Shown piece after piece: positions 1 to 64,000 of a stretch of DNA of 64,000 nucleotides. The stretch is from Bacteroidales bacterium (lineage in GTDB: Bacteria; Bacteroidota; Bacteroidia; Bacteroidales; UBA932): assembly GCA_017938925.1 (NCBI GenBank), contig JAGBAO010000010.1, forward strand, positions 62,001 to 126,000, written 5' to 3'. Both the position numbers and the translations under genes were made by a program. Numbering within the stretch: position 1 is the first letter of the stretch; each line of letters begins with the position of its first letter. The notes below the pieces were generated by a model. It had not been told where the DNA came from. It saw nothing but the letters and a program-made list of their open reading frames with translations, and ran no database searches.

Positions 1-1
1 C

Positions 2-721
2 ATACTCATCGAGACTTCGACCGCACTCTGCTCCGTAGCACTGGCAGAAGACGGTGCAGTGACCGCATACCGCGAAAGTTCAGAGCCCAAGGCCCACGCG
101 TCCCTCACAGCTGTTTTCGTGCAGGAAGTGCTTGCAGAAAGAGGTGTGACTCTTGCGGATTGCGACGCAGTGTGCGTGAGCATGGGCCCGGGATCTTACA
201 CCGGACTCCGCGTGGGAGTATCCACTGCCAAGGGACTGTGTTTCGGAAGCGGAAAGCCGCTGCTTGCCGTCGGAACACTGGACACCCTGGTTGCACAGGC
301 GGGAGAGATTCCCGGTCAAGCCGGGAATGACGGAAGTTCCCCATACAGTTTCTTAATCCCGATGATCGATGCCCGCAGGATGGAGGTGTACGCAGCAGTG
401 TGGGGGCGCGCAGCTGCCGGAGAATGCGGTCACTGCATGAAACAGATCACCGAAACAGCACCGGTAATAGTTGACGAAAACAGCTTTGCAGAATATCTGG
501 AGCAGGGACCGGTTCTCTTTATAGGAGACGGCGCCGGCAAATGTGCTGATGTCATAAAGCATCCGAACGCTCATTTCTGCCAGTGCCACCCAAAAGCATC
601 CTCAATGCTCTCCCCTGCCCTCGAGGCCCTTCGCGCCGGCAACTTCAAGGACGTGGCCTACTTCGAGCCATTCTACCTCAAGGAATTCGTCGCCACCGTC
701 AGCAAGAAGAAACTCTTCTAG
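2..721 (+). CDS. tsaB: tRNA threonylcarbamoyladenosine biosynthesis protein TsaB (5' partial)
   Basis: TsaB is the inactive Kae1-like partner of TsaD in the complex that adds threonylcarbamoyl to A37 of ANN-decoding tRNAs. The reading frame is open from base 2 and begins ILIETSTALCSVAL, the ASKHA N-terminus that normally follows only one to three residues, so the start codon is just outside the window. The GTG at 59 is internal. The motif SMGPGSYTGLRVGVSTAKG is diagnostic, as is PMIDARRMEVYAA. Oddity: the loop between these motifs reads GEIPGQAGNDG and is encoded by a perfect-stem palindrome (305-334) found again inside tilS. The gene ends with TAG at 719 and faces a decayed rhuM on the other strand. 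Confidence 0.93.
   Translation: MLIETSTALCSVALAEDGAVTAYRESSEPKAHASLTAVFVQEVLAERGVTLADCDAVCVSMGPGSYTGLRVGVSTAKGLCFGSGKPLLAVGTLDTLVAQAGEIPGQAGNDGSSPYSFLIPMIDARRMEVYAAVWGRAAAGECGHCMKQITETAPVIVDENSFAEYLEQGPVLFIGDGAGKCADVIKHPNAHFCQCHPKASSMLSPALEALRAGNFKDVAYFEPFYLKEFVATVSKKKLF
305..334. repeat. Palindromic repeat inside tsaB
   Basis: The core is an 8-bp perfect stem, ATTCCCGG at 308-315 and CCGGGAAT at 321-328, around the loop TCAAG, followed by GACGGA. It matches the copy in tilS (57248-57277) at 29 of 30 bases. It is translated in frame as EIPGQAGNDG. Confidence 0.85.
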
Positions 722-740
722 AGGGACGCTCAACATAACT

Positions 741-1198
741 TTACAGCACCATCTTAGGCGGGATGGTCATCCTGGAAAAGGCGAAGAGTTTCTTACCGAG
801 GTCTTTCAGGGAGGCGCCGACTTCACCCGATATCCGACGGAAATTATTACATCCAGGCTGAACATCTTGACCGGTTTATCAGAATTTGCAAAGTGCAAAA
901 AATGCACATTGCTTTTTTCATCAAGCTCATGTTCCTCAAAGATCTTACGAATATGTTTTGTAATGACTGTACGCTCTCTTCCGAACAATTCAGCCATCTG
1001 CGCCTGCGTCAACCACACAGTATCATCCTCCACCTTCACCTCCAAGCGGGTGATTTCATCCGGCTGATACACGACAATCTCACCGGTCTCCAAGGGGCCG
1101 TTTTCCATATGGCTCAGCCTTAGCCTTCCTTTCTTCAAATCATTCTCCATGCCTTTTTGCCCGAAGTTCTGAATCTCTTCCGGCAAAGACAAGTTCAT
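741..1198 (-). pseudogene. RhuM family protein remnant (internal deletion plus frameshift)
   Basis: RhuM proteins are predicted DNA-binding proteins of about 330 residues, often found in mobile or restriction-linked islands. The open N-terminal part (stop at 806) contains the family block TVWLTQAQMAELFGRERT, then ITKHIRKIFEEHELDEKSNV and FSLDVIISVGYRVKS, and then stops. In another frame, directly at the junction, the sequence resumes as GASLKDLGKKLFAFSR and ends at TAA 741-743; this is the family's normal C-terminus. About 200 central residues are therefore missing and the frame is broken. The first 30 residues look foreign to the family, so the original start may be the ATG at 1108. Almost certainly non-functional as RhuM, although the helix-turn-helix part could still be made. 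Confidence 0.8.
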
Positions 1199-1331
1199 TC
1201 GTCACATTTTTCTCTTTTTTATCATTTTTGCTTTTTCTTAGTCTGTTTTGCAGGGTACTACAGAAAAGAGAAAGTAGGAATGTTTGGACTGCTTGTTGCA
1301 ATGGAAAGAGGCAACCATAACATTTAAGAAT

Positions 1332-1448
1332 ATGAATGCTGATTATTTCTGGCTGATCATGGCCGCCGTGATTGTCATCGCCCTCATCGTACAGATTGTC
1401 ATCGACAAACGCAAATCCGAGAAATCCAAGAAGGAAAAGCACAGGTAA
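1332..1448 (+). CDS. Small single-pass membrane protein, 38 residues
   Basis: ATG at 1332, TAA at 1446. Residues 6-24 (FWLIMAAVIVIALIVQIVI) form one clear membrane segment, followed by a strongly basic tail ending KSKKEKHR; this predicts an N-out, C-in topology. A strong hairpin terminator follows at 1477, which fits a real transcript. There is no obvious Shine-Dalgarno, as usual in this phylum. I recognise no family and function is unknown. Support is the composition and the terminator only. Confidence 0.5.
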   Translation: MNADYFWLIMAAVIVIALIVQIVIDKRKSEKSKKEKHR

Positions 1449-1476
1449 CATCCTGCGAATCAACACAAAACAAAAA

Positions 1477-1515
1477 CAGACCTGCATCCAATGGAGCAGG
1501 TCTGCAGTATTTTTT
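1477..1515. terminator. Bidirectional Rho-independent terminator
   Basis: A perfect 9-bp stem, CAGACCTGC (1477-1485) and GCAGGTCTG (1496-1504), with a 10-base loop. It is followed on the plus strand by T6, and on the minus strand the 3' side reads TTTTTGTTTTG. It can therefore end both the 38-residue gene and the convergent lipoprotein at 1523. Confidence 0.8.
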
Positions 1516-1522
1516 AAAAAGG

Positions 1523-2662
1523 CTATTTCAGGAGATCGTTCAGGAGTTTGCGGAGGGACTTTTCGTCCACCGCCTGACCGTCCACAAGGCCGCCGTCACT
1601 TATTATATATACGGCAGGAAGAGCCGCAAGATTATAAGTAAGGACATACGGAGACTGGGCACCGCGGCTATCGCAGACATTAATCCAAGGAAGCTTCTGC
1701 TCCTTCACGACCTTGGCCCAGAGAGCCTTGTCGGGATCCATCGCCACCTGGTAGATCTCGAATCCACGCTTGTGATAGTCATCATAGACACCCTTGAGGA
1801 CATCAAGGTTGAACATCTTCTGGGATGCATCTGCCGCGCTCCAGAAATACACCATCACAACCTTTGAATCAACCTCGCTGAGCTTGATCTTTTTCGCCTG
1901 TATATCAGGAAGTTCAATCTCAGGATATCCCACTTCCTGAGCCGAACTGAGCCGAGCTTCAAGCTCCATATAACCGAAACGTCTGTCTGCCTCATTCCGG
2001 AGTGCCTTCACATATTTCGAATCAGGATATACCGTCTCGAGGGTATCAGCGACATTCCTGAAATGAATTGCATCCGTGTTCTGTCCGAAAACCGGCAGTT
2101 CCGCTCCGAAATTCTGGAACAGAACCTGAACAGAAGTGAGCGAACGGCTGTTTGCCATCACGTAACGGACGCAGTTCCTGTAGTGCTCCACATATGCCTG
2201 TCCCATCTGCTTCTTCAGCGCCTCTGCCTCATTGGCAGCTGCGGTCTGAAGCTTATCTGCAAGGACATTCAGCTGAGCAAGAGCTGCTGCATGATCCTTC
2301 TCAACCTGAGCGAGTCTCACAGACTCCTCCGAGCCCTTCACCGAGAAATTGCCGAGAGTATCTGCCTGCACGGAGACCTTGTCCCCTGCCTCAAGAAGAA
2401 GCGAAGCCACCTTGGTGGTGCCGTGGAAAAGATACACAAACTCAGGCTGTCCCTTCTCCACCTCGACCTTGTATGCAAAGTGGCCGGAAGCATCGGTCTT
2501 CACAGTATCCAGAATCTCGTACCTGTTGACATTCAAGAGCTTGACAACGACGTCTGAAGAAGCCGCACCTTCAAGTACGCCTTCCACTTTTGCTCCATCA
2601 GAGCACGCAGCCGCGAACACTGTCGCAGCTGCAATTGCAAATATCCTACTGAATCTTGACAT
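1523..2662 (-). CDS. Lipoprotein with DUF4369-like and thioredoxin-like domains, active cysteines absent
   Basis: A 379-residue exported lipoprotein: MSRFSRIFAIAAATVFAAAC gives a lipobox cysteine at 20. This ATG lies within the last codons of the HIT gene; longer upstream extensions lack a signal peptide and were not used. An N-terminal beta domain (about 21-115) resembles DUF4369. A helical linker follows, and then a TlpA/AhpC-like thioredoxin fold (about 255-379) with the cis-proline region LAALPAVYII. The usual WCxxC site is replaced by FWSAADASQK, so there is no redox cysteine pair. It is probably a periplasmic binding or scaffold protein rather than an oxidoreductase. Third gene of the greA-HIT operon. 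Confidence 0.8.
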   Translation of the reverse strand: MSRFSRIFAIAAATVFAAACSDGAKVEGVLEGAASSDVVVKLLNVNRYEILDTVKTDASGHFAYKVEVEKGQPEFVYLFHGTTKVASLLLEAGDKVSVQADTLGNFSVKGSEESVRLAQVEKDHAAALAQLNVLADKLQTAAANEAEALKKQMGQAYVEHYRNCVRYVMANSRSLTSVQVLFQNFGAELPVFGQNTDAIHFRNVADTLETVYPDSKYVKALRNEADRRFGYMELEARLSSAQEVGYPEIELPDIQAKKIKLSEVDSKVVMVYFWSAADASQKMFNLDVLKGVYDDYHKRGFEIYQVAMDPDKALWAKVVKEQKLPWINVCDSRGAQSPYVLTYNLAALPAVYIISDGGLVDGQAVDEKSLRKLLNDLLK

Positions 2663-3053
2663 ATTCATTATAGATTGACGAAGCGATCTGTGCAAACTCT
2701 GCAGGAGAAAGCTCCAGTTTCTTCTTACGGAAATCCATATCAGCCTCTGACTGAAGCGGCACGAGGTGGATGTGGGTGTGAGGAACCTCCATTCCAAGTA
2801 CTGCAACACCTACCCTCTTGCAAGGAATGGCCGCCTTGATTGCCTGGGCAACAGTCCTGGCAAAGTCACAGAGACCGGCATAGGTCTCGGAGTCTAGGTT
2901 GAAGATATAGTCCTCTTCCGTCTTCTTAGGGATCACGAGAGTGTGTCCCGCAGCCATCGGAGCGATGTCCAGGAAGGCGTAGAAATCATCGTTCTCCGCC
3001 ACCTTGAATGAAGGGATATCACCGTCGGCTATTTTGGTAAAAATCGTTGACAT
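2646..3053 (-). CDS. HIT family nucleotide-binding protein
   Basis: 135 residues, full length for the Hint branch of the histidine-triad superfamily, which hydrolyses or transfers AMP from phosphoramidates and related nucleotides in the cytoplasm. The triad is visible as HTHIHLVPL near residue 93, and the N-terminus (IFTKIADGDIPSFKVAEND, then FLDIAPMAAGHTLVIPKK) is typical. It follows greA by a single base and overlaps the start of the next lipoprotein gene, so the three are probably one transcript. The physiological substrate cannot be read from sequence. Confidence 0.93.
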   Translation of the reverse strand: MSTIFTKIADGDIPSFKVAENDDFYAFLDIAPMAAGHTLVIPKKTEEDYIFNLDSETYAGLCDFARTVAQAIKAAIPCKRVGVAVLGMEVPHTHIHLVPLQSEADMDFRKKKLELSPAEFAQIASSIYNEYVKIQ

Positions 3054-3054
3054 A

Positions 3055-3522
3055 TTACAAGGTGATTTCGAGGATTTCGAACTTGATCACACCGGCAGGA
3101 ACCTTCGCCTCCACTGTCTCACCCACTCCGTGTCCCATGAGAGCCTGACCGATAGGGGTCTTCACTGCAAGCTTGCCTGACATGAAGTCTGCCTCCTGCT
3201 CGCTCACAAGGGTGAAGTTCATTATCTGATTGGTATTGAGATTCTTCACCTTCACCTTATTGAGCATCTGCACCTTGTCGGTTCCGATCTGCGACTCGTC
3301 GATCACACGGGCATTGGCAACAAGATTCTGAAGTTTTGCGATATTAAGTTCAAGAAGTCCCTGAGCCTCGCGTGCCGCCTCATATTCAGCATTCTCCGAA
3401 AGGTCTCCCTTATCACGTGCTTCAGCAATAGCTGCTGAAATGACAGGACGCTGGGCAATCGCCTCCGCAAGTTCCTTCTTAAGTTTGTCCAGACCCTCTT
3501 GGGTCATATACTGTAGTGCCAT
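3055..3522 (-). CDS. greA: Transcription elongation factor GreA
   Basis: 155 residues, normal length. GreA inserts its coiled coil into the RNA polymerase secondary channel and stimulates cleavage of backtracked RNA. The N-terminal coiled coil carries the acidic tip EARDKGDLSENAEY, with the two acidic residues needed for cleavage. The C-terminal FKBP-like domain ends with TPIGQALMGHGVGETVEA. It is first gene of an operon with a HIT protein and a thioredoxin-like lipoprotein. A TATATTTG -7 box at 3596-3603 and a small leader hairpin lie upstream. Confidence 0.97.
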   Translation of the reverse strand: MALQYMTQEGLDKLKKELAEAIAQRPVISAAIAEARDKGDLSENAEYEAAREAQGLLELNIAKLQNLVANARVIDESQIGTDKVQMLNKVKVKNLNTNQIMNFTLVSEQEADFMSGKLAVKTPIGQALMGHGVGETVEAKVPAGVIKFEILEITL

Positions 3523-3560
3523 AATTATTGATGTTTATTTAATTACATAATAAATAAGGA

Positions 3561-3580
3561 GTTCTGTCGTGAAACAGAAC
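3561..3580. other. Hairpin in the greA leader
   Basis: GTTCTGT (3561-3567) pairs perfectly with ACAGAAC (3574-3580) around a 6-base loop. It lies between the -7 box and the greA start, about 40 bases upstream of the ATG. There is no T run, so it is not a typical terminator. A role in leader stability or translation is only a guess. Confidence 0.5.
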
Positions 3581-3595
3581 CCTTTGACTTCTTTG

Positions 3596-3603
3596 CAAAT
3601 ATA
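3596..3603 (-). promoter_or_regulatory. Bacteroidetes -7 box for greA
   Basis: TATATTTG on the minus strand matches the TAnnTTTG consensus of the primary sigma factor in this phylum. It would start transcription roughly 65 bases before greA. No convincing TTTG -33 element at standard spacing was found. Confidence 0.5.
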
Positions 3604-3627
3604 GCAAATTTATCTTAGAAAAGCATT

Positions 3628-4056
3628 CTATTCCAAATATTTCGGTTTCATTATCTCCGAATACACAATGAGTTTCTTCGGATCTATCCTCTCTTTCTGT
3701 TCAGGCTCTTCTTCCTGAAGAATCGGTGCAGTCACCGGTTTCACCGAACGAGGGGCCTCCTCAACCGGAGCTACAACCGGAGCCGGAGCTACCGGTTCAA
3801 TAGCCACAGGCTTTGGAACACTCACCTGCCTGGACTGCTCGGCATCAGGTGCTACCGGTCCCATCGGAAACTCCTCCGCGTCCTCAGAAGGGGCCACTGG
3901 AGGAAAGACCTCCGCACCCTCCTCACCGAAAAGGTCTGCAAGTTCCTTGAATCTGCCAACCTTAGCCGGTTTTCCAGCTGACTTGAGCTTCTTCTCGATG
4001 ACCTTGAATCCAAGGCCAAGGGCAAGCGCCAGTACGGTTATTATTATATCTTCCAT
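3628..4056 (-). CDS. Conserved small membrane protein with Pro/Val-rich tail
   Basis: 142 residues from the ATG at 4056. The 18 extra upstream codons come from the palindrome at the end of ribF and lack coding character. An N-terminal membrane segment (MEDIIITVLALALGLGFKVI) is followed by an acidic, proline- and valine-rich low-complexity region. The compact C-terminus KKLIVYSEIMKPKYLE looks like a conserved anchor motif. I do not recognise a named family and the function is unknown. It sits 11 bases after ribF in the same direction and may share its transcript. Confidence 0.7.
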   Translation of the reverse strand: MEDIIITVLALALGLGFKVIEKKLKSAGKPAKVGRFKELADLFGEEGAEVFPPVAPSEDAEEFPMGPVAPDAEQSRQVSVPKPVAIEPVAPAPVVAPVEEAPRSVKPVTAPILQEEEPEQKERIDPKKLIVYSEIMKPKYLE

Positions 4057-4067
4057 AATCCTATGGT

Positions 4068-4994
4068 TTATAGATTCCTCGACTCCATTCTGCCGCTCGG
4101 AATGACACAAAGATGTCTTATCACCTTACGGCAGGCATCCCGGTCCTTCTCCAACTGGACCCTGAGGTCCTCAAGAGAATCGAACCTGACCTCCGCCCTT
4201 ATTCGGGAAACAAAGGTCACTTCCAGGTCGAGGCCGTATATATCCTCATCAAAATCGAATATATTGGTCTCGATCGTCCGGGCATTGCCAATGCCGACGG
4301 TCGGTCTGCATCCCACATTGCACATTCCGAAATACTCATTATCCAGCGCACGCACCTTTACGAAATACACTCCGTTGCCCGGGACGAGTTTCAAAGGCTC
4401 ATAAAGCTGCATGTTGGCTGTCGGAAAGCCTATAGTACGTCCAAGCCTGTTGCCTGCCACAACCACTCCCTGAAGGGAATAATCATATCCAAGCATTGCC
4501 GACGCCTCCTGCACGTCACCCGCCTCAAGCCTTTCGCGGATCTTGGTGGAGCTTACGGCATACCCTTTCTCCGAAGGCACCATATCCGTCCTTATGACCT
4601 CTATCCCGAGTTCAGCAGCGGCGGTGGCGACCTCATCCGCACCGGCGGCATCACAGCCTATCCTGTTGTCATATCCAAGCAGAACGGTCCTGGCGCCAAA
4701 CCTGTCCATGAGCATGCAGAGATACTCCCTCATGGTCATGGCGCTGAAGTCCTTCGTGAACTGAAGCACCTCAACATGATCGACCCCCAGACCGTGAAGG
4801 ATGTCCTTCTTCTCCTGAAGAGTCGTAAGAAGCCTCAGGTCACGGGCTCCTTTTTGCAGCACATTACGGGGATGCGGCCAGAAAGTGATGACCGTGCTTT
4901 CATCCCCGCGTACTGCAGCAGCTTCAACGAGCTGCCTTATGACATGACGGTGTCCGACGTGGACACCGTCGAAAAATCCGGTTGCTACAACCAT
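4068..4994 (-). CDS. ribF: Bifunctional riboflavin kinase/FAD synthetase RibF
   Basis: 308 residues. RibF phosphorylates riboflavin to FMN and then adenylylates it to FAD. The N-terminal nucleotidyltransferase carries GFFDGVHVGHRHVI and the SSTKIRERL motif near residue 150. The C-terminal kinase carries GRTIGFPTANM and ends its core at DLRVQLEKDRDACRK. The last dozen residues (VIPSGRMESRNL) and the approach to the stop are encoded by a dispersed palindrome (4073-4107), a lineage-specific tail. The start overlaps the end of the glycogen synthase/phosphorylase gene by 10 bases. Confidence 0.95.
   Translation of the reverse strand: MVVATGFFDGVHVGHRHVIRQLVEAAAVRGDESTVITFWPHPRNVLQKGARDLRLLTTLQEKKDILHGLGVDHVEVLQFTKDFSAMTMREYLCMLMDRFGARTVLLGYDNRIGCDAAGADEVATAAAELGIEVIRTDMVPSEKGYAVSSTKIRERLEAGDVQEASAMLGYDYSLQGVVVAGNRLGRTIGFPTANMQLYEPLKLVPGNGVYFVKVRALDNEYFGMCNVGCRPTVGIGNARTIETNIFDFDEDIYGLDLEVTFVSRIRAEVRFDSLEDLRVQLEKDRDACRKVIRHLCVIPSGRMESRNL
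4073..4107. repeat. Palindromic repeat forming the ribF 3' end
   Basis: GATTCCTCGA...CTCGGAATGACA, an imperfect inverted repeat of the same general form as those at 13963 and 16038. It encodes the C-terminal residues of RibF on the minus strand. Confidence 0.65.
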
Positions 4995-7900
4995 CTTACA
5001 AGTTCAAAATCCTGTCTGTGAGGGAGTTTGTCGTTCTTTGCATAGATACGTCCTGCCACCTGATAGAGGCCTGACCTGTCAGGATTGATAGAAGCGACAT
5101 ACTTGGCCACGCCATCTACCGACTCTACCGGCTGGAAGTCATATTTCTCCTGGATGTGGAGCTTGCCCTTCTTGTCGAATGTCGCGAAAAGAAGCTCTAC
5201 TCCGATCTCCTCAGCCTTGAGGTCTCCGATATTGAGCACGATCTCGCCGTTGAATGCACTTCCGATGGCGATGCTGTCGCTGTTGCTGTCAGGCATGCTG
5301 ACTGAAACCACCTCGACATTCTTCCACTCGCGACGGAGTCTCTTCTTCCATGCTGCGATCTCACGAGCCTGTGCATAGTCATCTGCTACGATGCCGTCGA
5401 CACGTGCTGCCTGAGGTACATAGTACTGGTCGATGTAGTCTGTGAGCATACGGTTGGTAGTGAAGTTGCAGGCCACCTGTGCCACACAGTTCTTGATATA
5501 CTCGATCCAGTCTGCTGAACGTCCTGTAGAAAGGCTCTTGTTGTAGAATGTAGGAGCGATCTCGTTCTCGATGATGTTGTAGATTGTTGCTGCATCGAGC
5601 TCGTCCTGATAGTTCTGGTCGTCGTAAGTACGCTCCATAGGGAGTGCCCAGCCGGCACCCTGCTTGTAGCCTTCAACCCACCATCCGTCGAGGACAGAGA
5701 AATGCATCACACCGTTCATCGCAGCCTTCTCTCCGGAAGTACCTGATGCCTCGAGAGGACGTGTAGGGTTGTTCATCCATACGTCAACACCCTGAACGAG
5801 GTACTTTGCAACTGTGATGTCATAGTTAGGAACAAAGACGATCTTGCCGATGAAACGTGGCTGCTTCGAGATGTCCACGATCATCTTGATCAGGTCCTGA
5901 CCTGCCTTGTCTGCCGGGTGAGCTTTACCTGCGAAGAGGAACTGTACAGGCTGCTTAGGATCGTTCACGATCTCAGCGAGTCTGTCGAGGTCACGGAACA
6001 GCAGGTGTGCTCTCTTATATGTAGCGAAACGACGTGCGAAACCGATCGTGAGGACGTCATCGCGAAGGTTCTCCTTGATTGTAACGACCTGCTTAGGTGA
6101 GTAGTGGTTTGCAGCAGCAGGGTCAGAGAGTCTTCTCTTCACCTCGTCGATGAGCTTCTTGCGGAGTGAAGTGCGGATGTTCCATACTTCCTCGTCAGAC
6201 ACCTTGTATATGCCGTCGAAGCATGACTTGTCGTAGTGGTGTGTCTTGAACTCCTCGCCGAACACTCTTGCGTGCACTTCCTTCCACTCCGGAGCTGTCC
6301 ATGTAGGATAGTGGACACCGTTTGTCACATAGCTTACATGAAGTTCCTCAGGAAGATAGCCAGGCCACATGTGACCGAGGATATCCTTGCTGACCTCACC
6401 GTGGAGCCATGACACGCCGTTCACGCCCTGCGAGATGTTTGCTGCGAGGATTGACATCGAGAACTTCTCGTTCACGTCAGCACCGTTGTTCTTTCCGAGA
6501 GCCATCATAGTCTCCCAGTCGATCTTCAGACGCTCAGGATAGTGGCCGATGTACTTGCGGAGGAGACCTTCGTCGAATGCATCGTGTCCTGCAGGAACCG
6601 GTGTGTGGGTAGTGAAGAGTGATGATGCCCTTACGACTTCGAGGGCCTCCTGGAACTCGAGGTGCTGCTCTGAGATGAGCTCACGAAGACGCTCAAGTCC
6701 GATGAAGGCAGCGTGTCCCTCGTTGCAGTGATATACCTGAGGGTTGATTCCAAGCTGACGGAGTGCACGGATACCGCCGACACCGAGGAGGAGCTCCTGC
6801 TTCAGACGGTTCTCCCAGTCTCCACCATAGAGGTTGTAGGTGATTGACCTGTCCTCCGGAAGGTTCTCAGGGATGTCGGTATCGAGGAGGTAGAGCTCTG
6901 TACGGCCCACATCCACTCTCCACAGACGTGCATTGAGGTTACGTCCAGGGAAGGCCACGCTGATGGTGATCCAGTTTCCGTTCTCGTCACGTACTGGGGT
7001 TGCCGGAATCTTGTTGAAGTCCTGTGCAACGTCCTCTGCAACCTGCTCTCCGTGAGCGGTGAGCTTCTGGTTGAAGTATCCGAAACGGTAGAGAAGACCG
7101 ACAGCGACAAGGTTGGTGTTCATGTCGGAAGTCTCCTTGATGTAGTCACCGGCAAGAATACCGAGACCACCTGAATATATCTTGAGTGATGTGTCCAGAC
7201 CGTACTCCATGCAGAAGTATGCAACTGAAGGAGTAGTGCGCTCTGCCTTGAGTGCCATATAAGCGTTGAACTCATCCATCACAGTCTTGAGGTCAGAGAG
7301 GAACTTCGTATCCTTCTCGAGTTTCTGATATCTCTTGAGGCTTACCTTGTCGAGCATCGCTATAGGGTTCTGGCCTGATGCCTCCCATGCCTGTGGGTCG
7401 ATTGATGCGAAAAGGTTCTTTGCTGACTCGTTCCAGCACCACCAAAGGTTCTTGGAAAGTATTTCGAGGTCTTTAAGTGAATCCGGAAGGTGACGAGTCA
7501 CGATCACACTGTTCCAGGTCGGCTGATTTACTTCAAATTTCTTGTACTGCATATTTTTTTCATTCTTGGCCATAGGATACGCTCCCTTGACCGATATTAA
7601 TTTCTCCAAAGCCTTGGAGTAGGCTTCCTTGTAATATACGATATTGTTTTCCCAAAGGGCTATTTCAGACACCTCCTTGGCGTTCTGCATATATCTCTTC
7701 CTGCTGTCCTTGCGGAGGGACGCCATCTCGATCACCCGCTGGGCCACGCCGTCCACCACTTCAAAGTAGTTGGAGTCGTTTCTGTCAAGCACTGTGATGC
7801 CAGGATGCTTCTTTCCGTAGTGAGTGCGGACCCAGAGGCCGAATCCTGCAAGAGTCGTTGTCAGAGTAGGGACTCTGAAGGCAAGACTCTCAAGAGGAGT

Positions 7901-9223
7901 ATAGCCCCATGGCTCATAATATGACGGGAAGATCGTAAGGTCAAGACCTGCAAGGAGGTCGTAATATGACATATTGAATATGCCGTCGTTTCCATTCAGA
8001 TATGAAGGGATGAAATATACCTTGACCTTGTCTCCGAGCGCGTTGTTCAGATGGAGCTCGTTCAGACGCCTTGTGACGTTGTCGTATTCAGGATTCATCA
8101 GATAGTGTGAAATCCTGGTGACATAGGTCGAACCGTTTCCGGAAAGCTTGGCCAGAAGCTGCTTGTCCGGGCCGTTATGTCCTGACGGAATCATGATGAA
8201 GGCATGCACGCACTTGCCCTTGAAATCAGTGTGATTGAGCTTGTCGAGAGCATCGATGAACACGTCGATACCCTTGTTCTTCCACTCGTAACGGCCGCCG
8301 ATACCCACAAGAAGAGCATTCTCAGGGACTTCCTCGCCGCTCATGGCAGAAGCCACTTCCGTCAGTTTGGCTCTGGCAGCAGCACGCTTGATATCATACT
8401 CCTCGTCTGTTGACGGTGTGAAGCTAGGCTCGAAGCCGTTAGGAGTCACCACATCCACAGGTCTGCCGAGGAACTGACGACACTCCTGAGCCGTGATGTC
8501 GCTCACAGTTGTGAATATATCGCTGTTCTCAGCTGCTTTCTTTTCAAGAGAGTGTCTTGCAACCACATTGAAGTTCCTTGCCTTTTCATCGGCATCGTAT
8601 CCATGAAGACCATCATAAAGAGGAAGATTGTTTCCTGCGATGCACCTTCCGATCACGGTAGCATGTGTTGTGAATACAGTAGCTACAGGGACATTGGCTG
8701 ACTTGAGATACAGGAGTCCGGTTCCGGTCATCCACTCGTGGAACTGAGCCACGACCTTGTCAGACGAATCCAGATTGAACTGATAGAAGCTCTCGATAAC
8801 CCTTCCGGCAGCATAGCCGAAGAGCGCCGACTCACGGTAGTCCCAGTTTCCAGTCAGGGAATCCACGCGGAAGCGTTTCCAGAATTCTGTCAATATCTCA
8901 TTCTGACGTGTAAGGAACTGCTTGAAGTCCACGAGAATTGCTGTCGGTCTGCCCGGCACGTTCCAACGTCCGATGCGGACCCTGAGTCCCTCTGATGCGG
9001 CCTGAACCTTCCATGCCCTGTACAGCGTAGGATCCTCGATGAAGTCAGGGTTTGACTCCTCGTTCATCCATACATCCGGGCCGACCATGATGTGGCGGCG
9101 GTTGTACTCGCTTTTCAGATAAAGGGACTTTGTGGCGATGACGGTGTATATGCCGCCCACCTTATTACACACTTCCCAACTAACCTCAAACAGATAATCA
9201 GGTTTGATAAGTTCTGTTTTCAT
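4985..9223 (-). CDS. Glycogen synthase (GT3-like) fused to alpha-glucan phosphorylase (GT35)
   Basis: 1412 residues joining two opposing enzymes of glycogen metabolism. Residues 1 to about 545 are a eukaryote-type glycogen synthase: FEVSWEVCNKVGGIYTVIA, HEWMTGTG, and the E-x7-E site in YYEPWGYTPLESLAFR. A linker near 551 (MAKNEKNMQYKKFEV) leads to an alpha-glucan phosphorylase that releases glucose-1-phosphate: YFCMEYGLDTSLKIYSGGLG, HCNEGHAAF, and the PLP-lysine region EASGTSGEKAAMNG. Fused proteins of about this size occur in other Bacteroidetes, so I do not treat it as an assembly artefact. An ATG at 7573 could in principle give a separate phosphorylase. Donor sugar (UDP- or ADP-glucose) is not readable; no glgC is in the window. 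Confidence 0.93.
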   Translation of the reverse strand: MKTELIKPDYLFEVSWEVCNKVGGIYTVIATKSLYLKSEYNRRHIMVGPDVWMNEESNPDFIEDPTLYRAWKVQAASEGLRVRIGRWNVPGRPTAILVDFKQFLTRQNEILTEFWKRFRVDSLTGNWDYRESALFGYAAGRVIESFYQFNLDSSDKVVAQFHEWMTGTGLLYLKSANVPVATVFTTHATVIGRCIAGNNLPLYDGLHGYDADEKARNFNVVARHSLEKKAAENSDIFTTVSDITAQECRQFLGRPVDVVTPNGFEPSFTPSTDEEYDIKRAAARAKLTEVASAMSGEEVPENALLVGIGGRYEWKNKGIDVFIDALDKLNHTDFKGKCVHAFIMIPSGHNGPDKQLLAKLSGNGSTYVTRISHYLMNPEYDNVTRRLNELHLNNALGDKVKVYFIPSYLNGNDGIFNMSYYDLLAGLDLTIFPSYYEPWGYTPLESLAFRVPTLTTTLAGFGLWVRTHYGKKHPGITVLDRNDSNYFEVVDGVAQRVIEMASLRKDSRKRYMQNAKEVSEIALWENNIVYYKEAYSKALEKLISVKGAYPMAKNEKNMQYKKFEVNQPTWNSVIVTRHLPDSLKDLEILSKNLWWCWNESAKNLFASIDPQAWEASGQNPIAMLDKVSLKRYQKLEKDTKFLSDLKTVMDEFNAYMALKAERTTPSVAYFCMEYGLDTSLKIYSGGLGILAGDYIKETSDMNTNLVAVGLLYRFGYFNQKLTAHGEQVAEDVAQDFNKIPATPVRDENGNWITISVAFPGRNLNARLWRVDVGRTELYLLDTDIPENLPEDRSITYNLYGGDWENRLKQELLLGVGGIRALRQLGINPQVYHCNEGHAAFIGLERLRELISEQHLEFQEALEVVRASSLFTTHTPVPAGHDAFDEGLLRKYIGHYPERLKIDWETMMALGKNNGADVNEKFSMSILAANISQGVNGVSWLHGEVSKDILGHMWPGYLPEELHVSYVTNGVHYPTWTAPEWKEVHARVFGEEFKTHHYDKSCFDGIYKVSDEEVWNIRTSLRKKLIDEVKRRLSDPAAANHYSPKQVVTIKENLRDDVLTIGFARRFATYKRAHLLFRDLDRLAEIVNDPKQPVQFLFAGKAHPADKAGQDLIKMIVDISKQPRFIGKIVFVPNYDITVAKYLVQGVDVWMNNPTRPLEASGTSGEKAAMNGVMHFSVLDGWWVEGYKQGAGWALPMERTYDDQNYQDELDAATIYNIIENEIAPTFYNKSLSTGRSADWIEYIKNCVAQVACNFTTNRMLTDYIDQYYVPQAARVDGIVADDYAQAREIAAWKKRLRREWKNVEVVSVSMPDSNSDSIAIGSAFNGEIVLNIGDLKAEEIGVELLFATFDKKGKLHIQEKYDFQPVESVDGVAKYVASINPDRSGLYQVAGRIYAKNDKLPHRQDFELVRWL

Positions 9224-9248
9224 TTATATAAATAAATTTACTTAGTTA

Positions 9249-9283
9249 CCCCGGCCGGAGCCTTCATCAGGTTCCGTCCGGGG
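9249..9283. other. GC-rich intergenic hairpin upstream of the synthase/phosphorylase gene
   Basis: CCCCGGCCGGA (9249-9259) pairs with TCCGTCCGGGG (9273-9283), 10 of 11 positions. It lies in the 91-base gap between the GH57 gene and the next gene of the operon. There is no T run after it on the minus strand, so it looks more like an mRNA stability or processing structure than a terminator. A second small inverted repeat, ATAGAC/GTCTAT, lies next to it near 9296-9313. Confidence 0.6.
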
Positions 9284-9314
9284 AAAATATCATAGTATAG
9301 ACTTTAAATGTCTA

Positions 9315-10673
9315 TTACTTCTTCGTAGTCTTCTTAGCTGCCGGTTTCTTTGCCGCAGCCTTCTTTGCAGGCTCCGCCTTCTTCACTGTCTTCTTCGCAG
9401 CGGCCTTCTTCGGCTCAGCCTTCACGGCCTTCTTTGCCGGAGCCTTCTTTTCCTTTGCGGCTGCAAAGTTAACATCTGAAACGGAAATTGCATCATCAAC
9501 TCGCAAAATAAAATCACTTAAAACGTTCATATAGTTTATAAACGCCTCATATGGAGTATCATACGGGTTGAAATATTTATGAACAGCTCCGTCCGAGAAG
9601 AACTTCGTACACATATAATAGAAGTGGTCACTCTCCTGGAGGTGGCCGAAATCAGCCCAGAGAGCCTCGTCGTTCAGAAGACCGAGCTTTTCTGTCTGGT
9701 CGTAAAGCTTGTTGAATGCGTCGTTCTGCAGTTCGTTTCCGAGCCATGCGGTCACGTCACGCTCCTCGTCTGCCCATGAGATCGGGTCGAACACATCAAG
9801 TTCTCCCACAGGACGGTGCTTCTTGGTTGCCTGTGAAGGGGTCACGAACTCGAACTCGCCATCAGCAAGAACGATCTGAGGGAGGGCCCTCATGAAATCG
9901 AAGATTCCGCTTGCTGCCTTCTGATGCTCGCCGAATGTCTCGTAGTCCATGAACAGGTTCACGATCTCGTCGTTCTGAGCGGCGCTCTTGAGCCATCCGA
10001 GGTACTTCTCACCTGTGAGCGGCCAGTCTGACCATCCCCTGTCTGAGAAACGGAACGCGATGTCGTCGCTGAGTCCCGAGTTCTTGAGCAGGAGCTTGAG
10101 GCCAGAAGCCTGGGCGCATGTGTAAACGAAATTAGGACTCTTCCATCCAAGAACGTGCTTTGCACCCTCTGTGAGCATGGTCTTGAATCCCATCTCGTGA
10201 ACCATCTCTCCGATAGCGTCTGAATATATGAGCTCTGTGTTGCGGAAAGCCTTAGGAGTCACTCCGAAGTAGTGCTCGATGGCAGCCTTGTGCTTGAGGA
10301 CCTGATGCTTGAACTCAGCCTCAGAAGCCAGGGACGCCAGAGAGTGGTAATATGTCTCTGAAAGGAACTCCACGCTGCCTGTCTGGGCAAGCTTGCGGAA
10401 GCTCTCGATCACCTCTGGTGCATATCTGTCGAACTGTTCGAGGACAGTACCTGAGATGGAGAATGCCACCTTGAAGGCACCCTTGTTGGCCTCGATGAGC
10501 TCAAGAAGAAGTGCGTTCATAGGAAGGTAGCACTTCTGAGCCACCCTGCGGAGAATGGTACGGTTCGCAAAGTCATCATAGTAATGCGAATCCTTTCCGA
10601 TGTCAAAGAATCTGTACAGTCTCAATCTTGCTGGCTGATGGACCTGAAAATACAGACAAATACTCTTTTTCAT
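9315..10673 (-). CDS. GH57 family glycoside hydrolase with lysine/alanine-rich tail
   Basis: 452 residues, cytoplasmic (no signal peptide). GH57 enzymes are retaining alpha-amylases, amylopullulanases or 4-alpha-glucanotransferases. The N-terminal YFQVHQPARLR, the nucleophile region NTELIYSD (Glu147) and the acid/base region MDYETFGEHQ (Asp243) are intact. Residues about 406-452 are a low-complexity tail rich in KKAxAKK, like the C-terminal domain of histone H1, and may bind nucleic acid or other polyanions. It lies 13 bases after the GT4 gene and should help degrade or remodel glycogen. Exact activity is not certain. Confidence 0.92.
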   Translation of the reverse strand: MKKSICLYFQVHQPARLRLYRFFDIGKDSHYYDDFANRTILRRVAQKCYLPMNALLLELIEANKGAFKVAFSISGTVLEQFDRYAPEVIESFRKLAQTGSVEFLSETYYHSLASLASEAEFKHQVLKHKAAIEHYFGVTPKAFRNTELIYSDAIGEMVHEMGFKTMLTEGAKHVLGWKSPNFVYTCAQASGLKLLLKNSGLSDDIAFRFSDRGWSDWPLTGEKYLGWLKSAAQNDEIVNLFMDYETFGEHQKAASGIFDFMRALPQIVLADGEFEFVTPSQATKKHRPVGELDVFDPISWADEERDVTAWLGNELQNDAFNKLYDQTEKLGLLNDEALWADFGHLQESDHFYYMCTKFFSDGAVHKYFNPYDTPYEAFINYMNVLSDFILRVDDAISVSDVNFAAAKEKKAPAKKAVKAEPKKAAAKKTVKKAEPAKKAAAKKPAAKKTTKK

Positions 10674-10685
10674 GATATTTAGCTT

Positions 10686-11984
10686 TTATTTATTCTTGTC
10701 AATAACTTCCTGATATATACCCTTGATCTTGGCAGCAACATCATTCCACTTGATGCTGTTCACCTCATCGTATCCGCAACGTGCAGCAAGCTGCGAGATT
10801 GCCGGATACTGAAGCAGACCATAGATCGCATCTGACATTGCGTCCACATCCCAGAAATCCACCTTAAGGGCATACTTCAGGATCTCCGCACAGCCGGACT
10901 GCTTTGAAATGATCGAAGGTACGTTTGTCTGCATTGCCTCAAGAGGAGAGATTCCGAACGGCTCTGAAATCGAAGGCATCACATAGACATCAGACAACGC
11001 GAACATCTTGTGCACCTCCTTTCCGCGAAGGAAGCCGGTGAAATGGAACCTGTCAGAGATGCCCAGACGTGCCACGTGACGGATACATCTGTTGAGCATG
11101 TCACCGCTTCCGGCCATCACGAAACGCACATTATTGCATCTCTTGAGCACCTTGGCGGCAGCCTCTATGAAATACTCCGGACCTTTCTGATAGGTCACAC
11201 GACCGAGGAAGGTCACCACCTTCTCCTTAACGTTCCTCTCGACTTCAAGCTTCTCACGTCCGCTGAAATCCACGGCATTATGAACTGCAACCACCTTGTC
11301 CGGATCAATTCCGTAACGGTTGATGCAGATGTTTCTTGTGAGTTCGCTCACAGCCATCACCTTGTCAGCCGCCATCATACCCTTGGTCTCGAGGTCAACC
11401 ACGCGTGTATCCACCTGGTCATCGCTCGCACGGTCATATGAAGTCGCGTGCATATGCACTACGAGAGGCTTTCCTGTGAGCTGCTTTGCTGCGATTCCGG
11501 CAAGATATGTGAGCCAGTCATGAGCGTGGATCACGTCGAACTGGTCCTTGTACTGGAGAGCGATTGTCGCACCCACCATTGCATAGCGGGCAACCTCCTC
11601 CATAAGGTTCGCTCCATATTTTCCGGAGAACTTATACTTCTGGCCATACTGTACGCGGAAGCTCTTGATCTGCCTCTTGCGCTCCTCTTCCACCATCTTG
11701 GTGAAGTCCTGAGGATCCACGTAAGGAACCATGTTGGTGCCTATGTGCACGAACTGAACCTTGCCGAGGAACTCATCAACTGTCGCGCTGACAGTGTCGA
11801 TGGCCACGTCGCTGGCGTTTATTATCTTGACTGCGCTCTCATCCTCATCTCCCGAAGCGGAAGGCATCACGAAAAGCACGTCGACATCGTTATAGGCAAG
11901 ACCCTTGGTCATACCGTAGCAGGCTGTTCCGAGACCTCCTGCAATGTGAGGAGGAAACTCCCATCCAAACATCAATACTCTCAT
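10686..11984 (-). CDS. Glycosyltransferase family 4 protein (glycogen synthase-like)
   Basis: 432 residues with the GT-B fold: N-terminal FGWEFPPHIAGGLGTACYGM, HAHDWLTYLAG in the middle, and the C-terminal nucleotide-sugar site SISEPFGISPLEAMQ. Its place between the debranching enzyme and GH57 genes suggests an alpha-glucan elongating or priming role. Bacterial GT4 enzymes also make other glycans, so the acceptor is inference. Its ATG shares one base with the stop of the debranching enzyme gene, which indicates translational coupling. Confidence 0.9.
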   Translation of the reverse strand: MRVLMFGWEFPPHIAGGLGTACYGMTKGLAYNDVDVLFVMPSASGDEDESAVKIINASDVAIDTVSATVDEFLGKVQFVHIGTNMVPYVDPQDFTKMVEEERKRQIKSFRVQYGQKYKFSGKYGANLMEEVARYAMVGATIALQYKDQFDVIHAHDWLTYLAGIAAKQLTGKPLVVHMHATSYDRASDDQVDTRVVDLETKGMMAADKVMAVSELTRNICINRYGIDPDKVVAVHNAVDFSGREKLEVERNVKEKVVTFLGRVTYQKGPEYFIEAAAKVLKRCNNVRFVMAGSGDMLNRCIRHVARLGISDRFHFTGFLRGKEVHKMFALSDVYVMPSISEPFGISPLEAMQTNVPSIISKQSGCAEILKYALKVDFWDVDAMSDAIYGLLQYPAISQLAARCGYDEVNSIKWNDVAAKIKGIYQEVIDKNK

Positions 11985-13927
11985 TATCTGTCCTCCTTCT
12001 TATATTGTTTCATTATATGTATGATCTGAAGCAGAGCGGCAGTGCTGGTAGCGGAAGCTATGGCTCCGTGCGGCTCGTGTGGAGGGTCACCGTCATAGAG
12101 CTCGGAGAATGCACCCACTCCGTGCTTGCTGATGTCCTCGAAGAATCCCTCGACCAGATACTTTGCCCTTCCATAGAAGGTGCTGCCCATCATGCGGAAG
12201 CATACATCTATATAAGGTGCGAGGAGATCAGGGAAGGCACAACCCTGGTGATATGCGAGGTCACGGTCGATCTGTGAACCCTCGTATACTCCTCTGTATG
12301 CCTCATTACGTGGTGAAAGTGACCTGAGTCCCCTCTTTGTAACGAGTTCTGCGTTGATTGTCATCATGACTTCTGAAGCCACCTCGTCGTCGATCGGCGA
12401 GTACTCGAGATATACCGGGAAAAGAAGATTCGGACGAACCGCCGGATCCACAGGGCCATTGCCCACATAATCTGCAAGATATCCCCACTCAGGCTTCCAG
12501 AATGTAGGCTGGAAGTTCTCCTTCACAAGGTCACGTACCGGAGTCCAGCGAGCCACAAACTCATTGTTCTTCTTTGCTCCGTACTTGTTCTCCATGTCGA
12601 TCGCAAAGCAGAGGGCATTGTACCAGAATGCATTGGTCTCGACCTGATAGCCGGCTCTTTCCGTCACCGGACGGCCATATACATATGCATTCATCCATGA
12701 AAGTGCGACACCGTCCATCTGTGCCCAGAGAAGTCCGTTAGGATGCATTGCGATTTCCTTTCTGCATCCCGGAGCATAACTCTCTATGATCTTCTTGAGG
12801 GTCTCGCCGTACTTCTTCCAGATCTGCTTTTCCTTGCCTGAGAAACGGATGTACTGCTGGATGGCATCCGTCAGGCGGAGAGGAGCCTCGCACTGGGTCG
12901 TGCGGCGGAAGAGACGCTCCTGTTCATCCTCAATGAGCGTATCGAGAATCATCTCGAAGTCCTCGCAGCTGCCGTCAGCGTAAAGAGTCAGTCCCGGAAG
13001 AGACATCACCGTCTCCCTGAGAAGTCCTGTCTCAAGCCATGAGAAACCGGCGTTGATGCGGGCCTTGTCACCCTTCTGGAGCTTGAACATCCTGGCATTG
13101 TGAACAAGGAGGTCCTCATAAGAATCGATGGTTTCCATCTTCTTCAGAGTGTCGGTGAACTTCCTCTTGAGTCCCTTAGGATTCACCTCTGCCACAGAAG
13201 CGGAGAAGACTACAGACTCACCAGGCTTCATCTCAAGAGAGAACGAGCCCGGAACGAAGAGATCCTCCCTGCAGTCGAATCCGCGGCGATACTCATCCGA
13301 GTATGTCACACCGCTGTACCAGTAAGGCTGATACTTGAACGCTGCCGGTGAAGAAAGCTGCATGTTCAGGTAAGGGAATCCGTTGTAAAGACGGAATGCG
13401 ACGCCGCCTGCCACCTCGTCGTATCCTGTGTATGCCTCAGAATTCTGGTTTGTGAGGCTGTGGATACTTCTGAATGCAAGGAATGGCTTGAGGTTGAGCG
13501 TAAGTTTTGACGGAGCCTCGAGAAGTTCGTACTTGATGAGGACCTGGTCTGTGTCGGGAACCATCATGATGGTCTTCGTGAAAAGGATTCCACCCACCTT
13601 GTAGGTCACGACAGGGACAGGATTAGCGTCAAAATCCACGATGTACTTATGTCCCTTCGGATCATAAGTGTCACCGTAGCAATGGATTCCGAGGTTGAAC
13701 TGCTTTCCTCTCAAAATGAGGCTCTCGTCGAGTGCGGAAAGAAGCATGAACTTTCCTCCTCCCAGTTCCTCGACGGGAACGGCAAGCAGTCCGTGGTAGC
13801 GGCGCGTGTTGCAGGTCACGATTGACGTGTTGCAGTACGCTCCCGTCTCGTTGGCAACGATGAGCTCACGCTTAAGCGAGTACTCAAGGTTCACGAGTTC
13901 GGACTTGTTGAATTTCAGAAATGCCAT
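11984..13927 (-). CDS. Glycogen debranching enzyme (amylo-alpha-1,6-glucosidase type)
   Basis: 647 residues. It has the two-domain build of Bacteroidetes debranching enzymes: an N-terminal beta domain (about 1-280, with ANETGAYCNTSIVTCNTRRYHGLL) and a C-terminal (alpha/alpha)6 barrel (about 295-640, with HPNGLLWAQMDG, YQVETNAFWYNAL and QIDRDLAYHQGCAFPDLLAP). It removes alpha-1,6 branch points left by the phosphorylase. Coupled by TAATG overlap to the downstream GT4 gene and separated from glgB by a 68-base gap holding a palindromic repeat. Confidence 0.93.
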   Translation of the reverse strand: MAFLKFNKSELVNLEYSLKRELIVANETGAYCNTSIVTCNTRRYHGLLAVPVEELGGGKFMLLSALDESLILRGKQFNLGIHCYGDTYDPKGHKYIVDFDANPVPVVTYKVGGILFTKTIMMVPDTDQVLIKYELLEAPSKLTLNLKPFLAFRSIHSLTNQNSEAYTGYDEVAGGVAFRLYNGFPYLNMQLSSPAAFKYQPYWYSGVTYSDEYRRGFDCREDLFVPGSFSLEMKPGESVVFSASVAEVNPKGLKRKFTDTLKKMETIDSYEDLLVHNARMFKLQKGDKARINAGFSWLETGLLRETVMSLPGLTLYADGSCEDFEMILDTLIEDEQERLFRRTTQCEAPLRLTDAIQQYIRFSGKEKQIWKKYGETLKKIIESYAPGCRKEIAMHPNGLLWAQMDGVALSWMNAYVYGRPVTERAGYQVETNAFWYNALCFAIDMENKYGAKKNNEFVARWTPVRDLVKENFQPTFWKPEWGYLADYVGNGPVDPAVRPNLLFPVYLEYSPIDDEVASEVMMTINAELVTKRGLRSLSPRNEAYRGVYEGSQIDRDLAYHQGCAFPDLLAPYIDVCFRMMGSTFYGRAKYLVEGFFEDISKHGVGAFSELYDGDPPHEPHGAIASATSTAALLQIIHIMKQYKKEDR

Positions 13928-13962
13928 AAACTATATGTTTTATATTCAATTTTTTATCTTCA

Positions 13963-13990
13963 GATTCCTCGACAAGCTCGGGATGACAGG
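13963..13990. repeat. Palindromic repeat between glgB and the debranching enzyme gene
   Basis: GATTCCTCGACAAGCTCG followed by GGATGACAGG. It lies 5 bases past the glgB stop on the minus strand and belongs to the same loose family as the repeats at 4073 and 16038. Confidence 0.65.
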
Positions 13991-13995
13991 GGACG

Positions 13996-16008
13996 TCAGT
14001 CCAGTTTTTTCAGAACGACAGCCGTTCGGGCAGGGAGATAGAGATACAGGGTCTCGTCATATTTCCCGTTTCCGTTCTCACTCTTGCGAGGTACACTAAA
14101 ATGCACCTCCCCAGTCTTAAGTCTGGAGAAGCCGTCAAATTCGTTTTCATCTGTATTCAGTACCGCCTCATACTTTCCTGCCGGAGCGGCAAAGCCATAA
14201 TCGGCAAAGGAAGCGGTGGGGTTGAAATTGAGCGCAAAGATACAATTTTTTCTTTTGAAAATCAGTATCTTTTTCTCCTCATCCTGCACAAAAAGTTCCG
14301 GCTTCTCGTCAAGAACGCCTTCCTGCTGCGCCAGGTGTATCATTGCCTTGTCAAAATTTCTCAAATATCTGTATCTCAGATAGTCCGGTTCCGCAAGAGA
14401 CCACTGCCTTCTTGCATGCTTGTAGGACCACCCGTTCCCTTCACGAGGGAAGTCGATCCACTCAGGATGTCCGAACTCGTTGCCCATGAAGGTGAGGTAG
14501 CCGTTGCCGCAGGTCGCCATCGTAACAAGGCGGATCATCTTATGCAGGGCCATTCCCCTGTCCACGATATCGGACTGGGAGTCCTTGTTCATCGAGAAAT
14601 ACATTTCCTTGTCCATCAGACGGAAAGCGATGGTCTTGTCGCCGACCATGGCCTGGTCGTGACACTCCGCATAGCTGATGGTCTTCTCGTCTTCACGCTT
14701 ATTGGTGAGCTGCCACCATATCTCTCCGACGCTCCACTGGTCATCGCTCAGTTCCTTTATCCACTTGATCCAGTTGTCAGCCACTCCCATGCTCATGCGG
14801 AAGTCGAAGCCGACACCACCCTGCTCAAGCGGAGCTGCAAGGCCTGCCATTCCGCTGACATCCTCAGCGATGGTGAAGGCATCAGGATTCATCTCATGGA
14901 TGAGTATGTTGGCAAGGGCGAGATATGCTATCGCATTGTCGTCCACGCCCTGATTGAAATAGTTCTCATAACCCACGAAAGCCTTCTCCAGACCGTGGTC
15001 CCAGTACAGCATGCTGGTCACTCCGTCGAAACGGAAACCGTCCATGTGGTATTCCTCCATCCAGTATTTGCAGTTGGAAAGAAGGAAATGCTTCGTCTCG
15101 TCCTTGCCGTAGTCGAAGCAGCGGGATCCCCATGCAGGATGATGTCCCTGCCAGCCGTCATAGAAATAAAGGGTCTCCTTGCCGTCGAACAGGCCAAGGC
15201 CTTCCGCCTCGTTGTCAACGGAATGGGAGTGAACTATATCCATCACCACAGCAATACCGAGTCCGTGGGCATCATCCACAAGGGCCTTGAACTCCTCAGG
15301 AGTACCGAAACGCGAACTCAGAGCAAAGAAGTTTGCCACCTGATAGCCGAAGGAGCCATAATAAGGATGCTCCTGAAGGGCCATTATCTGAAGGGTGTCA
15401 TATCCCAGTTCCGCCACCTTAGGAAGGACGTTCAGGCGGAACTCCTCGAAGGTTCCCACCTTCTCCTCCTCTGCTGCCATTCCTATATGGCATTCGTAGA
15501 TGAGCGGATGAGGGCGTTTTCCCGGTACCGGATTCTTCCACTCATATGGCTTCGGATCCCAGACCTGGGCACAGAAGGCCTTGGTCACCGGATCCTGTAC
15601 GGCACGGGTCACGTATGCAGGAATCCTCTCCGCGCCACCGCCCGGCCATTCTATATATAGCTTATATAACGTTCCGTGATCCAGGAACATGGACGGGAGG
15701 ACGATCTCCCAGTTGCCGCCGCCTATCGGTCTGAGGGCATAGGCCTCGGCACGCTTCCAGTTGTTGAACTCGCCGATCAGATATATCTTGGTGGCATTTG
15801 GAGCCCACTCACGGAACACCCAGTTGCCTTTCTCATCGCGATGGAGTCCGTAGTACATATGGTTGTTCAAGCCCTTGCTCAGGGAGCCGTCCACCGAATA
15901 GCGGTCCCTCAGGTCAAGAATCATCTTATGACGACGGTCAATGACCTCCTTGTAGGGCTTGAGCCATTTGTCTTGATCATAGATCATCTTCTGCTTTTTC
16001 TTTGCCAT
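13996..16008 (-). CDS. glgB: 1,4-alpha-glucan branching enzyme
   Basis: 670 residues. It cuts alpha-1,4 chains and re-attaches them as alpha-1,6 branches. A CBM48 domain is N-terminal (about 55-160). The GH13 barrel has IYECHIGM, MDIVHSHSVDN, the nucleophile region DGFRFDGVTSMLYWDHG, the acid/base in FTIAEDVSGM, and FMGNEFGHPEW. The wording of these motifs is closer to the eukaryotic GBE1 branch (GH13_8) than to E. coli GlgB, consistent with the GT3-type synthase next door. Starts 44 bases after xseB, with a repeat in the gap. Confidence 0.96.
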   Translation of the reverse strand: MAKKKQKMIYDQDKWLKPYKEVIDRRHKMILDLRDRYSVDGSLSKGLNNHMYYGLHRDEKGNWVFREWAPNATKIYLIGEFNNWKRAEAYALRPIGGGNWEIVLPSMFLDHGTLYKLYIEWPGGGAERIPAYVTRAVQDPVTKAFCAQVWDPKPYEWKNPVPGKRPHPLIYECHIGMAAEEEKVGTFEEFRLNVLPKVAELGYDTLQIMALQEHPYYGSFGYQVANFFALSSRFGTPEEFKALVDDAHGLGIAVVMDIVHSHSVDNEAEGLGLFDGKETLYFYDGWQGHHPAWGSRCFDYGKDETKHFLLSNCKYWMEEYHMDGFRFDGVTSMLYWDHGLEKAFVGYENYFNQGVDDNAIAYLALANILIHEMNPDAFTIAEDVSGMAGLAAPLEQGGVGFDFRMSMGVADNWIKWIKELSDDQWSVGEIWWQLTNKREDEKTISYAECHDQAMVGDKTIAFRLMDKEMYFSMNKDSQSDIVDRGMALHKMIRLVTMATCGNGYLTFMGNEFGHPEWIDFPREGNGWSYKHARRQWSLAEPDYLRYRYLRNFDKAMIHLAQQEGVLDEKPELFVQDEEKKILIFKRKNCIFALNFNPTASFADYGFAAPAGKYEAVLNTDENEFDGFSRLKTGEVHFSVPRKSENGNGKYDETLYLYLPARTAVVLKKLD

Positions 16009-16037
16009 ATATTTCCTTGTTTTTCTTGTTCATTAAA

Positions 16038-16066
16038 GATCCTTCACTTCGTTCAGGATGACATCG
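16038..16066. repeat. Palindromic repeat supplying the xseB stop codon
   Basis: GATCCTTCACTTCGTTCAGG followed by ATGACATCG. The TGA stop of xseB (16053-16055, minus strand) lies inside it, so the last residues DSMSS are repeat-derived. Confidence 0.65.
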
Positions 16067-16244
16067 AATCCAGTTTCTGACGAGCGCCACGGAGGTAGGC
16101 ACGGCAGGCCTCGATGAGTTCCTGAGACCTCTTCATATATCTGTCTATATCCGAGATTCCCGTCTGCGGGTCCTCGACCTTGGCGGCCATCGCCTCCAGT
16201 TCTTCAACTGCCTTTATATAATCAAATTCCTTTTCCATAATCAA
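16053..16244 (-). CDS. xseB: Exodeoxyribonuclease VII small subunit
   Basis: 63 residues, normal for XseB. The core FDYIKAVEELEAMAAKVEDP, followed by a second helix ending in EACRAYL, is the helical hairpin that binds XseA. Its ATG overlaps the xseA stop by four bases (ATGA). The final residues and the stop codon come from a palindromic repeat, but the functional helices are complete. Confidence 0.95.
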   Translation of the reverse strand: MIMEKEFDYIKAVEELEAMAAKVEDPQTGISDIDRYMKRSQELIEACRAYLRGARQKLDSMSS

Positions 16245-17431
16245 TTCATCTTAATCGAATCAACCGTACAGTCGAGAGTGCCGTCACAGAACATCACCGA
16301 CACCTTGTCTCCCGCCGAATGTCCCGCCGCTCCCTTGAGGACAACGCCCTCAGCATCCACCGCAAGGGCATATCCTCTTTCCAGAATAACCCGGGGATCG
16401 GCAGCCTTGAACCTGGCCTCAAGCACATTCAGTGCCGCCTCCATTGCCGCTATCTTCAAGGCGAATCCTCCCTTTACCCTTGCCTGAAGCGAGTTCAGGG
16501 CAGACTCAGCCGCATATATCTTGTTCGAGAACGCAAGACTCATCCTGGTCTGGAGCGACGACAGTCGTTCGTCTTCCGTTTCGTATATCCCTATGATGAA
16601 ATCCGCGAGAGCGGTCGGAGTCTTGACGAACTCGTGAGCCACCATATCGCAGACATGATAGTCCTGGTCATGACCTATGGCAGTCAGCACAGGGAGAGGA
16701 TACTGGGCGATCACCGCTGCCAGAGAATAATCGTCATAGCATGCCAGATCGAGTTTCGCACCGCCTCCACGAAGAATCAGCACTGCGTCGTAGCCATCGG
16801 CATCCTCCATCACGGCATCCATGGCAGCTATTATCGATGAAGGACAGTCAGCACCCTGCATCAGGGCAGGATAAAGGCTTATGTCAAGCCGGAAGCCATA
16901 TGGATTCTCCTCCACATGCCTCATGAAGTCGCGATACCCGGCGGCATCCTCAGCGGAAATCACCGCCAGACGGTATGGAAGAAGAGGCAGCTGAAGATCC
17001 TTCTGCAGTCCCATAAGTCCTTCCTTCTGAAGGCGTTCTATGGTCTTCTGCCTTTCCAGCTCCTTCACTCCGACAGAATATTCCGGATCTATATCATTGA
17101 TTATCAGCGACAAGCCATACAGCTGACTATAATTCACCTGTACTTCCACCAGAACGGCCATTCCCTCGGCAAGAGGAGAGCCTGTCACGGACTCGAAATA
17201 TGGGGCTATGAAACGGTATTTTGAACTCCAGATTATAGCTGACGCCTTTGCAATCAGCCCGTTCCCGTCACTTTGAGAGAGTTCCATATAACAATGGCCT
17301 CCGCTACGTGCCTTGATTGCACTCACTTCGGCCTTGATCCACACCCGTTTAGGAAAAAGCGATTCTACCCCCTGTTTCAGCGCTGACTGAAGTGCAAAGA
17401 GATCGATAAATTCCTTTTCCATACGGCTCAT
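16241..17431 (-). CDS. xseA: Exodeoxyribonuclease VII large subunit
   Basis: 396 residues from the ATG at 17431; the ATG at 17422 (MEKEFIDLF) is equally possible. XseA is the catalytic subunit of a single-strand-specific exonuclease. An OB-fold is N-terminal (VWIKAEVSAIKARSGGHCYMEL), and the catalytic domain includes AVISAEDAAGYRDF, LILRGGGAKLDLACYDD and PVLTAIGHDQDYHVCD. It heads the long minus-strand operon that includes the glycogen genes. A TAAATTTG box lies just upstream, back to back with engB. Confidence 0.95.
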   Translation of the reverse strand: MSRMEKEFIDLFALQSALKQGVESLFPKRVWIKAEVSAIKARSGGHCYMELSQSDGNGLIAKASAIIWSSKYRFIAPYFESVTGSPLAEGMAVLVEVQVNYSQLYGLSLIINDIDPEYSVGVKELERQKTIERLQKEGLMGLQKDLQLPLLPYRLAVISAEDAAGYRDFMRHVEENPYGFRLDISLYPALMQGADCPSSIIAAMDAVMEDADGYDAVLILRGGGAKLDLACYDDYSLAAVIAQYPLPVLTAIGHDQDYHVCDMVAHEFVKTPTALADFIIGIYETEDERLSSLQTRMSLAFSNKIYAAESALNSLQARVKGGFALKIAAMEAALNVLEARFKAADPRVILERGYALAVDAEGVVLKGAAGHSAGDKVSVMFCDGTLDCTVDSIKMN

Positions 17432-17443
17432 TTTCAAACGTCA

Positions 17444-17451
17444 CAAATTTA
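17444..17451 (-). promoter_or_regulatory. Bacteroidetes -7 box for xseA
   Basis: TAAATTTG on the minus strand, matching TAnnTTTG. It would give a leader of about 10 bases to the ATG at 17431 or about 18 to that at 17422, which mildly favours the second start. No clear -33 TTTG. Confidence 0.45.
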
Positions 17452-17509
17452 AGGAAAAATTCCTTATTTTACATAGGGATTTTCGTAAGAAAAAATCAAA
17501 TAAATTTAA

Positions 17510-17517
17510 TATCTTTG
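17510..17517 (+). promoter_or_regulatory. Bacteroidetes -7 box for engB
   Basis: TATCTTTG, a full match to TAnnTTTG, with an AT-rich run upstream. It would give a leader of about 20 bases to the engB ATG at 17544. Confidence 0.55.
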
Positions 17518-17543
17518 CCGACTGATTCCGTAACCGCAGTTTT

Positions 17544-18149
17544 ATGAAGATTACAGAAGCGCTTTTTGCCGGCAGCAGCACGAGGATTTCAGAAAAGCCG
17601 AAACAGAAATTTCCGGAATTCGCCTTCATCGGAAGGTCGAATGTAGGCAAGTCTTCCCTCATAAACATGCTTTGCCGCAACAAGAAGCTGGCCATGACAT
17701 CCAGCAAGCCCGGCAAGACAAGACTGGTGAACCATTTCCTCATCAACAGGCAGTGGTATCTCGTCGACCTCCCGGGATACGGCTACGCCAAGATGTCGGC
17801 AACCGGCAAGCAGAAACTGGAGCAGGTGATCAGGAACTACATCAATCTCTCCGAAGAGATGGTCATGCTCTTCGTCCTCATCGATTCCCGTCACGACATC
17901 GGCCAGGTGGACATGGACTTTCTGATCGAACTCGGTCAGAGCCGGATTCCGTTTGCAATAATCTTCACAAAGGGAGACAAGAGCGGTCCCGTGGCACTCG
18001 CGGCACAGATCGAGAAGATGAAGAACCAGATCCTGGAACTGTGGGAGGAACTTCCCCCGACCTTCATCAGCTCGTCAGAGACCGGAGCAGGAAGGGAGGA
18101 GATTCTGGATTACATCGAATCAGTACTTGAAACACTTGACAAAAACTAA
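17544..18149 (+). CDS. engB: Ribosome biogenesis GTPase YsxC/EngB
   Basis: 201 residues, full length. A TRAFAC GTPase needed for assembly of the 50S subunit. G1 is FIGRSNVGKSSLINML, G3 is VDLPGYGYAK and G4 is FTKGDK, with SSSETG as G5. First gene of a plus-strand run followed 12 bases later by prs. Confidence 0.97.
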   Translation: MKITEALFAGSSTRISEKPKQKFPEFAFIGRSNVGKSSLINMLCRNKKLAMTSSKPGKTRLVNHFLINRQWYLVDLPGYGYAKMSATGKQKLEQVIRNYINLSEEMVMLFVLIDSRHDIGQVDMDFLIELGQSRIPFAIIFTKGDKSGPVALAAQIEKMKNQILELWEELPPTFISSSETGAGREEILDYIESVLETLDKN

Positions 18150-18161
18150 ACCCTCAACAAT

Positions 18162-19112
18162 ATGCAGCACGAACACAAAATCAAACTTTTCACTTGCAAG
18201 GCATCAAAGGATTTCGCCTTGAAGGTGGCAAAGGCACTCAACCTTGAAGTCGGAAATTCCGATGTCCTCACCTTCAGCGACGGTGAGTTCCAGCCATGCT
18301 ACAACGAGAGTGTCAGAGGAGCGACAGTATTCATCGTACAATCGACTTTCCCTCCTACAGACAACCTTTTCGAACTCCTTCTGATGATTGACGCGGCCAA
18401 AAGGGCTTCCGCTCACAAGGTGATTGCCGTCATGCCGTACTTCGGATGGGCACGCCAGGACCGCAAGGACAAGCCAAGAGTTTCAATCGGTGCAAAGCTT
18501 GTTGCGAACATGCTCGCTGCAGCCGGATGTGACCGTGTGATGACATGCGACCTTCACGCAGACCAGATCCAGGGATTCTTCGATTTCCCTGTTGACCACA
18601 TCTATGCAAGTGCAGTGTTCCTGCCATATCTCCAGAAGATGAACATCGAGAACCTCGCGATCGCTGCCCCTGACATGGGCGGCGCCAAGAGGGCAAACGC
18701 ATATGCAAGATATCTCCAGTGCCCTGTCATAATCTGCCACAAGTCACGCGAGAAGGCAAACGTAGTGGGCTCAATCACAGCCATCGGTGACGTTGTCGGA
18801 AAGAACGTCGTGATAGTTGACGACATGATCGACACTGCCGGAACCCTTGCGAAGGCAGCTAACGTTCTCAAGGAGATGGGAGCGGCAAGCGTGCGTGCAT
18901 GCGCGACACATGCTGTGTTCTCAGGCCCTGCATATGACAGGATCGCGGAGTCCGCTCTTGAGGAAGTGATCGTTTCAGACACGATTCCTCTCAGCAATGA
19001 CCCTGCTAAGGACAAGAGCAAGATCACTGTCCTTTCGATGACAGAAATCTTTGCCGACATCATCGACAAGGTCTACAACTACGACTCGATCAGCCCTAGC
19101 TTCATCAACTAA
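18162..19112 (+). CDS. prs: Ribose-phosphate pyrophosphokinase
   Basis: 316 residues. Makes PRPP from ribose-5-phosphate and ATP for nucleotide, histidine and NAD synthesis. The flexible loop FGWARQDRKDKPR, the metal site CDLHADQIQGFF and the PRPP loop VIVDDMIDTAGTLAKAA are all intact. A strong hairpin terminator follows at 19132. Confidence 0.97.
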   Translation: MQHEHKIKLFTCKASKDFALKVAKALNLEVGNSDVLTFSDGEFQPCYNESVRGATVFIVQSTFPPTDNLFELLLMIDAAKRASAHKVIAVMPYFGWARQDRKDKPRVSIGAKLVANMLAAAGCDRVMTCDLHADQIQGFFDFPVDHIYASAVFLPYLQKMNIENLAIAAPDMGGAKRANAYARYLQCPVIICHKSREKANVVGSITAIGDVVGKNVVIVDDMIDTAGTLAKAANVLKEMGAASVRACATHAVFSGPAYDRIAESALEEVIVSDTIPLSNDPAKDKSKITVLSMTEIFADIIDKVYNYDSISPSFIN

Positions 19113-19131
19113 GGAACTGATTTTGATACAG

Positions 19132-19177
19132 ATTCCGCCGGGAGAACGGACTCCCGACGGAATTTATTGATTTTTAT
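19132..19177 (+). terminator. Terminator after prs
   Basis: ATTCCGCCGGGAG (19132-19144) pairs with CTCCCGACGGAAT (19151-19163), 12 of 13 positions, with a 6-base loop. It is followed by TTATTGATTTTTAT. The next ATG is at 19178, so read-through may still feed the downstream gene. Confidence 0.75.
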
Positions 19178-19432
19178 ATGGAAGTATTGCTTGCAGCTTT
19201 GGTACTTGTGGGCCTGTGCGTGTTCGGCCTGTGCTTCAACATCATCTTCAGGAAGGACGGAAAGTTCCCTGAGACAGAGATAGAGAACAATGTGGAAATG
19301 CGCAAAAGGGGCATCAAGTGCGCCAAGGAAGAGGAAATAAAGCTTTGGGGAAAGAAGAACCCCGACGGCACCCCTGCTGAATGCAGCGAGGGTGGATGTG
19401 CAAGTTGCGGCTCTGCCTCGACCTGCAGATAG
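19178..19432 (+). CDS. Small membrane-anchored protein with cysteine-rich tail
   Basis: 84 residues. One N-terminal membrane segment (about 3-24, LLAALVLVGLCVFGLCFNIIF) is followed by a charged middle region and a tail with four cysteines in CSEGGCASCGSASTC, a possible metal site. The segment FPETEIENNVEMRKRGIKC looks conserved rather than random. I know of no function. It sits between the prs terminator and der. Confidence 0.75.
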   Translation: MEVLLAALVLVGLCVFGLCFNIIFRKDGKFPETEIENNVEMRKRGIKCAKEEEIKLWGKKNPDGTPAECSEGGCASCGSASTCR

Positions 19433-19442
19433 TCTGCCCCGC

Positions 19443-19459
19443 ATCCCCTGCATGGGGAT
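19443..19459. other. Short hairpin upstream of der
   Basis: ATCCCC (19443-19448) pairs with GGGGAT (19454-19459) around TGCAT. It lies in the 107-base gap before der. The only T-rich feature after it is weak, so terminator activity is doubtful. Confidence 0.4.
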
Positions 19460-19539
19460 TTCAGGGTATATTACGGTTCCGGATAGGGACAGGCAATCAT
19501 CGCCGTGAGGCGGGATATTAACAATTAAACTTATTATTT

Positions 19540-20847
19540 ATGAGCTTATTAGCTATCGTTGGACGTCCGAATGTAGGTAAGTCCACACTTTTCAACAGGC
19601 TTGTGGGAATGAGACAGGCCATTGTAGATGAAACAGCAGGTGTTACGCGCGACAGACACTATGGAAGGTGCGAGTGGTGCGGAACTGAATTTTCGGTTGT
19701 TGACACAGGAGGATACACCTCCAACTCGGACGACATCTTCGAGGAAGAGATCCGCAAGCAGGTCGTTCTCGCCATCGAGGAGGCATCGGTAGTGCTCTTC
19801 ATGGTGGAGGCCGGCACAGGTATCACAGACTATGACGAGGAGATCGCCGACCTTCTGCGCAGAAGCGGAAAGCCGGTCGTGCTTGCAGTGAACAAGATCG
19901 ACTCGGGAGAGAAGATGTACGACGCATTCCAGTTCTATTCACTCGGACTGGGAGAGGTCTACAGCATATCCGCTGCCAACGGAGGCGGCACAGGAGACCT
20001 TCTGGATGCCATCGTGAAGGAACTCCCGGAGGAGGACCCCGACAAGGACGAGCATCCTGAGCTTCCACACTTCACCATCGTCGGAAAGCCTAACGTCGGC
20101 AAATCATCACTGACCAACGCCCTGCTCGGCAAGGAAAGGAACATAGTGACTCCTATCGCTGGCACCACACGTGACTCCATCGCCACCTTATATAACAAGT
20201 TCGGACATGAGTTCATGCTGGTGGACACAGCCGGAATGAGAAAGAAGACCAAGGTACACGAAGATCTGGAGTTCTACTCCGTGATGAGGTCGATCCGTGC
20301 GATCGAGCACTCTGACGTCTGCATCCTCATGATCGACGCCCAGACAGGTATCGAATCACAGGACATGGCCATCTTCAACCTCATCCAGAGAAACAAGAAG
20401 GGCTGCGTCGTGGTCGTGAACAAATGGGACACAGTGGAGAAGGACAGCAACACCATGAAGGAATATGTCGAGGCCATAAAGGCCCGCCTGGCTCCTTTCA
20501 ACGACCTTCCGATAATCTTCACCTCCGTAATCAACAAGCAGAGGATCATGGATGTGCTCAACGCAGCGGCACATGTCTACGAGAACTACTCACGCAAGAT
20601 AAAGACATCGGAACTGAACGAGGCCATGCTTCCGGAAATAGAGAACTATCCTCCACCTGCATGGAAGGGAAAGTACATCAAGATCAAGTATGTGACCCAG
20701 CTCCCTACCCGTTCTCCGTCATTTGCATTCTTCTGCAACCTGCCGCAGTACATCCGCGAGCCGTACCGCCGCTTCCTGGAGAACAAGCTCCGCACGAAGT
20801 TCGACTTCCTCGGCTGCCCTGTGCAGGTGTTCCTCAGACAGAAATAG
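19540..20847 (+). CDS. der: Ribosome biogenesis GTPase Der (EngA)
   Basis: 435 residues with the two tandem GTPase domains unique to Der: G1 motifs [12 protein letters not shown] (residue 8 on) and [12 protein letters not shown] (about 183 on), and G4 motifs NKID and NKWD. A KH-like C-terminal domain follows (about 355-435, with [17 protein letters not shown]). Needed for 50S maturation. The ECF sigma gene begins only 12 bases downstream, with no terminator between. Confidence 0.97.
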
Positions 20848-20859
20848 AGGAATCTGGTC

Positions 20860-21399
20860 ATGACGTCCAAGAGAGAAAAGATTCTGCTTCAAGGCCTTGC
20901 TGATGGTAACGAAAAAGCCTTCAGGGAGGTCTTCGAGCATTATTATCCGAAAGTCAAGTGCTTTCTCAGACAGTTCATTCATAACGAGGAGGATGCCAGA
21001 GACCTTGCCCAGAACATATTCATCAAGATCTGGCTTCAAAGAGTGCTTCTTCGAGAAATCAAATCCTTCGGTGCATACTTGTACACCATGTGCAGGAATG
21101 CAGCCATTGACTATGGGCGGGTGTACAAAGTAAAGATTCCTTTCACAGAGGGCAATGAAGGAGAGTATGAGTCTGAAAGTGAGTTCTTTGCCAAAGAAAC
21201 TGAAATCCAGGTGACCAATATAATAAATGGACTGCCGGAAAAGAGGAAAAAGATATTCATAATGTCACGTCTGGAAGGAAAGTCGTATGAGGAGATTGCT
21301 CAAAAGATGGGTATAACCAGAAAAACGGTGGAAAATCATATACACCTGGCATTAAAGGAATTAAGAAAGATAATATCAGTGATGGCCCTGTTTATTTAA
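20860..21399 (+). CDS. ECF-type RNA polymerase sigma factor (FecI-like)
   Basis: 179 residues. Region 2 is at about 20-90 (FEHYYPKVKCFLRQFIHNEED, then ARDLAQNIFIKIW). Region 4 is at about 120-172 (EGKSYEEIAQKMGITRKTVENHI). There are no extra domains. Followed by FecR, SusC and SusD, it matches the trans-envelope signalling units in which an outer-membrane receptor signals through FecR to release the sigma factor and raise transport-gene expression. Unusually it lies directly behind der. Confidence 0.94.
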   Translation: MTSKREKILLQGLADGNEKAFREVFEHYYPKVKCFLRQFIHNEEDARDLAQNIFIKIWLQRVLLREIKSFGAYLYTMCRNAAIDYGRVYKVKIPFTEGNEGEYESESEFFAKETEIQVTNIINGLPEKRKKIFIMSRLEGKSYEEIAQKMGITRKTVENHIHLALKELRKIISVMALFI

Positions 21400-21451
21400 G
21401 GCTTGGGGGCTATGATCGGATTTTTCGTCAAATATATAGAGCAATAAACCT

Positions 21452-22348
21452 ATGTCTGCATACAAGTTCAAAGGTTGGGAAAACATAGACGGGTCATCGG
21501 TGACACGTGAGGAGACGGATTCTGCCTTCAAGGCCGTCATGCATAGTGCCCGGGAGATAGAGGCGGCATATCAAGTCAGGCAGAAGGCCGTGAAGAGGGC
21601 AAAGGTCATGCGCATCATAATGTATGCGGCAGCCGCCCTGATTCTGATAGCATCGCCTTTGGCCATCCATCATATGATGAACAATGAGGAGACGGACCTT
21701 ATGGCCACATCTTCTCTCACTACAGATCACGGAGAGATTCAGGAGATCACCCTGCCGGACGGCAGCATGGTCACGCTTAACTCCGGATCGGCTCTGACAT
21801 GGCCGGATGAATTCTCAAAGAACAGGGTTGTCACACTCACTGGTGAGGCGTTGTTCAATGTGACAGCAGACAGAAAGCATAAGTTCATTGTCCGGACAGA
21901 GGAACTTCAGATAACAGTCCACGGAACGATTTTCGACGTCTGCGACTATCCTGAAGACGGCTGTGCAACAGTGACGCTTTGCAAAGGTTCTGTCGCTGTG
22001 AAAAGATCTGAGAAGAGGGTCCAAGCGGCAACACTCAGCCCTGACCAGACTTATACATATGATAAGGGAAGCGGAGCGGTCACAGTCAAGGTGATTGACG
22101 CTGCCGAGGCTACGCTCTGGACAGGCGGACATATCTATATAAAGTCTCAGACGTTGGAGCAGGCTGCAAGGATGGTGGAAAGAAGGTTCGGTGTGAACAT
22201 ACACTTCCTCACAGACAAACATCAGGAAACAGTCCTGACAGCCAAATTCGCAAACGGAGAAACATTGCACGAAATAATGGCAGCCATCCGCCAACTCGTG
22301 CCTGAAATGGAATACAGTATCGAAGAAAAGGACATTTTCATCAGATAA
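21452..22348 (+). CDS. FecR family anti-sigma factor
   Basis: 298 residues. A short cytoplasmic N-terminus that should hold the sigma factor is followed by one membrane segment (about 52-68, IIMYAAAALILIASPLA). The periplasmic FecR domain comes next (about 90-195, with ITLPDGSMVTLNSGSALTWP and HGTIFDVCDY). A C-terminal DUF4974-like domain (about 228-298) ends EYSIEEKDIFIR. The DUF4974 part should contact the STN domain of the SusC gene next door. Confidence 0.93.
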   Translation: MSAYKFKGWENIDGSSVTREETDSAFKAVMHSAREIEAAYQVRQKAVKRAKVMRIIMYAAAALILIASPLAIHHMMNNEETDLMATSSLTTDHGEIQEITLPDGSMVTLNSGSALTWPDEFSKNRVVTLTGEALFNVTADRKHKFIVRTEELQITVHGTIFDVCDYPEDGCATVTLCKGSVAVKRSEKRVQAATLSPDQTYTYDKGSGAVTVKVIDAAEATLWTGGHIYIKSQTLEQAARMVERRFGVNIHFLTDKHQETVLTAKFANGETLHEIMAAIRQLVPEMEYSIEEKDIFIR

Positions 22349-22357
22349 GAGCCCTTC

Positions 22358-25300
22358 ATGAGATCCGCAATCAACACGATGCTCGTCATCGCCGGACTAA
22401 TCTGCACTTTGACTCTTTCAGCTCAAGACCAGACCGTAGAATTCCCTCAGGGGAAACTCAGAATCAGGAAAGCGTTCGAGGTGATAGAGGCACAGAGCGG
22501 TCTGTCTGTCGCATATAATGAAGACCTGCTGGATGTAAATAAGAAAGTTACCCCTCCCAAGTCGGAAACCGTAAGCTGTGCTATGGAGATTCTGCTGCAC
22601 GGAACAGGTATGGAAGCTATATTCCAAGGCAAACTTATCCTCGTAGTGCTGTCTGAGAAAGCTCAGAAAGAAAGTCTATTTGCCAAGAACGAGAAAGGCA
22701 TTTACGTCAACATGCTGGAAGAGGCTGTTGTGGTCGGTTACGGTACCATGCAGAAGAAGGATATCACCTCAGCTATCAGCACATATCGGCCGTTGGAAAA
22801 GGGAGAAAGGCAGGTCGGATGTCCCGATGCTCTCCTGCAAGGAAGAGTGGCCGGCGTGAATGTCACGGCTTCGTCCGGGACCCCTGGCAGCAGGAACAGA
22901 GTGAGTATCAGAGGTATCGGTTCTCTCACTGCTGGCAATGAGCCTCTTTATGTGGTCGATGGCATTCCGCTGAGCAACACATCGGCAGATGCCGGAGAAT
23001 GGGGCGGAGAAACCTTGAGTCCTCTTGCAGACATCAATCCAGCCGACATAGAATCAATCCAGATACTCAAAGACGCGGCCTCGGCAGCCATCTATGGTTC
23101 AAGGGGTACAAATGGAGTCATACTCATCACCACAAAAAAGGGTTACAAGGGTGCCCCGAAAGTAACGGCGGATGCATCCACAAGTATATCATATATCCCG
23201 AACCTCAAGAAACTGGCTGTGGCGGATGCAGACCTTTATCTGCAGGTTCAGAACGAGGCAATCGACAACTACAACCGTCAGACAGGTTCCTCTGTGTCTC
23301 ATCTTTCTAATCCTTTTCCTGACAGAGCACAGTTCAACTGGACAGACGTAGTTTTCCGTACAGCGTTCACATGGAATGGCAATCTCTCAGTCTCGGGAGG
23401 CTCGCAGCGAAACAGATACTACATATCAGCCAACGCACGTCAGAACCAGGGCACGGTCATCGGCAGCCGTTTAGACAAATACGGAGTGAAGGCAACTGTG
23501 ACCTCAGACATAAGGGACTGGCTTTCGGTCGGAATGAACCTCACTGCCAGCCACACATACTCAGACAGGGTACCTGACGGCAATATGGGTACTTCGATCC
23601 TGACCCATGCATTAGAACACCGTCCATGGGACACTCCATATCATCCGGATGGGTCATACACGATCAAGGATGTGGACCTTCTTCACTACAATCTGATCCA
23701 GGCCATCAATGAGCAGGATGTATATAACAGGAACTTCCGAATGTTCGGAAGCGCATATCTCTCGGTGACTCCTATCAAGGGACTGAAATTCAAGACCAGC
23801 ATAGGAGGGGACTTCATGTATGCGGAAGACCATATATATTACACTGCCAAGCATATGTACGGCAACTCCGTCGGTCTGCTCACAGATGCCCGCAAGGCAT
23901 ATACCTCCGTTGTGATTGACAACATACTTTCATATGGTTGCAGTTCGACAAGAGGTTTCGCTATGGACATTATGCTGGGACACTCGTTCCAGAAGGATGC
24001 TTCATCCACCGCATCCCAGACAGGACAAGGTTTTCCATCCTCGGACTTCGACGTGAATTCAGTGGCTGCCGAATATACCGATGTCACTTCCGGAATGTCC
24101 TCATGGGCTCTGCAGTCATTTATGTTCAGGACAACTCTGAAATATCAGAACCGTTACCTCCTAACACTGACTGCACGAGCCGATGGATCGTCAAAATTCG
24201 CAAGGGAGAACAGATATGGGTTCTTTCCGTCAGCATCTGCCGGATGGGTCGTATCCAAGGAACCGTTCTGGACTGCACATAGAACTGAATTCAAGCTCAG
24301 AACCAGCTATGGATTGACAGGAAACCAGGGAGGTATCGGGGCATATGCTTATCAGGCATTGGCAAACGGAGGATACAACTATCTGAATGAAAACGGGATA
24401 GCACTAATGACCCAGGGAAACCGCGATCTCAGATGGGAGAAGGCCTCCCAATATGACATCGGAGCAGATCTGTCATTCTGGTCAGGAGCTCTGACAGTAT
24501 CTGCCGACCTGTTCCAGAAAGACACCAAGGACCTTCTCTACAACAAGCCGACATCAGCCGTGAGCGGCTTCACGTACAGGACCAGCAACATCGGATCCAT
24601 GCGGAACCGAGGACTAGAACTCACCATCGGCTCAGAACTGTCCGGGTACGGCATCCTTTGGAAGGGAGATTTCAACATCTCATTCATAAAGAATCGTCTG
24701 ACTTCATTGCTTGATGATAATGACATCGTGACCACTGACGACTACCATGCCCTCAAGGTGGATGAAGAAGTGGGTAGTTTCTATATGATCAGGATGCTGG
24801 GAATTTATCAGGACGACAGTCAGGTGCCGGAGACTCTCTACAAGCAGGGTGTCCGTGCAGGAGATGTGATATATGAGGATGTGAACGGAGACGGAGAGAT
24901 AGATACAGTGAACGACAGCCAGTTTGTGGGATCTGCCAACCCGGTCTTCTCTGGAGGACTTAACAACAGCATATCATGGAAGGGGTTCGACCTCAGCCTC
25001 TTTCTGACGTTTTCATACGGCAACAAGATATACCAGACATGGACTGGCGGTCTGCGTCTGGGAAACGGCGAATGGCCAGCACAAAGGTCGGAGGCTTTGG
25101 CAAGATGGACAGGGCCGGGGACCAGCCGCAGCGTGCCGAGGGCGATATATGGAATGTCCTGGAACTCGACGAAATTCAAGAGCACACGCTTCCTGCATGA
25201 CGCCTCATATCTGAGATGCCGCAACCTGTCGCTTGGCTACACCATCCCTCCTGACAAGAGCAGAATGGCGGGGATGACTTCCATCAGGGTATATGTCGCT

Positions 25301-25444
25301 GCGGACAACCTTTTCCTGATATCTCCATACCGATACATCGACCCGGAAGTGAACACTAGTCTCAACGCCACCAAAATGGGACTCGACTGCATGTGGACAC
25401 CTCAGCCGAGATCATTCACATTTGGAGTAACCGTAAAGTTCTGA
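22358..25444 (+). CDS. SusC/RagA-type TonB-linked outer membrane transporter with STN domain
   Basis: 1028 residues. Signal peptide ending ...TLSAQDQ. An STN signalling domain (about 27-105) interacts with FecR. The plug begins at about 122 (EEAVVVGYGTMQKKDITSAIS), includes RVSIRGIGSLTAGNEPLYVVDG and ILKDAASAAIYGSRGTNGVI, and is followed by the beta barrel, ending in aromatic VKF. Oddity: the CarboxypepD_reg-like sandwich that usually sits between STN and plug in this family is missing. It imports a ligand together with the SusD lipoprotein encoded 4 bases later. Confidence 0.95.
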   Translation: MRSAINTMLVIAGLICTLTLSAQDQTVEFPQGKLRIRKAFEVIEAQSGLSVAYNEDLLDVNKKVTPPKSETVSCAMEILLHGTGMEAIFQGKLILVVLSEKAQKESLFAKNEKGIYVNMLEEAVVVGYGTMQKKDITSAISTYRPLEKGERQVGCPDALLQGRVAGVNVTASSGTPGSRNRVSIRGIGSLTAGNEPLYVVDGIPLSNTSADAGEWGGETLSPLADINPADIESIQILKDAASAAIYGSRGTNGVILITTKKGYKGAPKVTADASTSISYIPNLKKLAVADADLYLQVQNEAIDNYNRQTGSSVSHLSNPFPDRAQFNWTDVVFRTAFTWNGNLSVSGGSQRNRYYISANARQNQGTVIGSRLDKYGVKATVTSDIRDWLSVGMNLTASHTYSDRVPDGNMGTSILTHALEHRPWDTPYHPDGSYTIKDVDLLHYNLIQAINEQDVYNRNFRMFGSAYLSVTPIKGLKFKTSIGGDFMYAEDHIYYTAKHMYGNSVGLLTDARKAYTSVVIDNILSYGCSSTRGFAMDIMLGHSFQKDASSTASQTGQGFPSSDFDVNSVAAEYTDVTSGMSSWALQSFMFRTTLKYQNRYLLTLTARADGSSKFARENRYGFFPSASAGWVVSKEPFWTAHRTEFKLRTSYGLTGNQGGIGAYAYQALANGGYNYLNENGIALMTQGNRDLRWEKASQYDIGADLSFWSGALTVSADLFQKDTKDLLYNKPTSAVSGFTYRTSNIGSMRNRGLELTIGSELSGYGILWKGDFNISFIKNRLTSLLDDNDIVTTDDYHALKVDEEVGSFYMIRMLGIYQDDSQVPETLYKQGVRAGDVIYEDVNGDGEIDTVNDSQFVGSANPVFSGGLNNSISWKGFDLSLFLTFSYGNKIYQTWTGGLRLGNGEWPAQRSEALARWTGPGTSRSVPRAIYGMSWNSTKFKSTRFLHDASYLRCRNLSLGYTIPPDKSRMAGMTSIRVYVAADNLFLISPYRYIDPEVNTSLNATKMGLDCMWTPQPRSFTFGVTVKF

Positions 25445-25448
25445 TGAC

Positions 25449-26756
25449 ATGAAGAAAATAATGCTCACACCTATACTCATATGTCTGCCGCTGCTCTGCT
25501 GTTGCGACAGAAATCTCGACCAGTATCCGCACAACGGCATTTCAAGTGAGCTGATCTGCGAGGAGGATGCTCAGCTGCTTCTTACGGGTGTATACAACAT
25601 CGCCCAGTACAAACCGACATTCAATGGCTGGGCTCTGTTCGACCTAATCGGCGGAGATATCATCCGCACCGGAGCATCCGGCATGAACACACCGGAACTG
25701 CTGGTCACCATGGGCATAACTCCGAACCAGAGCATTGTGGCGAGTCCTTGGAACGGATTCTATGCCGGACTATACCAGATCAACGTCTTCATTGAGAAGA
25801 TCGGACAGCTGCCGCAATCCCAGAAAAAAGACGAGATGCTGGCAGCAGGACATTTCTTCAGGGGATTGTACTACTATAACATTACGGCACGGTGGAGAAA
25901 TATTCCCATCGTGACTTCTACCATCGACACCGATGTGCCTCAGACCCAGGAAGAAGAAGCATGGATCTTCGTGGCAGAGGAATTCAAGGAAGCCATCAGG
26001 CTCGGGAGTGACTTTCAGGACAAGAACCATGTCTCGCATCAGGCGGCCAAGGCTCTGCTTGCCAGGACATATCTGGCTATGGGAATGATGAAGGAAGCCG
26101 CACAGGTTGCAGAAGAAGTCATAGCTGACGGAAACTTCGCACTATCTGACTTCAACAGCATCTTCCGAGGAGGGTACAACCGGGAAGAGATCTTCTCCTT
26201 TGCGAATCTCGTTCAGGAAAGCAGCGTGAATATGAGTTCCTACTATTACACCAAGCAGTCGCCGGTGGGAGGTGCATATAATTTCTGCCCGACTCAGGAG
26301 GCAATGGACATGTATGGGCCTGACGATTCAAGAAAGAGCGTCTCAGTGGACTATCAGGGCAGCAATCCCGTGCTGAACAAATACTGCAGTGGAGATGCCG
26401 GACACGATCCGCTCTACATAGTCAGGCTTGCCGAGATGTATCTTATCAGTGCAGAAGGACAGGGATATCCGGAAGGACTTGGCAGACTCAACGAACTCAG
26501 AGTCCACAGGGGACTCTCCCCTGCCGCTCCAGCCTCAGAAGAGGAGTTCCTCGATGCTGTCCTTGATGAAAGAAGGCTGGAACTGTTCGGTGAGGGATTC
26601 AGATGGTTCGACCTGGTCAGAACAGGCAGATACGAAAAGACAGTCGGCGTGGATTCCAGATACACAGTCCTCCCCATCCCTGCCAGAGAACTCACCCTCA
26701 ACAAAAGACTGAAGCAGCACCCTTTGTGGGATGCTGCCTCTGACAATAAGAATTGA
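25449..26756 (+). CDS. SusD/RagB-type outer membrane lipoprotein
   Basis: 435 residues, short for the family (often 500-600). Lipobox cysteines at 17-19. The TPR-like helical scaffold is present: FYAGLYQINVFIEKI, EMLAAGHFFRGLYYYN, and the C-terminal RRLELFGEGFRWFDLVRTG. It caps the neighbouring SusC barrel and binds substrate at the surface. The substrate cannot be named; the locus carries no glycosidase on this strand. It converges on the SGNH gene with an 8-base gap. Confidence 0.94.
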   Translation: MKKIMLTPILICLPLLCCCDRNLDQYPHNGISSELICEEDAQLLLTGVYNIAQYKPTFNGWALFDLIGGDIIRTGASGMNTPELLVTMGITPNQSIVASPWNGFYAGLYQINVFIEKIGQLPQSQKKDEMLAAGHFFRGLYYYNITARWRNIPIVTSTIDTDVPQTQEEEAWIFVAEEFKEAIRLGSDFQDKNHVSHQAAKALLARTYLAMGMMKEAAQVAEEVIADGNFALSDFNSIFRGGYNREEIFSFANLVQESSVNMSSYYYTKQSPVGGAYNFCPTQEAMDMYGPDDSRKSVSVDYQGSNPVLNKYCSGDAGHDPLYIVRLAEMYLISAEGQGYPEGLGRLNELRVHRGLSPAAPASEEEFLDAVLDERRLELFGEGFRWFDLVRTGRYEKTVGVDSRYTVLPIPARELTLNKRLKQHPLWDAASDNKN

Positions 26757-26764
26757 CACGTTGC

Positions 26765-27865
26765 CTATCTTACTCCGTATTTCTTCAGAATCTTCCTGAT
26801 TTTCGGTGATATGGTCTCCACCATATACCGGAAACCAAGGTCAGTCGGATGCGTTCCGTCAGCCGTAGCTATGTGTTCATCACCGAGAAAGCCTTCCGAA
26901 GATATGAAGTATATATGTTTATCAGTCTTCATCCTGCGTCTTACGACCTCTTCGGCAGCTGTCTGCTTTGCGGATTCCCAATCTTCGCGGGATAGGCTGA
27001 AGTTTCTGGCCTCGCGTCTTTCCGTCTGAAGGAAGATCATCGGAACTCCCGGATGGGCAGCTCTGATGGTATCGACAAATGAATCAAAACGCTCATATAT
27101 CACGTCTGACGAAGGATTGGAAAATGTGTCAAACACAAAGGCATCCACATCCGGAATATCTGCAAGGAGTTCAGCATATTCCTTTTCCAGCCTGGACTTG
27201 CCGCTGAATCCAAGATTTATGCAGTACCAGTCGTTCTCTCTGCCTATAAGTGCCGGGTAGGACATGCCGGGACGGCTTGCGGATGCTCCATGCGTGATGC
27301 TGGATCCCTTGACCACTATCTTATGTCTGAAAGGATTGGCAAGAGGACTGACCGCAGCCCCTTCTTCTATGCCTATCTGAAGGTCATCCACCTTGTCGAA
27401 CAATGGAAGATACAAAAGACACTGCTTCTGTCCTTCCGCCATATCGGCGACTATCGTACTTTCATGGCTGTCATATGGAGGCGTGTCCATGTCTGGAGTT
27501 CCAACTCCGGCAAACACCCACTTGCCGTCCTTCATTATATACAGGTCCAGACCTTTCTGCCCTATGGCAGCCATGTTAGAACCTGAATTATCCTCACCGG
27601 TTGTCCATCTTGCGCGTATGGTGCGGCTGTCTGTGGAGAACAGCACTGCCAGACCGGTGGAATAGCAGGCATATCTGTCTATCGTCCTGTCGTTGAACTT
27701 GTAGGCAGATGTGTCAATGCGGGTGAACGCCTTGGTGGTCGGCAAAGCCTTTCCGATGACATTCAGCGTTGCAGCATCGACATATTTGATAGTCTGTGCC
27801 GATGCTGTCAATGCGGTTAAAATTACACAGCCCGTTAAAATCAGTTTTTTAAGCATCTTATTCAT
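26765..27865 (-). CDS. SGNH/GDSL hydrolase family protein, secreted
   Basis: 366 residues from the ATG at 27865; the longer open frame runs into a GC-rich repeat and was rejected. Signal peptide LKKLILTGCVILTALTASAQ. An N-terminal beta domain (about 20-165) precedes the SGNH hydrolase. Block I is KGSSITHGAS (nucleophile Ser), with a block II/III glycine and asparagine in NLGFSGKSR, and the catalytic Asp-His in DGTHPTDLGF. Likely an esterase that deacylates a glycan or similar ligand. Last gene of the minus-strand uptake locus; a 108-base inverted-end element lies directly upstream. Confidence 0.88.
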   Translation of the reverse strand: MNKMLKKLILTGCVILTALTASAQTIKYVDAATLNVIGKALPTTKAFTRIDTSAYKFNDRTIDRYACYSTGLAVLFSTDSRTIRARWTTGEDNSGSNMAAIGQKGLDLYIMKDGKWVFAGVGTPDMDTPPYDSHESTIVADMAEGQKQCLLYLPLFDKVDDLQIGIEEGAAVSPLANPFRHKIVVKGSSITHGASASRPGMSYPALIGRENDWYCINLGFSGKSRLEKEYAELLADIPDVDAFVFDTFSNPSSDVIYERFDSFVDTIRAAHPGVPMIFLQTERREARNFSLSREDWESAKQTAAEEVVRRRMKTDKHIYFISSEGFLGDEHIATADGTHPTDLGFRYMVETISPKIRKILKKYGVR

Positions 27866-27882
27866 TATATATATTGTCCAAT

Positions 27883-27990
27883 GCAAGGCACTGCAGACTT
27901 CGGGACTTCGTCCCTCATCCCTCCCACTCCTTCGGAGCGGGCCCCTCCCGCTCACGAGGCCGCGGGCGGCCACGGTCTGCCGTGCCTTAC
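27883..27990. repeat. GC-rich MITE-like element with terminal inverted repeats
   Basis: The ends match as inverted repeats over 16 bases with two mismatches: GCAAGGCACTGCAGAC at 27883-27898 and GTCTGCCGTGCCTTAC at 27975-27990. The interior contains smaller stems such as GGGAC-TTC-GTCCC and CACGG-TCTG-CCGTG. A 60-base line within it (27901-27960) has 43 G/C, about 72%, against about 40% in the adjoining gene end. It has no coding potential. Probably a non-autonomous mobile or REP-like element; no target-site duplication was clear. Confidence 0.65.
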
Positions 27991-28010
27991 ACAGGACGAT
28001 CAGGAATCAA

Positions 28011-29969
28011 CTAATTGACTTTCGGCGTCAAGACTCTTATAACTTTATTACTGTTACCTGCTATGTATATTACTCCATTGGCATCAATTTCCACATCAGA
28101 AGGTGTCTTAAGTTTACCGGTAGGAGCTGCAGAACTTCCGATTTCATCAGATCCAGCTGATCCCAACACACCTATTAAGGTCTTCACGATGCCTTTTGTA
28201 TAATCACCTCCAACGCCAGGTATAACAACCTGCAAAGCATGACTACCTTGATCGGTATAATAGACGTACCCGTCAGAGCAACAATATACTCCACCTATAT
28301 TTCCCACTACGGCAGACAAAGTATTTCCAACTGCACCATTAGTATATGTTCCCGACTTCGGCTTTATATTTGAACCTGCTACTGGCGTCACCTCTCCTGT
28401 CTCTAAATCCAACATATGAAGGTACCATGCGTCTGTATCGGTCTCAGCCTTTGCTCCTGTACCGAAAAAGATCTTAGTCTGTGAATGATCAAGGGCCAAC
28501 GCAGTTGGTCTATATACAGTATAGACTTTTGGAGTACCTGTCAAGCATACAATCTTGCCATTATCACGGGAAGCCACATACATATTGTCATTATCGCCAA
28601 ACACTAGATCCATCGGATTATTCAGGTACTCCGTATACTGAGTGATAGACCAACTGCCATTAACAACTGCACCAACTCCCTTGCCAGTCTTGGCAGCCAC
28701 ATATATATCATTATTAGAATCCACATCACAACCGAAAGGATAACTCCCAGCAGACACAACCAGTGCAACTTCATAAGAATCTGCAGAAAGCTTAACCTTT
28801 AACAACACATGAGGAGAGCTATTTCTATCAGTAATCCACATATATCCATCCGAAGTCAAAGCCAATCCTTCTGGCACTAAAGTCTTCTCTGTGTCATTGA
28901 GAGTATATTTTACACTTATAGTTTTTGATGTATATTCCGGCAGATAGAAGTAACGGAAAGGTTCGGTTTCGACGGCGTCAAAGCCTGGGACTTCCACTGA
29001 GAGCTTGTAGTCAGTCGCTTTTGAGAGACCTGAAGGGACGGTCACTGCGAGGCTTGAGGATGAGGTTACTGACACAGTTGCCTCAGTACCATTGATCTTC
29101 ACCTTGGTATCCGCTGTGAAGCCATATCCTGTCACTGTGATGGTCTCACCCACCGTTGCGATTGTCGGAGCTATGCTCTCTACATCAAATCCTACAGATC
29201 CAGGAACCACCTGACAACGCTGAAGTGTAAGGTCAGCAGCAACGTCCTTTGTCTGGGCAAGAGTTTCTCCGCAATACACCTTCACGGTGAATCCGGCCGA
29301 GAATCTCTGGGGAAGAGTTGCGAGGTAGTAGTCACCCTTTGCGAGAGTCTTTCCTTCCTCGGCAACGAGAGCGACGGTCTTTGAAGACTCGGCAGTTGCA
29401 ATCCATGTAGGTTCGTCAGCCACGGTCACGGCAATCTTTCCTGCAACATATTCATCACTCTTTCCCTCAAATACCACCTTCGTTACACCTTCAGACATGA
29501 CCTTCACTCTCACAAGGCCACAGACATTCTTGAATGCAAGAGCATTCGTCTCTGTGTAAGCCACAGCCATATGTGCAGAGAACGAGCCTGGAACAGCTGT
29601 CTGCTCAGCCGGGAGAACAGTTGTTATTACACCGTCTGCCAGAGTTGCAGTTGCATCGTATGGATAGAGAGCATAGAACTTGTCACCCTGTGCCGACTCC
29701 GACACATATTTAAGTGTGGTTGCAGTGCCCGCAGTCTGGGCTGCATAATCCCAGTTGGATTCACCGGCAAGAATGCTGACATGGTCAGTTGTCTCCCACT
29801 CCACAGCTGATGTCTCGACACCAGGTTTGAGCACAGCCTTTGTCTCTCCGTCAGCGAAGGCTGCTGTAAATACTTTTCCGTCAGTCTGAGGAAGTTCCGC
29901 ACTTTCATTCAGACATGATGATGCAGCAAGAACTGCTGCTGCGATAGCCAGATATTTGATAGTCTTCAT
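28011..29969 (-). CDS. Lipoprotein with fimbrillin-like, IPT/TIG and NHL-type domains
   Basis: 652 residues from the ATG at 29969 (another in-frame ATG at 29978). Lipobox LAASSC. Residues about 25-240 resemble fimbrillin/Mfa-type domains (FAAFADGETKAVLKPG is absent of a clear name, but HVSILAG, FYALYPYDAT and FKNVCGLVRVKV are typical). An IPT/TIG domain (about 245-325, VGETITVTGYGFTADTKVKI) is followed by an NHL-like propeller (about 340-652) with YYTDQGSHALQVVIPGVGG. It is a paralogue of the lipoprotein at 32231. The propeller half is clearly more AT-rich than the front half. Likely a surface ligand-binding protein; the ligand is unknown. Confidence 0.82.
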   Translation of the reverse strand: MKTIKYLAIAAAVLAASSCLNESAELPQTDGKVFTAAFADGETKAVLKPGVETSAVEWETTDHVSILAGESNWDYAAQTAGTATTLKYVSESAQGDKFYALYPYDATATLADGVITTVLPAEQTAVPGSFSAHMAVAYTETNALAFKNVCGLVRVKVMSEGVTKVVFEGKSDEYVAGKIAVTVADEPTWIATAESSKTVALVAEEGKTLAKGDYYLATLPQRFSAGFTVKVYCGETLAQTKDVAADLTLQRCQVVPGSVGFDVESIAPTIATVGETITVTGYGFTADTKVKINGTEATVSVTSSSSLAVTVPSGLSKATDYKLSVEVPGFDAVETEPFRYFYLPEYTSKTISVKYTLNDTEKTLVPEGLALTSDGYMWITDRNSSPHVLLKVKLSADSYEVALVVSAGSYPFGCDVDSNNDIYVAAKTGKGVGAVVNGSWSITQYTEYLNNPMDLVFGDNDNMYVASRDNGKIVCLTGTPKVYTVYRPTALALDHSQTKIFFGTGAKAETDTDAWYLHMLDLETGEVTPVAGSNIKPKSGTYTNGAVGNTLSAVVGNIGGVYCCSDGYVYYTDQGSHALQVVIPGVGGDYTKGIVKTLIGVLGSAGSDEIGSSAAPTGKLKTPSDVEIDANGVIYIAGNSNKVIRVLTPKVN

Positions 29970-29981
29970 AATTGTCATGTT

Positions 29982-30131
29982 TTAGAAAATATCCTGTTGC
30001 TGGTCAGAGAGACCGAAATAGTTTTCAAAACTTGTATTCATCGTGCTTGAGCATAAAACGCCTTCAAATCCGATTTCGAGGTACTTTGTCAAAGGAGAAA
30101 CGTATTCCTCTATCATTTTTTTTACTTTCAT
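29982..30131 (-). CDS. 49-residue peptide between GH3 and a surface lipoprotein
   Basis: ATG at 30131, TAA at 29982-29984. The product begins MKVKKMIEEYVSPLTKYLEI, continues with a central FEGVLCSSTMNTSF and ends in SDQQQDIF. The central EGVLCSS element resembles short Bacteroidales peptides that I recall next to surface-protein genes, but I cannot name a family. It fills the gap between GH3 and the IPT/NHL lipoprotein almost exactly and is in the same direction, which argues for a real gene. No signal peptide or membrane helix. Function unknown. Confidence 0.6.
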   Translation of the reverse strand: MKVKKMIEEYVSPLTKYLEIGFEGVLCSSTMNTSFENYFGLSDQQQDIF

Positions 30132-30148
30132 GATACTGATGATTTTGA

Positions 30149-32215
30149 TTATAAAATTATGTGTTCTTTGAGTTTTATATCCTGAGACGAGGCTCCGACC
30201 ATGATGGTGAAGGTGCCAGGATTGATACGCCAGTCATGGATATCCACATCATAGAAGGCAAAGGCACTTCGAGGCAGACGGACAGTGACGACGGCAGACT
30301 CCCCTTTCGGGATGAAGACCTTGTCGTAGCCTTTGAGTTCCTTGGCAGGACGGGCGACGCATGGGTTATCCTCGCCCACATAGATCTGAACCACTTCGGC
30401 AGCATCAAAGTTTCCTGTATTCATCACAGTGAGAGTCACATCCACTCCGTCTCCTTTCTCGCTCACCATGAGGTCCGAGTATTCGAACGAAGTATATGTG
30501 AGACCATGTCCGAACGGATAGAGAGGACTGACGCCGTTCTTTTCATATCCTCTGTATCCCACGAATATGCCTTCTCCGTATGTGACATTGAGAGTGGAAT
30601 GTCCGCGTTTGGTCATCGGATTCTCCACATAGTAGTTGTCATATGTCGGATTGTCCTCCGGCCTCGACTCGATGCTGATCGGGAGGCGTCCGGAAGGAGA
30701 TATTTCGCCGGCAAGCATACGTGCAATGGCAAGTCCGCCCTCCTGTCCCGGATACCAGCCCATGAGAACTGCCGACACCTTGTCGTGCCAACGGCTCATA
30801 TCCACGGCTCCACCGGAATATATCACCACGATCACATTGTCGTTGTGCTCTGCAGCGAACTCGATGAGTTCGTCCTGTCCCTGAGGAAGAGCGAAGGTCC
30901 TGTCGTGATCCTCTTTCTCGGTCTGTCTGTCGAATCCGACTGACACCACGACTGCATCCGCCTCCTTCAAGGTACGGACCGCTTTCCGGTAGTCTTCACC
31001 CACAAGGGTCACAGGGAAGTCTTCTCCCAACCGGATCATACCCTCATAAAGAGAGATTGAATAGAGAGGATCCACGGAGCCACTGCCGCCACCGCAAGGG
31101 ATTATATCCGCACCAGGCCCCATCAGAACCACGTTACTGCCTTTCTTTAGCGGAAGAACTGAATCATTCTTGAGAAGGACAGCCGACTCGCATGAGAGCC
31201 TGTAGGCCACATCACGGGAATACGGATTATCCTCCTTGAGGGTTGTATCAAGTTGAGGGCGGTCCAGGAAACCGTAGGCGATCAGGGAAGCGAGGATGTT
31301 CTCCACCTTCCGGTCGATATCCTTCTCACGGATGACTCCCGTTTCGACAAGAGGCTTGATGGCAGCATAGTTCATGCAGAATCCCTCCGGCATCTCGAGG
31401 TCGAGTCCACTGCGTACACAGCCGAGAGTCGAATATGTCGATGTCCAGTCGGACATGACAAAACCTTCGAAGCCCCACTTCTCCCTGAGCGTCTCCGTAA
31501 GAAGCCATCTGTTTTCCGCAGAGTGGACATTGTTCACGAGATTATAGCTGCTCATCACGGAAGCCACACCGGCATCCACCGCAGCCTTGAAGGCCGGGAA
31601 ATAGATCTCATTGATGGTACGCTCGTCTGCATCTGAACTCACATGGTGACGGTTGAACTCCTGGTTGTTCAGAGCAAAGTGCTTGACTGTGGCCATCACA
31701 CCCTGAGACTGCACACCCTTAATGTAGCCGACTGCTGTCGCTGAGGCCAGGCACGGATCCTCACCCATATACTCGAAGTTTCTGCCGCAAAGCGGGCTGC
31801 GGCAGATGTTCACGCCCGGGCCCAGAAGGATATGCACTCCCCTTGCGCGGGAATCCTGGCCGAGGGCTACACCCATCTCATATGCCACATCCTCGTTCCA
31901 GGATGCGGCAGCCGCCACTCCACAGGCAAAGAGAGTACTCCTGGTGTTGTTGCGGACTCCCTGAGGACCATCCGCCATACGGATGAGAGGAATGCCGAGA
32001 CGTTCGACCGGACGGATATAGAAGCCGTCCTTGGAGCCGCCTATATAGTCGCATTTCTCTTCAAGGGTCATCCTGGCGACCAGTGCTGAGGCTCTGTCCC
32101 TATGTTCCTGCGTAACCTTAAATGTCTGATCGCAGCATGTGTCGTCACAACGGCAACAGCCTGTCATGCCCGCTATGAGCATGACAGACGAAATTGCCAA
32201 TATTCTGATATTCAT
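30149..32215 (-). CDS. GH3 family beta-glycosidase, lipoprotein
   Basis: 688 residues. Lipobox cysteine at 20 (LIAGMTGC). N-terminal (beta/alpha)8 domain (about 50-330) with RMADGPQGVRN, the substrate-binding KHFALNNQE and the nucleophile Asp in GFVMSDWTSTY. The C-terminal alpha/beta sandwich (about 370-580) contains FALPQGQDELIE. A fibronectin-III-like domain ends the protein (FPFGHGLTYTSFEYS and on). Likely a beta-glucosidase or beta-xylosidase acting in the periplasm on imported oligosaccharides; the specific sugar is not readable. Confidence 0.95.
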   Translation of the reverse strand: MNIRILAISSVMLIAGMTGCCRCDDTCCDQTFKVTQEHRDRASALVARMTLEEKCDYIGGSKDGFYIRPVERLGIPLIRMADGPQGVRNNTRSTLFACGVAAAASWNEDVAYEMGVALGQDSRARGVHILLGPGVNICRSPLCGRNFEYMGEDPCLASATAVGYIKGVQSQGVMATVKHFALNNQEFNRHHVSSDADERTINEIYFPAFKAAVDAGVASVMSSYNLVNNVHSAENRWLLTETLREKWGFEGFVMSDWTSTYSTLGCVRSGLDLEMPEGFCMNYAAIKPLVETGVIREKDIDRKVENILASLIAYGFLDRPQLDTTLKEDNPYSRDVAYRLSCESAVLLKNDSVLPLKKGSNVVLMGPGADIIPCGGGSGSVDPLYSISLYEGMIRLGEDFPVTLVGEDYRKAVRTLKEADAVVVSVGFDRQTEKEDHDRTFALPQGQDELIEFAAEHNDNVIVVIYSGGAVDMSRWHDKVSAVLMGWYPGQEGGLAIARMLAGEISPSGRLPISIESRPEDNPTYDNYYVENPMTKRGHSTLNVTYGEGIFVGYRGYEKNGVSPLYPFGHGLTYTSFEYSDLMVSEKGDGVDVTLTVMNTGNFDAAEVVQIYVGEDNPCVARPAKELKGYDKVFIPKGESAVVTVRLPRSAFAFYDVDIHDWRINPGTFTIMVGASSQDIKLKEHIIL

Positions 32216-32230
32216 ACGAATACGGTTTTA

Positions 32231-34189
32231 TTATTCAGCAATTGGAGAAGCCTTGCTTATTGCCTTGTTTGCTGCGATATAGAAAGAACCGTCAGACATT
32301 CTTACCAGTCCGCCAAGATTGCTGAGACCACCTTCCTTAGATGCTGACAGAGACGGATTTCCGAGGAGAGTCTTCACAGCACCCTTTGTATAGTCACCGC
32401 CTACACCTGGCACGAGCACTCTGAATGCCTTGGAGTTGATATCATTGAAGTAGATGTAACCGTCTGCCTCGTCGTAGAATATGCCTCCGATCTGACCGAT
32501 TGTTGCAGAAAGAGGGTTACCCAGCTCGCCGTCAGTAAAATTCAGTGTAGTTCCTGAGTTGTTGGTATTAGTTCCATCATAATAATGAGGCTTCAGACCA
32601 TTTCCGGCGATTACTGTTCCGTTTCCGCTCATATCCGCGAGAACAAGCACGAGGTCATCAGCGCCTGAAACAATGAACTGCTCCTTGTTCTTTCCCCAAA
32701 CGAAATGGTTAATCTGGATGTTGTTCTCCTCACCGTTGATTGTTGCCTTGACCTGGATTGTGGCAGCAACGTCAGTAGAGCCTGCATTCACCTTGAGGAT
32801 ACGGCTCTGGTCGCGGTCGCATACATAGATATTGTCCTGAGCATCAAGGATGAGATTCATAAAGTGGATGTCCTTTGAATCATTGTACTTTGCAGGAGTG
32901 TTTGTACACTCGAATACTGACCAGGTATTGTCGGCAGCAGATACCTTACCGATCATAAACTTGCCGTTCTTGCAAGCGGCATAGTAGTCACCGTTTGAAG
33001 CGAAAGCTCCGTGGTATGGATAGATATTCTGTGTTTTGCCAAGGGTCAACACATCTGGTTCAATCACTGTTGTAACCTCTTTTGTAGTCGGATTGACCTT
33101 GCGGATAGCGTGTCCGGTATTGTTTGAAATTGTTCCACCGATGGTAGTCACCCACAACGAACCGTCAGAAGCCAAAGCCACGCCGCTGGTTGAGTTGAAT
33201 CTTGCCTCAGAACCTACACCGTCCTTGTGCGAACCTGAGCCATATCCTCCGATATATCCGGCAGGATCGGTAAGATCAAGCTGATACTGAGGAACATAGT
33301 ATACTGCGAACTCTGCTGCAGACTCTACAGGGAGGCAGCCCTTTACATAAACCTTGAGCTTGTAGTCGCCCTTGAGCTTTTCAGGGACATACACGGTCAG
33401 CACTCCGTCTCCAGCAACAGCCTCTGCCTCAACAATCTTGTCGGCACCGACGAAGGTCACGGCAACCTCATCATCAGAAGCAAGGTTCTCCACAGGAACT
33501 TCGAAGTCCTTGCCTGACTCGAAGATAGTGCATGGAAGTTCTCCCATTGTCAATATCTTTGCAAAATCGAATGAAAACTGCTGCGGAACAGGCACCATGC
33601 CTCCATTTTTCTGAAGGATGACATTGGCCTCACCATCCTCGGTGTCAGGTACAACGACAACAATCTCAGTGTCGTTTACGCTTTCAATCACAGCCTCGGT
33701 CTCATCGAAGAGGACCATATATCCCTCCTTGCTCTCACCGAAGCCTTCTCCTTTGAGAGTCACCTTATCACCCACACTTGCATGAGTCGGCTCGATGGCT
33801 GTCACCTTGGCCTCCACAACAGGAACCTCATAAATAAATTTGAGAGTGTTGGAAGTGAGTTCGCCCACAATCACTGCAACCTTCACTTCGCCAGGTTCGT
33901 TCTCAGGTACGAGCACCACGAGGGTGGTGTCAGTTGCAGCCGCCACTGTTGCCTCCGCCTCGCCGAAGAGCACCTTGTTTTCTTCCTTGGTCGCGGAAAA
34001 ATGCTTTCCGGAGATGGTCGCAGAAAGACCGGCAATACCAGTGTCCGGAGTGATGCTAACAAGTTCCGGAGCCTGCGGTCCCTGAGGGTCCTGAGGATTC
34101 TGCGGATCAAGTTCTTCTTCACCCTTGCATGATGTGAATACGGCCAGCAGCGTCGCTGCCAATGCCAGGAATAAATGTTTCTTAGTCAT
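32231..34189 (-). CDS. Lipoprotein with tandem IPT/TIG domains and NHL-type propeller
   Basis: 652 residues. Lipobox cysteine at 21, then a short PQ-rich spacer (29-41). IPT/TIG domains at about 42-120 (ITPDTGIAGLSATISGKHFS) and about 125-205 (VGDKVTLKGEGFGESKEGY), a further beta domain to about 300, then a six-blade-like NHL region (about 310-652) containing YVCDRDQSRILKV and FRVLVPGVGGDYTKGAV. It shares this layout with the lipoprotein at 28011. It occupies the place where SusE/SusF-like surface glycan-binding proteins usually sit, so an accessory binding role is inferred. Confidence 0.83.
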   Translation of the reverse strand: MTKKHLFLALAATLLAVFTSCKGEEELDPQNPQDPQGPQAPELVSITPDTGIAGLSATISGKHFSATKEENKVLFGEAEATVAAATDTTLVVLVPENEPGEVKVAVIVGELTSNTLKFIYEVPVVEAKVTAIEPTHASVGDKVTLKGEGFGESKEGYMVLFDETEAVIESVNDTEIVVVVPDTEDGEANVILQKNGGMVPVPQQFSFDFAKILTMGELPCTIFESGKDFEVPVENLASDDEVAVTFVGADKIVEAEAVAGDGVLTVYVPEKLKGDYKLKVYVKGCLPVESAAEFAVYYVPQYQLDLTDPAGYIGGYGSGSHKDGVGSEARFNSTSGVALASDGSLWVTTIGGTISNNTGHAIRKVNPTTKEVTTVIEPDVLTLGKTQNIYPYHGAFASNGDYYAACKNGKFMIGKVSAADNTWSVFECTNTPAKYNDSKDIHFMNLILDAQDNIYVCDRDQSRILKVNAGSTDVAATIQVKATINGEENNIQINHFVWGKNKEQFIVSGADDLVLVLADMSGNGTVIAGNGLKPHYYDGTNTNNSGTTLNFTDGELGNPLSATIGQIGGIFYDEADGYIYFNDINSKAFRVLVPGVGGDYTKGAVKTLLGNPSLSASKEGGLSNLGGLVRMSDGSFYIAANKAISKASPIAE

Positions 34190-34209
34190 AATTGTTATTG
34201 TTTATTGGT

Positions 34210-36621
34210 TTATTTATTATATCGGATCGCTATGTAGTCGATGGAACTTGCATGCTTGTCACCGTCTTCGTCGTTGGTAATGAAAGCATCGGTGTAGTCT
34301 CCACCGCTGCTGCACTCGTTGCTGCGAGGCATAAGACGCACATATACGTTCTTCTTGCCGAGAAGTTCCTCCGGAAGGTCAAGGTTGATGGCCTTGTAGC
34401 CCACGACTGACGAGAAGAGGGTTCCTGTCCACTGGGAGATGTCAGGAACCGTATATTCCCCGATCGGATGCCACTGGTCATCCATGGCAGGGTCCATGGA
34501 ATCCACCTCGGACCATTCTGCCTTCCAGTAGCGAGGAGAATAGAACCTCTGCGAAGAGTTCAGGACAGAAATCTGCATGGAAAGAGGATTAGTAATCCCT
34601 TCCGTCGAGAAATTGATCATCCAGGCATATCCTCTGTTCTGGTCGAAGTCCCACCATTTGAGACTACGGAATGAACAGTAGCAGTCAGACGAGCACCAGC
34701 CTTTACCGGCATTTCCTCCGTCATTGGCAACACGGAGAGGTACTTCAGCATCAGCCTGCGACGTCGATGGAGCTAGCCATTCCGGCACACCCTTGTCGTT
34801 GCCCACCCATTCTTCCATCTCAGGATTATATCTGTCCTTATCAGAATCCAGGAGGATTCCCAGACCATTGACATTACCTTTGTTTGCACCGAAGATGGAC
34901 TTGGCCACTCCGATCGGACCAAGATATGAGAAGCAGACTTCTGCAGACATATGCTGTCCATAGACCTCCTCCTTATATTCCTTGGCCTCTGTTCCTGTAT
35001 ATTTCTTCTGATAGGTATGGGTGAACCAGCCGTTGTCTCCGTAGGTCGGTCTCTGCACTCCGCCTTCTGTATCCGGATTCCAATATCTGTATTCTGTCAG
35101 AAGTTCAGAGAAACCGTCCTTGAAATCCATGTTCATATCACGATAGATGTCTTCCTTGGTCTGGTGACGGATCTGATATCTTCCTATATTTCCCAATTCG
35201 GGGTCTTCCTCCATATCCAGAAGGTCCATTCCGTTCTTCCACTCGAAACGTGAGAAACGCTCGTGGACAATAACTCCTGACAGTTTGCCCGAGCCCTGAG
35301 GCACGCGAGTACCGTCATTTCTGTACATGCAGACTGTGTTGGTGTACATATAGAAGCTGTCACCGTTGATGTCACGCACCAGAAGCGGGAACTTCGAGAT
35401 ACGGTCGGAATTTCCGGCGGCCGAATAGCCCTCGTTGATTGGGCATATGGATCCCTTTCTCACAGGGAACTCCACATCTTTCAAAGTCACATAAGTGTAT
35501 ATATCCTCATCGGTCAGTTCCTTGAAATATTTCTCCTTCTTCACGATTTCCGCCTCGGAGGCCCTCACATTGGAAGCAATCATCCTCTTCTGCAGGCCTT
35601 TGATCGTATAATAGAGGGCTGGACCGTCTGATATGTATATACCGGTTCCTTTGAGGAGAAGCTGCACCTTGCTGAACTGCTTGAAGATATTATCTTCCTC
35701 TGTATCAGTGATTATTGCGAATCCAAGACTTCCGTCGAGAGACTGAATGTACACGGTCCTCTTCGATCCTGTGTAGTCGATGGCAGATGCACTCACCTGC
35801 TCGTTTTCACCGGCGTTTCCACCTTCTGTGTTACTGACAACTATTCCCTCGATGATATAGTCCGTATCCACATCCCCGCCATTGGCATATATGGTCCTGA
35901 TCTCTTGGAAAGTCTTCATCACGCCCAGCTGCTCATTGAGATTCCTCTGCATGAGGATGATCTCAAGCGAGACCTCGTCACCCCATCCGTCGATGAATGA
36001 AAGCCTTAGTGACGCCGTGCGTACGGAGACCTCATTAGAGTTAGGTTCAGCATTGATAGTCAGAACCTTGCTGTTTCCTTCATCAGCCATTGCAATGGCA
36101 TCCTGATTGATCCAGCCCACCTCTGTCGGGTCATCATAATCCACAGTCAGATCGAAATACTCGAACGGGATGTTGGTGTTCAGAGCGACTTTTGTGTCGC
36201 GACCCTTTCCTGGAAGTATCACAGAGGTATTCTCCATAGACAGCTCGGCATTCATCTGTCCCTTCTGCTTCACAAATACGGTATCCCTACGCTCATCCAC
36301 ATCGCTGCATAGGGCGAATGAAGCCATTCTCTTGAATTCGGCATTGGACTTGTAAGTCAGTCTGATGACGCCGTCACCGTTTCCCGACATCGAGCTGAGC
36401 GAGAGCCAGTCATTCTCAGTCAGGACCTCCACGTGATATGCACCGTTGGAATAAACTTCCAGTTCATATTCTCCACCTCCGGCCTCGACAATGCAGACAT
36501 TGTCCTCAAGCGGTGTGCCGAGTTCCACCAGACGGATATCAGCTGTCTCATCGAGTTCACACGACACGGCCGCAACACAGAGCTGGGCAACTGACAGCAT
36601 TCTTATGATATTCTTGTTCAT
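34210..36621 (-). CDS. Large lipoprotein with BACON-like repeats and DUF5689-like domain
   Basis: 803 residues. Lipobox cysteine at 21 (AAVSC). Two BACON-like beta domains (about 30-230), with NDWLSLSSMSGNGDGVIRL in the first. A DUF5689-like region (about 240-470) follows: ADVDTDYIIEGIVVS-type wording around GGDVDTDYIIEGIVVSNTEG and KRTVYIQSLDGSLGFAI. The rest (about 480-803) is a large beta-rich part I cannot name, ending with YTDAFITNDEDGDKHASS. Probably an exposed accessory protein of the SusCD system. No enzyme motif seen. Confidence 0.75.
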   Translation of the reverse strand: MNKNIIRMLSVAQLCVAAVSCELDETADIRLVELGTPLEDNVCIVEAGGGEYELEVYSNGAYHVEVLTENDWLSLSSMSGNGDGVIRLTYKSNAEFKRMASFALCSDVDERRDTVFVKQKGQMNAELSMENTSVILPGKGRDTKVALNTNIPFEYFDLTVDYDDPTEVGWINQDAIAMADEGNSKVLTINAEPNSNEVSVRTASLRLSFIDGWGDEVSLEIILMQRNLNEQLGVMKTFQEIRTIYANGGDVDTDYIIEGIVVSNTEGGNAGENEQVSASAIDYTGSKRTVYIQSLDGSLGFAIITDTEEDNIFKQFSKVQLLLKGTGIYISDGPALYYTIKGLQKRMIASNVRASEAEIVKKEKYFKELTDEDIYTYVTLKDVEFPVRKGSICPINEGYSAAGNSDRISKFPLLVRDINGDSFYMYTNTVCMYRNDGTRVPQGSGKLSGVIVHERFSRFEWKNGMDLLDMEEDPELGNIGRYQIRHQTKEDIYRDMNMDFKDGFSELLTEYRYWNPDTEGGVQRPTYGDNGWFTHTYQKKYTGTEAKEYKEEVYGQHMSAEVCFSYLGPIGVAKSIFGANKGNVNGLGILLDSDKDRYNPEMEEWVGNDKGVPEWLAPSTSQADAEVPLRVANDGGNAGKGWCSSDCYCSFRSLKWWDFDQNRGYAWMINFSTEGITNPLSMQISVLNSSQRFYSPRYWKAEWSEVDSMDPAMDDQWHPIGEYTVPDISQWTGTLFSSVVGYKAINLDLPEELLGKKNVYVRLMPRSNECSSGGDYTDAFITNDEDGDKHASSIDYIAIRYNK

Positions 36622-36632
36622 TTCTTCTTATA

Positions 36633-37607
36633 TTATTTGGTTGACTGGATGATCGTGAACTTTCCGGATATCACTTCACCGGCATCTGACACATATGTCA
36701 GGGATATATCCTGAGTCCTGACCTGTCCGGAAGTGTTCTTTGTCAGCATCATGCTGAGACCGCCCGGCACGGGATACACATCGGATATCCAGTCGCAGGT
36801 ACCCATGCTGACTGTCATGTTTTCCCTATATGGCCAGATGTTGTTTTCAGGTGTTTCAACAAGCACATTTTGTGCGTCAGGGCCATATGAACCGAATCCA
36901 AGGGCAGGAAGCGTAAAGACAGGTTTGCCGTCCTTCTGGATCACGGTCACATACTTATTGAAGACGGAGCCGGACGGATTGGCAATGGTGATCTTCAACT
37001 TGGCTGCCCTCTCCGCACCGGATGCATTTGCCGCCACCTTGAAGGTGAACTTATCATGCCCGGGAGAAAAGGCTGTGATCCAATGAGCAGGATCGTTATC
37101 ATGGCCGTCGATCAGGATTGTCTCCTCGCTGCCGTCAGCTGCCGGGTATAGAGCATATGCATATATGGCGTCTGCACAGTAAAGAAGATTGCTGGAAGCG
37201 TCAATGACCGCCGTACCTGCTGTGTTGAACAGCGGAACTTCCTTCACCGCCGGTTCGAACACCGGAGTGGTGATCATGCCGGCCTGTGTGAAGACAATCG
37301 TGTCACGAAGTTCATCCTTAGCCAGCACCAGGCTGACCTGACGGGTGATGGCATAATTTGCACTGTATGAGAACACAAGGTCGCTGTTGCCATAGCCTGA
37401 GACCTTGTTGAGGCTTCCCCACTCCACCGGTTCGGTGAAGGTTGCCGTCCACTCGCCGTCTGCATATACGAGGACATGAGTTGCGCCTGCTTCCTTCGAT
37501 AGAGATATCTTGCGCTGAGCCACAGACAGCGGCAGATCCATTTCAAAAGGACTGTCGCACGCAACCAAAGAAATCATGGCTGAAATTATAATCAATACTT
37601 TCTTCAT
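36633..37607 (-). CDS. BACON-domain lipoprotein
   Basis: 324 residues. Lipobox cysteine at 17 (MISLVAC). The first BACON-like domain is at about 30-110 (VLVYADGEWTATFTEPVEW, ending IVFTQAG). A middle domain of about 115-225 ends KYVTVIQKDG, and a third beta domain to the end finishes with GKFTIIQSTK. It is the first of the accessory lipoproteins after SusD and probably assists ligand capture. No catalytic motif seen. Confidence 0.8.
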   Translation of the reverse strand: MKKVLIIISAMISLVACDSPFEMDLPLSVAQRKISLSKEAGATHVLVYADGEWTATFTEPVEWGSLNKVSGYGNSDLVFSYSANYAITRQVSLVLAKDELRDTIVFTQAGMITTPVFEPAVKEVPLFNTAGTAVIDASSNLLYCADAIYAYALYPAADGSEETILIDGHDNDPAHWITAFSPGHDKFTFKVAANASGAERAAKLKITIANPSGSVFNKYVTVIQKDGKPVFTLPALGFGSYGPDAQNVLVETPENNIWPYRENMTVSMGTCDWISDVYPVPGGLSMMLTKNTSGQVRTQDISLTYVSDAGEVISGKFTIIQSTK

Positions 37608-37618
37608 AGATTCTGCTT

Positions 37619-39118
37619 TTACATGCCGTAAAGGGCATATTCCTTATTATCAAGATTGTTCTTCGAATAGACCACCTGAGTATCCGGAATAGGATAGTAC
37701 CTGTGGCATGGCTTCATGTTGGAGACGAGGGTCGAATAGTCATTATAGTCTGTCATCGCCTCATACCATATGCCCCATCGGACGAGGTCATACTTGCGCT
37801 GGAACTCTCCGAAAAGCTCTCTTGCCCTTTCACTGCGGATCTCCTCCCTGAGGCGGAACTGGGTTCTGAGGACATAGCCGGAAAGGCCCGCACGGGTTCT
37901 GGTCATATCGAGATATCTCACAGATTCCTGAAGCTGGTTGAGTTCACAGAGGGGCTCGGCCTTGAGGAGAATGGCGTCTGCATAACGAAACACCTTATAA
38001 TTATTGTCGTCGTTTCCTTCCTTCATGTCCGGGCACCAGAACTTAGGACCGGGGTATGGTCTTGAGGTGACCTTCTCGAAGGCCTTGCCTTCCCATTCCC
38101 AAGCCACATTGTAGTAGCTTCGCTGGTCTCTTCCTCTTCGAGGCATGAGTCCCTGACAGAAATATACATTGGCATATGCCGGCTGCCATGTCTTGGCTGT
38201 CTTGCCAAGCTCCGGTATCTGTACTCCATCATAGATGTCATCCTTGCTTCTGACCGGGGTTGTGACGCAGGCCACATTGGACACATAGGCAAGTCCTCCC
38301 TCAGTGTATGTATGCTGGATCTCGAATATGGATTCAGGAGTGTTCTTGTATCTGAACGGAATGTCCGAAAGAGGATACTGATTCAAGTCTCCATAGATGG
38401 CTTCGAGCTTCGTGCAGGCACTCACCACCTCATTCCAGTCCTGATTCCATGCCGCAAACTTGGCCACAAGCATCCATGCGGCAGCCGCACCCAGACGCTG
38501 TTCCTTGTTGTCGCTCGTACGTGTCTGGGCCACCAGAGGCGCTATCTGATTGAGGTCCTTGATGAGCTCCGCTCTTGTCGAGTCCGCTGACATTCTCGGG
38601 AGTTCAGCCACTTCGAGAAGTGTCTGTGTATCAGAAACATCACATAGATAGAACGGGACATCACCGAAGAAGCAGGTAAGATGCCAGTAGTAAAGGGCTC
38701 TGAGAACCTTGGCTTCGCACAGAAGTTCCGTCTTTTCTGCCTCAGTAAGTTCTTCACAGTTTTCGATGCCAGGAATGGCGAAATTACACCTCTGAACTCC
38801 GAGATAGCACTGTTTCCACACGGTGGTTCCGAAACGGGGCTTCACAGGACTGATGTCCAGCTGGGCGTCAAGAGTTCCGGAAGGACAGTACATTATGTCG
38901 GAGACACATTCCACCGCAAGGAAATACTGATATGTATATATGCTCTTGAGAGGGATGTAGCAGCTGTTCACGACAGACTGACATTCCGCATAGTTCCTGA
39001 AGAAATTGTCAGGAGTGGAGATGGACGAGGTGTCCTCCTTCAGAGAGCAGGACAGGAGACCCGTCATCACAACGGCCATCAGGGCCGCACCAATTGTCTT
39101 TTTCAATATATTGTTCAT
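37619..39118 (-). CDS. SusD/RagB-type outer membrane lipoprotein
   Basis: 499 residues, normal length. Lipobox cysteine at 24 (TGLLSC). N-terminal SusD-like helices include SVVNSCYIPLKSIYTYQ and LCEAKVLRALYYWHLT. The C-terminal RagB region has RSERARELFGEFQRKYDLVRWG and ends in YYPIPDTQVVYSKNN. Partner of the SusC protein encoded immediately upstream (18-base gap). Confidence 0.95.
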   Translation of the reverse strand: MNNILKKTIGAALMAVVMTGLLSCSLKEDTSSISTPDNFFRNYAECQSVVNSCYIPLKSIYTYQYFLAVECVSDIMYCPSGTLDAQLDISPVKPRFGTTVWKQCYLGVQRCNFAIPGIENCEELTEAEKTELLCEAKVLRALYYWHLTCFFGDVPFYLCDVSDTQTLLEVAELPRMSADSTRAELIKDLNQIAPLVAQTRTSDNKEQRLGAAAAWMLVAKFAAWNQDWNEVVSACTKLEAIYGDLNQYPLSDIPFRYKNTPESIFEIQHTYTEGGLAYVSNVACVTTPVRSKDDIYDGVQIPELGKTAKTWQPAYANVYFCQGLMPRRGRDQRSYYNVAWEWEGKAFEKVTSRPYPGPKFWCPDMKEGNDDNNYKVFRYADAILLKAEPLCELNQLQESVRYLDMTRTRAGLSGYVLRTQFRLREEIRSERARELFGEFQRKYDLVRWGIWYEAMTDYNDYSTLVSNMKPCHRYYPIPDTQVVYSKNNLDNKEYALYGM

Positions 39119-39135
39119 AACTGCATCTCTTTATG

Positions 39136-42100
39136 TCAATACCTCATCTGAATGCTGAATGTGAATGTGCGCGGTTTCGGATATGCTCCCAGGTCCACAC
39201 GGCGGAGAGTCGATGTTGAGCCTTCACTGGAAACGTCAGGATCGAAACCGTTGTAGTTCTTCCACAGATAGAGGTTCTCTCCTGAGAGGGTGAAGGTGAT
39301 GTCCCTGATTCCGTTCTTCCACTTCTTCGAAAGGTCGAGAGTGTAGCCTAAGCTTATGTTCTTGAGTCTGATGTAAGAGGCATCGTGAATCATGAAGTCG
39401 CTTGGCAGAGCCACATCCGTATATCCAGCACGCGGAATATTCGAATCCGGATTTCTTTCCGGATGCCATGAATCGAGCATATAACGGAACTGGTTGGTAT
39501 ACATACCTCCGGCCTGGTAGAACTCGCCATAGTTATATATCTTTCCTCCAAGAGAGTAGGCCACATATACTCCGAGTTTGAAGTTCTTGTAGAAGAAGCT
39601 GTTCTGCATACCTCCGTAGAGGATAGGATCGGCACTTCCCTGATATACAAGGTCATCCTGATTGAGGACTCCATCGTGGTTCATATCGTAATATCTTGGA
39701 GTTCCGTCAGCCCATTTAGTACTCTCGCTGGCATATGCATTGGTCTGCCTGTTCCTCTCCCTTTCTTCCTCCGACTTCCATATTCCGCCATACTTGAAAC
39801 CCCAGAGCGAGTTGAGCGGATATCCCTTCACATATCCATACATCATGTACTTGTTGTTTCCAGGACAGTCCATTGCAGACACAAAGTCTTCAGAACCGAT
39901 ATCAAGCACTTTCTGTGTGTTGTGCGAGAAGGTCAAGGAAGTCGTCCACTGGAAGTTTCTCCTCTCGATATTACGGGTTTCGACAGAAAGTTCGACACCT
40001 TTGTTGGATATTGCTCCAAGGTTGCACATACGCTTGTCATATCCCGTCTGCTCGGCAACCTGCACCTGAAGAAGAAGATCAGTCGTGTTCGACAGATATG
40101 CCTCCGCCGTGAGGTTGAGCCTGCCACCGGACATGTTCCAGTCCAGGGCGAGGTTGTATGAGGCCGTCTTCTCCCAGGTCAGGCCCGGCTCGGCAAGTCG
40201 GCTTCTGTAGAAGGCCACAGGCTGCGAGCTGTCGAAGAGATATCCTCCTGTGGTGCTGTCGAGTTTGGCGAGGGAATAGTACGCACTGATTGCGTCGTTA
40301 CCGGTGAGTCCGGCACTGAATCTGAGCGAAAGGTCGTCGATCCACGATGCACCGGACATAAAATTCTCATTCGAGATGTTCCACCTCAAGGCTGCAGACG
40401 GGAAGAAGGCCCACTTGTTGTTCGCAGCGAAATTGGATGCACCGTCATAACGGCCTGTGGCAGTGATATAGTAACGTGACTTCCAGTTGTAGTCCACTCT
40501 GGCGAATCCAGACATCTTGGTCTTGCTGCTGAACGAGGTTCCAGCACTGTATGTTTCCTTGTCAAGAACTGCATTCATATTGTTCCACATCACCTCGTCA
40601 TCCATATATCCCTGTCCCTGAAGCGAGAAGTTCTCTGCGGAGAATCTGTAGAGGGAGAATCCAAGGAGAGGCTGGAAGGTGTGGCCGTTCTTTTCAAGCT
40701 TGTATCTGATCGTGGTCTCGTCAGACATCGAATTCTCACTATAGTCAGCCCTGTATGCCTGTCCGCCCTCGTTTTCTGTCTTTGCAGGGAGGGAGCCCGG
40801 GAAGTAGCGGTAGTTCTGTCTGAAATAGAGATAGTATGAGAACACACTGGAGATCACGAGGTCCTCGACAGGGGTTATGTCCACGCTGATGGCATGGTTC
40901 ATCGAATTTCTCTTTGTCTGGTTGGTGTTCATGTCGATCATCGCCCTCGGCGTGTTGATCTTCTGACCGAGGTTGTAGAGGGGGTTCTCCGAATCCGTAA
41001 CCTTGAGCAGAGGCGACAAGTACTGGGCACCGTTCCACCAGCTTGTTCCACCGATGGTAGCCTTGTTCTCGTCTGTATGACGCCATGTGTATGAGCCGTT
41101 GTATGAGGCTTTCAGCCAAGGGAATATCTGTCTGTCGCCCTTGATACGGCCGGAAAAGCGTTTCTGACCGCTGCCGTCGATGATACCGTCTGTGTCATTG
41201 TAGGCAAGGGATGAATAGAAGGATCCCTTTTCACCACCTCCTGTCAGCGAAAGAGCATAATTCTGGGTGAAGGCATTACGGGTGATGTTCCTGATCCAGT
41301 CGGTGCCGGCTCCGTAACTGAGCGGATCGGCATATACCGAACCTGACAGCGGGGTGGTGGCGTTCACGTTCGCGTGACTCTTGTCATCTCCGAAATATGC
41401 GAAGTCGTTCCTGTACTGAACGAATTCAGCTGCATTCATGATGTCGAGCGAGCGTGGCAGCTGGGACAGTCCGACGTCCGCCTTGAATGATATATTCACC
41501 TTTCCGTCGGACTTGGATCCCTTCTTGGTGGTGATGATGATGACACCGTTGGCACCACGCGAACCGTAGATGGCAGTGGAAGAGGCGTCCTTGAGGACGG
41601 AAATGCTGGCAATGTCATCTGAATTGATATCGTTCAGGTCATGTATGGCATCCATGATGCCGTCCACAATGAACAACGGCTCGTTGGATGCTGAAATGGA
41701 TCTTGTACCACGGATACGGATGGTTGTGGTGGAGCCTGGAGCACCGTCCGTGGACATGAAGTCGGCTCCTGCGATACGTCCCTGAAGGGCGTTGTCGATA
41801 GAGAGTGTCGGAGTGTCCTTGATGTCTCCCATCTTTACATTCGCCACCGAACCGGTGAGATCCGATTTCTTGGCGGCACCATATGCGATGACCACCACAT
41901 CATCAAGAACGTTCTGGTCTTCAGAGAGTCTGAAATCAATCACTTTGCGGGTTCCTACGGTCTCTGTCGAAGGCATGAAGCCGAGATACTCAGCTACCAG
42001 AATATCCGAGGACCTGACGCTTATCGAGTATGCTCCATCTATGTCAGTGATAGCTCCGACTGTCGTTCCCTGTATCATGACAGACGCTCCGATCAGCGGC

Positions 42101-42213
42101 TCACCGGCGTTGTCATAGACATGACCGGTCACCTGAGTCTGAGCAAAGACGGACAGGGAGCCCATTGAAAGAGCGATCGAGACGAAGAGTCTCATGATTC
42201 TGTTCTGTTTCAT
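39136..42213 (-). CDS. SusC/RagA-type TonB-linked outer membrane transporter
   Basis: 1025 residues. Signal peptide ending VFAQTQ. A CarboxypepD_reg-like domain is at about 27-100 (VTGHVYDNAGEPLIGASVMI, then TTVGAITDIDGAYSI). The plug begins LDDVVVIAYGAAKKSDLTGSV, with IRIRGTRSISASNEPLFIVDG and SVLKDASSTAIYGSRGANGV. The barrel ends in FTFSIQMRY. There is no STN domain, so unlike the transporter at 22358 it is not wired to a FecI/FecR pair. Confidence 0.96.
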   Translation of the reverse strand: MKQNRIMRLFVSIALSMGSLSVFAQTQVTGHVYDNAGEPLIGASVMIQGTTVGAITDIDGAYSISVRSSDILVAEYLGFMPSTETVGTRKVIDFRLSEDQNVLDDVVVIAYGAAKKSDLTGSVANVKMGDIKDTPTLSIDNALQGRIAGADFMSTDGAPGSTTTIRIRGTRSISASNEPLFIVDGIMDAIHDLNDINSDDIASISVLKDASSTAIYGSRGANGVIIITTKKGSKSDGKVNISFKADVGLSQLPRSLDIMNAAEFVQYRNDFAYFGDDKSHANVNATTPLSGSVYADPLSYGAGTDWIRNITRNAFTQNYALSLTGGGEKGSFYSSLAYNDTDGIIDGSGQKRFSGRIKGDRQIFPWLKASYNGSYTWRHTDENKATIGGTSWWNGAQYLSPLLKVTDSENPLYNLGQKINTPRAMIDMNTNQTKRNSMNHAISVDITPVEDLVISSVFSYYLYFRQNYRYFPGSLPAKTENEGGQAYRADYSENSMSDETTIRYKLEKNGHTFQPLLGFSLYRFSAENFSLQGQGYMDDEVMWNNMNAVLDKETYSAGTSFSSKTKMSGFARVDYNWKSRYYITATGRYDGASNFAANNKWAFFPSAALRWNISNENFMSGASWIDDLSLRFSAGLTGNDAISAYYSLAKLDSTTGGYLFDSSQPVAFYRSRLAEPGLTWEKTASYNLALDWNMSGGRLNLTAEAYLSNTTDLLLQVQVAEQTGYDKRMCNLGAISNKGVELSVETRNIERRNFQWTTSLTFSHNTQKVLDIGSEDFVSAMDCPGNNKYMMYGYVKGYPLNSLWGFKYGGIWKSEEERERNRQTNAYASESTKWADGTPRYYDMNHDGVLNQDDLVYQGSADPILYGGMQNSFFYKNFKLGVYVAYSLGGKIYNYGEFYQAGGMYTNQFRYMLDSWHPERNPDSNIPRAGYTDVALPSDFMIHDASYIRLKNISLGYTLDLSKKWKNGIRDITFTLSGENLYLWKNYNGFDPDVSSEGSTSTLRRVDLGAYPKPRTFTFSIQMRY

Positions 42214-42223
42214 CTTATTCAGT

Positions 42224-43291
42224 TTAGTTGTTTCTGGCGGCCAGGATCCTGTCCTGTCCGCTTCCCTGATTCATAGTGAAGTAGTCGAAATCCTGGCCAT
42301 CGACAAGTTTCATGACACAAAAGTCATCGACGTAAAGGCGTGCATTGCCGCTGCCTGATGCTCCGGAGGTTATCTTCAGGCGGGTATTGACCCCGACAGG
42401 ACTTTCCTGAGTGCTTTCTATGAAGATCATGAAATTGGTCTGTGGAGCCCAAAGACCTTTCTGTGTGATGGATGAGACATTGATGTCAGTCGTCTCAAGC
42501 GTCATTGAAGTCTTTCTTTCCTTCAGGAAATCCTTGATTACGCCTCCTCCCAGAACCTCCACCTTGAAGAATCTGTCGTCTCCGGGATATGAGGCAGCCT
42601 TGAAGGTGACCATAAGAAGCGAATCATAACGATGAAGACCGTTTACAGGAGTAAGGAGGGCACCTTTCCTGCCTTCTGCATCACCTAATTTGAGATAACC
42701 GTTCTTTGCAAGGCATACAGGTTCCGTTGCTGGAGCAACAGGCTCTGAGGCAAAACCTTTATTGAGCAGTCCGTCAGTCCATTCCTCTATTCCCATCTCC
42801 TCCTGTGTATCATCCGGAGACCAACTCCCGAACTTGAAGTCGGAGAAATTCTCATAAGTCCTCTCAATGGCTCCCTGATGGATGGGGAAGAAAATTCCAA
42901 GATTGTTTTCCGCCTTGGTCACGAGAAGGGTGCCGGAACGACGTGAATAGACGACATCCTCCGACCTCGCTTCATGTTGCAGCGTCACTTTCCATATATC
43001 CTGCACATCAGTTACCTCACAGGCAGCCACTTTCAGCCACGGAGTCGGAGCCGCATCCTGCCATGAGACCTTGAAATCCTTCACGGAAGTCCTGACATAG
43101 AGCTGTGCACCTCCCTCCTTCACATCCACACACCAGGCATCCAGAGGTTCATCACTGCAATCTTCTGCAGCGTGCACCTGAATAACCTCCTCACGTGGAG
43201 CATTGGGGTCATCCTTGACGCAGCCTGGTACCACAAAAGCGACGCAGAGAGGCAGGATAAAAGCTAACAGTTTCTTTTCCATAAGTATCAT
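42224..43291 (-). CDS. Lipoprotein with BACON-like and jelly-roll-like domains
   Basis: 355 residues. The first ATG overlaps the previous stop (ATGA); an in-frame ATG three codons later gives a more usual signal peptide. Lipobox cysteine VVPGC at 24. An N-terminal BACON-like domain (about 50-150) has GAQLYVRTSVKDFKVSW. A C-terminal beta-sandwich (about 165-340) ends NARLYVDDFCVMKL, the layout of carbohydrate- or ligand-binding jelly rolls also seen in the middle of the protein at 44243. Function inferred as ligand binding only. Confidence 0.72.
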   Translation of the reverse strand: MILMEKKLLAFILPLCVAFVVPGCVKDDPNAPREEVIQVHAAEDCSDEPLDAWCVDVKEGGAQLYVRTSVKDFKVSWQDAAPTPWLKVAACEVTDVQDIWKVTLQHEARSEDVVYSRRSGTLLVTKAENNLGIFFPIHQGAIERTYENFSDFKFGSWSPDDTQEEMGIEEWTDGLLNKGFASEPVAPATEPVCLAKNGYLKLGDAEGRKGALLTPVNGLHRYDSLLMVTFKAASYPGDDRFFKVEVLGGGVIKDFLKERKTSMTLETTDINVSSITQKGLWAPQTNFMIFIESTQESPVGVNTRLKITSGASGSGNARLYVDDFCVMKLVDGQDFDYFTMNQGSGQDRILAARNN

Positions 43292-44241
43292 TTTAATTTG
43301 AATGTCACGATGATGGGCAAATGGTCTGAGGGATTCTGAAAATTTTCCACTTTCGGATGTCTGCTCGGCTTGGTATATGCATCCTCAACTACTCTCGCAG
43401 AAGTCACCATCTTGTCAAGAGCCGGAGTCAGATAGACGAAGTCTATCCTCTTCCGCTCGAAAGTGGTAGTATAGAAGTTACGCTGGCTGCGTTCCCATAC
43501 GGCATCCACATATGGAGTGTTCTTCAGGATGTATTCATGAACAAGGAGTCTTGAATCCCCTTCCGGAAATCCATACACCCAGTTATCTTTCGGAGAGACA
43601 GCGTTGAAGTCTCCCGCCATCAGCCAGAGATTATCTGCCGCCTGAGGGTCAGTGAGGATGGTATTCCTACATATCCATTGAATTTCCTCAAGTCTGTTTA
43701 TATCGCCTTCGTTGCGTGCAGCACTTGCATCCCGTTCTTCCTTGGAGGCCTGTTTGTATCTGAAATGGGATTTCTGCGGCCAGGTGTGCAGGGAGACAAG
43801 GTTCAAGGTCTTTCCATATACCTTGACACGGGCCCATCCTGCTCCATGTGTCACCACGGTCTGGTCGTCACCCACTATTTTCATCACATTTTCGATAGGG
43901 TACCTTGACGTGATCACCTGCGGATAGCCGTCACGGTGTCCGGACACATATACATGTTTATGTCCGTACCGCGGAGCAACCTCATCCCATATGAAATATC
44001 GTTCCTCACGGGGCAGTCTCCTGTTGCTGCCCGTATGATATATGGTCTCGGCCTCGCACCATATGCATATATCCGGATTCTGAGCTTTCACCCATTTGAC
44101 AAAAGCTTCATAATCATCTTCCTGGCCGGCCCACATGCCGTTCTGAATGTTCCAGTAGAGGATCTTCAGATCCTTTCCACGTGCATCGGCAGCAACCAGC
44201 GAAAGGAAAGCCGCAAGCACCATGATGACAAGTCTTTTCAT
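43288..44241 (-). CDS. Secreted endonuclease/exonuclease/phosphatase (EEP) superfamily protein
   Basis: 317 residues with a signal peptide ending VAADARG. The EEP phosphoesterase motifs are complete: YWNIQNGMW, WCEAETIY with the metal-binding Glu, MAGDFNAVS, and the terminal PSDHLPIIV. The superfamily includes nucleases, sphingomyelinases and inositol-phosphate phosphatases, all cleaving phosphate esters with a divalent metal. It is closely similar to the C-terminal domain of the neighbouring 850-residue protein. Periplasmic or outer-membrane location and the SusCD context suggest nutrient scavenging. Confidence 0.88.
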   Translation of the reverse strand: MKRLVIMVLAAFLSLVAADARGKDLKILYWNIQNGMWAGQEDDYEAFVKWVKAQNPDICIWCEAETIYHTGSNRRLPREERYFIWDEVAPRYGHKHVYVSGHRDGYPQVITSRYPIENVMKIVGDDQTVVTHGAGWARVKVYGKTLNLVSLHTWPQKSHFRYKQASKEERDASAARNEGDINRLEEIQWICRNTILTDPQAADNLWLMAGDFNAVSPKDNWVYGFPEGDSRLLVHEYILKNTPYVDAVWERSQRNFYTTTFERKRIDFVYLTPALDKMVTSARVVEDAYTKPSRHPKVENFQNPSDHLPIIVTFKLK

Positions 44242-44242
44242 A

Positions 44243-46795
44243 TCAGTTCATCTTGAAATCAACGAGAATCGGTCTATGATCGGAAGGGTGACAGAAATAT
44301 CCCTTGCCTGCATCCTTGAGGGACTGATCCTGAGAAAGTATGGTCCAGGAATCGATCAGAACCTGGGCACTTTCAATACGGCCGTACATTGACGGTGAGG
44401 CATACATGAAGTCAATCCTCTTTGTGTCACCGTTGATGGTCGAGAAGAAGTCACCCTCAGGATTCCACTCGGAGATGACATCCACAAGATCGGTGTTTTC
44501 AAGTATATAGTCGTGGAGAAGCCACTCGGTTTCGGACTGCACCTTATACACGTTCTTTTCCTGAGTGTAAATATTCTTATCCCTGCTTGAAACCGCATTG
44601 AAGTCTCCCATCATCAACCAGTCGCTCTGACTGCTGTAAGCGGAGTTCAGGACAGTCTGTCCGCAGACCCAGCTGATCTCCTTCTCACGATGGTAATCGC
44701 CTTCGTGGGCTGCTGCGGATGTCGCCTGATCTGCCGAATTGGTATATTTCGGATCATATGCGTGAGCAAAGGCATGGAAGGACACGAAGTTCACGTCACG
44801 ACCGTTGCAGTTGATCCTGAACAGGCCTGACCGGTGCTGGACATAGTCGGAGGATGTGCCGATCTGGCCGAATTCAGCGACCTTTTCAATAGGATATTTC
44901 GATGTCACTACCTGCGGGTAGTTGTCATTGGATCCCTTGACATAGCTCACATAGTTGTGGCCATACTTCGCAGCGTACTGAGCCCACTCGCGAGGGAAGG
45001 TTCTGTTGGTACCATAGACCTTGTCACCCAGCTTGTTGAATATGGTCTCACCCTCGCACCACATGCACACGTCAGGATCATATTTCTTCACCCATTCAAC
45101 AAAATTGCGGTAATTGTTGTCCTGGTCGGACCACATTCCGTTCTGGATGTTCCAGGACAAGACCCTGAGAGTGGAATTGTTACGGGCTGTGTGGTCCTTG
45201 AGGGACCTTACCTGATAGTTGTCAAGATAGAAACGATATGCTCCTGTCTTGGAGTGGGATGCAGCTGTGGTCAGAGTGAATGCAGACTTGTCGTTCATGT
45301 TCCTGACCGTGAGTTCCACATTATGCCATCTGCCGTCCGATGCAGGAAGAGTCACTGCCGATCTGTCGAGTGCCGCAGTCGATCCGGTCTTGGAGAACCT
45401 GCGGGTGAAGGCAGTCTCCTGAAGTTCGGTTCCGTCCACTTTGCAGGATATTATATTTCCACCGTTAGTTGCCTTGAACGACAGGTCATCATCGAAGTCA
45501 GAGGCCGCACATATGTCAAAACTGATGACGAGGTCCCTGTGAGCATCCGAGATCTCTCCGGCAAAGACAGGTTCCACAATACCGTTATATGTATCACCCA
45601 CGGATATATAGCCCTGATATTCCTGGCAACGGTAAAGACTGAGATATCCGCCTATGTTGCGGCTCTTGATATATGAATCCGAAAGATATCTCGATCCGGC
45701 CACATCCTTTCCTTCCGTTGCCGAAAGGTTGGACTCCTGAACATACCCGGATCCAGCCGTCGCATATGACACAGGATGGAGAGGTGTCTCATATCCGCTC
45801 AGAGTCCTGCCGCTCTTTGTCGTCACATCACCTGCCACAGGATTCATTCCGAAGGAGTTCTCTCCGGCAACCACATCACCGCCCCAGACCATGTTGTCGA
45901 AGCCTTCATGAAAAAGAAGATTCTTGTCCGGCTTCCATGTCACCGTGCAGGAGTGGACCTTATCCTTGTCTACGGTGAACGAAGGTATGCTTGTCCGGCA
46001 CATCAGGTGGTCTGCACTGCATATGGTGACTTCCAGGCCCTTGGAATATTGCCCCGCACTGACCGGAATCATGAATACGGTTCCTGCCGAAGGGACAAAG
46101 GCTCCCTTGTTGGTGCAGTTCAGAACCATGAACGGCAGTCCCTTTCCCATCGTGAAAGTCTTCGTCTGCAGGTCGTAAGAGCCTGTTCCTCCGAGGACGG
46201 TTCCCTGAGGGTCCGTCACCTTTACAGATGATATGTCCGCCGTTCCCTGAATCTTCAGTCCGATCATTGAAAGTCCTGCCGAGAAGGACAGCAGATTGCC
46301 TTTTCCTTCATCGTAGGATGCATATTTCGGAAGAGCAGCCAGGGTATTTCCCATGGTATGATACGCATATGCAAAAGGATGCACGACATCTTCCAGAGGT
46401 GTGTCGCCGTGATATTTTGTCGTCTCCTCCGTGGCCATTACGGCTTCATAAACTGCCGCTTCCGATTCCTCCACATCCACATAGACCTTCCCGTCATCCT
46501 GTACGGCAGGCACATATGCCTTACCGTTCACGGTGACCGTCACCTTGGTCCAGTCAGTTCTGCCGCCCGCAGCCTCCACTAAAGGGGAATCCTGCAGGAG
46601 AAATCTGGTCATGCCGTCTTTAATCTCGAGACTGTCCCCCACTTCCGGTTTCTGGGTCTGGGTTGTATCCTGTTCCGGAGTCTGAGTTGTATCAGTCTGC
46701 TCCTGATCCGGTTCTTCCGGCTGTTCGATCTGTGGTTCACATGCAACGAAACCAAAAACGACCAATGCGATGATCGCTGATACTGCCTTTTTCAT
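44243..46795 (-). CDS. Multidomain lipoprotein with C-terminal EEP phosphoesterase domain
   Basis: 850 residues. Lipobox cysteine at 19 (GFVAC), then a Gln/Thr/Glu/Pro-rich spacer (20-52). About 60-290 is a fimbrillin-like beta region, and about 300-545 a jelly-roll-like region ending YRFYLDNYQVRSL. The EEP domain (about 553-850) has LSWNIQNGMW, MWCEGETIF, MMGDFNAVSSRD and HPSDHRPILV, all catalytic positions present. It looks like a surface-anchored, substrate-binding phosphoesterase. Tandem with a single-domain EEP gene one base downstream. Confidence 0.85.
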   Translation of the reverse strand: MKKAVSAIIALVVFGFVACEPQIEQPEEPDQEQTDTTQTPEQDTTQTQKPEVGDSLEIKDGMTRFLLQDSPLVEAAGGRTDWTKVTVTVNGKAYVPAVQDDGKVYVDVEESEAAVYEAVMATEETTKYHGDTPLEDVVHPFAYAYHTMGNTLAALPKYASYDEGKGNLLSFSAGLSMIGLKIQGTADISSVKVTDPQGTVLGGTGSYDLQTKTFTMGKGLPFMVLNCTNKGAFVPSAGTVFMIPVSAGQYSKGLEVTICSADHLMCRTSIPSFTVDKDKVHSCTVTWKPDKNLLFHEGFDNMVWGGDVVAGENSFGMNPVAGDVTTKSGRTLSGYETPLHPVSYATAGSGYVQESNLSATEGKDVAGSRYLSDSYIKSRNIGGYLSLYRCQEYQGYISVGDTYNGIVEPVFAGEISDAHRDLVISFDICAASDFDDDLSFKATNGGNIISCKVDGTELQETAFTRRFSKTGSTAALDRSAVTLPASDGRWHNVELTVRNMNDKSAFTLTTAASHSKTGAYRFYLDNYQVRSLKDHTARNNSTLRVLSWNIQNGMWSDQDNNYRNFVEWVKKYDPDVCMWCEGETIFNKLGDKVYGTNRTFPREWAQYAAKYGHNYVSYVKGSNDNYPQVVTSKYPIEKVAEFGQIGTSSDYVQHRSGLFRINCNGRDVNFVSFHAFAHAYDPKYTNSADQATSAAAHEGDYHREKEISWVCGQTVLNSAYSSQSDWLMMGDFNAVSSRDKNIYTQEKNVYKVQSETEWLLHDYILENTDLVDVISEWNPEGDFFSTINGDTKRIDFMYASPSMYGRIESAQVLIDSWTILSQDQSLKDAGKGYFCHPSDHRPILVDFKMN

Positions 46796-46805
46796 CTTTC
46801 TATGA

Positions 46806-48233
46806 TTATATTTCCTGTTGTCTTCTTTTCCAATTGAATATCGGCAGGATGAAGGAAATCACCGCTGCACCTACCCAGAAGAGGGATACGTATGTGAAGT
46901 CATACCGGACTATCTCTCCTGTGACCTCGTCGCGGAGTGCCTGACCGTCAATTAGCCATCCGCTGATCACATTCATCAGACCGGCAGCCACATATGAAGC
47001 AAGTCCCACAATTCCGAGGGCTGCTCCCGTTGCCTTTCTCGGCACAAGATCCACAGCCATAAGACCGCCGAGGAAGCATATGAGAACCCCGATGGAAATT
47101 CCGAACAAGGTCATTGCCAGAACATTGACAATCCAGCTGTCACCTCCGTAAAGGAAGAGCAGCAGTGCAATCGATTCCAGGATTCCGGCAGCCAGTGCCG
47201 GCCATTTCCTGTCTCCTTTGAAGATAGTGTCTGAAAGCCATCCTGCAGTCACCGTACCGATGATTCCCATGACCGTGTTGACAGCTATGATGAAGGCAGC
47301 CTCCTGAAGAGCGAAACCTTTGACTTTCTGAAGGAAGAACATTCCCCATTCGTTGATGGCGTAGCGGCTCATATACATGAAAGCACTTGACATAGCAAGA
47401 ATCCACACTCCTGGATTGCGGAGAACTGCTCTCTGAATGCGTCCGGACTCGGCCTTTTCATCTGCTGCGCCGACCTCCTTCGCCTTTGCCTCCATCTCAA
47501 GCTGCTCTCTGCTCTTCTCTCCCGCGAGGACCTCCACAGGCTCAAGTCCCTTGCTTTCAGGATTGTCATGCAGCCACAGGAGTATGAGGAAGACACCGAG
47601 CACACCGGCAAGGGCAGCACCGAAAAATCCCCACTGCCAGCCGACAGCACCTACCAGAAGGCTTACGAACACGAAGGACAAGCCTTCTCCGAAGTTATGC
47701 GAGGCACTGAAGAAGCCATAGAAAGTGCCTCTGATCTTGAGAGGATACCACCTTGACAATGAAATGATTGCAGGTGGGGCACCCATGGATTGGGACCAGC
47801 CGTTGATTGTCCACATAATGGCAAACATCAGGAACATGACTCCACCTGTGACTCCGGCAAGACCGTCCCATACACCGAGAAAGCCCATGATGAAGTTTGC
47901 GGCAGACGACAGAATCAGCCCGGTCGCCATAAATTTCTTTATGTTGCAATGATCGGCCAGAAAGCCATTGATGAATTTGCCGACTGCATAGGTCCAGTAA
48001 AGACAGGCTCCGATGATACCGAGCTGGGTGGCATCTAGAAATCCGGCATCAATTATAGGCTGCTTCATCACATTGAGCGATGTGCGGCACACATAATACA
48101 GACTGTATCCGATTGTCGCGGCGATAAACGCCTGGGTACGGAGCTTTTTATAGGTCTTGTCCGACTTCTCCGCAGGCACTTTTGCCACGGAAGGTCCGCT
48201 CACCTTATAGAATTCAAGGAATCTTTTGAGCAT
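46806..48233 (-). CDS. MFS organophosphate:phosphate antiporter, GlpT/UhpT type
   Basis: 475 residues with about 12 membrane segments. The N-terminal GYSLYYVCRTSLNVMKQPII and YAVGKFINGFLADHCNIKKF match the OPA family, which exchanges glycerol-3-phosphate or sugar phosphates for inorganic phosphate across the inner membrane. A charged insert lies in the central loop (about 225-260). It is the first gene of the minus-strand locus and precedes two EEP phosphoesterases. Whether the cargo is glycerol-3-phosphate, a hexose phosphate or another organophosphate is not readable. Confidence 0.9.
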   Translation of the reverse strand: MLKRFLEFYKVSGPSVAKVPAEKSDKTYKKLRTQAFIAATIGYSLYYVCRTSLNVMKQPIIDAGFLDATQLGIIGACLYWTYAVGKFINGFLADHCNIKKFMATGLILSSAANFIMGFLGVWDGLAGVTGGVMFLMFAIMWTINGWSQSMGAPPAIISLSRWYPLKIRGTFYGFFSASHNFGEGLSFVFVSLLVGAVGWQWGFFGAALAGVLGVFLILLWLHDNPESKGLEPVEVLAGEKSREQLEMEAKAKEVGAADEKAESGRIQRAVLRNPGVWILAMSSAFMYMSRYAINEWGMFFLQKVKGFALQEAAFIIAVNTVMGIIGTVTAGWLSDTIFKGDRKWPALAAGILESIALLLFLYGGDSWIVNVLAMTLFGISIGVLICFLGGLMAVDLVPRKATGAALGIVGLASYVAAGLMNVISGWLIDGQALRDEVTGEIVRYDFTYVSLFWVGAAVISFILPIFNWKRRQQEI

Positions 48234-48316
48234 ATAATCAGTTTCGTGTTACTTAGTAATGACGTATAGAAACGACTTATCACCCAAAATAATTTCAAAT
48301 TTTGTCTGAATTCTAG

Positions 48317-48354
48317 CAAAAAATATCCGGAGCAGATCTCACGACCGGCTCCGG
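48317..48354 (-). terminator. Rho-independent terminator after the GNAT gene
   Basis: On the minus strand, CCGGAGC (48354-48348) pairs perfectly with GCTCCGG (48333-48327) and is followed by ATATTTTTTGC. It would end the adenosine kinase-to-GNAT transcript before the GlpT gene. Confidence 0.7.
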
Positions 48355-48423
48355 ACTAACTATAACCCTATTATTAACAACTAAACTAACCGTAATCCTG
48401 TATTTGCAAACGGCGTGCCAGAC

Positions 48424-48681
48424 TCAGTGCTTCTGTGATGCGAGCCATGATGCAGCATAAGAACAGGTGGCCTGGCAGACCAGATCGTTTTCATGTGCAT
48501 AGTCATATGCGGCCTTTACGAGTTCCGCTGCAATGCCGCGTCCCTTTATCGGCTTCGGGACGAAGGTATGTTCGATTATTAGTGAATTCCCGCTCAGGAG
48601 ATAGGAGACGAATGCATCGTGTCCCTCGACAGTCGTCGCAAAGCGATGCTTGTCATGTTGGTGTCTGATATTGAGTTTCAT
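48424..48681 (-). CDS. Small GNAT-like acyltransferase (YjdJ type)
   Basis: 85 residues from the ATG at 48681; the 11 extra upstream codons are not conserved in type. It has the stripped-down GNAT fold: LSGNSLIIEHTFVPKPIKGRG holds the acetyl-CoA-binding P-loop region (KGRGIAAELVKAA), and the C-terminal CSYAASWL matches the YjdJ group. Acetyl acceptor unknown. Terminator follows at 48317. Confidence 0.85.
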   Translation of the reverse strand: MKLNIRHQHDKHRFATTVEGHDAFVSYLLSGNSLIIEHTFVPKPIKGRGIAAELVKAAYDYAHENDLVCQATCSYAASWLASQKH

Positions 48682-48736
48682 GGCTATTGATGTTAAGATC
48701 GACTTGCCCGACAATCAAAACTGGTGCCAGAGACAT

Positions 48737-49174
48737 TCAGTAAGATGAAAGACGGTGCAGACGGGTCGTATAGGAGACGCCTGTCGAGACATCAGGACGA
48801 CCGGCCATCTTCATCTGTGATGCTGAAAGAGGTTCTGCGACATGCCAGCTGATAAGAAGAAGGTCATCAGTCCTATGGGCTTCTTCAATTATTGCCGTGA
48901 AAGCATCATACGTTATGCTCAAGCCCGTAAAATAGGCTGTCAGTTCATGAGTTTCATAGCTTCCGTACGAACCGGAAGCAGAAAACTCAGACTGAGCGGA
49001 GATTCCGTTCCCGCATAGGAACTCGATGGTCAGACCTTCCAGAGGAGATTCCTCGGTTGTCCACAATGTCCTGTAGAAGCGGTCGTCAGGCGCATCATAT
49101 ATGCAGGACGTAGCAAAAAAGAATGCCGCCATCAAGGGGATAATGGCAGCATGACGGAAAATCAGACGTTTCAT
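48737..49174 (-). CDS. Small lipoprotein of unknown function
   Basis: 145 residues from the ATG at 49174; the upstream TTG at 49189 falls inside a hairpin and was rejected. Signal peptide and lipobox: KRLIFRHAAIIPLMAAFFFATSC. The mature part has RFYRTLWTTEESPLEGLTIE and an otherwise beta-rich pattern. No recognised family. Lies between the DUF368 and GNAT genes on the same strand. Confidence 0.7.
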   Translation of the reverse strand: MKRLIFRHAAIIPLMAAFFFATSCIYDAPDDRFYRTLWTTEESPLEGLTIEFLCGNGISAQSEFSASGSYGSYETHELTAYFTGLSITYDAFTAIIEEAHRTDDLLLISWHVAEPLSASQMKMAGRPDVSTGVSYTTRLHRLSSY

Positions 49175-49180
49175 AGTGCT

Positions 49181-49204
49181 ACCTGTCAAGTTGTTCTGAC
49201 AGGT
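49181..49204. other. Hairpin just upstream of the small lipoprotein gene
   Basis: ACCTGTCA (49181-49188) pairs perfectly with TGACAGGT (49197-49204) around AGTTGTTC. It sits between the DUF368 stop and the lipoprotein ATG on the minus strand, so it could affect expression between the two. No T run follows. Confidence 0.5.
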
Positions 49205-49217
49205 GCAGATTCAATGA

Positions 49218-50219
49218 TTATGCCTGATTCTTTTCAGTTATCATCTTTCCGGCGATTTCTATTCCGGTCACAAGCCCGAAGCCTATGAGGGCGAAGATTA
49301 CCGCGCCAGGGATGTGAGGGTCAGTCATCGGGGCATTGGCCACGACTGCCGCATCAAGAGCAGCCAGGGCTGTTTCCGTGCCGGAGGCTTCGGCAGCTTC
49401 GGCGAGCAAGGCCACCTCAGGAAACTGCGAACATACGATTGCCTCCATATTGCTCCAAGGCCAGACTTTCACAAGAGAGCCGATTATGAAGCCGGCAAGA
49501 ACGATAAGCGTCTCCTTATGCCAGCGTGCGAGCAGCCAGTGGAGGAACTTGGAGAATGAAATTATACCTACAACTGCACCTACCAGGAAAACTGCAATGA
49601 TCAGAAGGTTCGCAGCAAAATCCTCACCCGCGACCAGACCGGATATGCAACCCATTATATACTGGTACTTTCCGAGAATCAGCAAGATAAAGCTGCCGGA
49701 AATGCCTGGAAGAATCATTGCACAGATGGCGATTGCACCGCTCAGGAATATGAACCACAGAGCGTCAGGAGTCTTTGTGGGTGAAAGCGTACAGACCACT
49801 ATGCCAAGCACGCAGCCCAGCACGAGAAAGAGTCCGTCACTCCATTTCCATCCGGAGATTCCGCGCAAGATGAAGATCGACGAAGCCACGATAAGGCCGA
49901 AGAAGAAGGCCCAGGTCTGGATCGGGAAGTCACTCAGGAGCATCTGCATAAGTCCGGCAAGTGACACGACGCTCACGCCTATTCCGGCGACAATAGCAAG
50001 AAGGAAGGAGCCGTTGATATGCTTCCAGAAATCACGCAGGCGTCCTTTAAGAAGAAGCTTCACTGCCTCCGAATCGACACGCGCGATGGATCCCACGAAT
50101 TCGTCATATATGCCCATTATGAATGCTATAGTGCCGCCCGAAACGCCAGGAATGACATCGGCCGCTCCCATGCACGCACCTTTTACACTGACCAACAGAT
50201 AATCTTTAAATTTCCTCAT
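49218..50219 (-). CDS. DUF368 membrane protein, PopT-like polyprenyl-phosphate transporter
   Basis: 333 residues with about 8-10 membrane segments. The N-terminal KGACMGAADVIPGVSGGTIA and central ICAMILPGISGSFILLILGKY are the paired DUF368 signature repeats. Members of this family were identified as flippases that recycle undecaprenyl phosphate to the cytoplasmic face for wall and LPS synthesis. Here the gene follows adenosine kinase and DUF6913 in one direction. The family call is firm; transport function is by family. Confidence 0.93.
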   Translation of the reverse strand: MRKFKDYLLVSVKGACMGAADVIPGVSGGTIAFIMGIYDEFVGSIARVDSEAVKLLLKGRLRDFWKHINGSFLLAIVAGIGVSVVSLAGLMQMLLSDFPIQTWAFFFGLIVASSIFILRGISGWKWSDGLFLVLGCVLGIVVCTLSPTKTPDALWFIFLSGAIAICAMILPGISGSFILLILGKYQYIMGCISGLVAGEDFAANLLIIAVFLVGAVVGIISFSKFLHWLLARWHKETLIVLAGFIIGSLVKVWPWSNMEAIVCSQFPEVALLAEAAEASGTETALAALDAAVVANAPMTDPHIPGAVIFALIGFGLVTGIEIAGKMITEKNQA

Positions 50220-50231
50220 CTTGAATCCCTA

Positions 50232-50771
50232 CTATTTAACTTTCTGAATAAACTCGGTAAACTCCGCAAAGATCTGGCGGGAATCCGACCTCAGGTCACC
50301 GGCAGAAGTCCCTGTGACAACCATGTCATAGGCATGTCCGGGAAAAGGACAGCGTCCCACCTTGAAACGTGCGCGGACGCACTTGCTCATGAATTCGATC
50401 GGAAAGTTACCATTGTCCACCAGCGAAATGAACAGGTCGCTTTTCTCTTCCATCAGAGACGAGATCTTTTCCACATTAGGAGTGCCGAGCCAGTCCAGCC
50501 CCTTGCGCAGAAGGGTCTTGTCTATTGTCGTGAGCAGAAGTTCGTCCTTGCCCAGCTTTCGGAAGTCGAAGAAATATATGTTCACCTTGAGGCCATTCGA
50601 CTTGCCCCAGGCAAGAATGTCCTCCTTGAGAAGGTCGAATCCGGTCTCCTCCACATCAACGACTGCATTGACGGTCCTGATTTCGGAAAGCGGAACAAGT
50701 CCGGTCGCCAGAGGACTTGCATATTTTCGCAACTTTCTGTCGCGGAAATATCTTATGATCCTGTCAAACAT
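50232..50771 (-). CDS. DUF6913-like conserved protein
   Basis: 179 residues, no signal peptide or membrane segment. RTVNAVVDVEETGFDLLKEDI, VNIYFFDFRKLGKDEL and the end-region DLFISLVDNGNFPIEFMSK match a Bacteroidetes-specific family I know as DUF6913. No known function. It starts 4 bases after adenosine kinase, so both are likely co-transcribed. Confidence 0.8.
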   Translation of the reverse strand: MFDRIIRYFRDRKLRKYASPLATGLVPLSEIRTVNAVVDVEETGFDLLKEDILAWGKSNGLKVNIYFFDFRKLGKDELLLTTIDKTLLRKGLDWLGTPNVEKISSLMEEKSDLFISLVDNGNFPIEFMSKCVRARFKVGRCPFPGHAYDMVVTGTSAGDLRSDSRQIFAEFTEFIQKVK

Positions 50772-50775
50772 AAGC

Positions 50776-51780
50776 TTACTCTACATTAGGGGTGTTGGCT
50801 GCAATGAGTTCCCTGATCTCCTTCTTTGCCGCCTTCCAGCGCGGGATGTCGATCTTTGTTCCGACCACCTCCACAACCTTGGCAGCAATGATAGATCCAA
50901 TCTCTCCGCAGACCTTCAGAGGCATGCCGAGCGAATGGGCATAGAGGAATCCTGCAGCATAAGTGTCACCTGCACCCGTCGCATCCACCGGAGTCGCCGG
51001 CCAGGCCTGGATGAAATGATATTCATCGCCCTGCTTTACCATCGAGCCATCCTTTCCGACCTTCACGACAGCTATTTCACAGTGGCGCGCAAGTTCATCC
51101 AGGGCTTCACGAGGTTCCAGACCGGTGAACGCCTTGGCCTCAGTCTCGTTTGCAAAGACTATATCGACATATTTCTCGACGATGTCATGCAGGAACACGC
51201 GGTTCGACTCCACGACATTGTAAGAAGCCATATCTATGGAAATCTTGCAGCCTGCTGCCTTCGCCATCTCCACCGCACGACGGATAGTCGCTTGATTCTG
51301 AACAAGATATCCTTCGATGTGGAAGTAGTCATATCCTTCGAAATACTCCGGTTTGAGATCCTCCGGAACAAGTTCCAGAGCTGCACCGAGATACACGGCA
51401 AAAGTTCTTTCCGCATTGGGAGCAGTGATGAAGACCATTGCCCTTCCTGACGAATGGACACCCTTGAGGAGCACCGACTTGATGCCGTACTGGGCCTGGT
51501 CACTCTTGAAGAGGTGACCGAGGTCATCGTCTCCCACCTTGCCGATGAATCCGGATTCCATTCCGAAAATGGCAGTACCGGTGATGGTATTCGCAGCTGA
51601 ACCTCCGGCAACCAGCTGCACACCCATCGGCTTGAGGGTCTGCCAGATCTTGTCGCCGGTCTCCATGTCCACATGCTGCATGCTGCCACGCGGGAGATGG
51701 TACTGTTTCAGAAACGTGTCGTCCGGAAGGACTGCAAGTATGTCGGTCAACGCATTGCCGATGCCTAGAATCGATGCCAT
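50776..51780 (-). CDS. PfkB family carbohydrate kinase, adenosine kinase-like
   Basis: 334 residues from the ATG at 51780. The ribokinase fold has GIGNALTDILAVLPD at the N-terminus, GGSAANTITGTAIFG for substrate binding, and the anion hole and catalytic base in VDATGAGDTYAAGFL near residue 260. Bacteroidetes proteins of this type are annotated as adenosine kinase, but the substrate is not proven by motif. A TAACTTTG -7 box lies 28 bases upstream. Confidence 0.88.
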   Translation of the reverse strand: MASILGIGNALTDILAVLPDDTFLKQYHLPRGSMQHVDMETGDKIWQTLKPMGVQLVAGGSAANTITGTAIFGMESGFIGKVGDDDLGHLFKSDQAQYGIKSVLLKGVHSSGRAMVFITAPNAERTFAVYLGAALELVPEDLKPEYFEGYDYFHIEGYLVQNQATIRRAVEMAKAAGCKISIDMASYNVVESNRVFLHDIVEKYVDIVFANETEAKAFTGLEPREALDELARHCEIAVVKVGKDGSMVKQGDEYHFIQAWPATPVDATGAGDTYAAGFLYAHSLGMPLKVCGEIGSIIAAKVVEVVGTKIDIPRWKAAKKEIRELIAANTPNVE

Positions 51781-51807
51781 AAGGTCAAAGTTTTTGATAC
51801 AACCAAG

Positions 51808-51815
51808 CAAAGTTA
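51808..51815 (-). promoter_or_regulatory. Bacteroidetes -7 box for the PfkB kinase gene
   Basis: TAACTTTG on the minus strand, matching TAnnTTTG; predicted leader about 20 bases. No clear -33 element. Back to back with a plus-strand box at 51847. Confidence 0.5.
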
Positions 51816-51846
51816 CTGAAAAATTCCGTATTTGTCGTTTTTTGGA

Positions 51847-51854
51847 TAAATTTG
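51847..51854 (+). promoter_or_regulatory. Bacteroidetes -7 box for the LPG-flippase-like gene
   Basis: TAAATTTG, a full match to TAnnTTTG. It would leave only about 6 bases before the ATG at 51864, or about 30 before the in-frame ATG at 51888, so it slightly favours the later start. Confidence 0.45.
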
Positions 51855-51863
51855 CAGCCTGTT

Positions 51864-52871
51864 ATGAAGAATATAAAGAAGATAATGAAATATATAGCCT
51901 CCCTGGCTCTGGCGGCGTTGCTGCTCTGGGTGTCGTTCAGGGAGGTTGAATGGAAGGACTTCATCAACGGGCTCAAGGACTGCAGATGGGGTTTTGTCCT
52001 GCTTTCTATGGCAGCAGGCAGCACTGCATTCCTGATCCGAGCGCTCCGTTGGCGTCAGCTTCTCCTTCCCATCGACGACAGCATCAGCCGCACAACAGCC
52101 TTCAACGGCGTCAATATAGGCAACATCTCCAATTATATATTCCCGCGTATCGGAGAGTTTGTTCGTTGCGGAGTCATCACCCGCCGTTCAGCACCAGCTG
52201 ACCCTAACGACCCGTCTGTAAAGAAGGCGACTTATGACAAGGTGCTGGGAACTGTGGTATTGGAACGCGGCTGGGAGCTTCTTGTGATGATTCTGATGCT
52301 TGCCATAGTCGTTGTCGGAGGGTTCGAGCGTTTCGGCAACTTCTTCCTTGAACAGATCTGGAATCCTATGGCTCAGAGCCTGGATTTCAGCATTTGGTGG
52401 ATTGTCCTCGCTGTCGCTGCGGCAGGAGCGGCAGGCGTATATGCCATATATGCATATAAGGACGCCAACAGTTTCTGCAGAAAGGTATGGAGCATTTTCC
52501 GTGGCTTGTGGCAGGGCTTCGCAAGCTGCCTCAAGATGGACAGGAAGTGGCTGTTCTTTGCCTACACCGCCCTCATCTGGATGCTTTACTGGCTGATGGC
52601 GGCAAGCACGATGTGGGCGGCTCCTTTCCTCGGAGATCTCGACCTGATAGATGCCCTTTTCCTTTCGCTGGTCGGCGGTCTCGGCTTCGCCGTTCCGGTT
52701 CCGGGAGGCATCGGTGCCTTCCATTTCATCATCAGCATGACCCTGGCGACAATGTACGGCATCCCGGTGGAGATGGGAATCGTATATGCCACGCTCTCAC
52801 ATACGTCTCAAGCCATAACCCAGATCCTTTTCGGCCTGGGCTCATACGCATACGAAACAATAAGGAAATGA
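51864..52871 (+). CDS. Lysylphosphatidylglycerol synthase flippase-like membrane protein
   Basis: 335 residues from ATG 51864; a TTG further upstream is not needed, and ATG 51888 is possible. About 8 membrane segments. FLIRALRWRQLLLPI, IGNISNYIFPRIGEFVRCG and the later GGLGFAVPVPGGIGAFHFI are signatures of the UPF0104/LPG_synthase_TM family (flippase half of MprF and relatives). There is no soluble transferase domain, so it likely moves a lipid rather than makes lysyl-PG. Its stop overlaps the ATG of lrgA. Confidence 0.9.
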   Translation: MKNIKKIMKYIASLALAALLLWVSFREVEWKDFINGLKDCRWGFVLLSMAAGSTAFLIRALRWRQLLLPIDDSISRTTAFNGVNIGNISNYIFPRIGEFVRCGVITRRSAPADPNDPSVKKATYDKVLGTVVLERGWELLVMILMLAIVVVGGFERFGNFFLEQIWNPMAQSLDFSIWWIVLAVAAAGAAGVYAIYAYKDANSFCRKVWSIFRGLWQGFASCLKMDRKWLFFAYTALIWMLYWLMAASTMWAAPFLGDLDLIDALFLSLVGGLGFAVPVPGGIGAFHFIISMTLATMYGIPVEMGIVYATLSHTSQAITQILFGLGSYAYETIRK

Positions 52872-53269
52872 ATGTATTTATAGGACTTTTCATCATTCTG
52901 GCCTTTCTGGTCATTGGAAACCTTCTTTCGGCATTGCTGGGAGGCTTCATTCCCGGCAGCGTCATCGGAATGCTTCTTCTGTTCCTGTCGCTTCTGACAG
53001 GTGTGATCAAGGACAAATGGGTACGTCAGGCTGCGACTTTCCTGACAGACAACATGATGATATTCTTCATGCCCGCCTTCATGGGTATCATGGACCTGTG
53101 GGGTGTGGTGAAGATGGATTTATGGGCCTGGATAGCGGTTCTGGTCCTCACTACAATTCTTGTGATGCTGGCTTCCGGACTGACCCAGACTTTTGTGGAA
53201 CGGCTTGTTTCAAGGCATAAGGCCGCTCATGCAGACAAGACAGGGAAGATAATCAAACAGGAGGACTGA
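52868..53269 (+). CDS. CidA/LrgA family membrane protein
   Basis: 133 residues, ATG overlapping the previous stop (ATGA). Four membrane segments. The family core FIPGSVIGMLLLFLSL and the FFMPAFMGIMDL stretch mark LrgA/CidA, holin-like proteins that act with LrgB in export of small metabolites and control of cell lysis. The lrgB gene starts two bases after its stop. Confidence 0.92.
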   Translation: MNVFIGLFIILAFLVIGNLLSALLGGFIPGSVIGMLLLFLSLLTGVIKDKWVRQAATFLTDNMMIFFMPAFMGIMDLWGVVKMDLWAWIAVLVLTTILVMLASGLTQTFVERLVSRHKAAHADKTGKIIKQED

Positions 53270-53270
53270 T

Positions 53271-53966
53271 ATGAAGGAACTGATGATGAACATGCCAGCT
53301 ATGCTTGCGCTGACAACAGGAGCTTATCTTCTGGGAGTCTGGGTGAAGAGGAAATCAGGACTTTCCATGCTGCATCCGTTCCTGATCAGTGTCCCTGTAG
53401 TGATCGCCATTCTCAAGGTCACTGACATTCCATGCAGTTTCTACATCGAATCAAACGTCATCATAGACTTTTTTCTCGGGCCCTGCGTCGTAGCCTTGGG
53501 CCTCCTCCTGTATGACCACAGGAAAATCATCAGTCGCAATCTTGTCGGAATCCTTTCCGCCGTGACCTCCGGAAGTGTTGTCGGCGTGGCAAGTGTATAT
53601 GCCATGTGCCGTATGCTGAGGCTGGATGAAGTCTTTCTCCTTTCCCTGGAGCCGAAGTCAGTGACTGCACCTATTGCCATCGAAATATCCACCTTCCTGG
53701 GTGGAGACCAGTCCCTGACAGCTGTTTCTGTTGTGCTCTGCGGTTTCATCGGAGCAGTCATAGGCCCGTTGATTCTGAAAGTCTTCCGTATGAAATCCCC
53801 TATTGCAAAGGGCCTCGCCATGGGCTGTGCGTCTCATGGCCTGGGAACAGCCCGAGCTATAGAGATGGGAGCGGTTGAAGGGGCCGTGAGCGGCCTTGCC
53901 ATAGCCCTGATGGGGGTTATGACAGCTGTTGCTGTTCCTCTTTTCAATCTTATCGTCGGATTATAA
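53271..53966 (+). CDS. LrgB family membrane protein
   Basis: 231 residues, about 7 membrane segments. LEPKSVTAPIAIEIS and GCASHGLGTARAIEMGAVEGA are the LrgB/CidB signature. Partner of the LrgA-like protein immediately upstream. Ends 9 bases before the convergent transglutaminase lipoprotein gene. Confidence 0.94.
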   Translation: MKELMMNMPAMLALTTGAYLLGVWVKRKSGLSMLHPFLISVPVVIAILKVTDIPCSFYIESNVIIDFFLGPCVVALGLLLYDHRKIISRNLVGILSAVTSGSVVGVASVYAMCRMLRLDEVFLLSLEPKSVTAPIAIEISTFLGGDQSLTAVSVVLCGFIGAVIGPLILKVFRMKSPIAKGLAMGCASHGLGTARAIEMGAVEGAVSGLAIALMGVMTAVAVPLFNLIVGL

Positions 53967-53975
53967 ACTCACCTC

Positions 53976-56591
53976 CTATAAGGCCTTTGATGTCTTGACG
54001 AGACTGTCGCCGAGGCCGATCGTATAGCCTTGCGAGAAGAACACAACCCTGTTGAAGGTGTCCGCAAGGAGTATAAGAGGCAGACGGCCGTTCTTTTCAA
54101 GCTTCATCTCGGTCGCGATCATCCTGCGGATACTTCCATCCTTGTCTATGCCGAACTTCACAGTCGAAGGCAGATTGAAGTGTTCAGAACGGAATTTCCT
54201 GCAGTCATCCTCAGTCGCAAATATGATCACTATAGGACGTCCCCAGGCCTCCAGTTCTGCAGCTGCAGCCGATATATCCATGAAGGCATGATTCGTCGGC
54301 TCAGTTCCGTAATCCACGAGGGCTACGGCGAAATAGCCGCGGCCTGTGGTTTCAAGAATAGACTTCTCATTTCCATCAAGAGTAAGATATTTTGCCTCCG
54401 AATCGAAGCTTCCTATGACACGGATCTGATCCTTGATGTCCCTCATAACGAGGTCTGCCACAGTGGTCTTACCCTCTTCGACTGTAAGGAAAGTGATATC
54501 TGCAAAGACATTTCCACCGGACATCCTGGAGCCGCTGACCAGCATATAGTAGCCGCAGTCCATTTCCGCAGGCTTCCTGAAAAGCTCCGACCACACTCCC
54601 TTGCCATAATTCAGAAGCTTGAAGGTGCCATCCTCATATTTTGAAATCGTGAAGTGAGTCTTGTACTTCGGATCATCGAGAAGAGGAATCTCCGAATAAC
54701 GCAGCTGGAGTTTTCCCTTAGGGCCGGCCACCTGTTCCTCTGCATTGAAGTCCACATCATAGACCACTCCGTCCTTTTCATATTTCAGTGCTCCTGTCAC
54801 GGCATCGCACCATGCCGGAATTCCGAACGAACGGCACATCGCCACAAAGAAGATCTCTCTTGAATTCCTGTCGGCAGTCCTTGTTTCCCAGACCCTTTGA
54901 GGACGTATCTGGATGTAATAGCCGCTGATGTCGTCACGCATGGTGAGGTTGTCCCTGCACCAGTCCACCAACAGAGCCGGATTCATGCGTACCGAATCAG
55001 CAAGTGACTGAGGCACAGCGTTCTGAAGGAAAGAACGATAAGGAGACAGGAGCTCACAGTTCACCCTTGGGCACAACACTCTTGACGCCTCTGATGCAGG
55101 ATCAGTATTATAAAGATGGTCTGCAAGAATATACGCCGGAGTGTCACGAAGATCCTTTTCGGAAACCGACAGCAGGAGATCCAGAGCCCTGGCTCCCATC
55201 CCCTTTGTAGAGGCTTCTGAGAGAAATGCAGAAATTTCCGGATGATTTCCTCTTGAAGCCACCATCACGCGGGCTGTCTTTTCTGAATCCAAGCCATGCT
55301 TGCGTGCAAATTCATGTGATTTCGCCTCATCGTAGAAGGTGGCCACATAGGCATTCCTGAGCGAGTCCTCATATTCCAGTCTGCACAGGTTCTCCGCAAC
55401 CTGCTCAGGGGTCACATCCGGAATCTGAGCATTCTCCACTGGCGGCACGACCTCCATTTCCAGATGAGGGATCTGGCTGAACTCCTTCTTGTCAAGCACG
55501 ATGGTGACCTCCTTATCCTTTCCATAAGACACCTTTGCAAAGCCGAATCTTCCGTCCTTGGCAGCATAGACCATCATGTCCCCGAGTCCGGCTGTCAGCC
55601 AGGTGCGTCCTTCCGCATCGGATTTCTTATATGCGACATTGGTGAAGGCAGAATAGTTATATATCTGGAAATTAACCTTGGCACCCTCAACAGGAGTTCC
55701 GTCTTCCGCCACAACAGTGATGATGACCTTAGCCGACTCAGGAGCATAGTTCTCTATCACGTTGATCTCCGTATAATTAGGATTCTGCTGCACGATTTCC
55801 TCCGGTCCGTCATATCTGCCTATGACATTGGTGTGCATGAGCATTCCGCGGCTGCCGGGAGCATTGAACCACGCGAGATTCAGAACCGGCTCCGGCTCAC
55901 AGGCACCCAGGAAGCACCATTCACCATCCACCCAGGCCTCCACCCAGGCATGGTTGCTGTCGGTGTGGGCCCAGCGAGGCGTATAGACCTGACGTGCAGG
56001 GATACCTACTGACCTGAGTGCCGCCACAAGAAGGGTCGACTCCTCGCCGCAGCGGCCGTAGGCAGTCTTCACCGTAGCCAACGGAGAACTTGTCCTGATG
56101 TCGGAAGGCATATATATGGCCTTCTCGTGGCACCAGTGATTCACTTCAAGCACGGCCTCGCGCATTCCCATATGCTTTATCCTTGGAGCAAGTTCCTCAT
56201 AAAAGACATAGCGCGAGCTGTCCAGATTCTCGTTGTTCACCCTGACCGGGAGCACAAAATGACGCACCTCACGCTCAGGCACCCTGCTTCCCCAAGGCAT
56301 TTCGTCCAAAGCCCTGCAGGTCATCCTGTAATGGTCGAGATAGTACTCCGGAGTCATGTTCAGCATATCTCCAAGCGGCATATATGCATAGAGAAACTCC
56401 AGAGCCTCCTTCTCGTCGGGTTTGAGCTGCATTGCATCAAGGTCTATGGAAGCCGCCTGAAGTATCGTCTGTCTGGTGGCAAGGTCCTGTCCGACCTGCT
56501 GACGGTATGAGCTGTCCGAGATAAAGTGAGTGGTACATCCTGTCAGGCAAAGAATTCCTGAAAGAATCGCTGTCAATGTCTTTTTCATCAT
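53976..56591 (-). CDS. Multidomain transglutaminase-like lipoprotein
   Basis: 871 residues. Lipobox cysteine at 19 (LTGC). A transglutaminase-like domain (about 145-245) has the catalytic Cys181 in YGRCGEES and His214 in SNHAWVEAW; the usual Asp-Pro is replaced by GACEPEP. A carboxypeptidase-regulatory/Ig-like domain follows (about 288-368). A second, degenerate transglutaminase copy is at about 565-620, with Arg575 at the Cys position (ADRNSREIFFVAMCRS against GRCGEESTLLVAALRS). The last 125 residues look like a thioredoxin fold without a CxxC pair. Likely cell-surface peptide or protein processing; target unknown. The start overlaps the tilS stop (ATGA). Confidence 0.85.
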   Translation of the reverse strand: MMKKTLTAILSGILCLTGCTTHFISDSSYRQQVGQDLATRQTILQAASIDLDAMQLKPDEKEALEFLYAYMPLGDMLNMTPEYYLDHYRMTCRALDEMPWGSRVPEREVRHFVLPVRVNNENLDSSRYVFYEELAPRIKHMGMREAVLEVNHWCHEKAIYMPSDIRTSSPLATVKTAYGRCGEESTLLVAALRSVGIPARQVYTPRWAHTDSNHAWVEAWVDGEWCFLGACEPEPVLNLAWFNAPGSRGMLMHTNVIGRYDGPEEIVQQNPNYTEINVIENYAPESAKVIITVVAEDGTPVEGAKVNFQIYNYSAFTNVAYKKSDAEGRTWLTAGLGDMMVYAAKDGRFGFAKVSYGKDKEVTIVLDKKEFSQIPHLEMEVVPPVENAQIPDVTPEQVAENLCRLEYEDSLRNAYVATFYDEAKSHEFARKHGLDSEKTARVMVASRGNHPEISAFLSEASTKGMGARALDLLLSVSEKDLRDTPAYILADHLYNTDPASEASRVLCPRVNCELLSPYRSFLQNAVPQSLADSVRMNPALLVDWCRDNLTMRDDISGYYIQIRPQRVWETRTADRNSREIFFVAMCRSFGIPAWCDAVTGALKYEKDGVVYDVDFNAEEQVAGPKGKLQLRYSEIPLLDDPKYKTHFTISKYEDGTFKLLNYGKGVWSELFRKPAEMDCGYYMLVSGSRMSGGNVFADITFLTVEEGKTTVADLVMRDIKDQIRVIGSFDSEAKYLTLDGNEKSILETTGRGYFAVALVDYGTEPTNHAFMDISAAAAELEAWGRPIVIIFATEDDCRKFRSEHFNLPSTVKFGIDKDGSIRRMIATEMKLEKNGRLPLILLADTFNRVVFFSQGYTIGLGDSLVKTSKAL

Positions 56592-58087
56592 TTCATTTCA
56601 GTTATTCTGATGACACGTCCTGTGGCATCGTTAATTTTGTATTTATCATCCATCCTTACGCAAAGGACTGCAGCCACACGGTTTTCCATGGCTCCCGCGC
56701 AGTCCGCAAGCATCACGGCTGAAGATTTTTCAAAGGCATCATATTTCAGGTCGGCAAAAAGGTCACTGACCTTCTTCTTTCCTTTCATCCCGAAAGGCAC
56801 AAACCAGTCTCCCTGACGCCATCTGCGCAGGGCAAACGGGAATCTGAGTCTGTCGGCGTCGAACTGAAGCACGCCTTCAGGCTGCTTTAACGGCATATTC
56901 TTCGTCCGCTCCAGTTCTTCCACACGAAACCTTCTTCCGCATATATGATAGGTCCCGGGACCTGGTACCGGCATGAAATCATCGCCGTGGGTCAGCGGTG
57001 CCCGGGTGTCTGACAAGTGGCGGGACGGATCTGGGTTCTCCTCGCGAGGGATTATCGTCAACTCTCCCCTTCCTGTCATCAGGACATGTGTGTCCGACTC
57101 GAAACGCTTACCCGAGACTGTGCGGTCGGAGGCGAGAAGATCTTCAATGGAGGCAAGGACAGGATGATTGAAGCCGTATGGTTCGAGGATATAGTATAAA
57201 AGGTATCGCCAGTGAGGGTGGGAGAGCAGGGGGGCTGTGGGGATGGAGAGATTCCCGGTCGAGCCGGGAATGACGGACTGGGAGCCGGAAATGACGGAGC
57301 TGCAATAGTCCTTCACTATTTCCGAGGCTTCACAGAAGTATCCCATTTCACGGTTGAGAGTGCGGATGAACGACGGGTTGATCTTCTCGAAGACCGGAAA
57401 CACCTCGTTGCGGATGCGGTTACGCTTGTAATCTGACAATGCGTTGGTGCTGTCCTCGCGATATGCAACCTTATTGACGAAGGCGTATCCCTCGATCATC
57501 TTGCGGGTGCACTCCAGCAAAGGGCGGATCAGCTTCAGATCAGCGGCATACGGCAGATCCGAAATCAGAGACATTCCCCCGAGTCCCTTCATACCAGTAC
57601 CACGCAAAAGATTGAGAATCAACGTCTCCGCATTATCATTCGCATTATGTGCCACAGCAACTGCTGCATATCCATGTTCCCTGCACAAGCGGGCAAACCA
57701 GCCATATCTGAGATCACGGGCGGCCATCTCTATGCTCACCCCGTGCTCCCTTGCATATTCCTCAGTATCAAAGTCAGTCACATGGCAGATTACACCATGC
57801 TCATCTGCCCAGGCACGCACAAGAGCTTCATCCCCGTCGCTTTCCTCACCTCTGAGATGAAAGTTGCAATGGGCAAGTGCAATGGCGTCAGAGCCATATT
57901 TCCTGAGAAAAAGATCTGCCATGCACATGGAATCGACTCCCCCGCTGACTGCCAGCAGAGCCCTTGACCTTCCTGATCCCGGAACGGTCAGTCCGTCGGA
58001 AGCCGTATGCGACACAGCACAAGGGGCCGACCAAATACTGATCAGCCCCTCTATCCTTTCCATCGCCTGAGCAAAATGCCTCTGCAT
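56588..58087 (-). CDS. tilS: tRNA(Ile)-lysidine synthase TilS
   Basis: 499 residues. Adds lysine to C34 of tRNA-Ile(CAU) so that it reads AUA, an essential step. PP-loop motif AVSGGVDSMCMADLF (from residue 47), then ALAHCNFHLRGEESDGDE and AVAHNANDNAETLILNLLRG. A C-terminal domain ends with the conserved FALRRWRQGDWFVPFGMKGKKKVSDLF. Oddity: residues about 264-280 (ISGSQSVIPGSTGNLSIP) in the linker are encoded by a palindromic repeat shared with tsaB. Its ATG overlaps the DUF3078 stop by one base. Confidence 0.95.
   Translation of the reverse strand: MQRHFAQAMERIEGLISIWSAPCAVSHTASDGLTVPGSGRSRALLAVSGGVDSMCMADLFLRKYGSDAIALAHCNFHLRGEESDGDEALVRAWADEHGVICHVTDFDTEEYAREHGVSIEMAARDLRYGWFARLCREHGYAAVAVAHNANDNAETLILNLLRGTGMKGLGGMSLISDLPYAADLKLIRPLLECTRKMIEGYAFVNKVAYREDSTNALSDYKRNRIRNEVFPVFEKINPSFIRTLNREMGYFCEASEIVKDYCSSVISGSQSVIPGSTGNLSIPTAPLLSHPHWRYLLYYILEPYGFNHPVLASIEDLLASDRTVSGKRFESDTHVLMTGRGELTIIPREENPDPSRHLSDTRAPLTHGDDFMPVPGPGTYHICGRRFRVEELERTKNMPLKQPEGVLQFDADRLRFPFALRRWRQGDWFVPFGMKGKKKVSDLFADLKYDAFEKSSAVMLADCAGAMENRVAAVLCVRMDDKYKINDATGRVIRITEMK
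57248..57277. repeat. Palindromic repeat inside tilS
   Basis: ATTCCCGG (57251-57258) and CCGGGAAT (57264-57271) form a perfect 8-bp stem. Identical at 29 of 30 bases to the tsaB copy at 305. A degraded half copy, GGGAGCCGGAAATGACGGAG, follows at 57280-57299. Here the repeat is read from the opposite strand, as SVIPGSTGNLS. Confidence 0.85.
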
Positions 58088-59253
58088 TATTTCTTAGATG
58101 CGATTGTGTAGGTGAATCCGAATGCGAGTGACTCCTTGAACTGCACACGCGCCTTTCCTTCAGGGAACTTGTCGATATCCTTAGGATTGGTTATCATGAT
58201 GGTGTCATCATAGATAAGGTTCGTGGTGAGTGTGAGCGAGAAGTACTTTGCGAGTTTCCAGTCTATACGGTTGTCCCAGTTGATACGAGGGCACTTTCCT
58301 CCCACAGTGTTCTGACCGGCGAGGTAGTTGTAGAAGAGAACGACCTGGGTCGTATACTTGAAGTTGTCGTTCACGTTCACTGCAGCGTCGACCTTGAGCT
58401 GGGCACCGAACTCGAATCTTGCACTCTGATACAGATTTCCGAGAGCACTTGCAGCCTTTTCGACATCTTCCTTCACACCTGCCGCCTGAGCATCTGCCAA
58501 AGCTTTTTCGGCAGCGCCGAGCATATCATCTGTGGTAGACTTCTTCAGATTCATCGAATAGCTCTTCCTGAGGAGGTCGTCACGGACGATGACATAACCT
58601 CCGGTGAGAGGCGCGAAGTTCACTGACAGCCACTTGGTCGGCTTGTAATCGATACCGAGTGCGAGATTAGTGTATGCAGGAGCAAGGAAACCTGACTTCA
58701 GAACGCGGGCATCTTTCCACAGGTCCTTGAGGAAACCCTTATCCTCAATTTCCTCAAGAGAGCCGTAACCGTCTGGAGTACCCGGAGTATTATAGTCATA
58801 TCCTGTAGTGAACTGAGACTTGAAATCAAAGTTTGCAGAGAAGAACAGCACATCCTTGTATGCCTTGTATCCCCACTTGCTTTCAAGGTAGATACGGTCA
58901 GTGCTCTTCTGAAGGATCGGCTTTGACGAAGCATAGAGGAAACCGTAGTCGAGCTGGAGACGGTTGTTCCAGAACATCTCGTTCCTTGCATAGTTGGCGT
59001 TTCCGTCGATGAATCCCTGGAAGCTCACGGTGTTGTCTCCACCGGCTGCCCAGTTGGTAAGCGATGTCTGACCGACATTGAGGTTTGTCATCAGGGAATT
59101 GGTCCAATACTTAGGCTTCTCGACCTCAGGAGCCACTTCCGGAGCTTCTGTAATTGCCTTTGCCGCCTCTGCAGCAGCTGTCTGAGCATCCTGAGCTGAC
59201 GCCGACACCATTGCGCATGCCGCGCAGATGAATGAGATAAATATTTTTTTCAT
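58087..59253 (-). CDS. DUF3078 family outer membrane-like protein
   Basis: 388 residues from the ATG at 59253 (MKKIFISFICAACAMVSASA, signal peptide). An Ala/Glu-rich stretch (about 21-50) precedes a barrel-like domain. LNVGQTSLTNWAAGGDNTVS is the family signature, and the protein ends in aromatic-alternating strands with LAFGFTYTIASKK. Probably an outer-membrane beta barrel of unknown function, confined to Bacteroidetes. Linked to tilS by TAATG overlap. Confidence 0.85.
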   Translation of the reverse strand: MKKIFISFICAACAMVSASAQDAQTAAAEAAKAITEAPEVAPEVEKPKYWTNSLMTNLNVGQTSLTNWAAGGDNTVSFQGFIDGNANYARNEMFWNNRLQLDYGFLYASSKPILQKSTDRIYLESKWGYKAYKDVLFFSANFDFKSQFTTGYDYNTPGTPDGYGSLEEIEDKGFLKDLWKDARVLKSGFLAPAYTNLALGIDYKPTKWLSVNFAPLTGGYVIVRDDLLRKSYSMNLKKSTTDDMLGAAEKALADAQAAGVKEDVEKAASALGNLYQSARFEFGAQLKVDAAVNVNDNFKYTTQVVLFYNYLAGQNTVGGKCPRINWDNRIDWKLAKYFSLTLTTNLIYDDTIMITNPKDIDKFPEGKARVQFKESLAFGFTYTIASKK

Positions 59254-59267
59254 GGTCTTTGGATTTA

Positions 59268-60749
59268 CTAGTATGAAATTGCAAAAAGAACGCGGCGGCT
59301 CGACGGCTTGCCGGAGTAGATGCATGTGCCTTCCTCCTCGCAGACTGCGCTGTCCACAGGGATACAGCGGATGGTCGCCTTTGTCTCCTCCTTGATCTTC
59401 TCCTCGGTCTCAGGAGTTCCGTCCCAGTGGCAGAGCAGGAAGCCTCCCTTTGTGATCTCCTCCTTGAACTCTTCCCAGGTGTCCACCTTGCGGATGCTCT
59501 CATCACGGAACTTGAGGGCCTTGGCATATATGTTTGACTGAATGTCATCAAGAAGAGCGGCGATCACGTCTGCAATGCCCTCCTGCTGATGAGACGACTT
59601 CTCGCATGTGTCGCGGCGTGCCAGCTCGACAGTGCCGTTCTCAAGGTCACGTCCACCCATTGCAAGACGCACCGGAACTCCCTTGAGCTCCCACTCTGCG
59701 AACTTGAATCCCGGACGGAGTGTGTCGCGGCTGTCGATCTTCACGCTGATTCCCTTTGCCTCAAGTTCCTTCTTGAATGAGTCCATCTTGTCGAGGATAG
59801 CATTGTTGACTGCTTCGTCCTTTCCTGTGATAGGAACCATGACAACCTGGATCGGAGCGAGCTTCGGAGGAAGCACAAGACCGTTATCGTCTCCGTGAGC
59901 CATTATCAGGGCACCCATCAGACGGGTAGAAACTCCCCACGATGTAGCCCATACATACTCCTGCTTGCCTTCCTTGTTGGTGAACATCACGTCGAAGGCC
60001 TTGGCAAAGTTCTGTCCGAGGAAGTGGGATGTACCCGCCTGCAGAGCCTTTCCGTCCTGCATGAGAGCCTCGATGGTCATTGTGTCGAGAGCACCGGCGA
60101 AACGCTCGTTAGGACTCTTGTGGCCGACAACGACAGGGACGGCCATATAGTTTCTTGCAAAATCCGCATATACGTTCACCATCTTCATTGTCTCCTCCTC
60201 AGCCTCCTGACGGGTTGCATGAGCGGTGTGACCCTCCTGCCAGAGGAACTCTGCGGTGCGGAGGAAAAGACGGGTACGCATCTCCCAGCGCACGACATTC
60301 GCCCACTGGTTGCAGAGGATCGGGAGGTCTCTCCATGATGTCACCCAGTTCTTGTATGTGTTCCAGATGATTGTCTCGGATGTAGGACGGACGATGAGCT
60401 CCTCCTCGAGCTTAGCCGAAGGATCCACGACCACTCCGTTTCCGTTCGGATCCGCCATGAGCCTGTGGTGCGTCACCACGGCACACTCCTTTGCAAATCC
60501 CTCGACATGCTCCGCCTCACGGCTAAGGAATGACTTCGGAATGAAAAGCGGGAAATATGCATTCTGGTGCCCTGTATCTTTGAACATCTTGTCCAAGACA
60601 TCCTGCATCTTCTCCCAGATTGCATAACCATATGGTTTGATCACCATACATCCCCTGACAGCCGAACGCTCGGCGAGATCCGCCTTCACCACAAGGTTGT
60701 CGTACCACTGAGAGTAGTTATCTGACCTTTTTGTTACCTCTTTTGCCAT
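59268..60749 (-). CDS. proS: Prolyl-tRNA synthetase (archaeal/eukaryote-like type)
   Basis: 493 residues from the ATG at 60749; the 27 upstream codons of the longer frame are not conserved. Class II synthetase: motif 2 region [29 protein letters not shown] in part, motif 3 in [19 protein letters not shown], and the anticodon-binding plus C-terminal zinc-like domain typical of this shorter type, ending with [11 protein letters not shown]-like wording ([12 protein letters not shown]). It lacks the editing insert of the bacterial type. Attaches proline to tRNA-Pro. Confidence 0.96.
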
Positions 60750-60907
60750 TGTATTTTTGTTTTTAATTATTTTATCCCTATTATTGTGTCCTGCGATAAA
60801 CTTCGGGTTGTCACAGGTGTCAAACCTCATGACGCGCGGTATGCTTATTGCAGAATATAACAGGTTGCGAAGATACGAAATTATTATAAATAATAGGAGA
60901 CTTGAAC

Positions 60908-62275
60908 ATGAAAAAGAGTTCTATGCTACTGATTACGGCGGCCTTGGTGCTCTCGTCATGCGGAACAGCCGCTCTGACCGCTTCGTCCGACAACGGACAG
61001 AAGTTCCAGGACGGCATATACGGCAGCTCCCCTTCATTCCGTTCAAAGGAGGAAAAGGCCGAAGACCTGGCTGCCACTGATGCCCTGGTAGAAAAGACAA
61101 AAGCATCAGAAATATACCTGTTCGGAGACAGGAAGGACACCATAATGCTGGCCGACAACCAGTCTGCCAAGATACAGTATGACCGTCAGACAGGAGGCAC
61201 CGTCGTGACAGTGTCAGAAAACCCATACGCACTGAACTACGACATAGACTTCTACTACTCGCCATACAGTGTGGGAAGCGCGTGGTATTGGAGCCGTCAC
61301 TATGATCCATGGTACTGGAACACATGGTCTTACGCACCATGGAGATATCACGGCTGGTATGACCCGTTCTATGTGGGAGGCTGGTATGACCCATGGTATT
61401 ACAGCGGATTCCACGACCCTTGGTACTATGGAGGCTGGGGCTGGAATCACTGGTACGGCTATTATCATCACCCGCACTACTGCGGCTGGTACGGAGGCTG
61501 GTATCCTCATCATGGACACGGACACATACATGGTCCGGGACACATCCATGACAAGCCGGGCGGACACGGACACAACAGGCATCTCAGAGGCCAAAGATAC
61601 CAGACAGGATCAGACAGAGTGTTCTCAAGCAGGACATCGCTCAGAGGAGGTTCCAGCGTGAGGAATACGACAGGAAGGAACGCCTCTGCCGTGTCGTCAG
61701 GCACGACTTCAACCAGAAGATCCGGCAGCGGACTTGCAGCAGGACGGACGGTTTCGGGCAGGACCACGGCTGTCAAGAGCAGCGGTACCTCAAGCATAAG
61801 AAACAGCATGACCTCCGGCACAAGAAGTGCGGTGGGTTCTTCCAGACCTTCGGGCACAAAGCCGACAGCTTCAAGGGGCAGTGCGGTGACCAGCGGCAGA
61901 AGTTCTTCAGTTTCAAGAGGTGCCGTTGGAGCAGCCGCAAACCATAGGAGACCTGCTACCGTAAGTTCCAGCAGAAGTTCCTCTTCCAGCTCAGGATCGT
62001 CTTCCATCTCACGCGGTTCGTCGTCCGGCAGCAGCAAGAGCTACAGAAGCAGTTCATCGTCAAGCACTTCATCCAGAAGCAGCGCGGCGTCAAGCTACAG
62101 CAGGAGTTCTTCTTCAAGCCAGACAAGGAGTTCTTCATCAAACTACGGAAGCGGCAGCAGCTATAACAGAAGCAGCTCAAGCAGCTTTGGCGGAGGAAGC
62201 ACCAGGAGCTCCGGAAGCTACGGTGGCGGCGGAGGAAGCAGCAGGAGCGGAGGCTCAGGCGGTTACAGAAGATAA
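60908..62275 (+). CDS. Lipoprotein with aromatic-rich, His-rich and Ser-rich low-complexity regions
   Basis: 455 residues from ATG 60908, with AGGAG 9 bases upstream, a rare good Shine-Dalgarno here. Lipobox cysteine at 18 (LVLSSC). Residues about 113-200 are packed with Trp, Tyr and DP repeats ([19 protein letters not shown]). About 201-223 is His/Gly-rich ([14 protein letters not shown]), a possible metal site. About 230-455 is almost only Ser, Arg, Gly, Thr and Ala. I recall similar Bacteroidetes proteins under the uninformative name vitellogenin II precursor. Surface or structural role is a guess. Confidence 0.82.
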
Positions 62276-62296
62276 TATATTCATAAAGGCATATAT

Positions 62297-63928
62297 ATGA
62301 GAAAGACAGCAATCACAATCATCTTTTCGCTGGCAGCAGTAGCGTTGCAGGCACAGACGGCATACGATGCACTGATGTTCAGCGAGAACAATTACGAGGG
62401 GACAGCAAGATCGGTGGCCATGGGCAATGCCTTCACCGCTTTGGGAGGAGATCTTGGAGCTGTCACCATCAACCCGGCAGGAAGTGCAGTGGCCGGTTAC
62501 TCACAGATCACGATCACCCCGTCACTGACCTTTACGGCAAACACTGCCCAGGGCGTGTCGCCGTACACTGACGGCAGTCTGCCATATTTCCAGAGGGCGA
62601 TGAAGAGCAGGATGACCACATTCGACCTGCCGAATGTCGGAGTAACATACAACTGGGACACCGGAAGGAAAAGCGGATTCAAGAATATCACGTTCGGATT
62701 TGTAGTCAACCAGACAAACAGCTGGAACGAAGACATCTACGCCAACGGAACAAACTCCACGACTTCGTTCATGGGAGCGCTGGCTACGGACGCCACCAAC
62801 AACGGATACCTTGCGGCTGATCTGGCGGCAGAAGACGCATATGACTTCCTGCCTTGGAAGGCTGTAACCGGATATAAGAGCGGAATGATCTCAACTTTCG
62901 GAGGCTATGACGACCAATATGTCGGAGCAAGCGAACTTATATTCGAGAACACTGCTACAGGAGAGACAGAAATCGTGGTCGGAGGTCCGCTGGAGCAGAC
63001 TTACGGCAGAAGGGTCGACGGAGGAAAGTATGAATATGCCTTCAACGTCGGTGCCAACATCTCTGACTTTGTGTATATAGGAGCCAACCTCGGGATAAAC
63101 TCGATCACCTACAGCTACGACGAATATTTCATGGAAAAGGCTGTGGATCCGGCAGACTTCGAGATCGGTCTTGACAACGGCCAGTCCATGTTCTTCGAGC
63201 AGATGAAGTACAAGTACAGCTACAATGCCAACGGCACGGGAGTCTTTGGAAAGTTCGGTGTGATTGTGACGCCTGGCTTCGGCCTGCGTATCGGAGCAGC
63301 AGTCCAGACCCCGACGTTGACCACGATGACGGAGACATGGGCGGAGGACGGAGAGACCAGATTCTCCAATGAGTCCTACAGTGCTGTCAGCCCATATATT
63401 GAAGCACAGTACTCGTTCCGCTCACCGCTCAGGGCTAACTTCGGAATAGCCTACACATTAGGAAGTCTCGGACTGATCAGCGTCGATTACGAGATGTGCG
63501 ACTACAGCAAGATGAGATACGACACCAACAACACTGACTGGTCATACTTCGAGGAGGTTAACGACGACATAAGGAAAAGATTCGGGACAGCCCACATGCT
63601 GAGGGCAGGTGTGGAGGTCAAGCCTCTTCCGGAACTCGCAATCCGAGCCGGATACAACCTGAGCACAGGTGCAGAGAAACTTGACATCTGGAACAACAAG
63701 CTGGAGCCTCTGCTGAACCACTCCGCCTCATTCGGCCTCGGATTCAGTTCCAAAGGTTCGTTCTTCGCAGATGTTGCAGCCAAGACCCGCTTCATCCCAG
63801 ACGAGTACTTCATGCCATACGAAGACTACATCTTTGACGCAGAAGGGAACGTGGCAGAGTTCGCTCCGGAGATCCTGAACAAGAGTTCCCTCTGGAAAGT
63901 CCTCCTGACTATCGGCTGGAGATTCTAA
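62297..63928 (+). CDS. FadL/OmpP1-like outer membrane transport protein
   Basis: 543 residues with a signal peptide ending AVALQAQ. The N-terminus GTARSVAMGNAFTALGGDLG and VTINPAGSAV are the FadL/TodX family hatch motif, followed by a long barrel that ends LLTIGWRF with a terminal Phe. The family carries hydrophobic substrates across the outer membrane; some Bacteroidetes members are named hemin receptor without evidence. It begins 21 bases after the aromatic/serine-rich lipoprotein and is probably co-transcribed with it. Confidence 0.9.
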   Translation: MRKTAITIIFSLAAVALQAQTAYDALMFSENNYEGTARSVAMGNAFTALGGDLGAVTINPAGSAVAGYSQITITPSLTFTANTAQGVSPYTDGSLPYFQRAMKSRMTTFDLPNVGVTYNWDTGRKSGFKNITFGFVVNQTNSWNEDIYANGTNSTTSFMGALATDATNNGYLAADLAAEDAYDFLPWKAVTGYKSGMISTFGGYDDQYVGASELIFENTATGETEIVVGGPLEQTYGRRVDGGKYEYAFNVGANISDFVYIGANLGINSITYSYDEYFMEKAVDPADFEIGLDNGQSMFFEQMKYKYSYNANGTGVFGKFGVIVTPGFGLRIGAAVQTPTLTTMTETWAEDGETRFSNESYSAVSPYIEAQYSFRSPLRANFGIAYTLGSLGLISVDYEMCDYSKMRYDTNNTDWSYFEEVNDDIRKRFGTAHMLRAGVEVKPLPELAIRAGYNLSTGAEKLDIWNNKLEPLLNHSASFGLGFSSKGSFFADVAAKTRFIPDEYFMPYEDYIFDAEGNVAEFAPEILNKSSLWKVLLTIGWRF

Positions 63929-63937
63929 GCACCCCGC

Positions 63938-63982
63938 GAAATGCAAAAGCAAAACATTCCGCCCGCCAACCTCTTGCATTTC
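63938..63982. other. Long-armed inverted repeat at the window end
   Basis: GAAATGCAAAAG (63938-63949) pairs with CTCTTGCATTTC (63971-63982), 11 of 12 positions, with a 21-base loop. It lies 10 bases after the porin stop. The sequence after it on the plus strand is A-rich, so it is a weak terminator candidate at best. Confidence 0.45.
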
Positions 63983-64000
63983 AAGAAAAAATAATTACCT

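Follow-up and report, generated by a model that had tools for sequence, protein, structure and literature searches.

The closest described relatives of the repeats studied here are the CGTC-tagged REPs, a superfamily that includes dRS3 of Neisseria as well as RPE-4 and RPE-6 of Rickettsia and that has been reported for Bacteroidetes (Di Nocera et al. 2013, PMC3733652). Its members are defined by an unpaired CGTC (or TGTC, CCTC) at one end, a stem of 8-9 bp that begins with AT, a loop of 4-5 nt and a short unpaired tail, which is mostly CCA. They have no dedicated transposase, and the 2013 survey states as open how they move. Intragenic copies often occur as dimers or groups that code for 20-30 aa, and the genes concerned include a tRNA pseudouridine synthase, a tRNA synthetase and many repair genes. 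The survey also describes REP clusters that are reiterated in tandem together with flanking DNA, and different REPs at about the same recB site in two Xanthomonas species (PMC3733652). Two further systems are similar. In the extracts of the literature used here, the Rickettsia RPEs are palindromes inserted in frame into many proteins with a variety of functions. The GTAG REPs and REPINs are short tagged hairpins scattered over the genome, and the portions of the literature on which we drew link them to Y1/RAYT enzymes.

The window, by which we mean the whole analysed stretch of 64,000 nucleotides from a Bacteroidales bacterium, carries two copies of such an element. Both lie in essential genes: tilS (tRNA(Ile)-lysidine synthase, 56588..58087, minus strand) has an intact frame of 499 aa, in which the element codes for residues of about 265-281, and tsaB (dimerisation subunit of t6A biosynthesis, 2..721, plus strand) is cut at its 5' end by the window edge. 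The identities pass curated cut-offs (TIGR02432 and TIGR02433 for TilS, TIGR03725 for TsaB), so the original prediction was right that both hosts modify tRNA. The copy in tsaB (302-334) and the copy in tilS (57245-57277) are identical in 32/33 bases (97%), for which the predicted 29 of 30 was slightly low. They lie on the same DNA strand while the host genes run in opposite directions, and therefore the peptides differ, with EIPGQAGNDG in tsaB and SVIPGSTGNLS in tilS. One element thus yields two peptides from opposite coding strands, as had been predicted (there as PGQAGNDG and SVIPGSTGNLS).

On the minus strand the two cores (57251-57275 in tilS and 308-332 in tsaB) consist of CGTC and ATTCCCGG-loop-CCGGGAAT, followed by CTC. 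The full unit in tilS spans 57248..57275 (minus strand; tag CGTC, stem ATTCCCGG, loop CTCGA, CCGGGAAT, tail CTC) and codes for VIPGSTGNL, and the full unit in tsaB spans 305..332 (minus strand; loop CTTGA) and codes for EIPGQAGND on the opposite strand. When folded as single-stranded DNA either core reaches -8.5 kcal/mol, with z values of -3.4 and -4.0 against 200 shuffles. Both copies thus have the unpaired CGTC at one end, an 8-bp ATTCCCGG stem that begins with AT and a 5-nt loop (6 nt in a few other copies), and like CGTC REPs they belong to a set of dispersed copies of which some are intragenic; the tail is CTC or CTCTCC, compared to mostly CCA in the definition. The element is a CGTC-tagged REP. 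It also works like an RPE, as it lies in frame in functional-looking genes with intact TilS and TsaB frames that pass curated cut-offs, but we do not file it as one because the phylum differs; moreover, several hairpin types and both orientations occur here at one site. With the GTAG REPs it has the selfish-repeat behaviour in common, but the tag is CGTC and not GTAG/GTGG, and the element flanks none of the Y1 genes examined.

A 26-nt pattern of the element (at most 3 mismatches) was found at 17 places in the window's genome compared to 0 for the reversed-pattern control, and the stem pattern at 36 places compared to 1, so the repeat is not due to chance; we count about 35 copies. Across 16 distinct 24-nt forms three of the eight stem pairs were altered on both sides, in 20 cells, and 0/500 shuffles reach 20. 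The number of both-sides-changed pairs and the number of further pair types showed no excess over the shuffles (236 and 413 of 500). The element is hence a dispersed multi-copy family with compensatory stem changes. The copies occupy 35 distinct contexts, including one match (L026) that by eye is a chance match within an ordinary gene. Four copies were judged to be intragenic, namely those in tsaB, in tilS, in a gene with a PG_1098 ferredoxin-like and a THUMP-like domain (the THUMP gene in the following) and in a gene without Pfam family. Six other element-spanning ORFs of this genome were scanned and rejected: four of 105-135 aa have no family, one is below the cut-off, and the sixth is a MatE gene in which the element precedes the domain. 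The remaining element-spanning ORFs were set aside by eye. We also rejected carriage by phages, with 0 exact 28-nt matches in viral contigs and no match of the tilS region to a phage record. A protein without Pfam match (L049:635-1639) bears elements in the window's genome, and by eye so does its homolog (L279:1013-2032) in the relative G365; in both, PVKPGMT-type units occupy the same C-terminal position.

Eight pairs of elements are at most 150 nt apart, with the tags inside in 5 cases, outside in 1 and in tandem in 2. In the survey the tags are mainly outside and tag-inside pairs are rare, though this is a tendency and not part of the definition (PMC3733652). Two tag-to-tag pairs (C3:25644-25691 and C5:100320-100368) have a common ATGACGTCAT junction and unite two stem subtypes (TTGCCGG with CCCCGA).

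The tilS copy is adjoined by a second tag and left arm, CGTCATTTCCGG, at 57285-57296 on the minus strand. The original prediction had described this neighbour as a degraded half copy. The half copy is real, but it is not the product of random decay: it is a half unit of a recurring architecture, formed by the tag and the left arm and ending at the hairpin loop. The half unit in tilS spans 57276..57296 (minus strand) with a period of 21 nt, contains CGTC and the left arm ATTTCCGG followed by a 9-nt spacer, and codes for VISGSQS. Around the 34 full copies in the window's genome, the 90 nt adjoining the tag contain 11 equally oriented motifs of tag and left arm (expected: 0.2) and the tail side contains 0; 3 inverted motifs were also located on the tag side. 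Under a stricter rule a half adjoins the tag in 6/34 full copies and the tail in 0. The relative G365 has 182 copies of another type (control: 0), and for the 98 distinct copies that were read half motifs were tag-sided in 43 cases and tail-sided in 5, with 1 further inverted motif, where, as in all these tag-side counts, motifs are not independent if the copies sit in arrays. The polarity is independent of the direction of the gene, as the arrays are forward in tilS and reversed in aroD-aroA and mutS.

We then compared 62 half units to the neighbouring full copy. The identity was 81-98% across positions 12-16 and only 0-45% across positions 17-25, and the drop coincides with the start of the hairpin loop; the high identity at positions 1-11 is partly caused by the search motif, which spans them. 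The spacing within arrays was a multiple of three in 12/12 cases inside genes compared to 24/50 elsewhere (p 0.0007), where the 12 genic spacings come from nine loci accepted as genic (including L279, without Pfam family) and some of the 50 others may be genic as well. At tilS the window has one half unit and L116, the nearest named relative and an independent MAG, has two. We read the polarity, the halves that end at the loop and the unit count in L116 as signs of local tandem duplication that stops at the hairpin loop. The original prediction had left the choice between repeated insertion and local duplication, and the polar tandem array favours the latter. Unlike those of the published CGTC REPs, the arrays here are built from tag-side half units. 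Neither half nor truncated is used as a word in the main text of PMC3733652, and the titles and abstract openings retrieved from the open literature yielded no description of polar half-unit arrays or of such repeats in this genus. Half units record a directional process that ends at the hairpin loop, so that gain, loss and change of unit number are directly testable.

Further arrays were read in G365 (L226, L236 and L256). Its tilS has a frame of 644-650 aa that contains four full elements of type B, and in aroD-aroA and mutS reversed full copies are followed by 3 and 2 half units, as determined by motif. At L291:2-1771, a possible further host, the ORF of an RluA-like pseudouridine synthase begins with a tandem array of at least 7 half units (24 nt each) plus a full copy, all of them putatively coding.

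The genus code of the window's organism comprises more than 400 genomes. The nearest named relatives that we found are five Bacteroidales MAGs with 52-53% TilS identity, one of which is Candidatus Cryptobacteroides, and judging from these matches this genus name may apply to the window's organism as well. TsaB was found in 396/400 genus genomes, and we aligned the window with the 29 best others. TilS had a match in 57/61 genomes and 30 loci were aligned, one of them the window's own gene; 33 rows including the window were scored, consisting of three of the aligned loci, L116-L120 and loci of further relatives (L152, L161 and L162 were left out as partial genes or a duplicate row). The THUMP gene was obtained from 28/29 genomes, which gives 29 rows with the window. 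When scored against seven consensus strings (score of at least 16), TilS gave 29 matches (among them 3 half units), TsaB gave 14 and the THUMP gene 2, and a shuffled control with one copy per gene gave 0. The matches cluster at window-TilS residues 32, 181-182, 270-275, 348 and 353-362, at TsaB residues 101-106 and 136-137 and at THUMP gene residues 291 and 313. With a looser threshold (score 13, p 0.01) the loops passed in 6/33, 9/33, 13/30 and 3/29 rows compared to 15/398, 4/172 and 6/343 control windows of the same genes, some of which are real further sites.

The presence of an element goes with a longer loop (p 0.02 and 0.0003 for two TilS loops, 0.00006 for the TsaB loop). For tsaB the presence and absence of the element is fairly clear: the loop measures 7-13 aa in 15/17 cases without a recognised element and 13-34 aa with one. 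For tilS, where the original prediction had proposed to look for clean presence or absence, it is not clean, since the loop of the window has 29 aa compared to 22-28 aa in 20/24 element-free loops. Native residues were thus probably lost or replaced, and the small net gain in TilS means that simple insertion is not proven.

Across about 30 related species the same loops are without the element or contain other CGTC-REP types in either orientation. The original prediction was to fall if all relatives kept the segment with a drifting palindrome, and this is not what we observed. One and the same loop can hold ATTCCCGG-like stems in both orientations, CGTCATTGCGAGGAGCGAAGCGACGTGGCAATC or several TGTCAT-CGAGC...GAGAAATC forms. 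The loops in TilS, TsaB and the THUMP gene thus vary between related species in the presence of the element, the REP type, the orientation and the reading frame. A quick tree of 29 species, calculated without the loops, requires at least 10, 6, 7, 4, 5 and 3 changes at the six sites; the total of 35 is approximate because the states were set by hand and include weak ones (such as G415 and G400 for TilS; G062, G258 and G421 for TsaB; G360 for the THUMP gene) and because 9/26 inner branches are weak. Given the recB case in Xanthomonas (PMC3733652), the filling of a same site is as such not new. The difference is that here several REP types fill the same loops of several genes across about 30 species.

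To locate the sites in the protein we used an AlphaFold2 model of TilS, which was built from six sequences and has modest confidence (mean pLDDT 66.7, pTM 0.41). In this model the element-coded stretch falls in a coil (266-279) that follows a helix (249-265) and precedes a strand (280-283). Among the other sites, residue 32 is in a low-confidence coil, 181 is a turn between two strands and 348-370 is a coil, so the TilS element sites are predicted to lie in coil or turns. The TsaB insert sits in an alignment gap relative to the solved E. coli-type TsaB. The earlier suggestion that both loops tolerate the insert agrees with these results. As a whole the tilS element is best explained, with good confidence, as an in-frame element in the linker after the TilS catalytic domain.

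We consider it very probable that the elements are selfish or passive REPs that are tolerated in linkers and that the half units result from local tandem duplication. Copies would often arise across the genome and those that break genes would be purged, while copies in linkers would drift as passengers. The number of half units would rise and fall through local tandem duplication, in which the hairpin guides the process and the break occurs at its loop, and selection would keep the spacing of arrays inside genes in frame. The loci would then be a natural record of how a repeat without known mover spreads while essential genes are left unbroken, and of how essential proteins can acquire sequence from short repeats. 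In this genus, close species differ in the presence, type and orientation of REPs in the loops of essential genes.

A first alternative concerns the mover. A Y1 transposase of the host (IS200/IS605, RAYT-like) might move the elements in trans. The window's genome has three Y1_Tnp matches, two of them above the cut-off, GTAG REPs are linked to such enzymes in the sources mentioned above, and a polarity towards the tag would suit an enzyme that reads the tag. However, none of the three Y1 loci read in this genome is flanked by the element, and 0/30 Y1 loci of the genus have a CGTC element within about 1.5 kb, which excludes regular flanking only, as chance alone would give about one or none at these copy numbers. 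One copy in the window's genome is separated from a Y1 ORF by about 1.25 kb that include another gene, which we take to be purC-like, and we therefore rejected a REPtron at this place (C16). The genome with the most type-A copies (G350, 184 copies) is not among the 296/400 genomes with a Y1 match, although PF01797 is weak on this clade (1/3 full ORFs over the cut-off) and divergent enzymes could be missed. We thus found no Y1/RAYT association, neither by adjacency to elements nor by presence across the genus, and regard this mover as unlikely. About equally doubtful is an undescribed activity that would read the CGTC tag and the single-stranded hairpin, break or switch at the loop, build the polar half-unit arrays and spread full copies, with the loops of RNA-modifying enzymes as favoured landing places.

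The host genes bear on a second alternative. In G365, 21 copies lie 45 nt or more inside ORFs with a length of 150 aa or more. Besides tilS, 19 ORFs were scanned, 11 of which have Pfam families, and we accepted as hosts RsmE, AroD-AroA, a DPP-IV-type peptidase, MutS, AroE, the THUMP gene and an outer-membrane protein, in addition to tilS with its four copies. The ORFs L237, L285 and L289 were set aside as the element is upstream of a plausible start. Three of the eight accepted families are of the RNA-modification kind (TilS, RsmE and the THUMP gene), but G365 was picked for its TilS and its THUMP match was already known, and hence we do not claim an enrichment. RNA-modifying enzymes are prominent among the hosts, not exclusive, which fits the list of REP-bearing genes in the survey (PMC3733652). 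As other genes are also hit, the link between the element and tRNA modification is suggestive only. RNA-modification genes nevertheless look over-represented, and pure tolerance does not obviously predict this, which counts against a passenger view.

It could be argued that the hairpins are kept for a role at the RNA level, where the stem-loops in the mRNAs of RNA-modifying enzymes would act as decoy substrates or attenuators in autoregulation. TilS, TsaB, the THUMP gene and, in the relative, RsmE are such hosts, and tRNA pseudouridine synthase and tRNA synthetase genes are among the published ones (PMC3733652). The tilS insert is common to the window and L116, and between the two 5/7 fourfold sites of the full tilS element are kept as computed (6/7 after a gap shift by eye), compared to 88/183 across the gene. 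These slightly better-kept sites (p about 0.05 by hand) hint at constraint at the DNA level or at conversion. We still regard an RNA-level role as improbable: many sister species have no recognised element at each site, aroD-aroA, mutS, aroE, the DPP-IV-type peptidase and the outer-membrane protein are hosts as well, and one site shows different orientations and hairpin types. A search of Rfam with 56400-58200 returned nothing at E values up to 1, and we rejected a known structured RNA at the tilS region.

Recruitment of the inserted peptide itself, say to form a flexible linker or a contact surface, is less credible still. The frame VIP-x-x-T-G or variants of it is found repeatedly where type-A inserts lie forward in TsaB and TilS, but across species one loop holds unrelated peptides (VIPGSTGNL, VIARSEATWQS, LSFRPSEASGEIS and CHPERSEGSV), which argues against a peptide function, and many sisters have no element there. 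An old, vertically inherited loop that looks palindromic by accident, or an assembly artefact, would account for the insert common to the window and its nearest named relative but is already contradicted by the same sequence family at 36 places, the insert in an independent MAG and the about 35 changes on the tree among relatives without or with different elements, and we give it next to no credence.

Two minor observations concern the wider genus. Across 400 genomes the counts of the type-A pattern range from 0 to 184 per genome with a distribution that by eye is two-humped, where the low counts are near the control level, so that the type-A family seems to have expanded in some species and vanished in others. 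In the tilS of G028 (L076) the frame contains CHSERSEES near the insert site of the window, and this peptide resembles what another CGTC-type repeat would encode.
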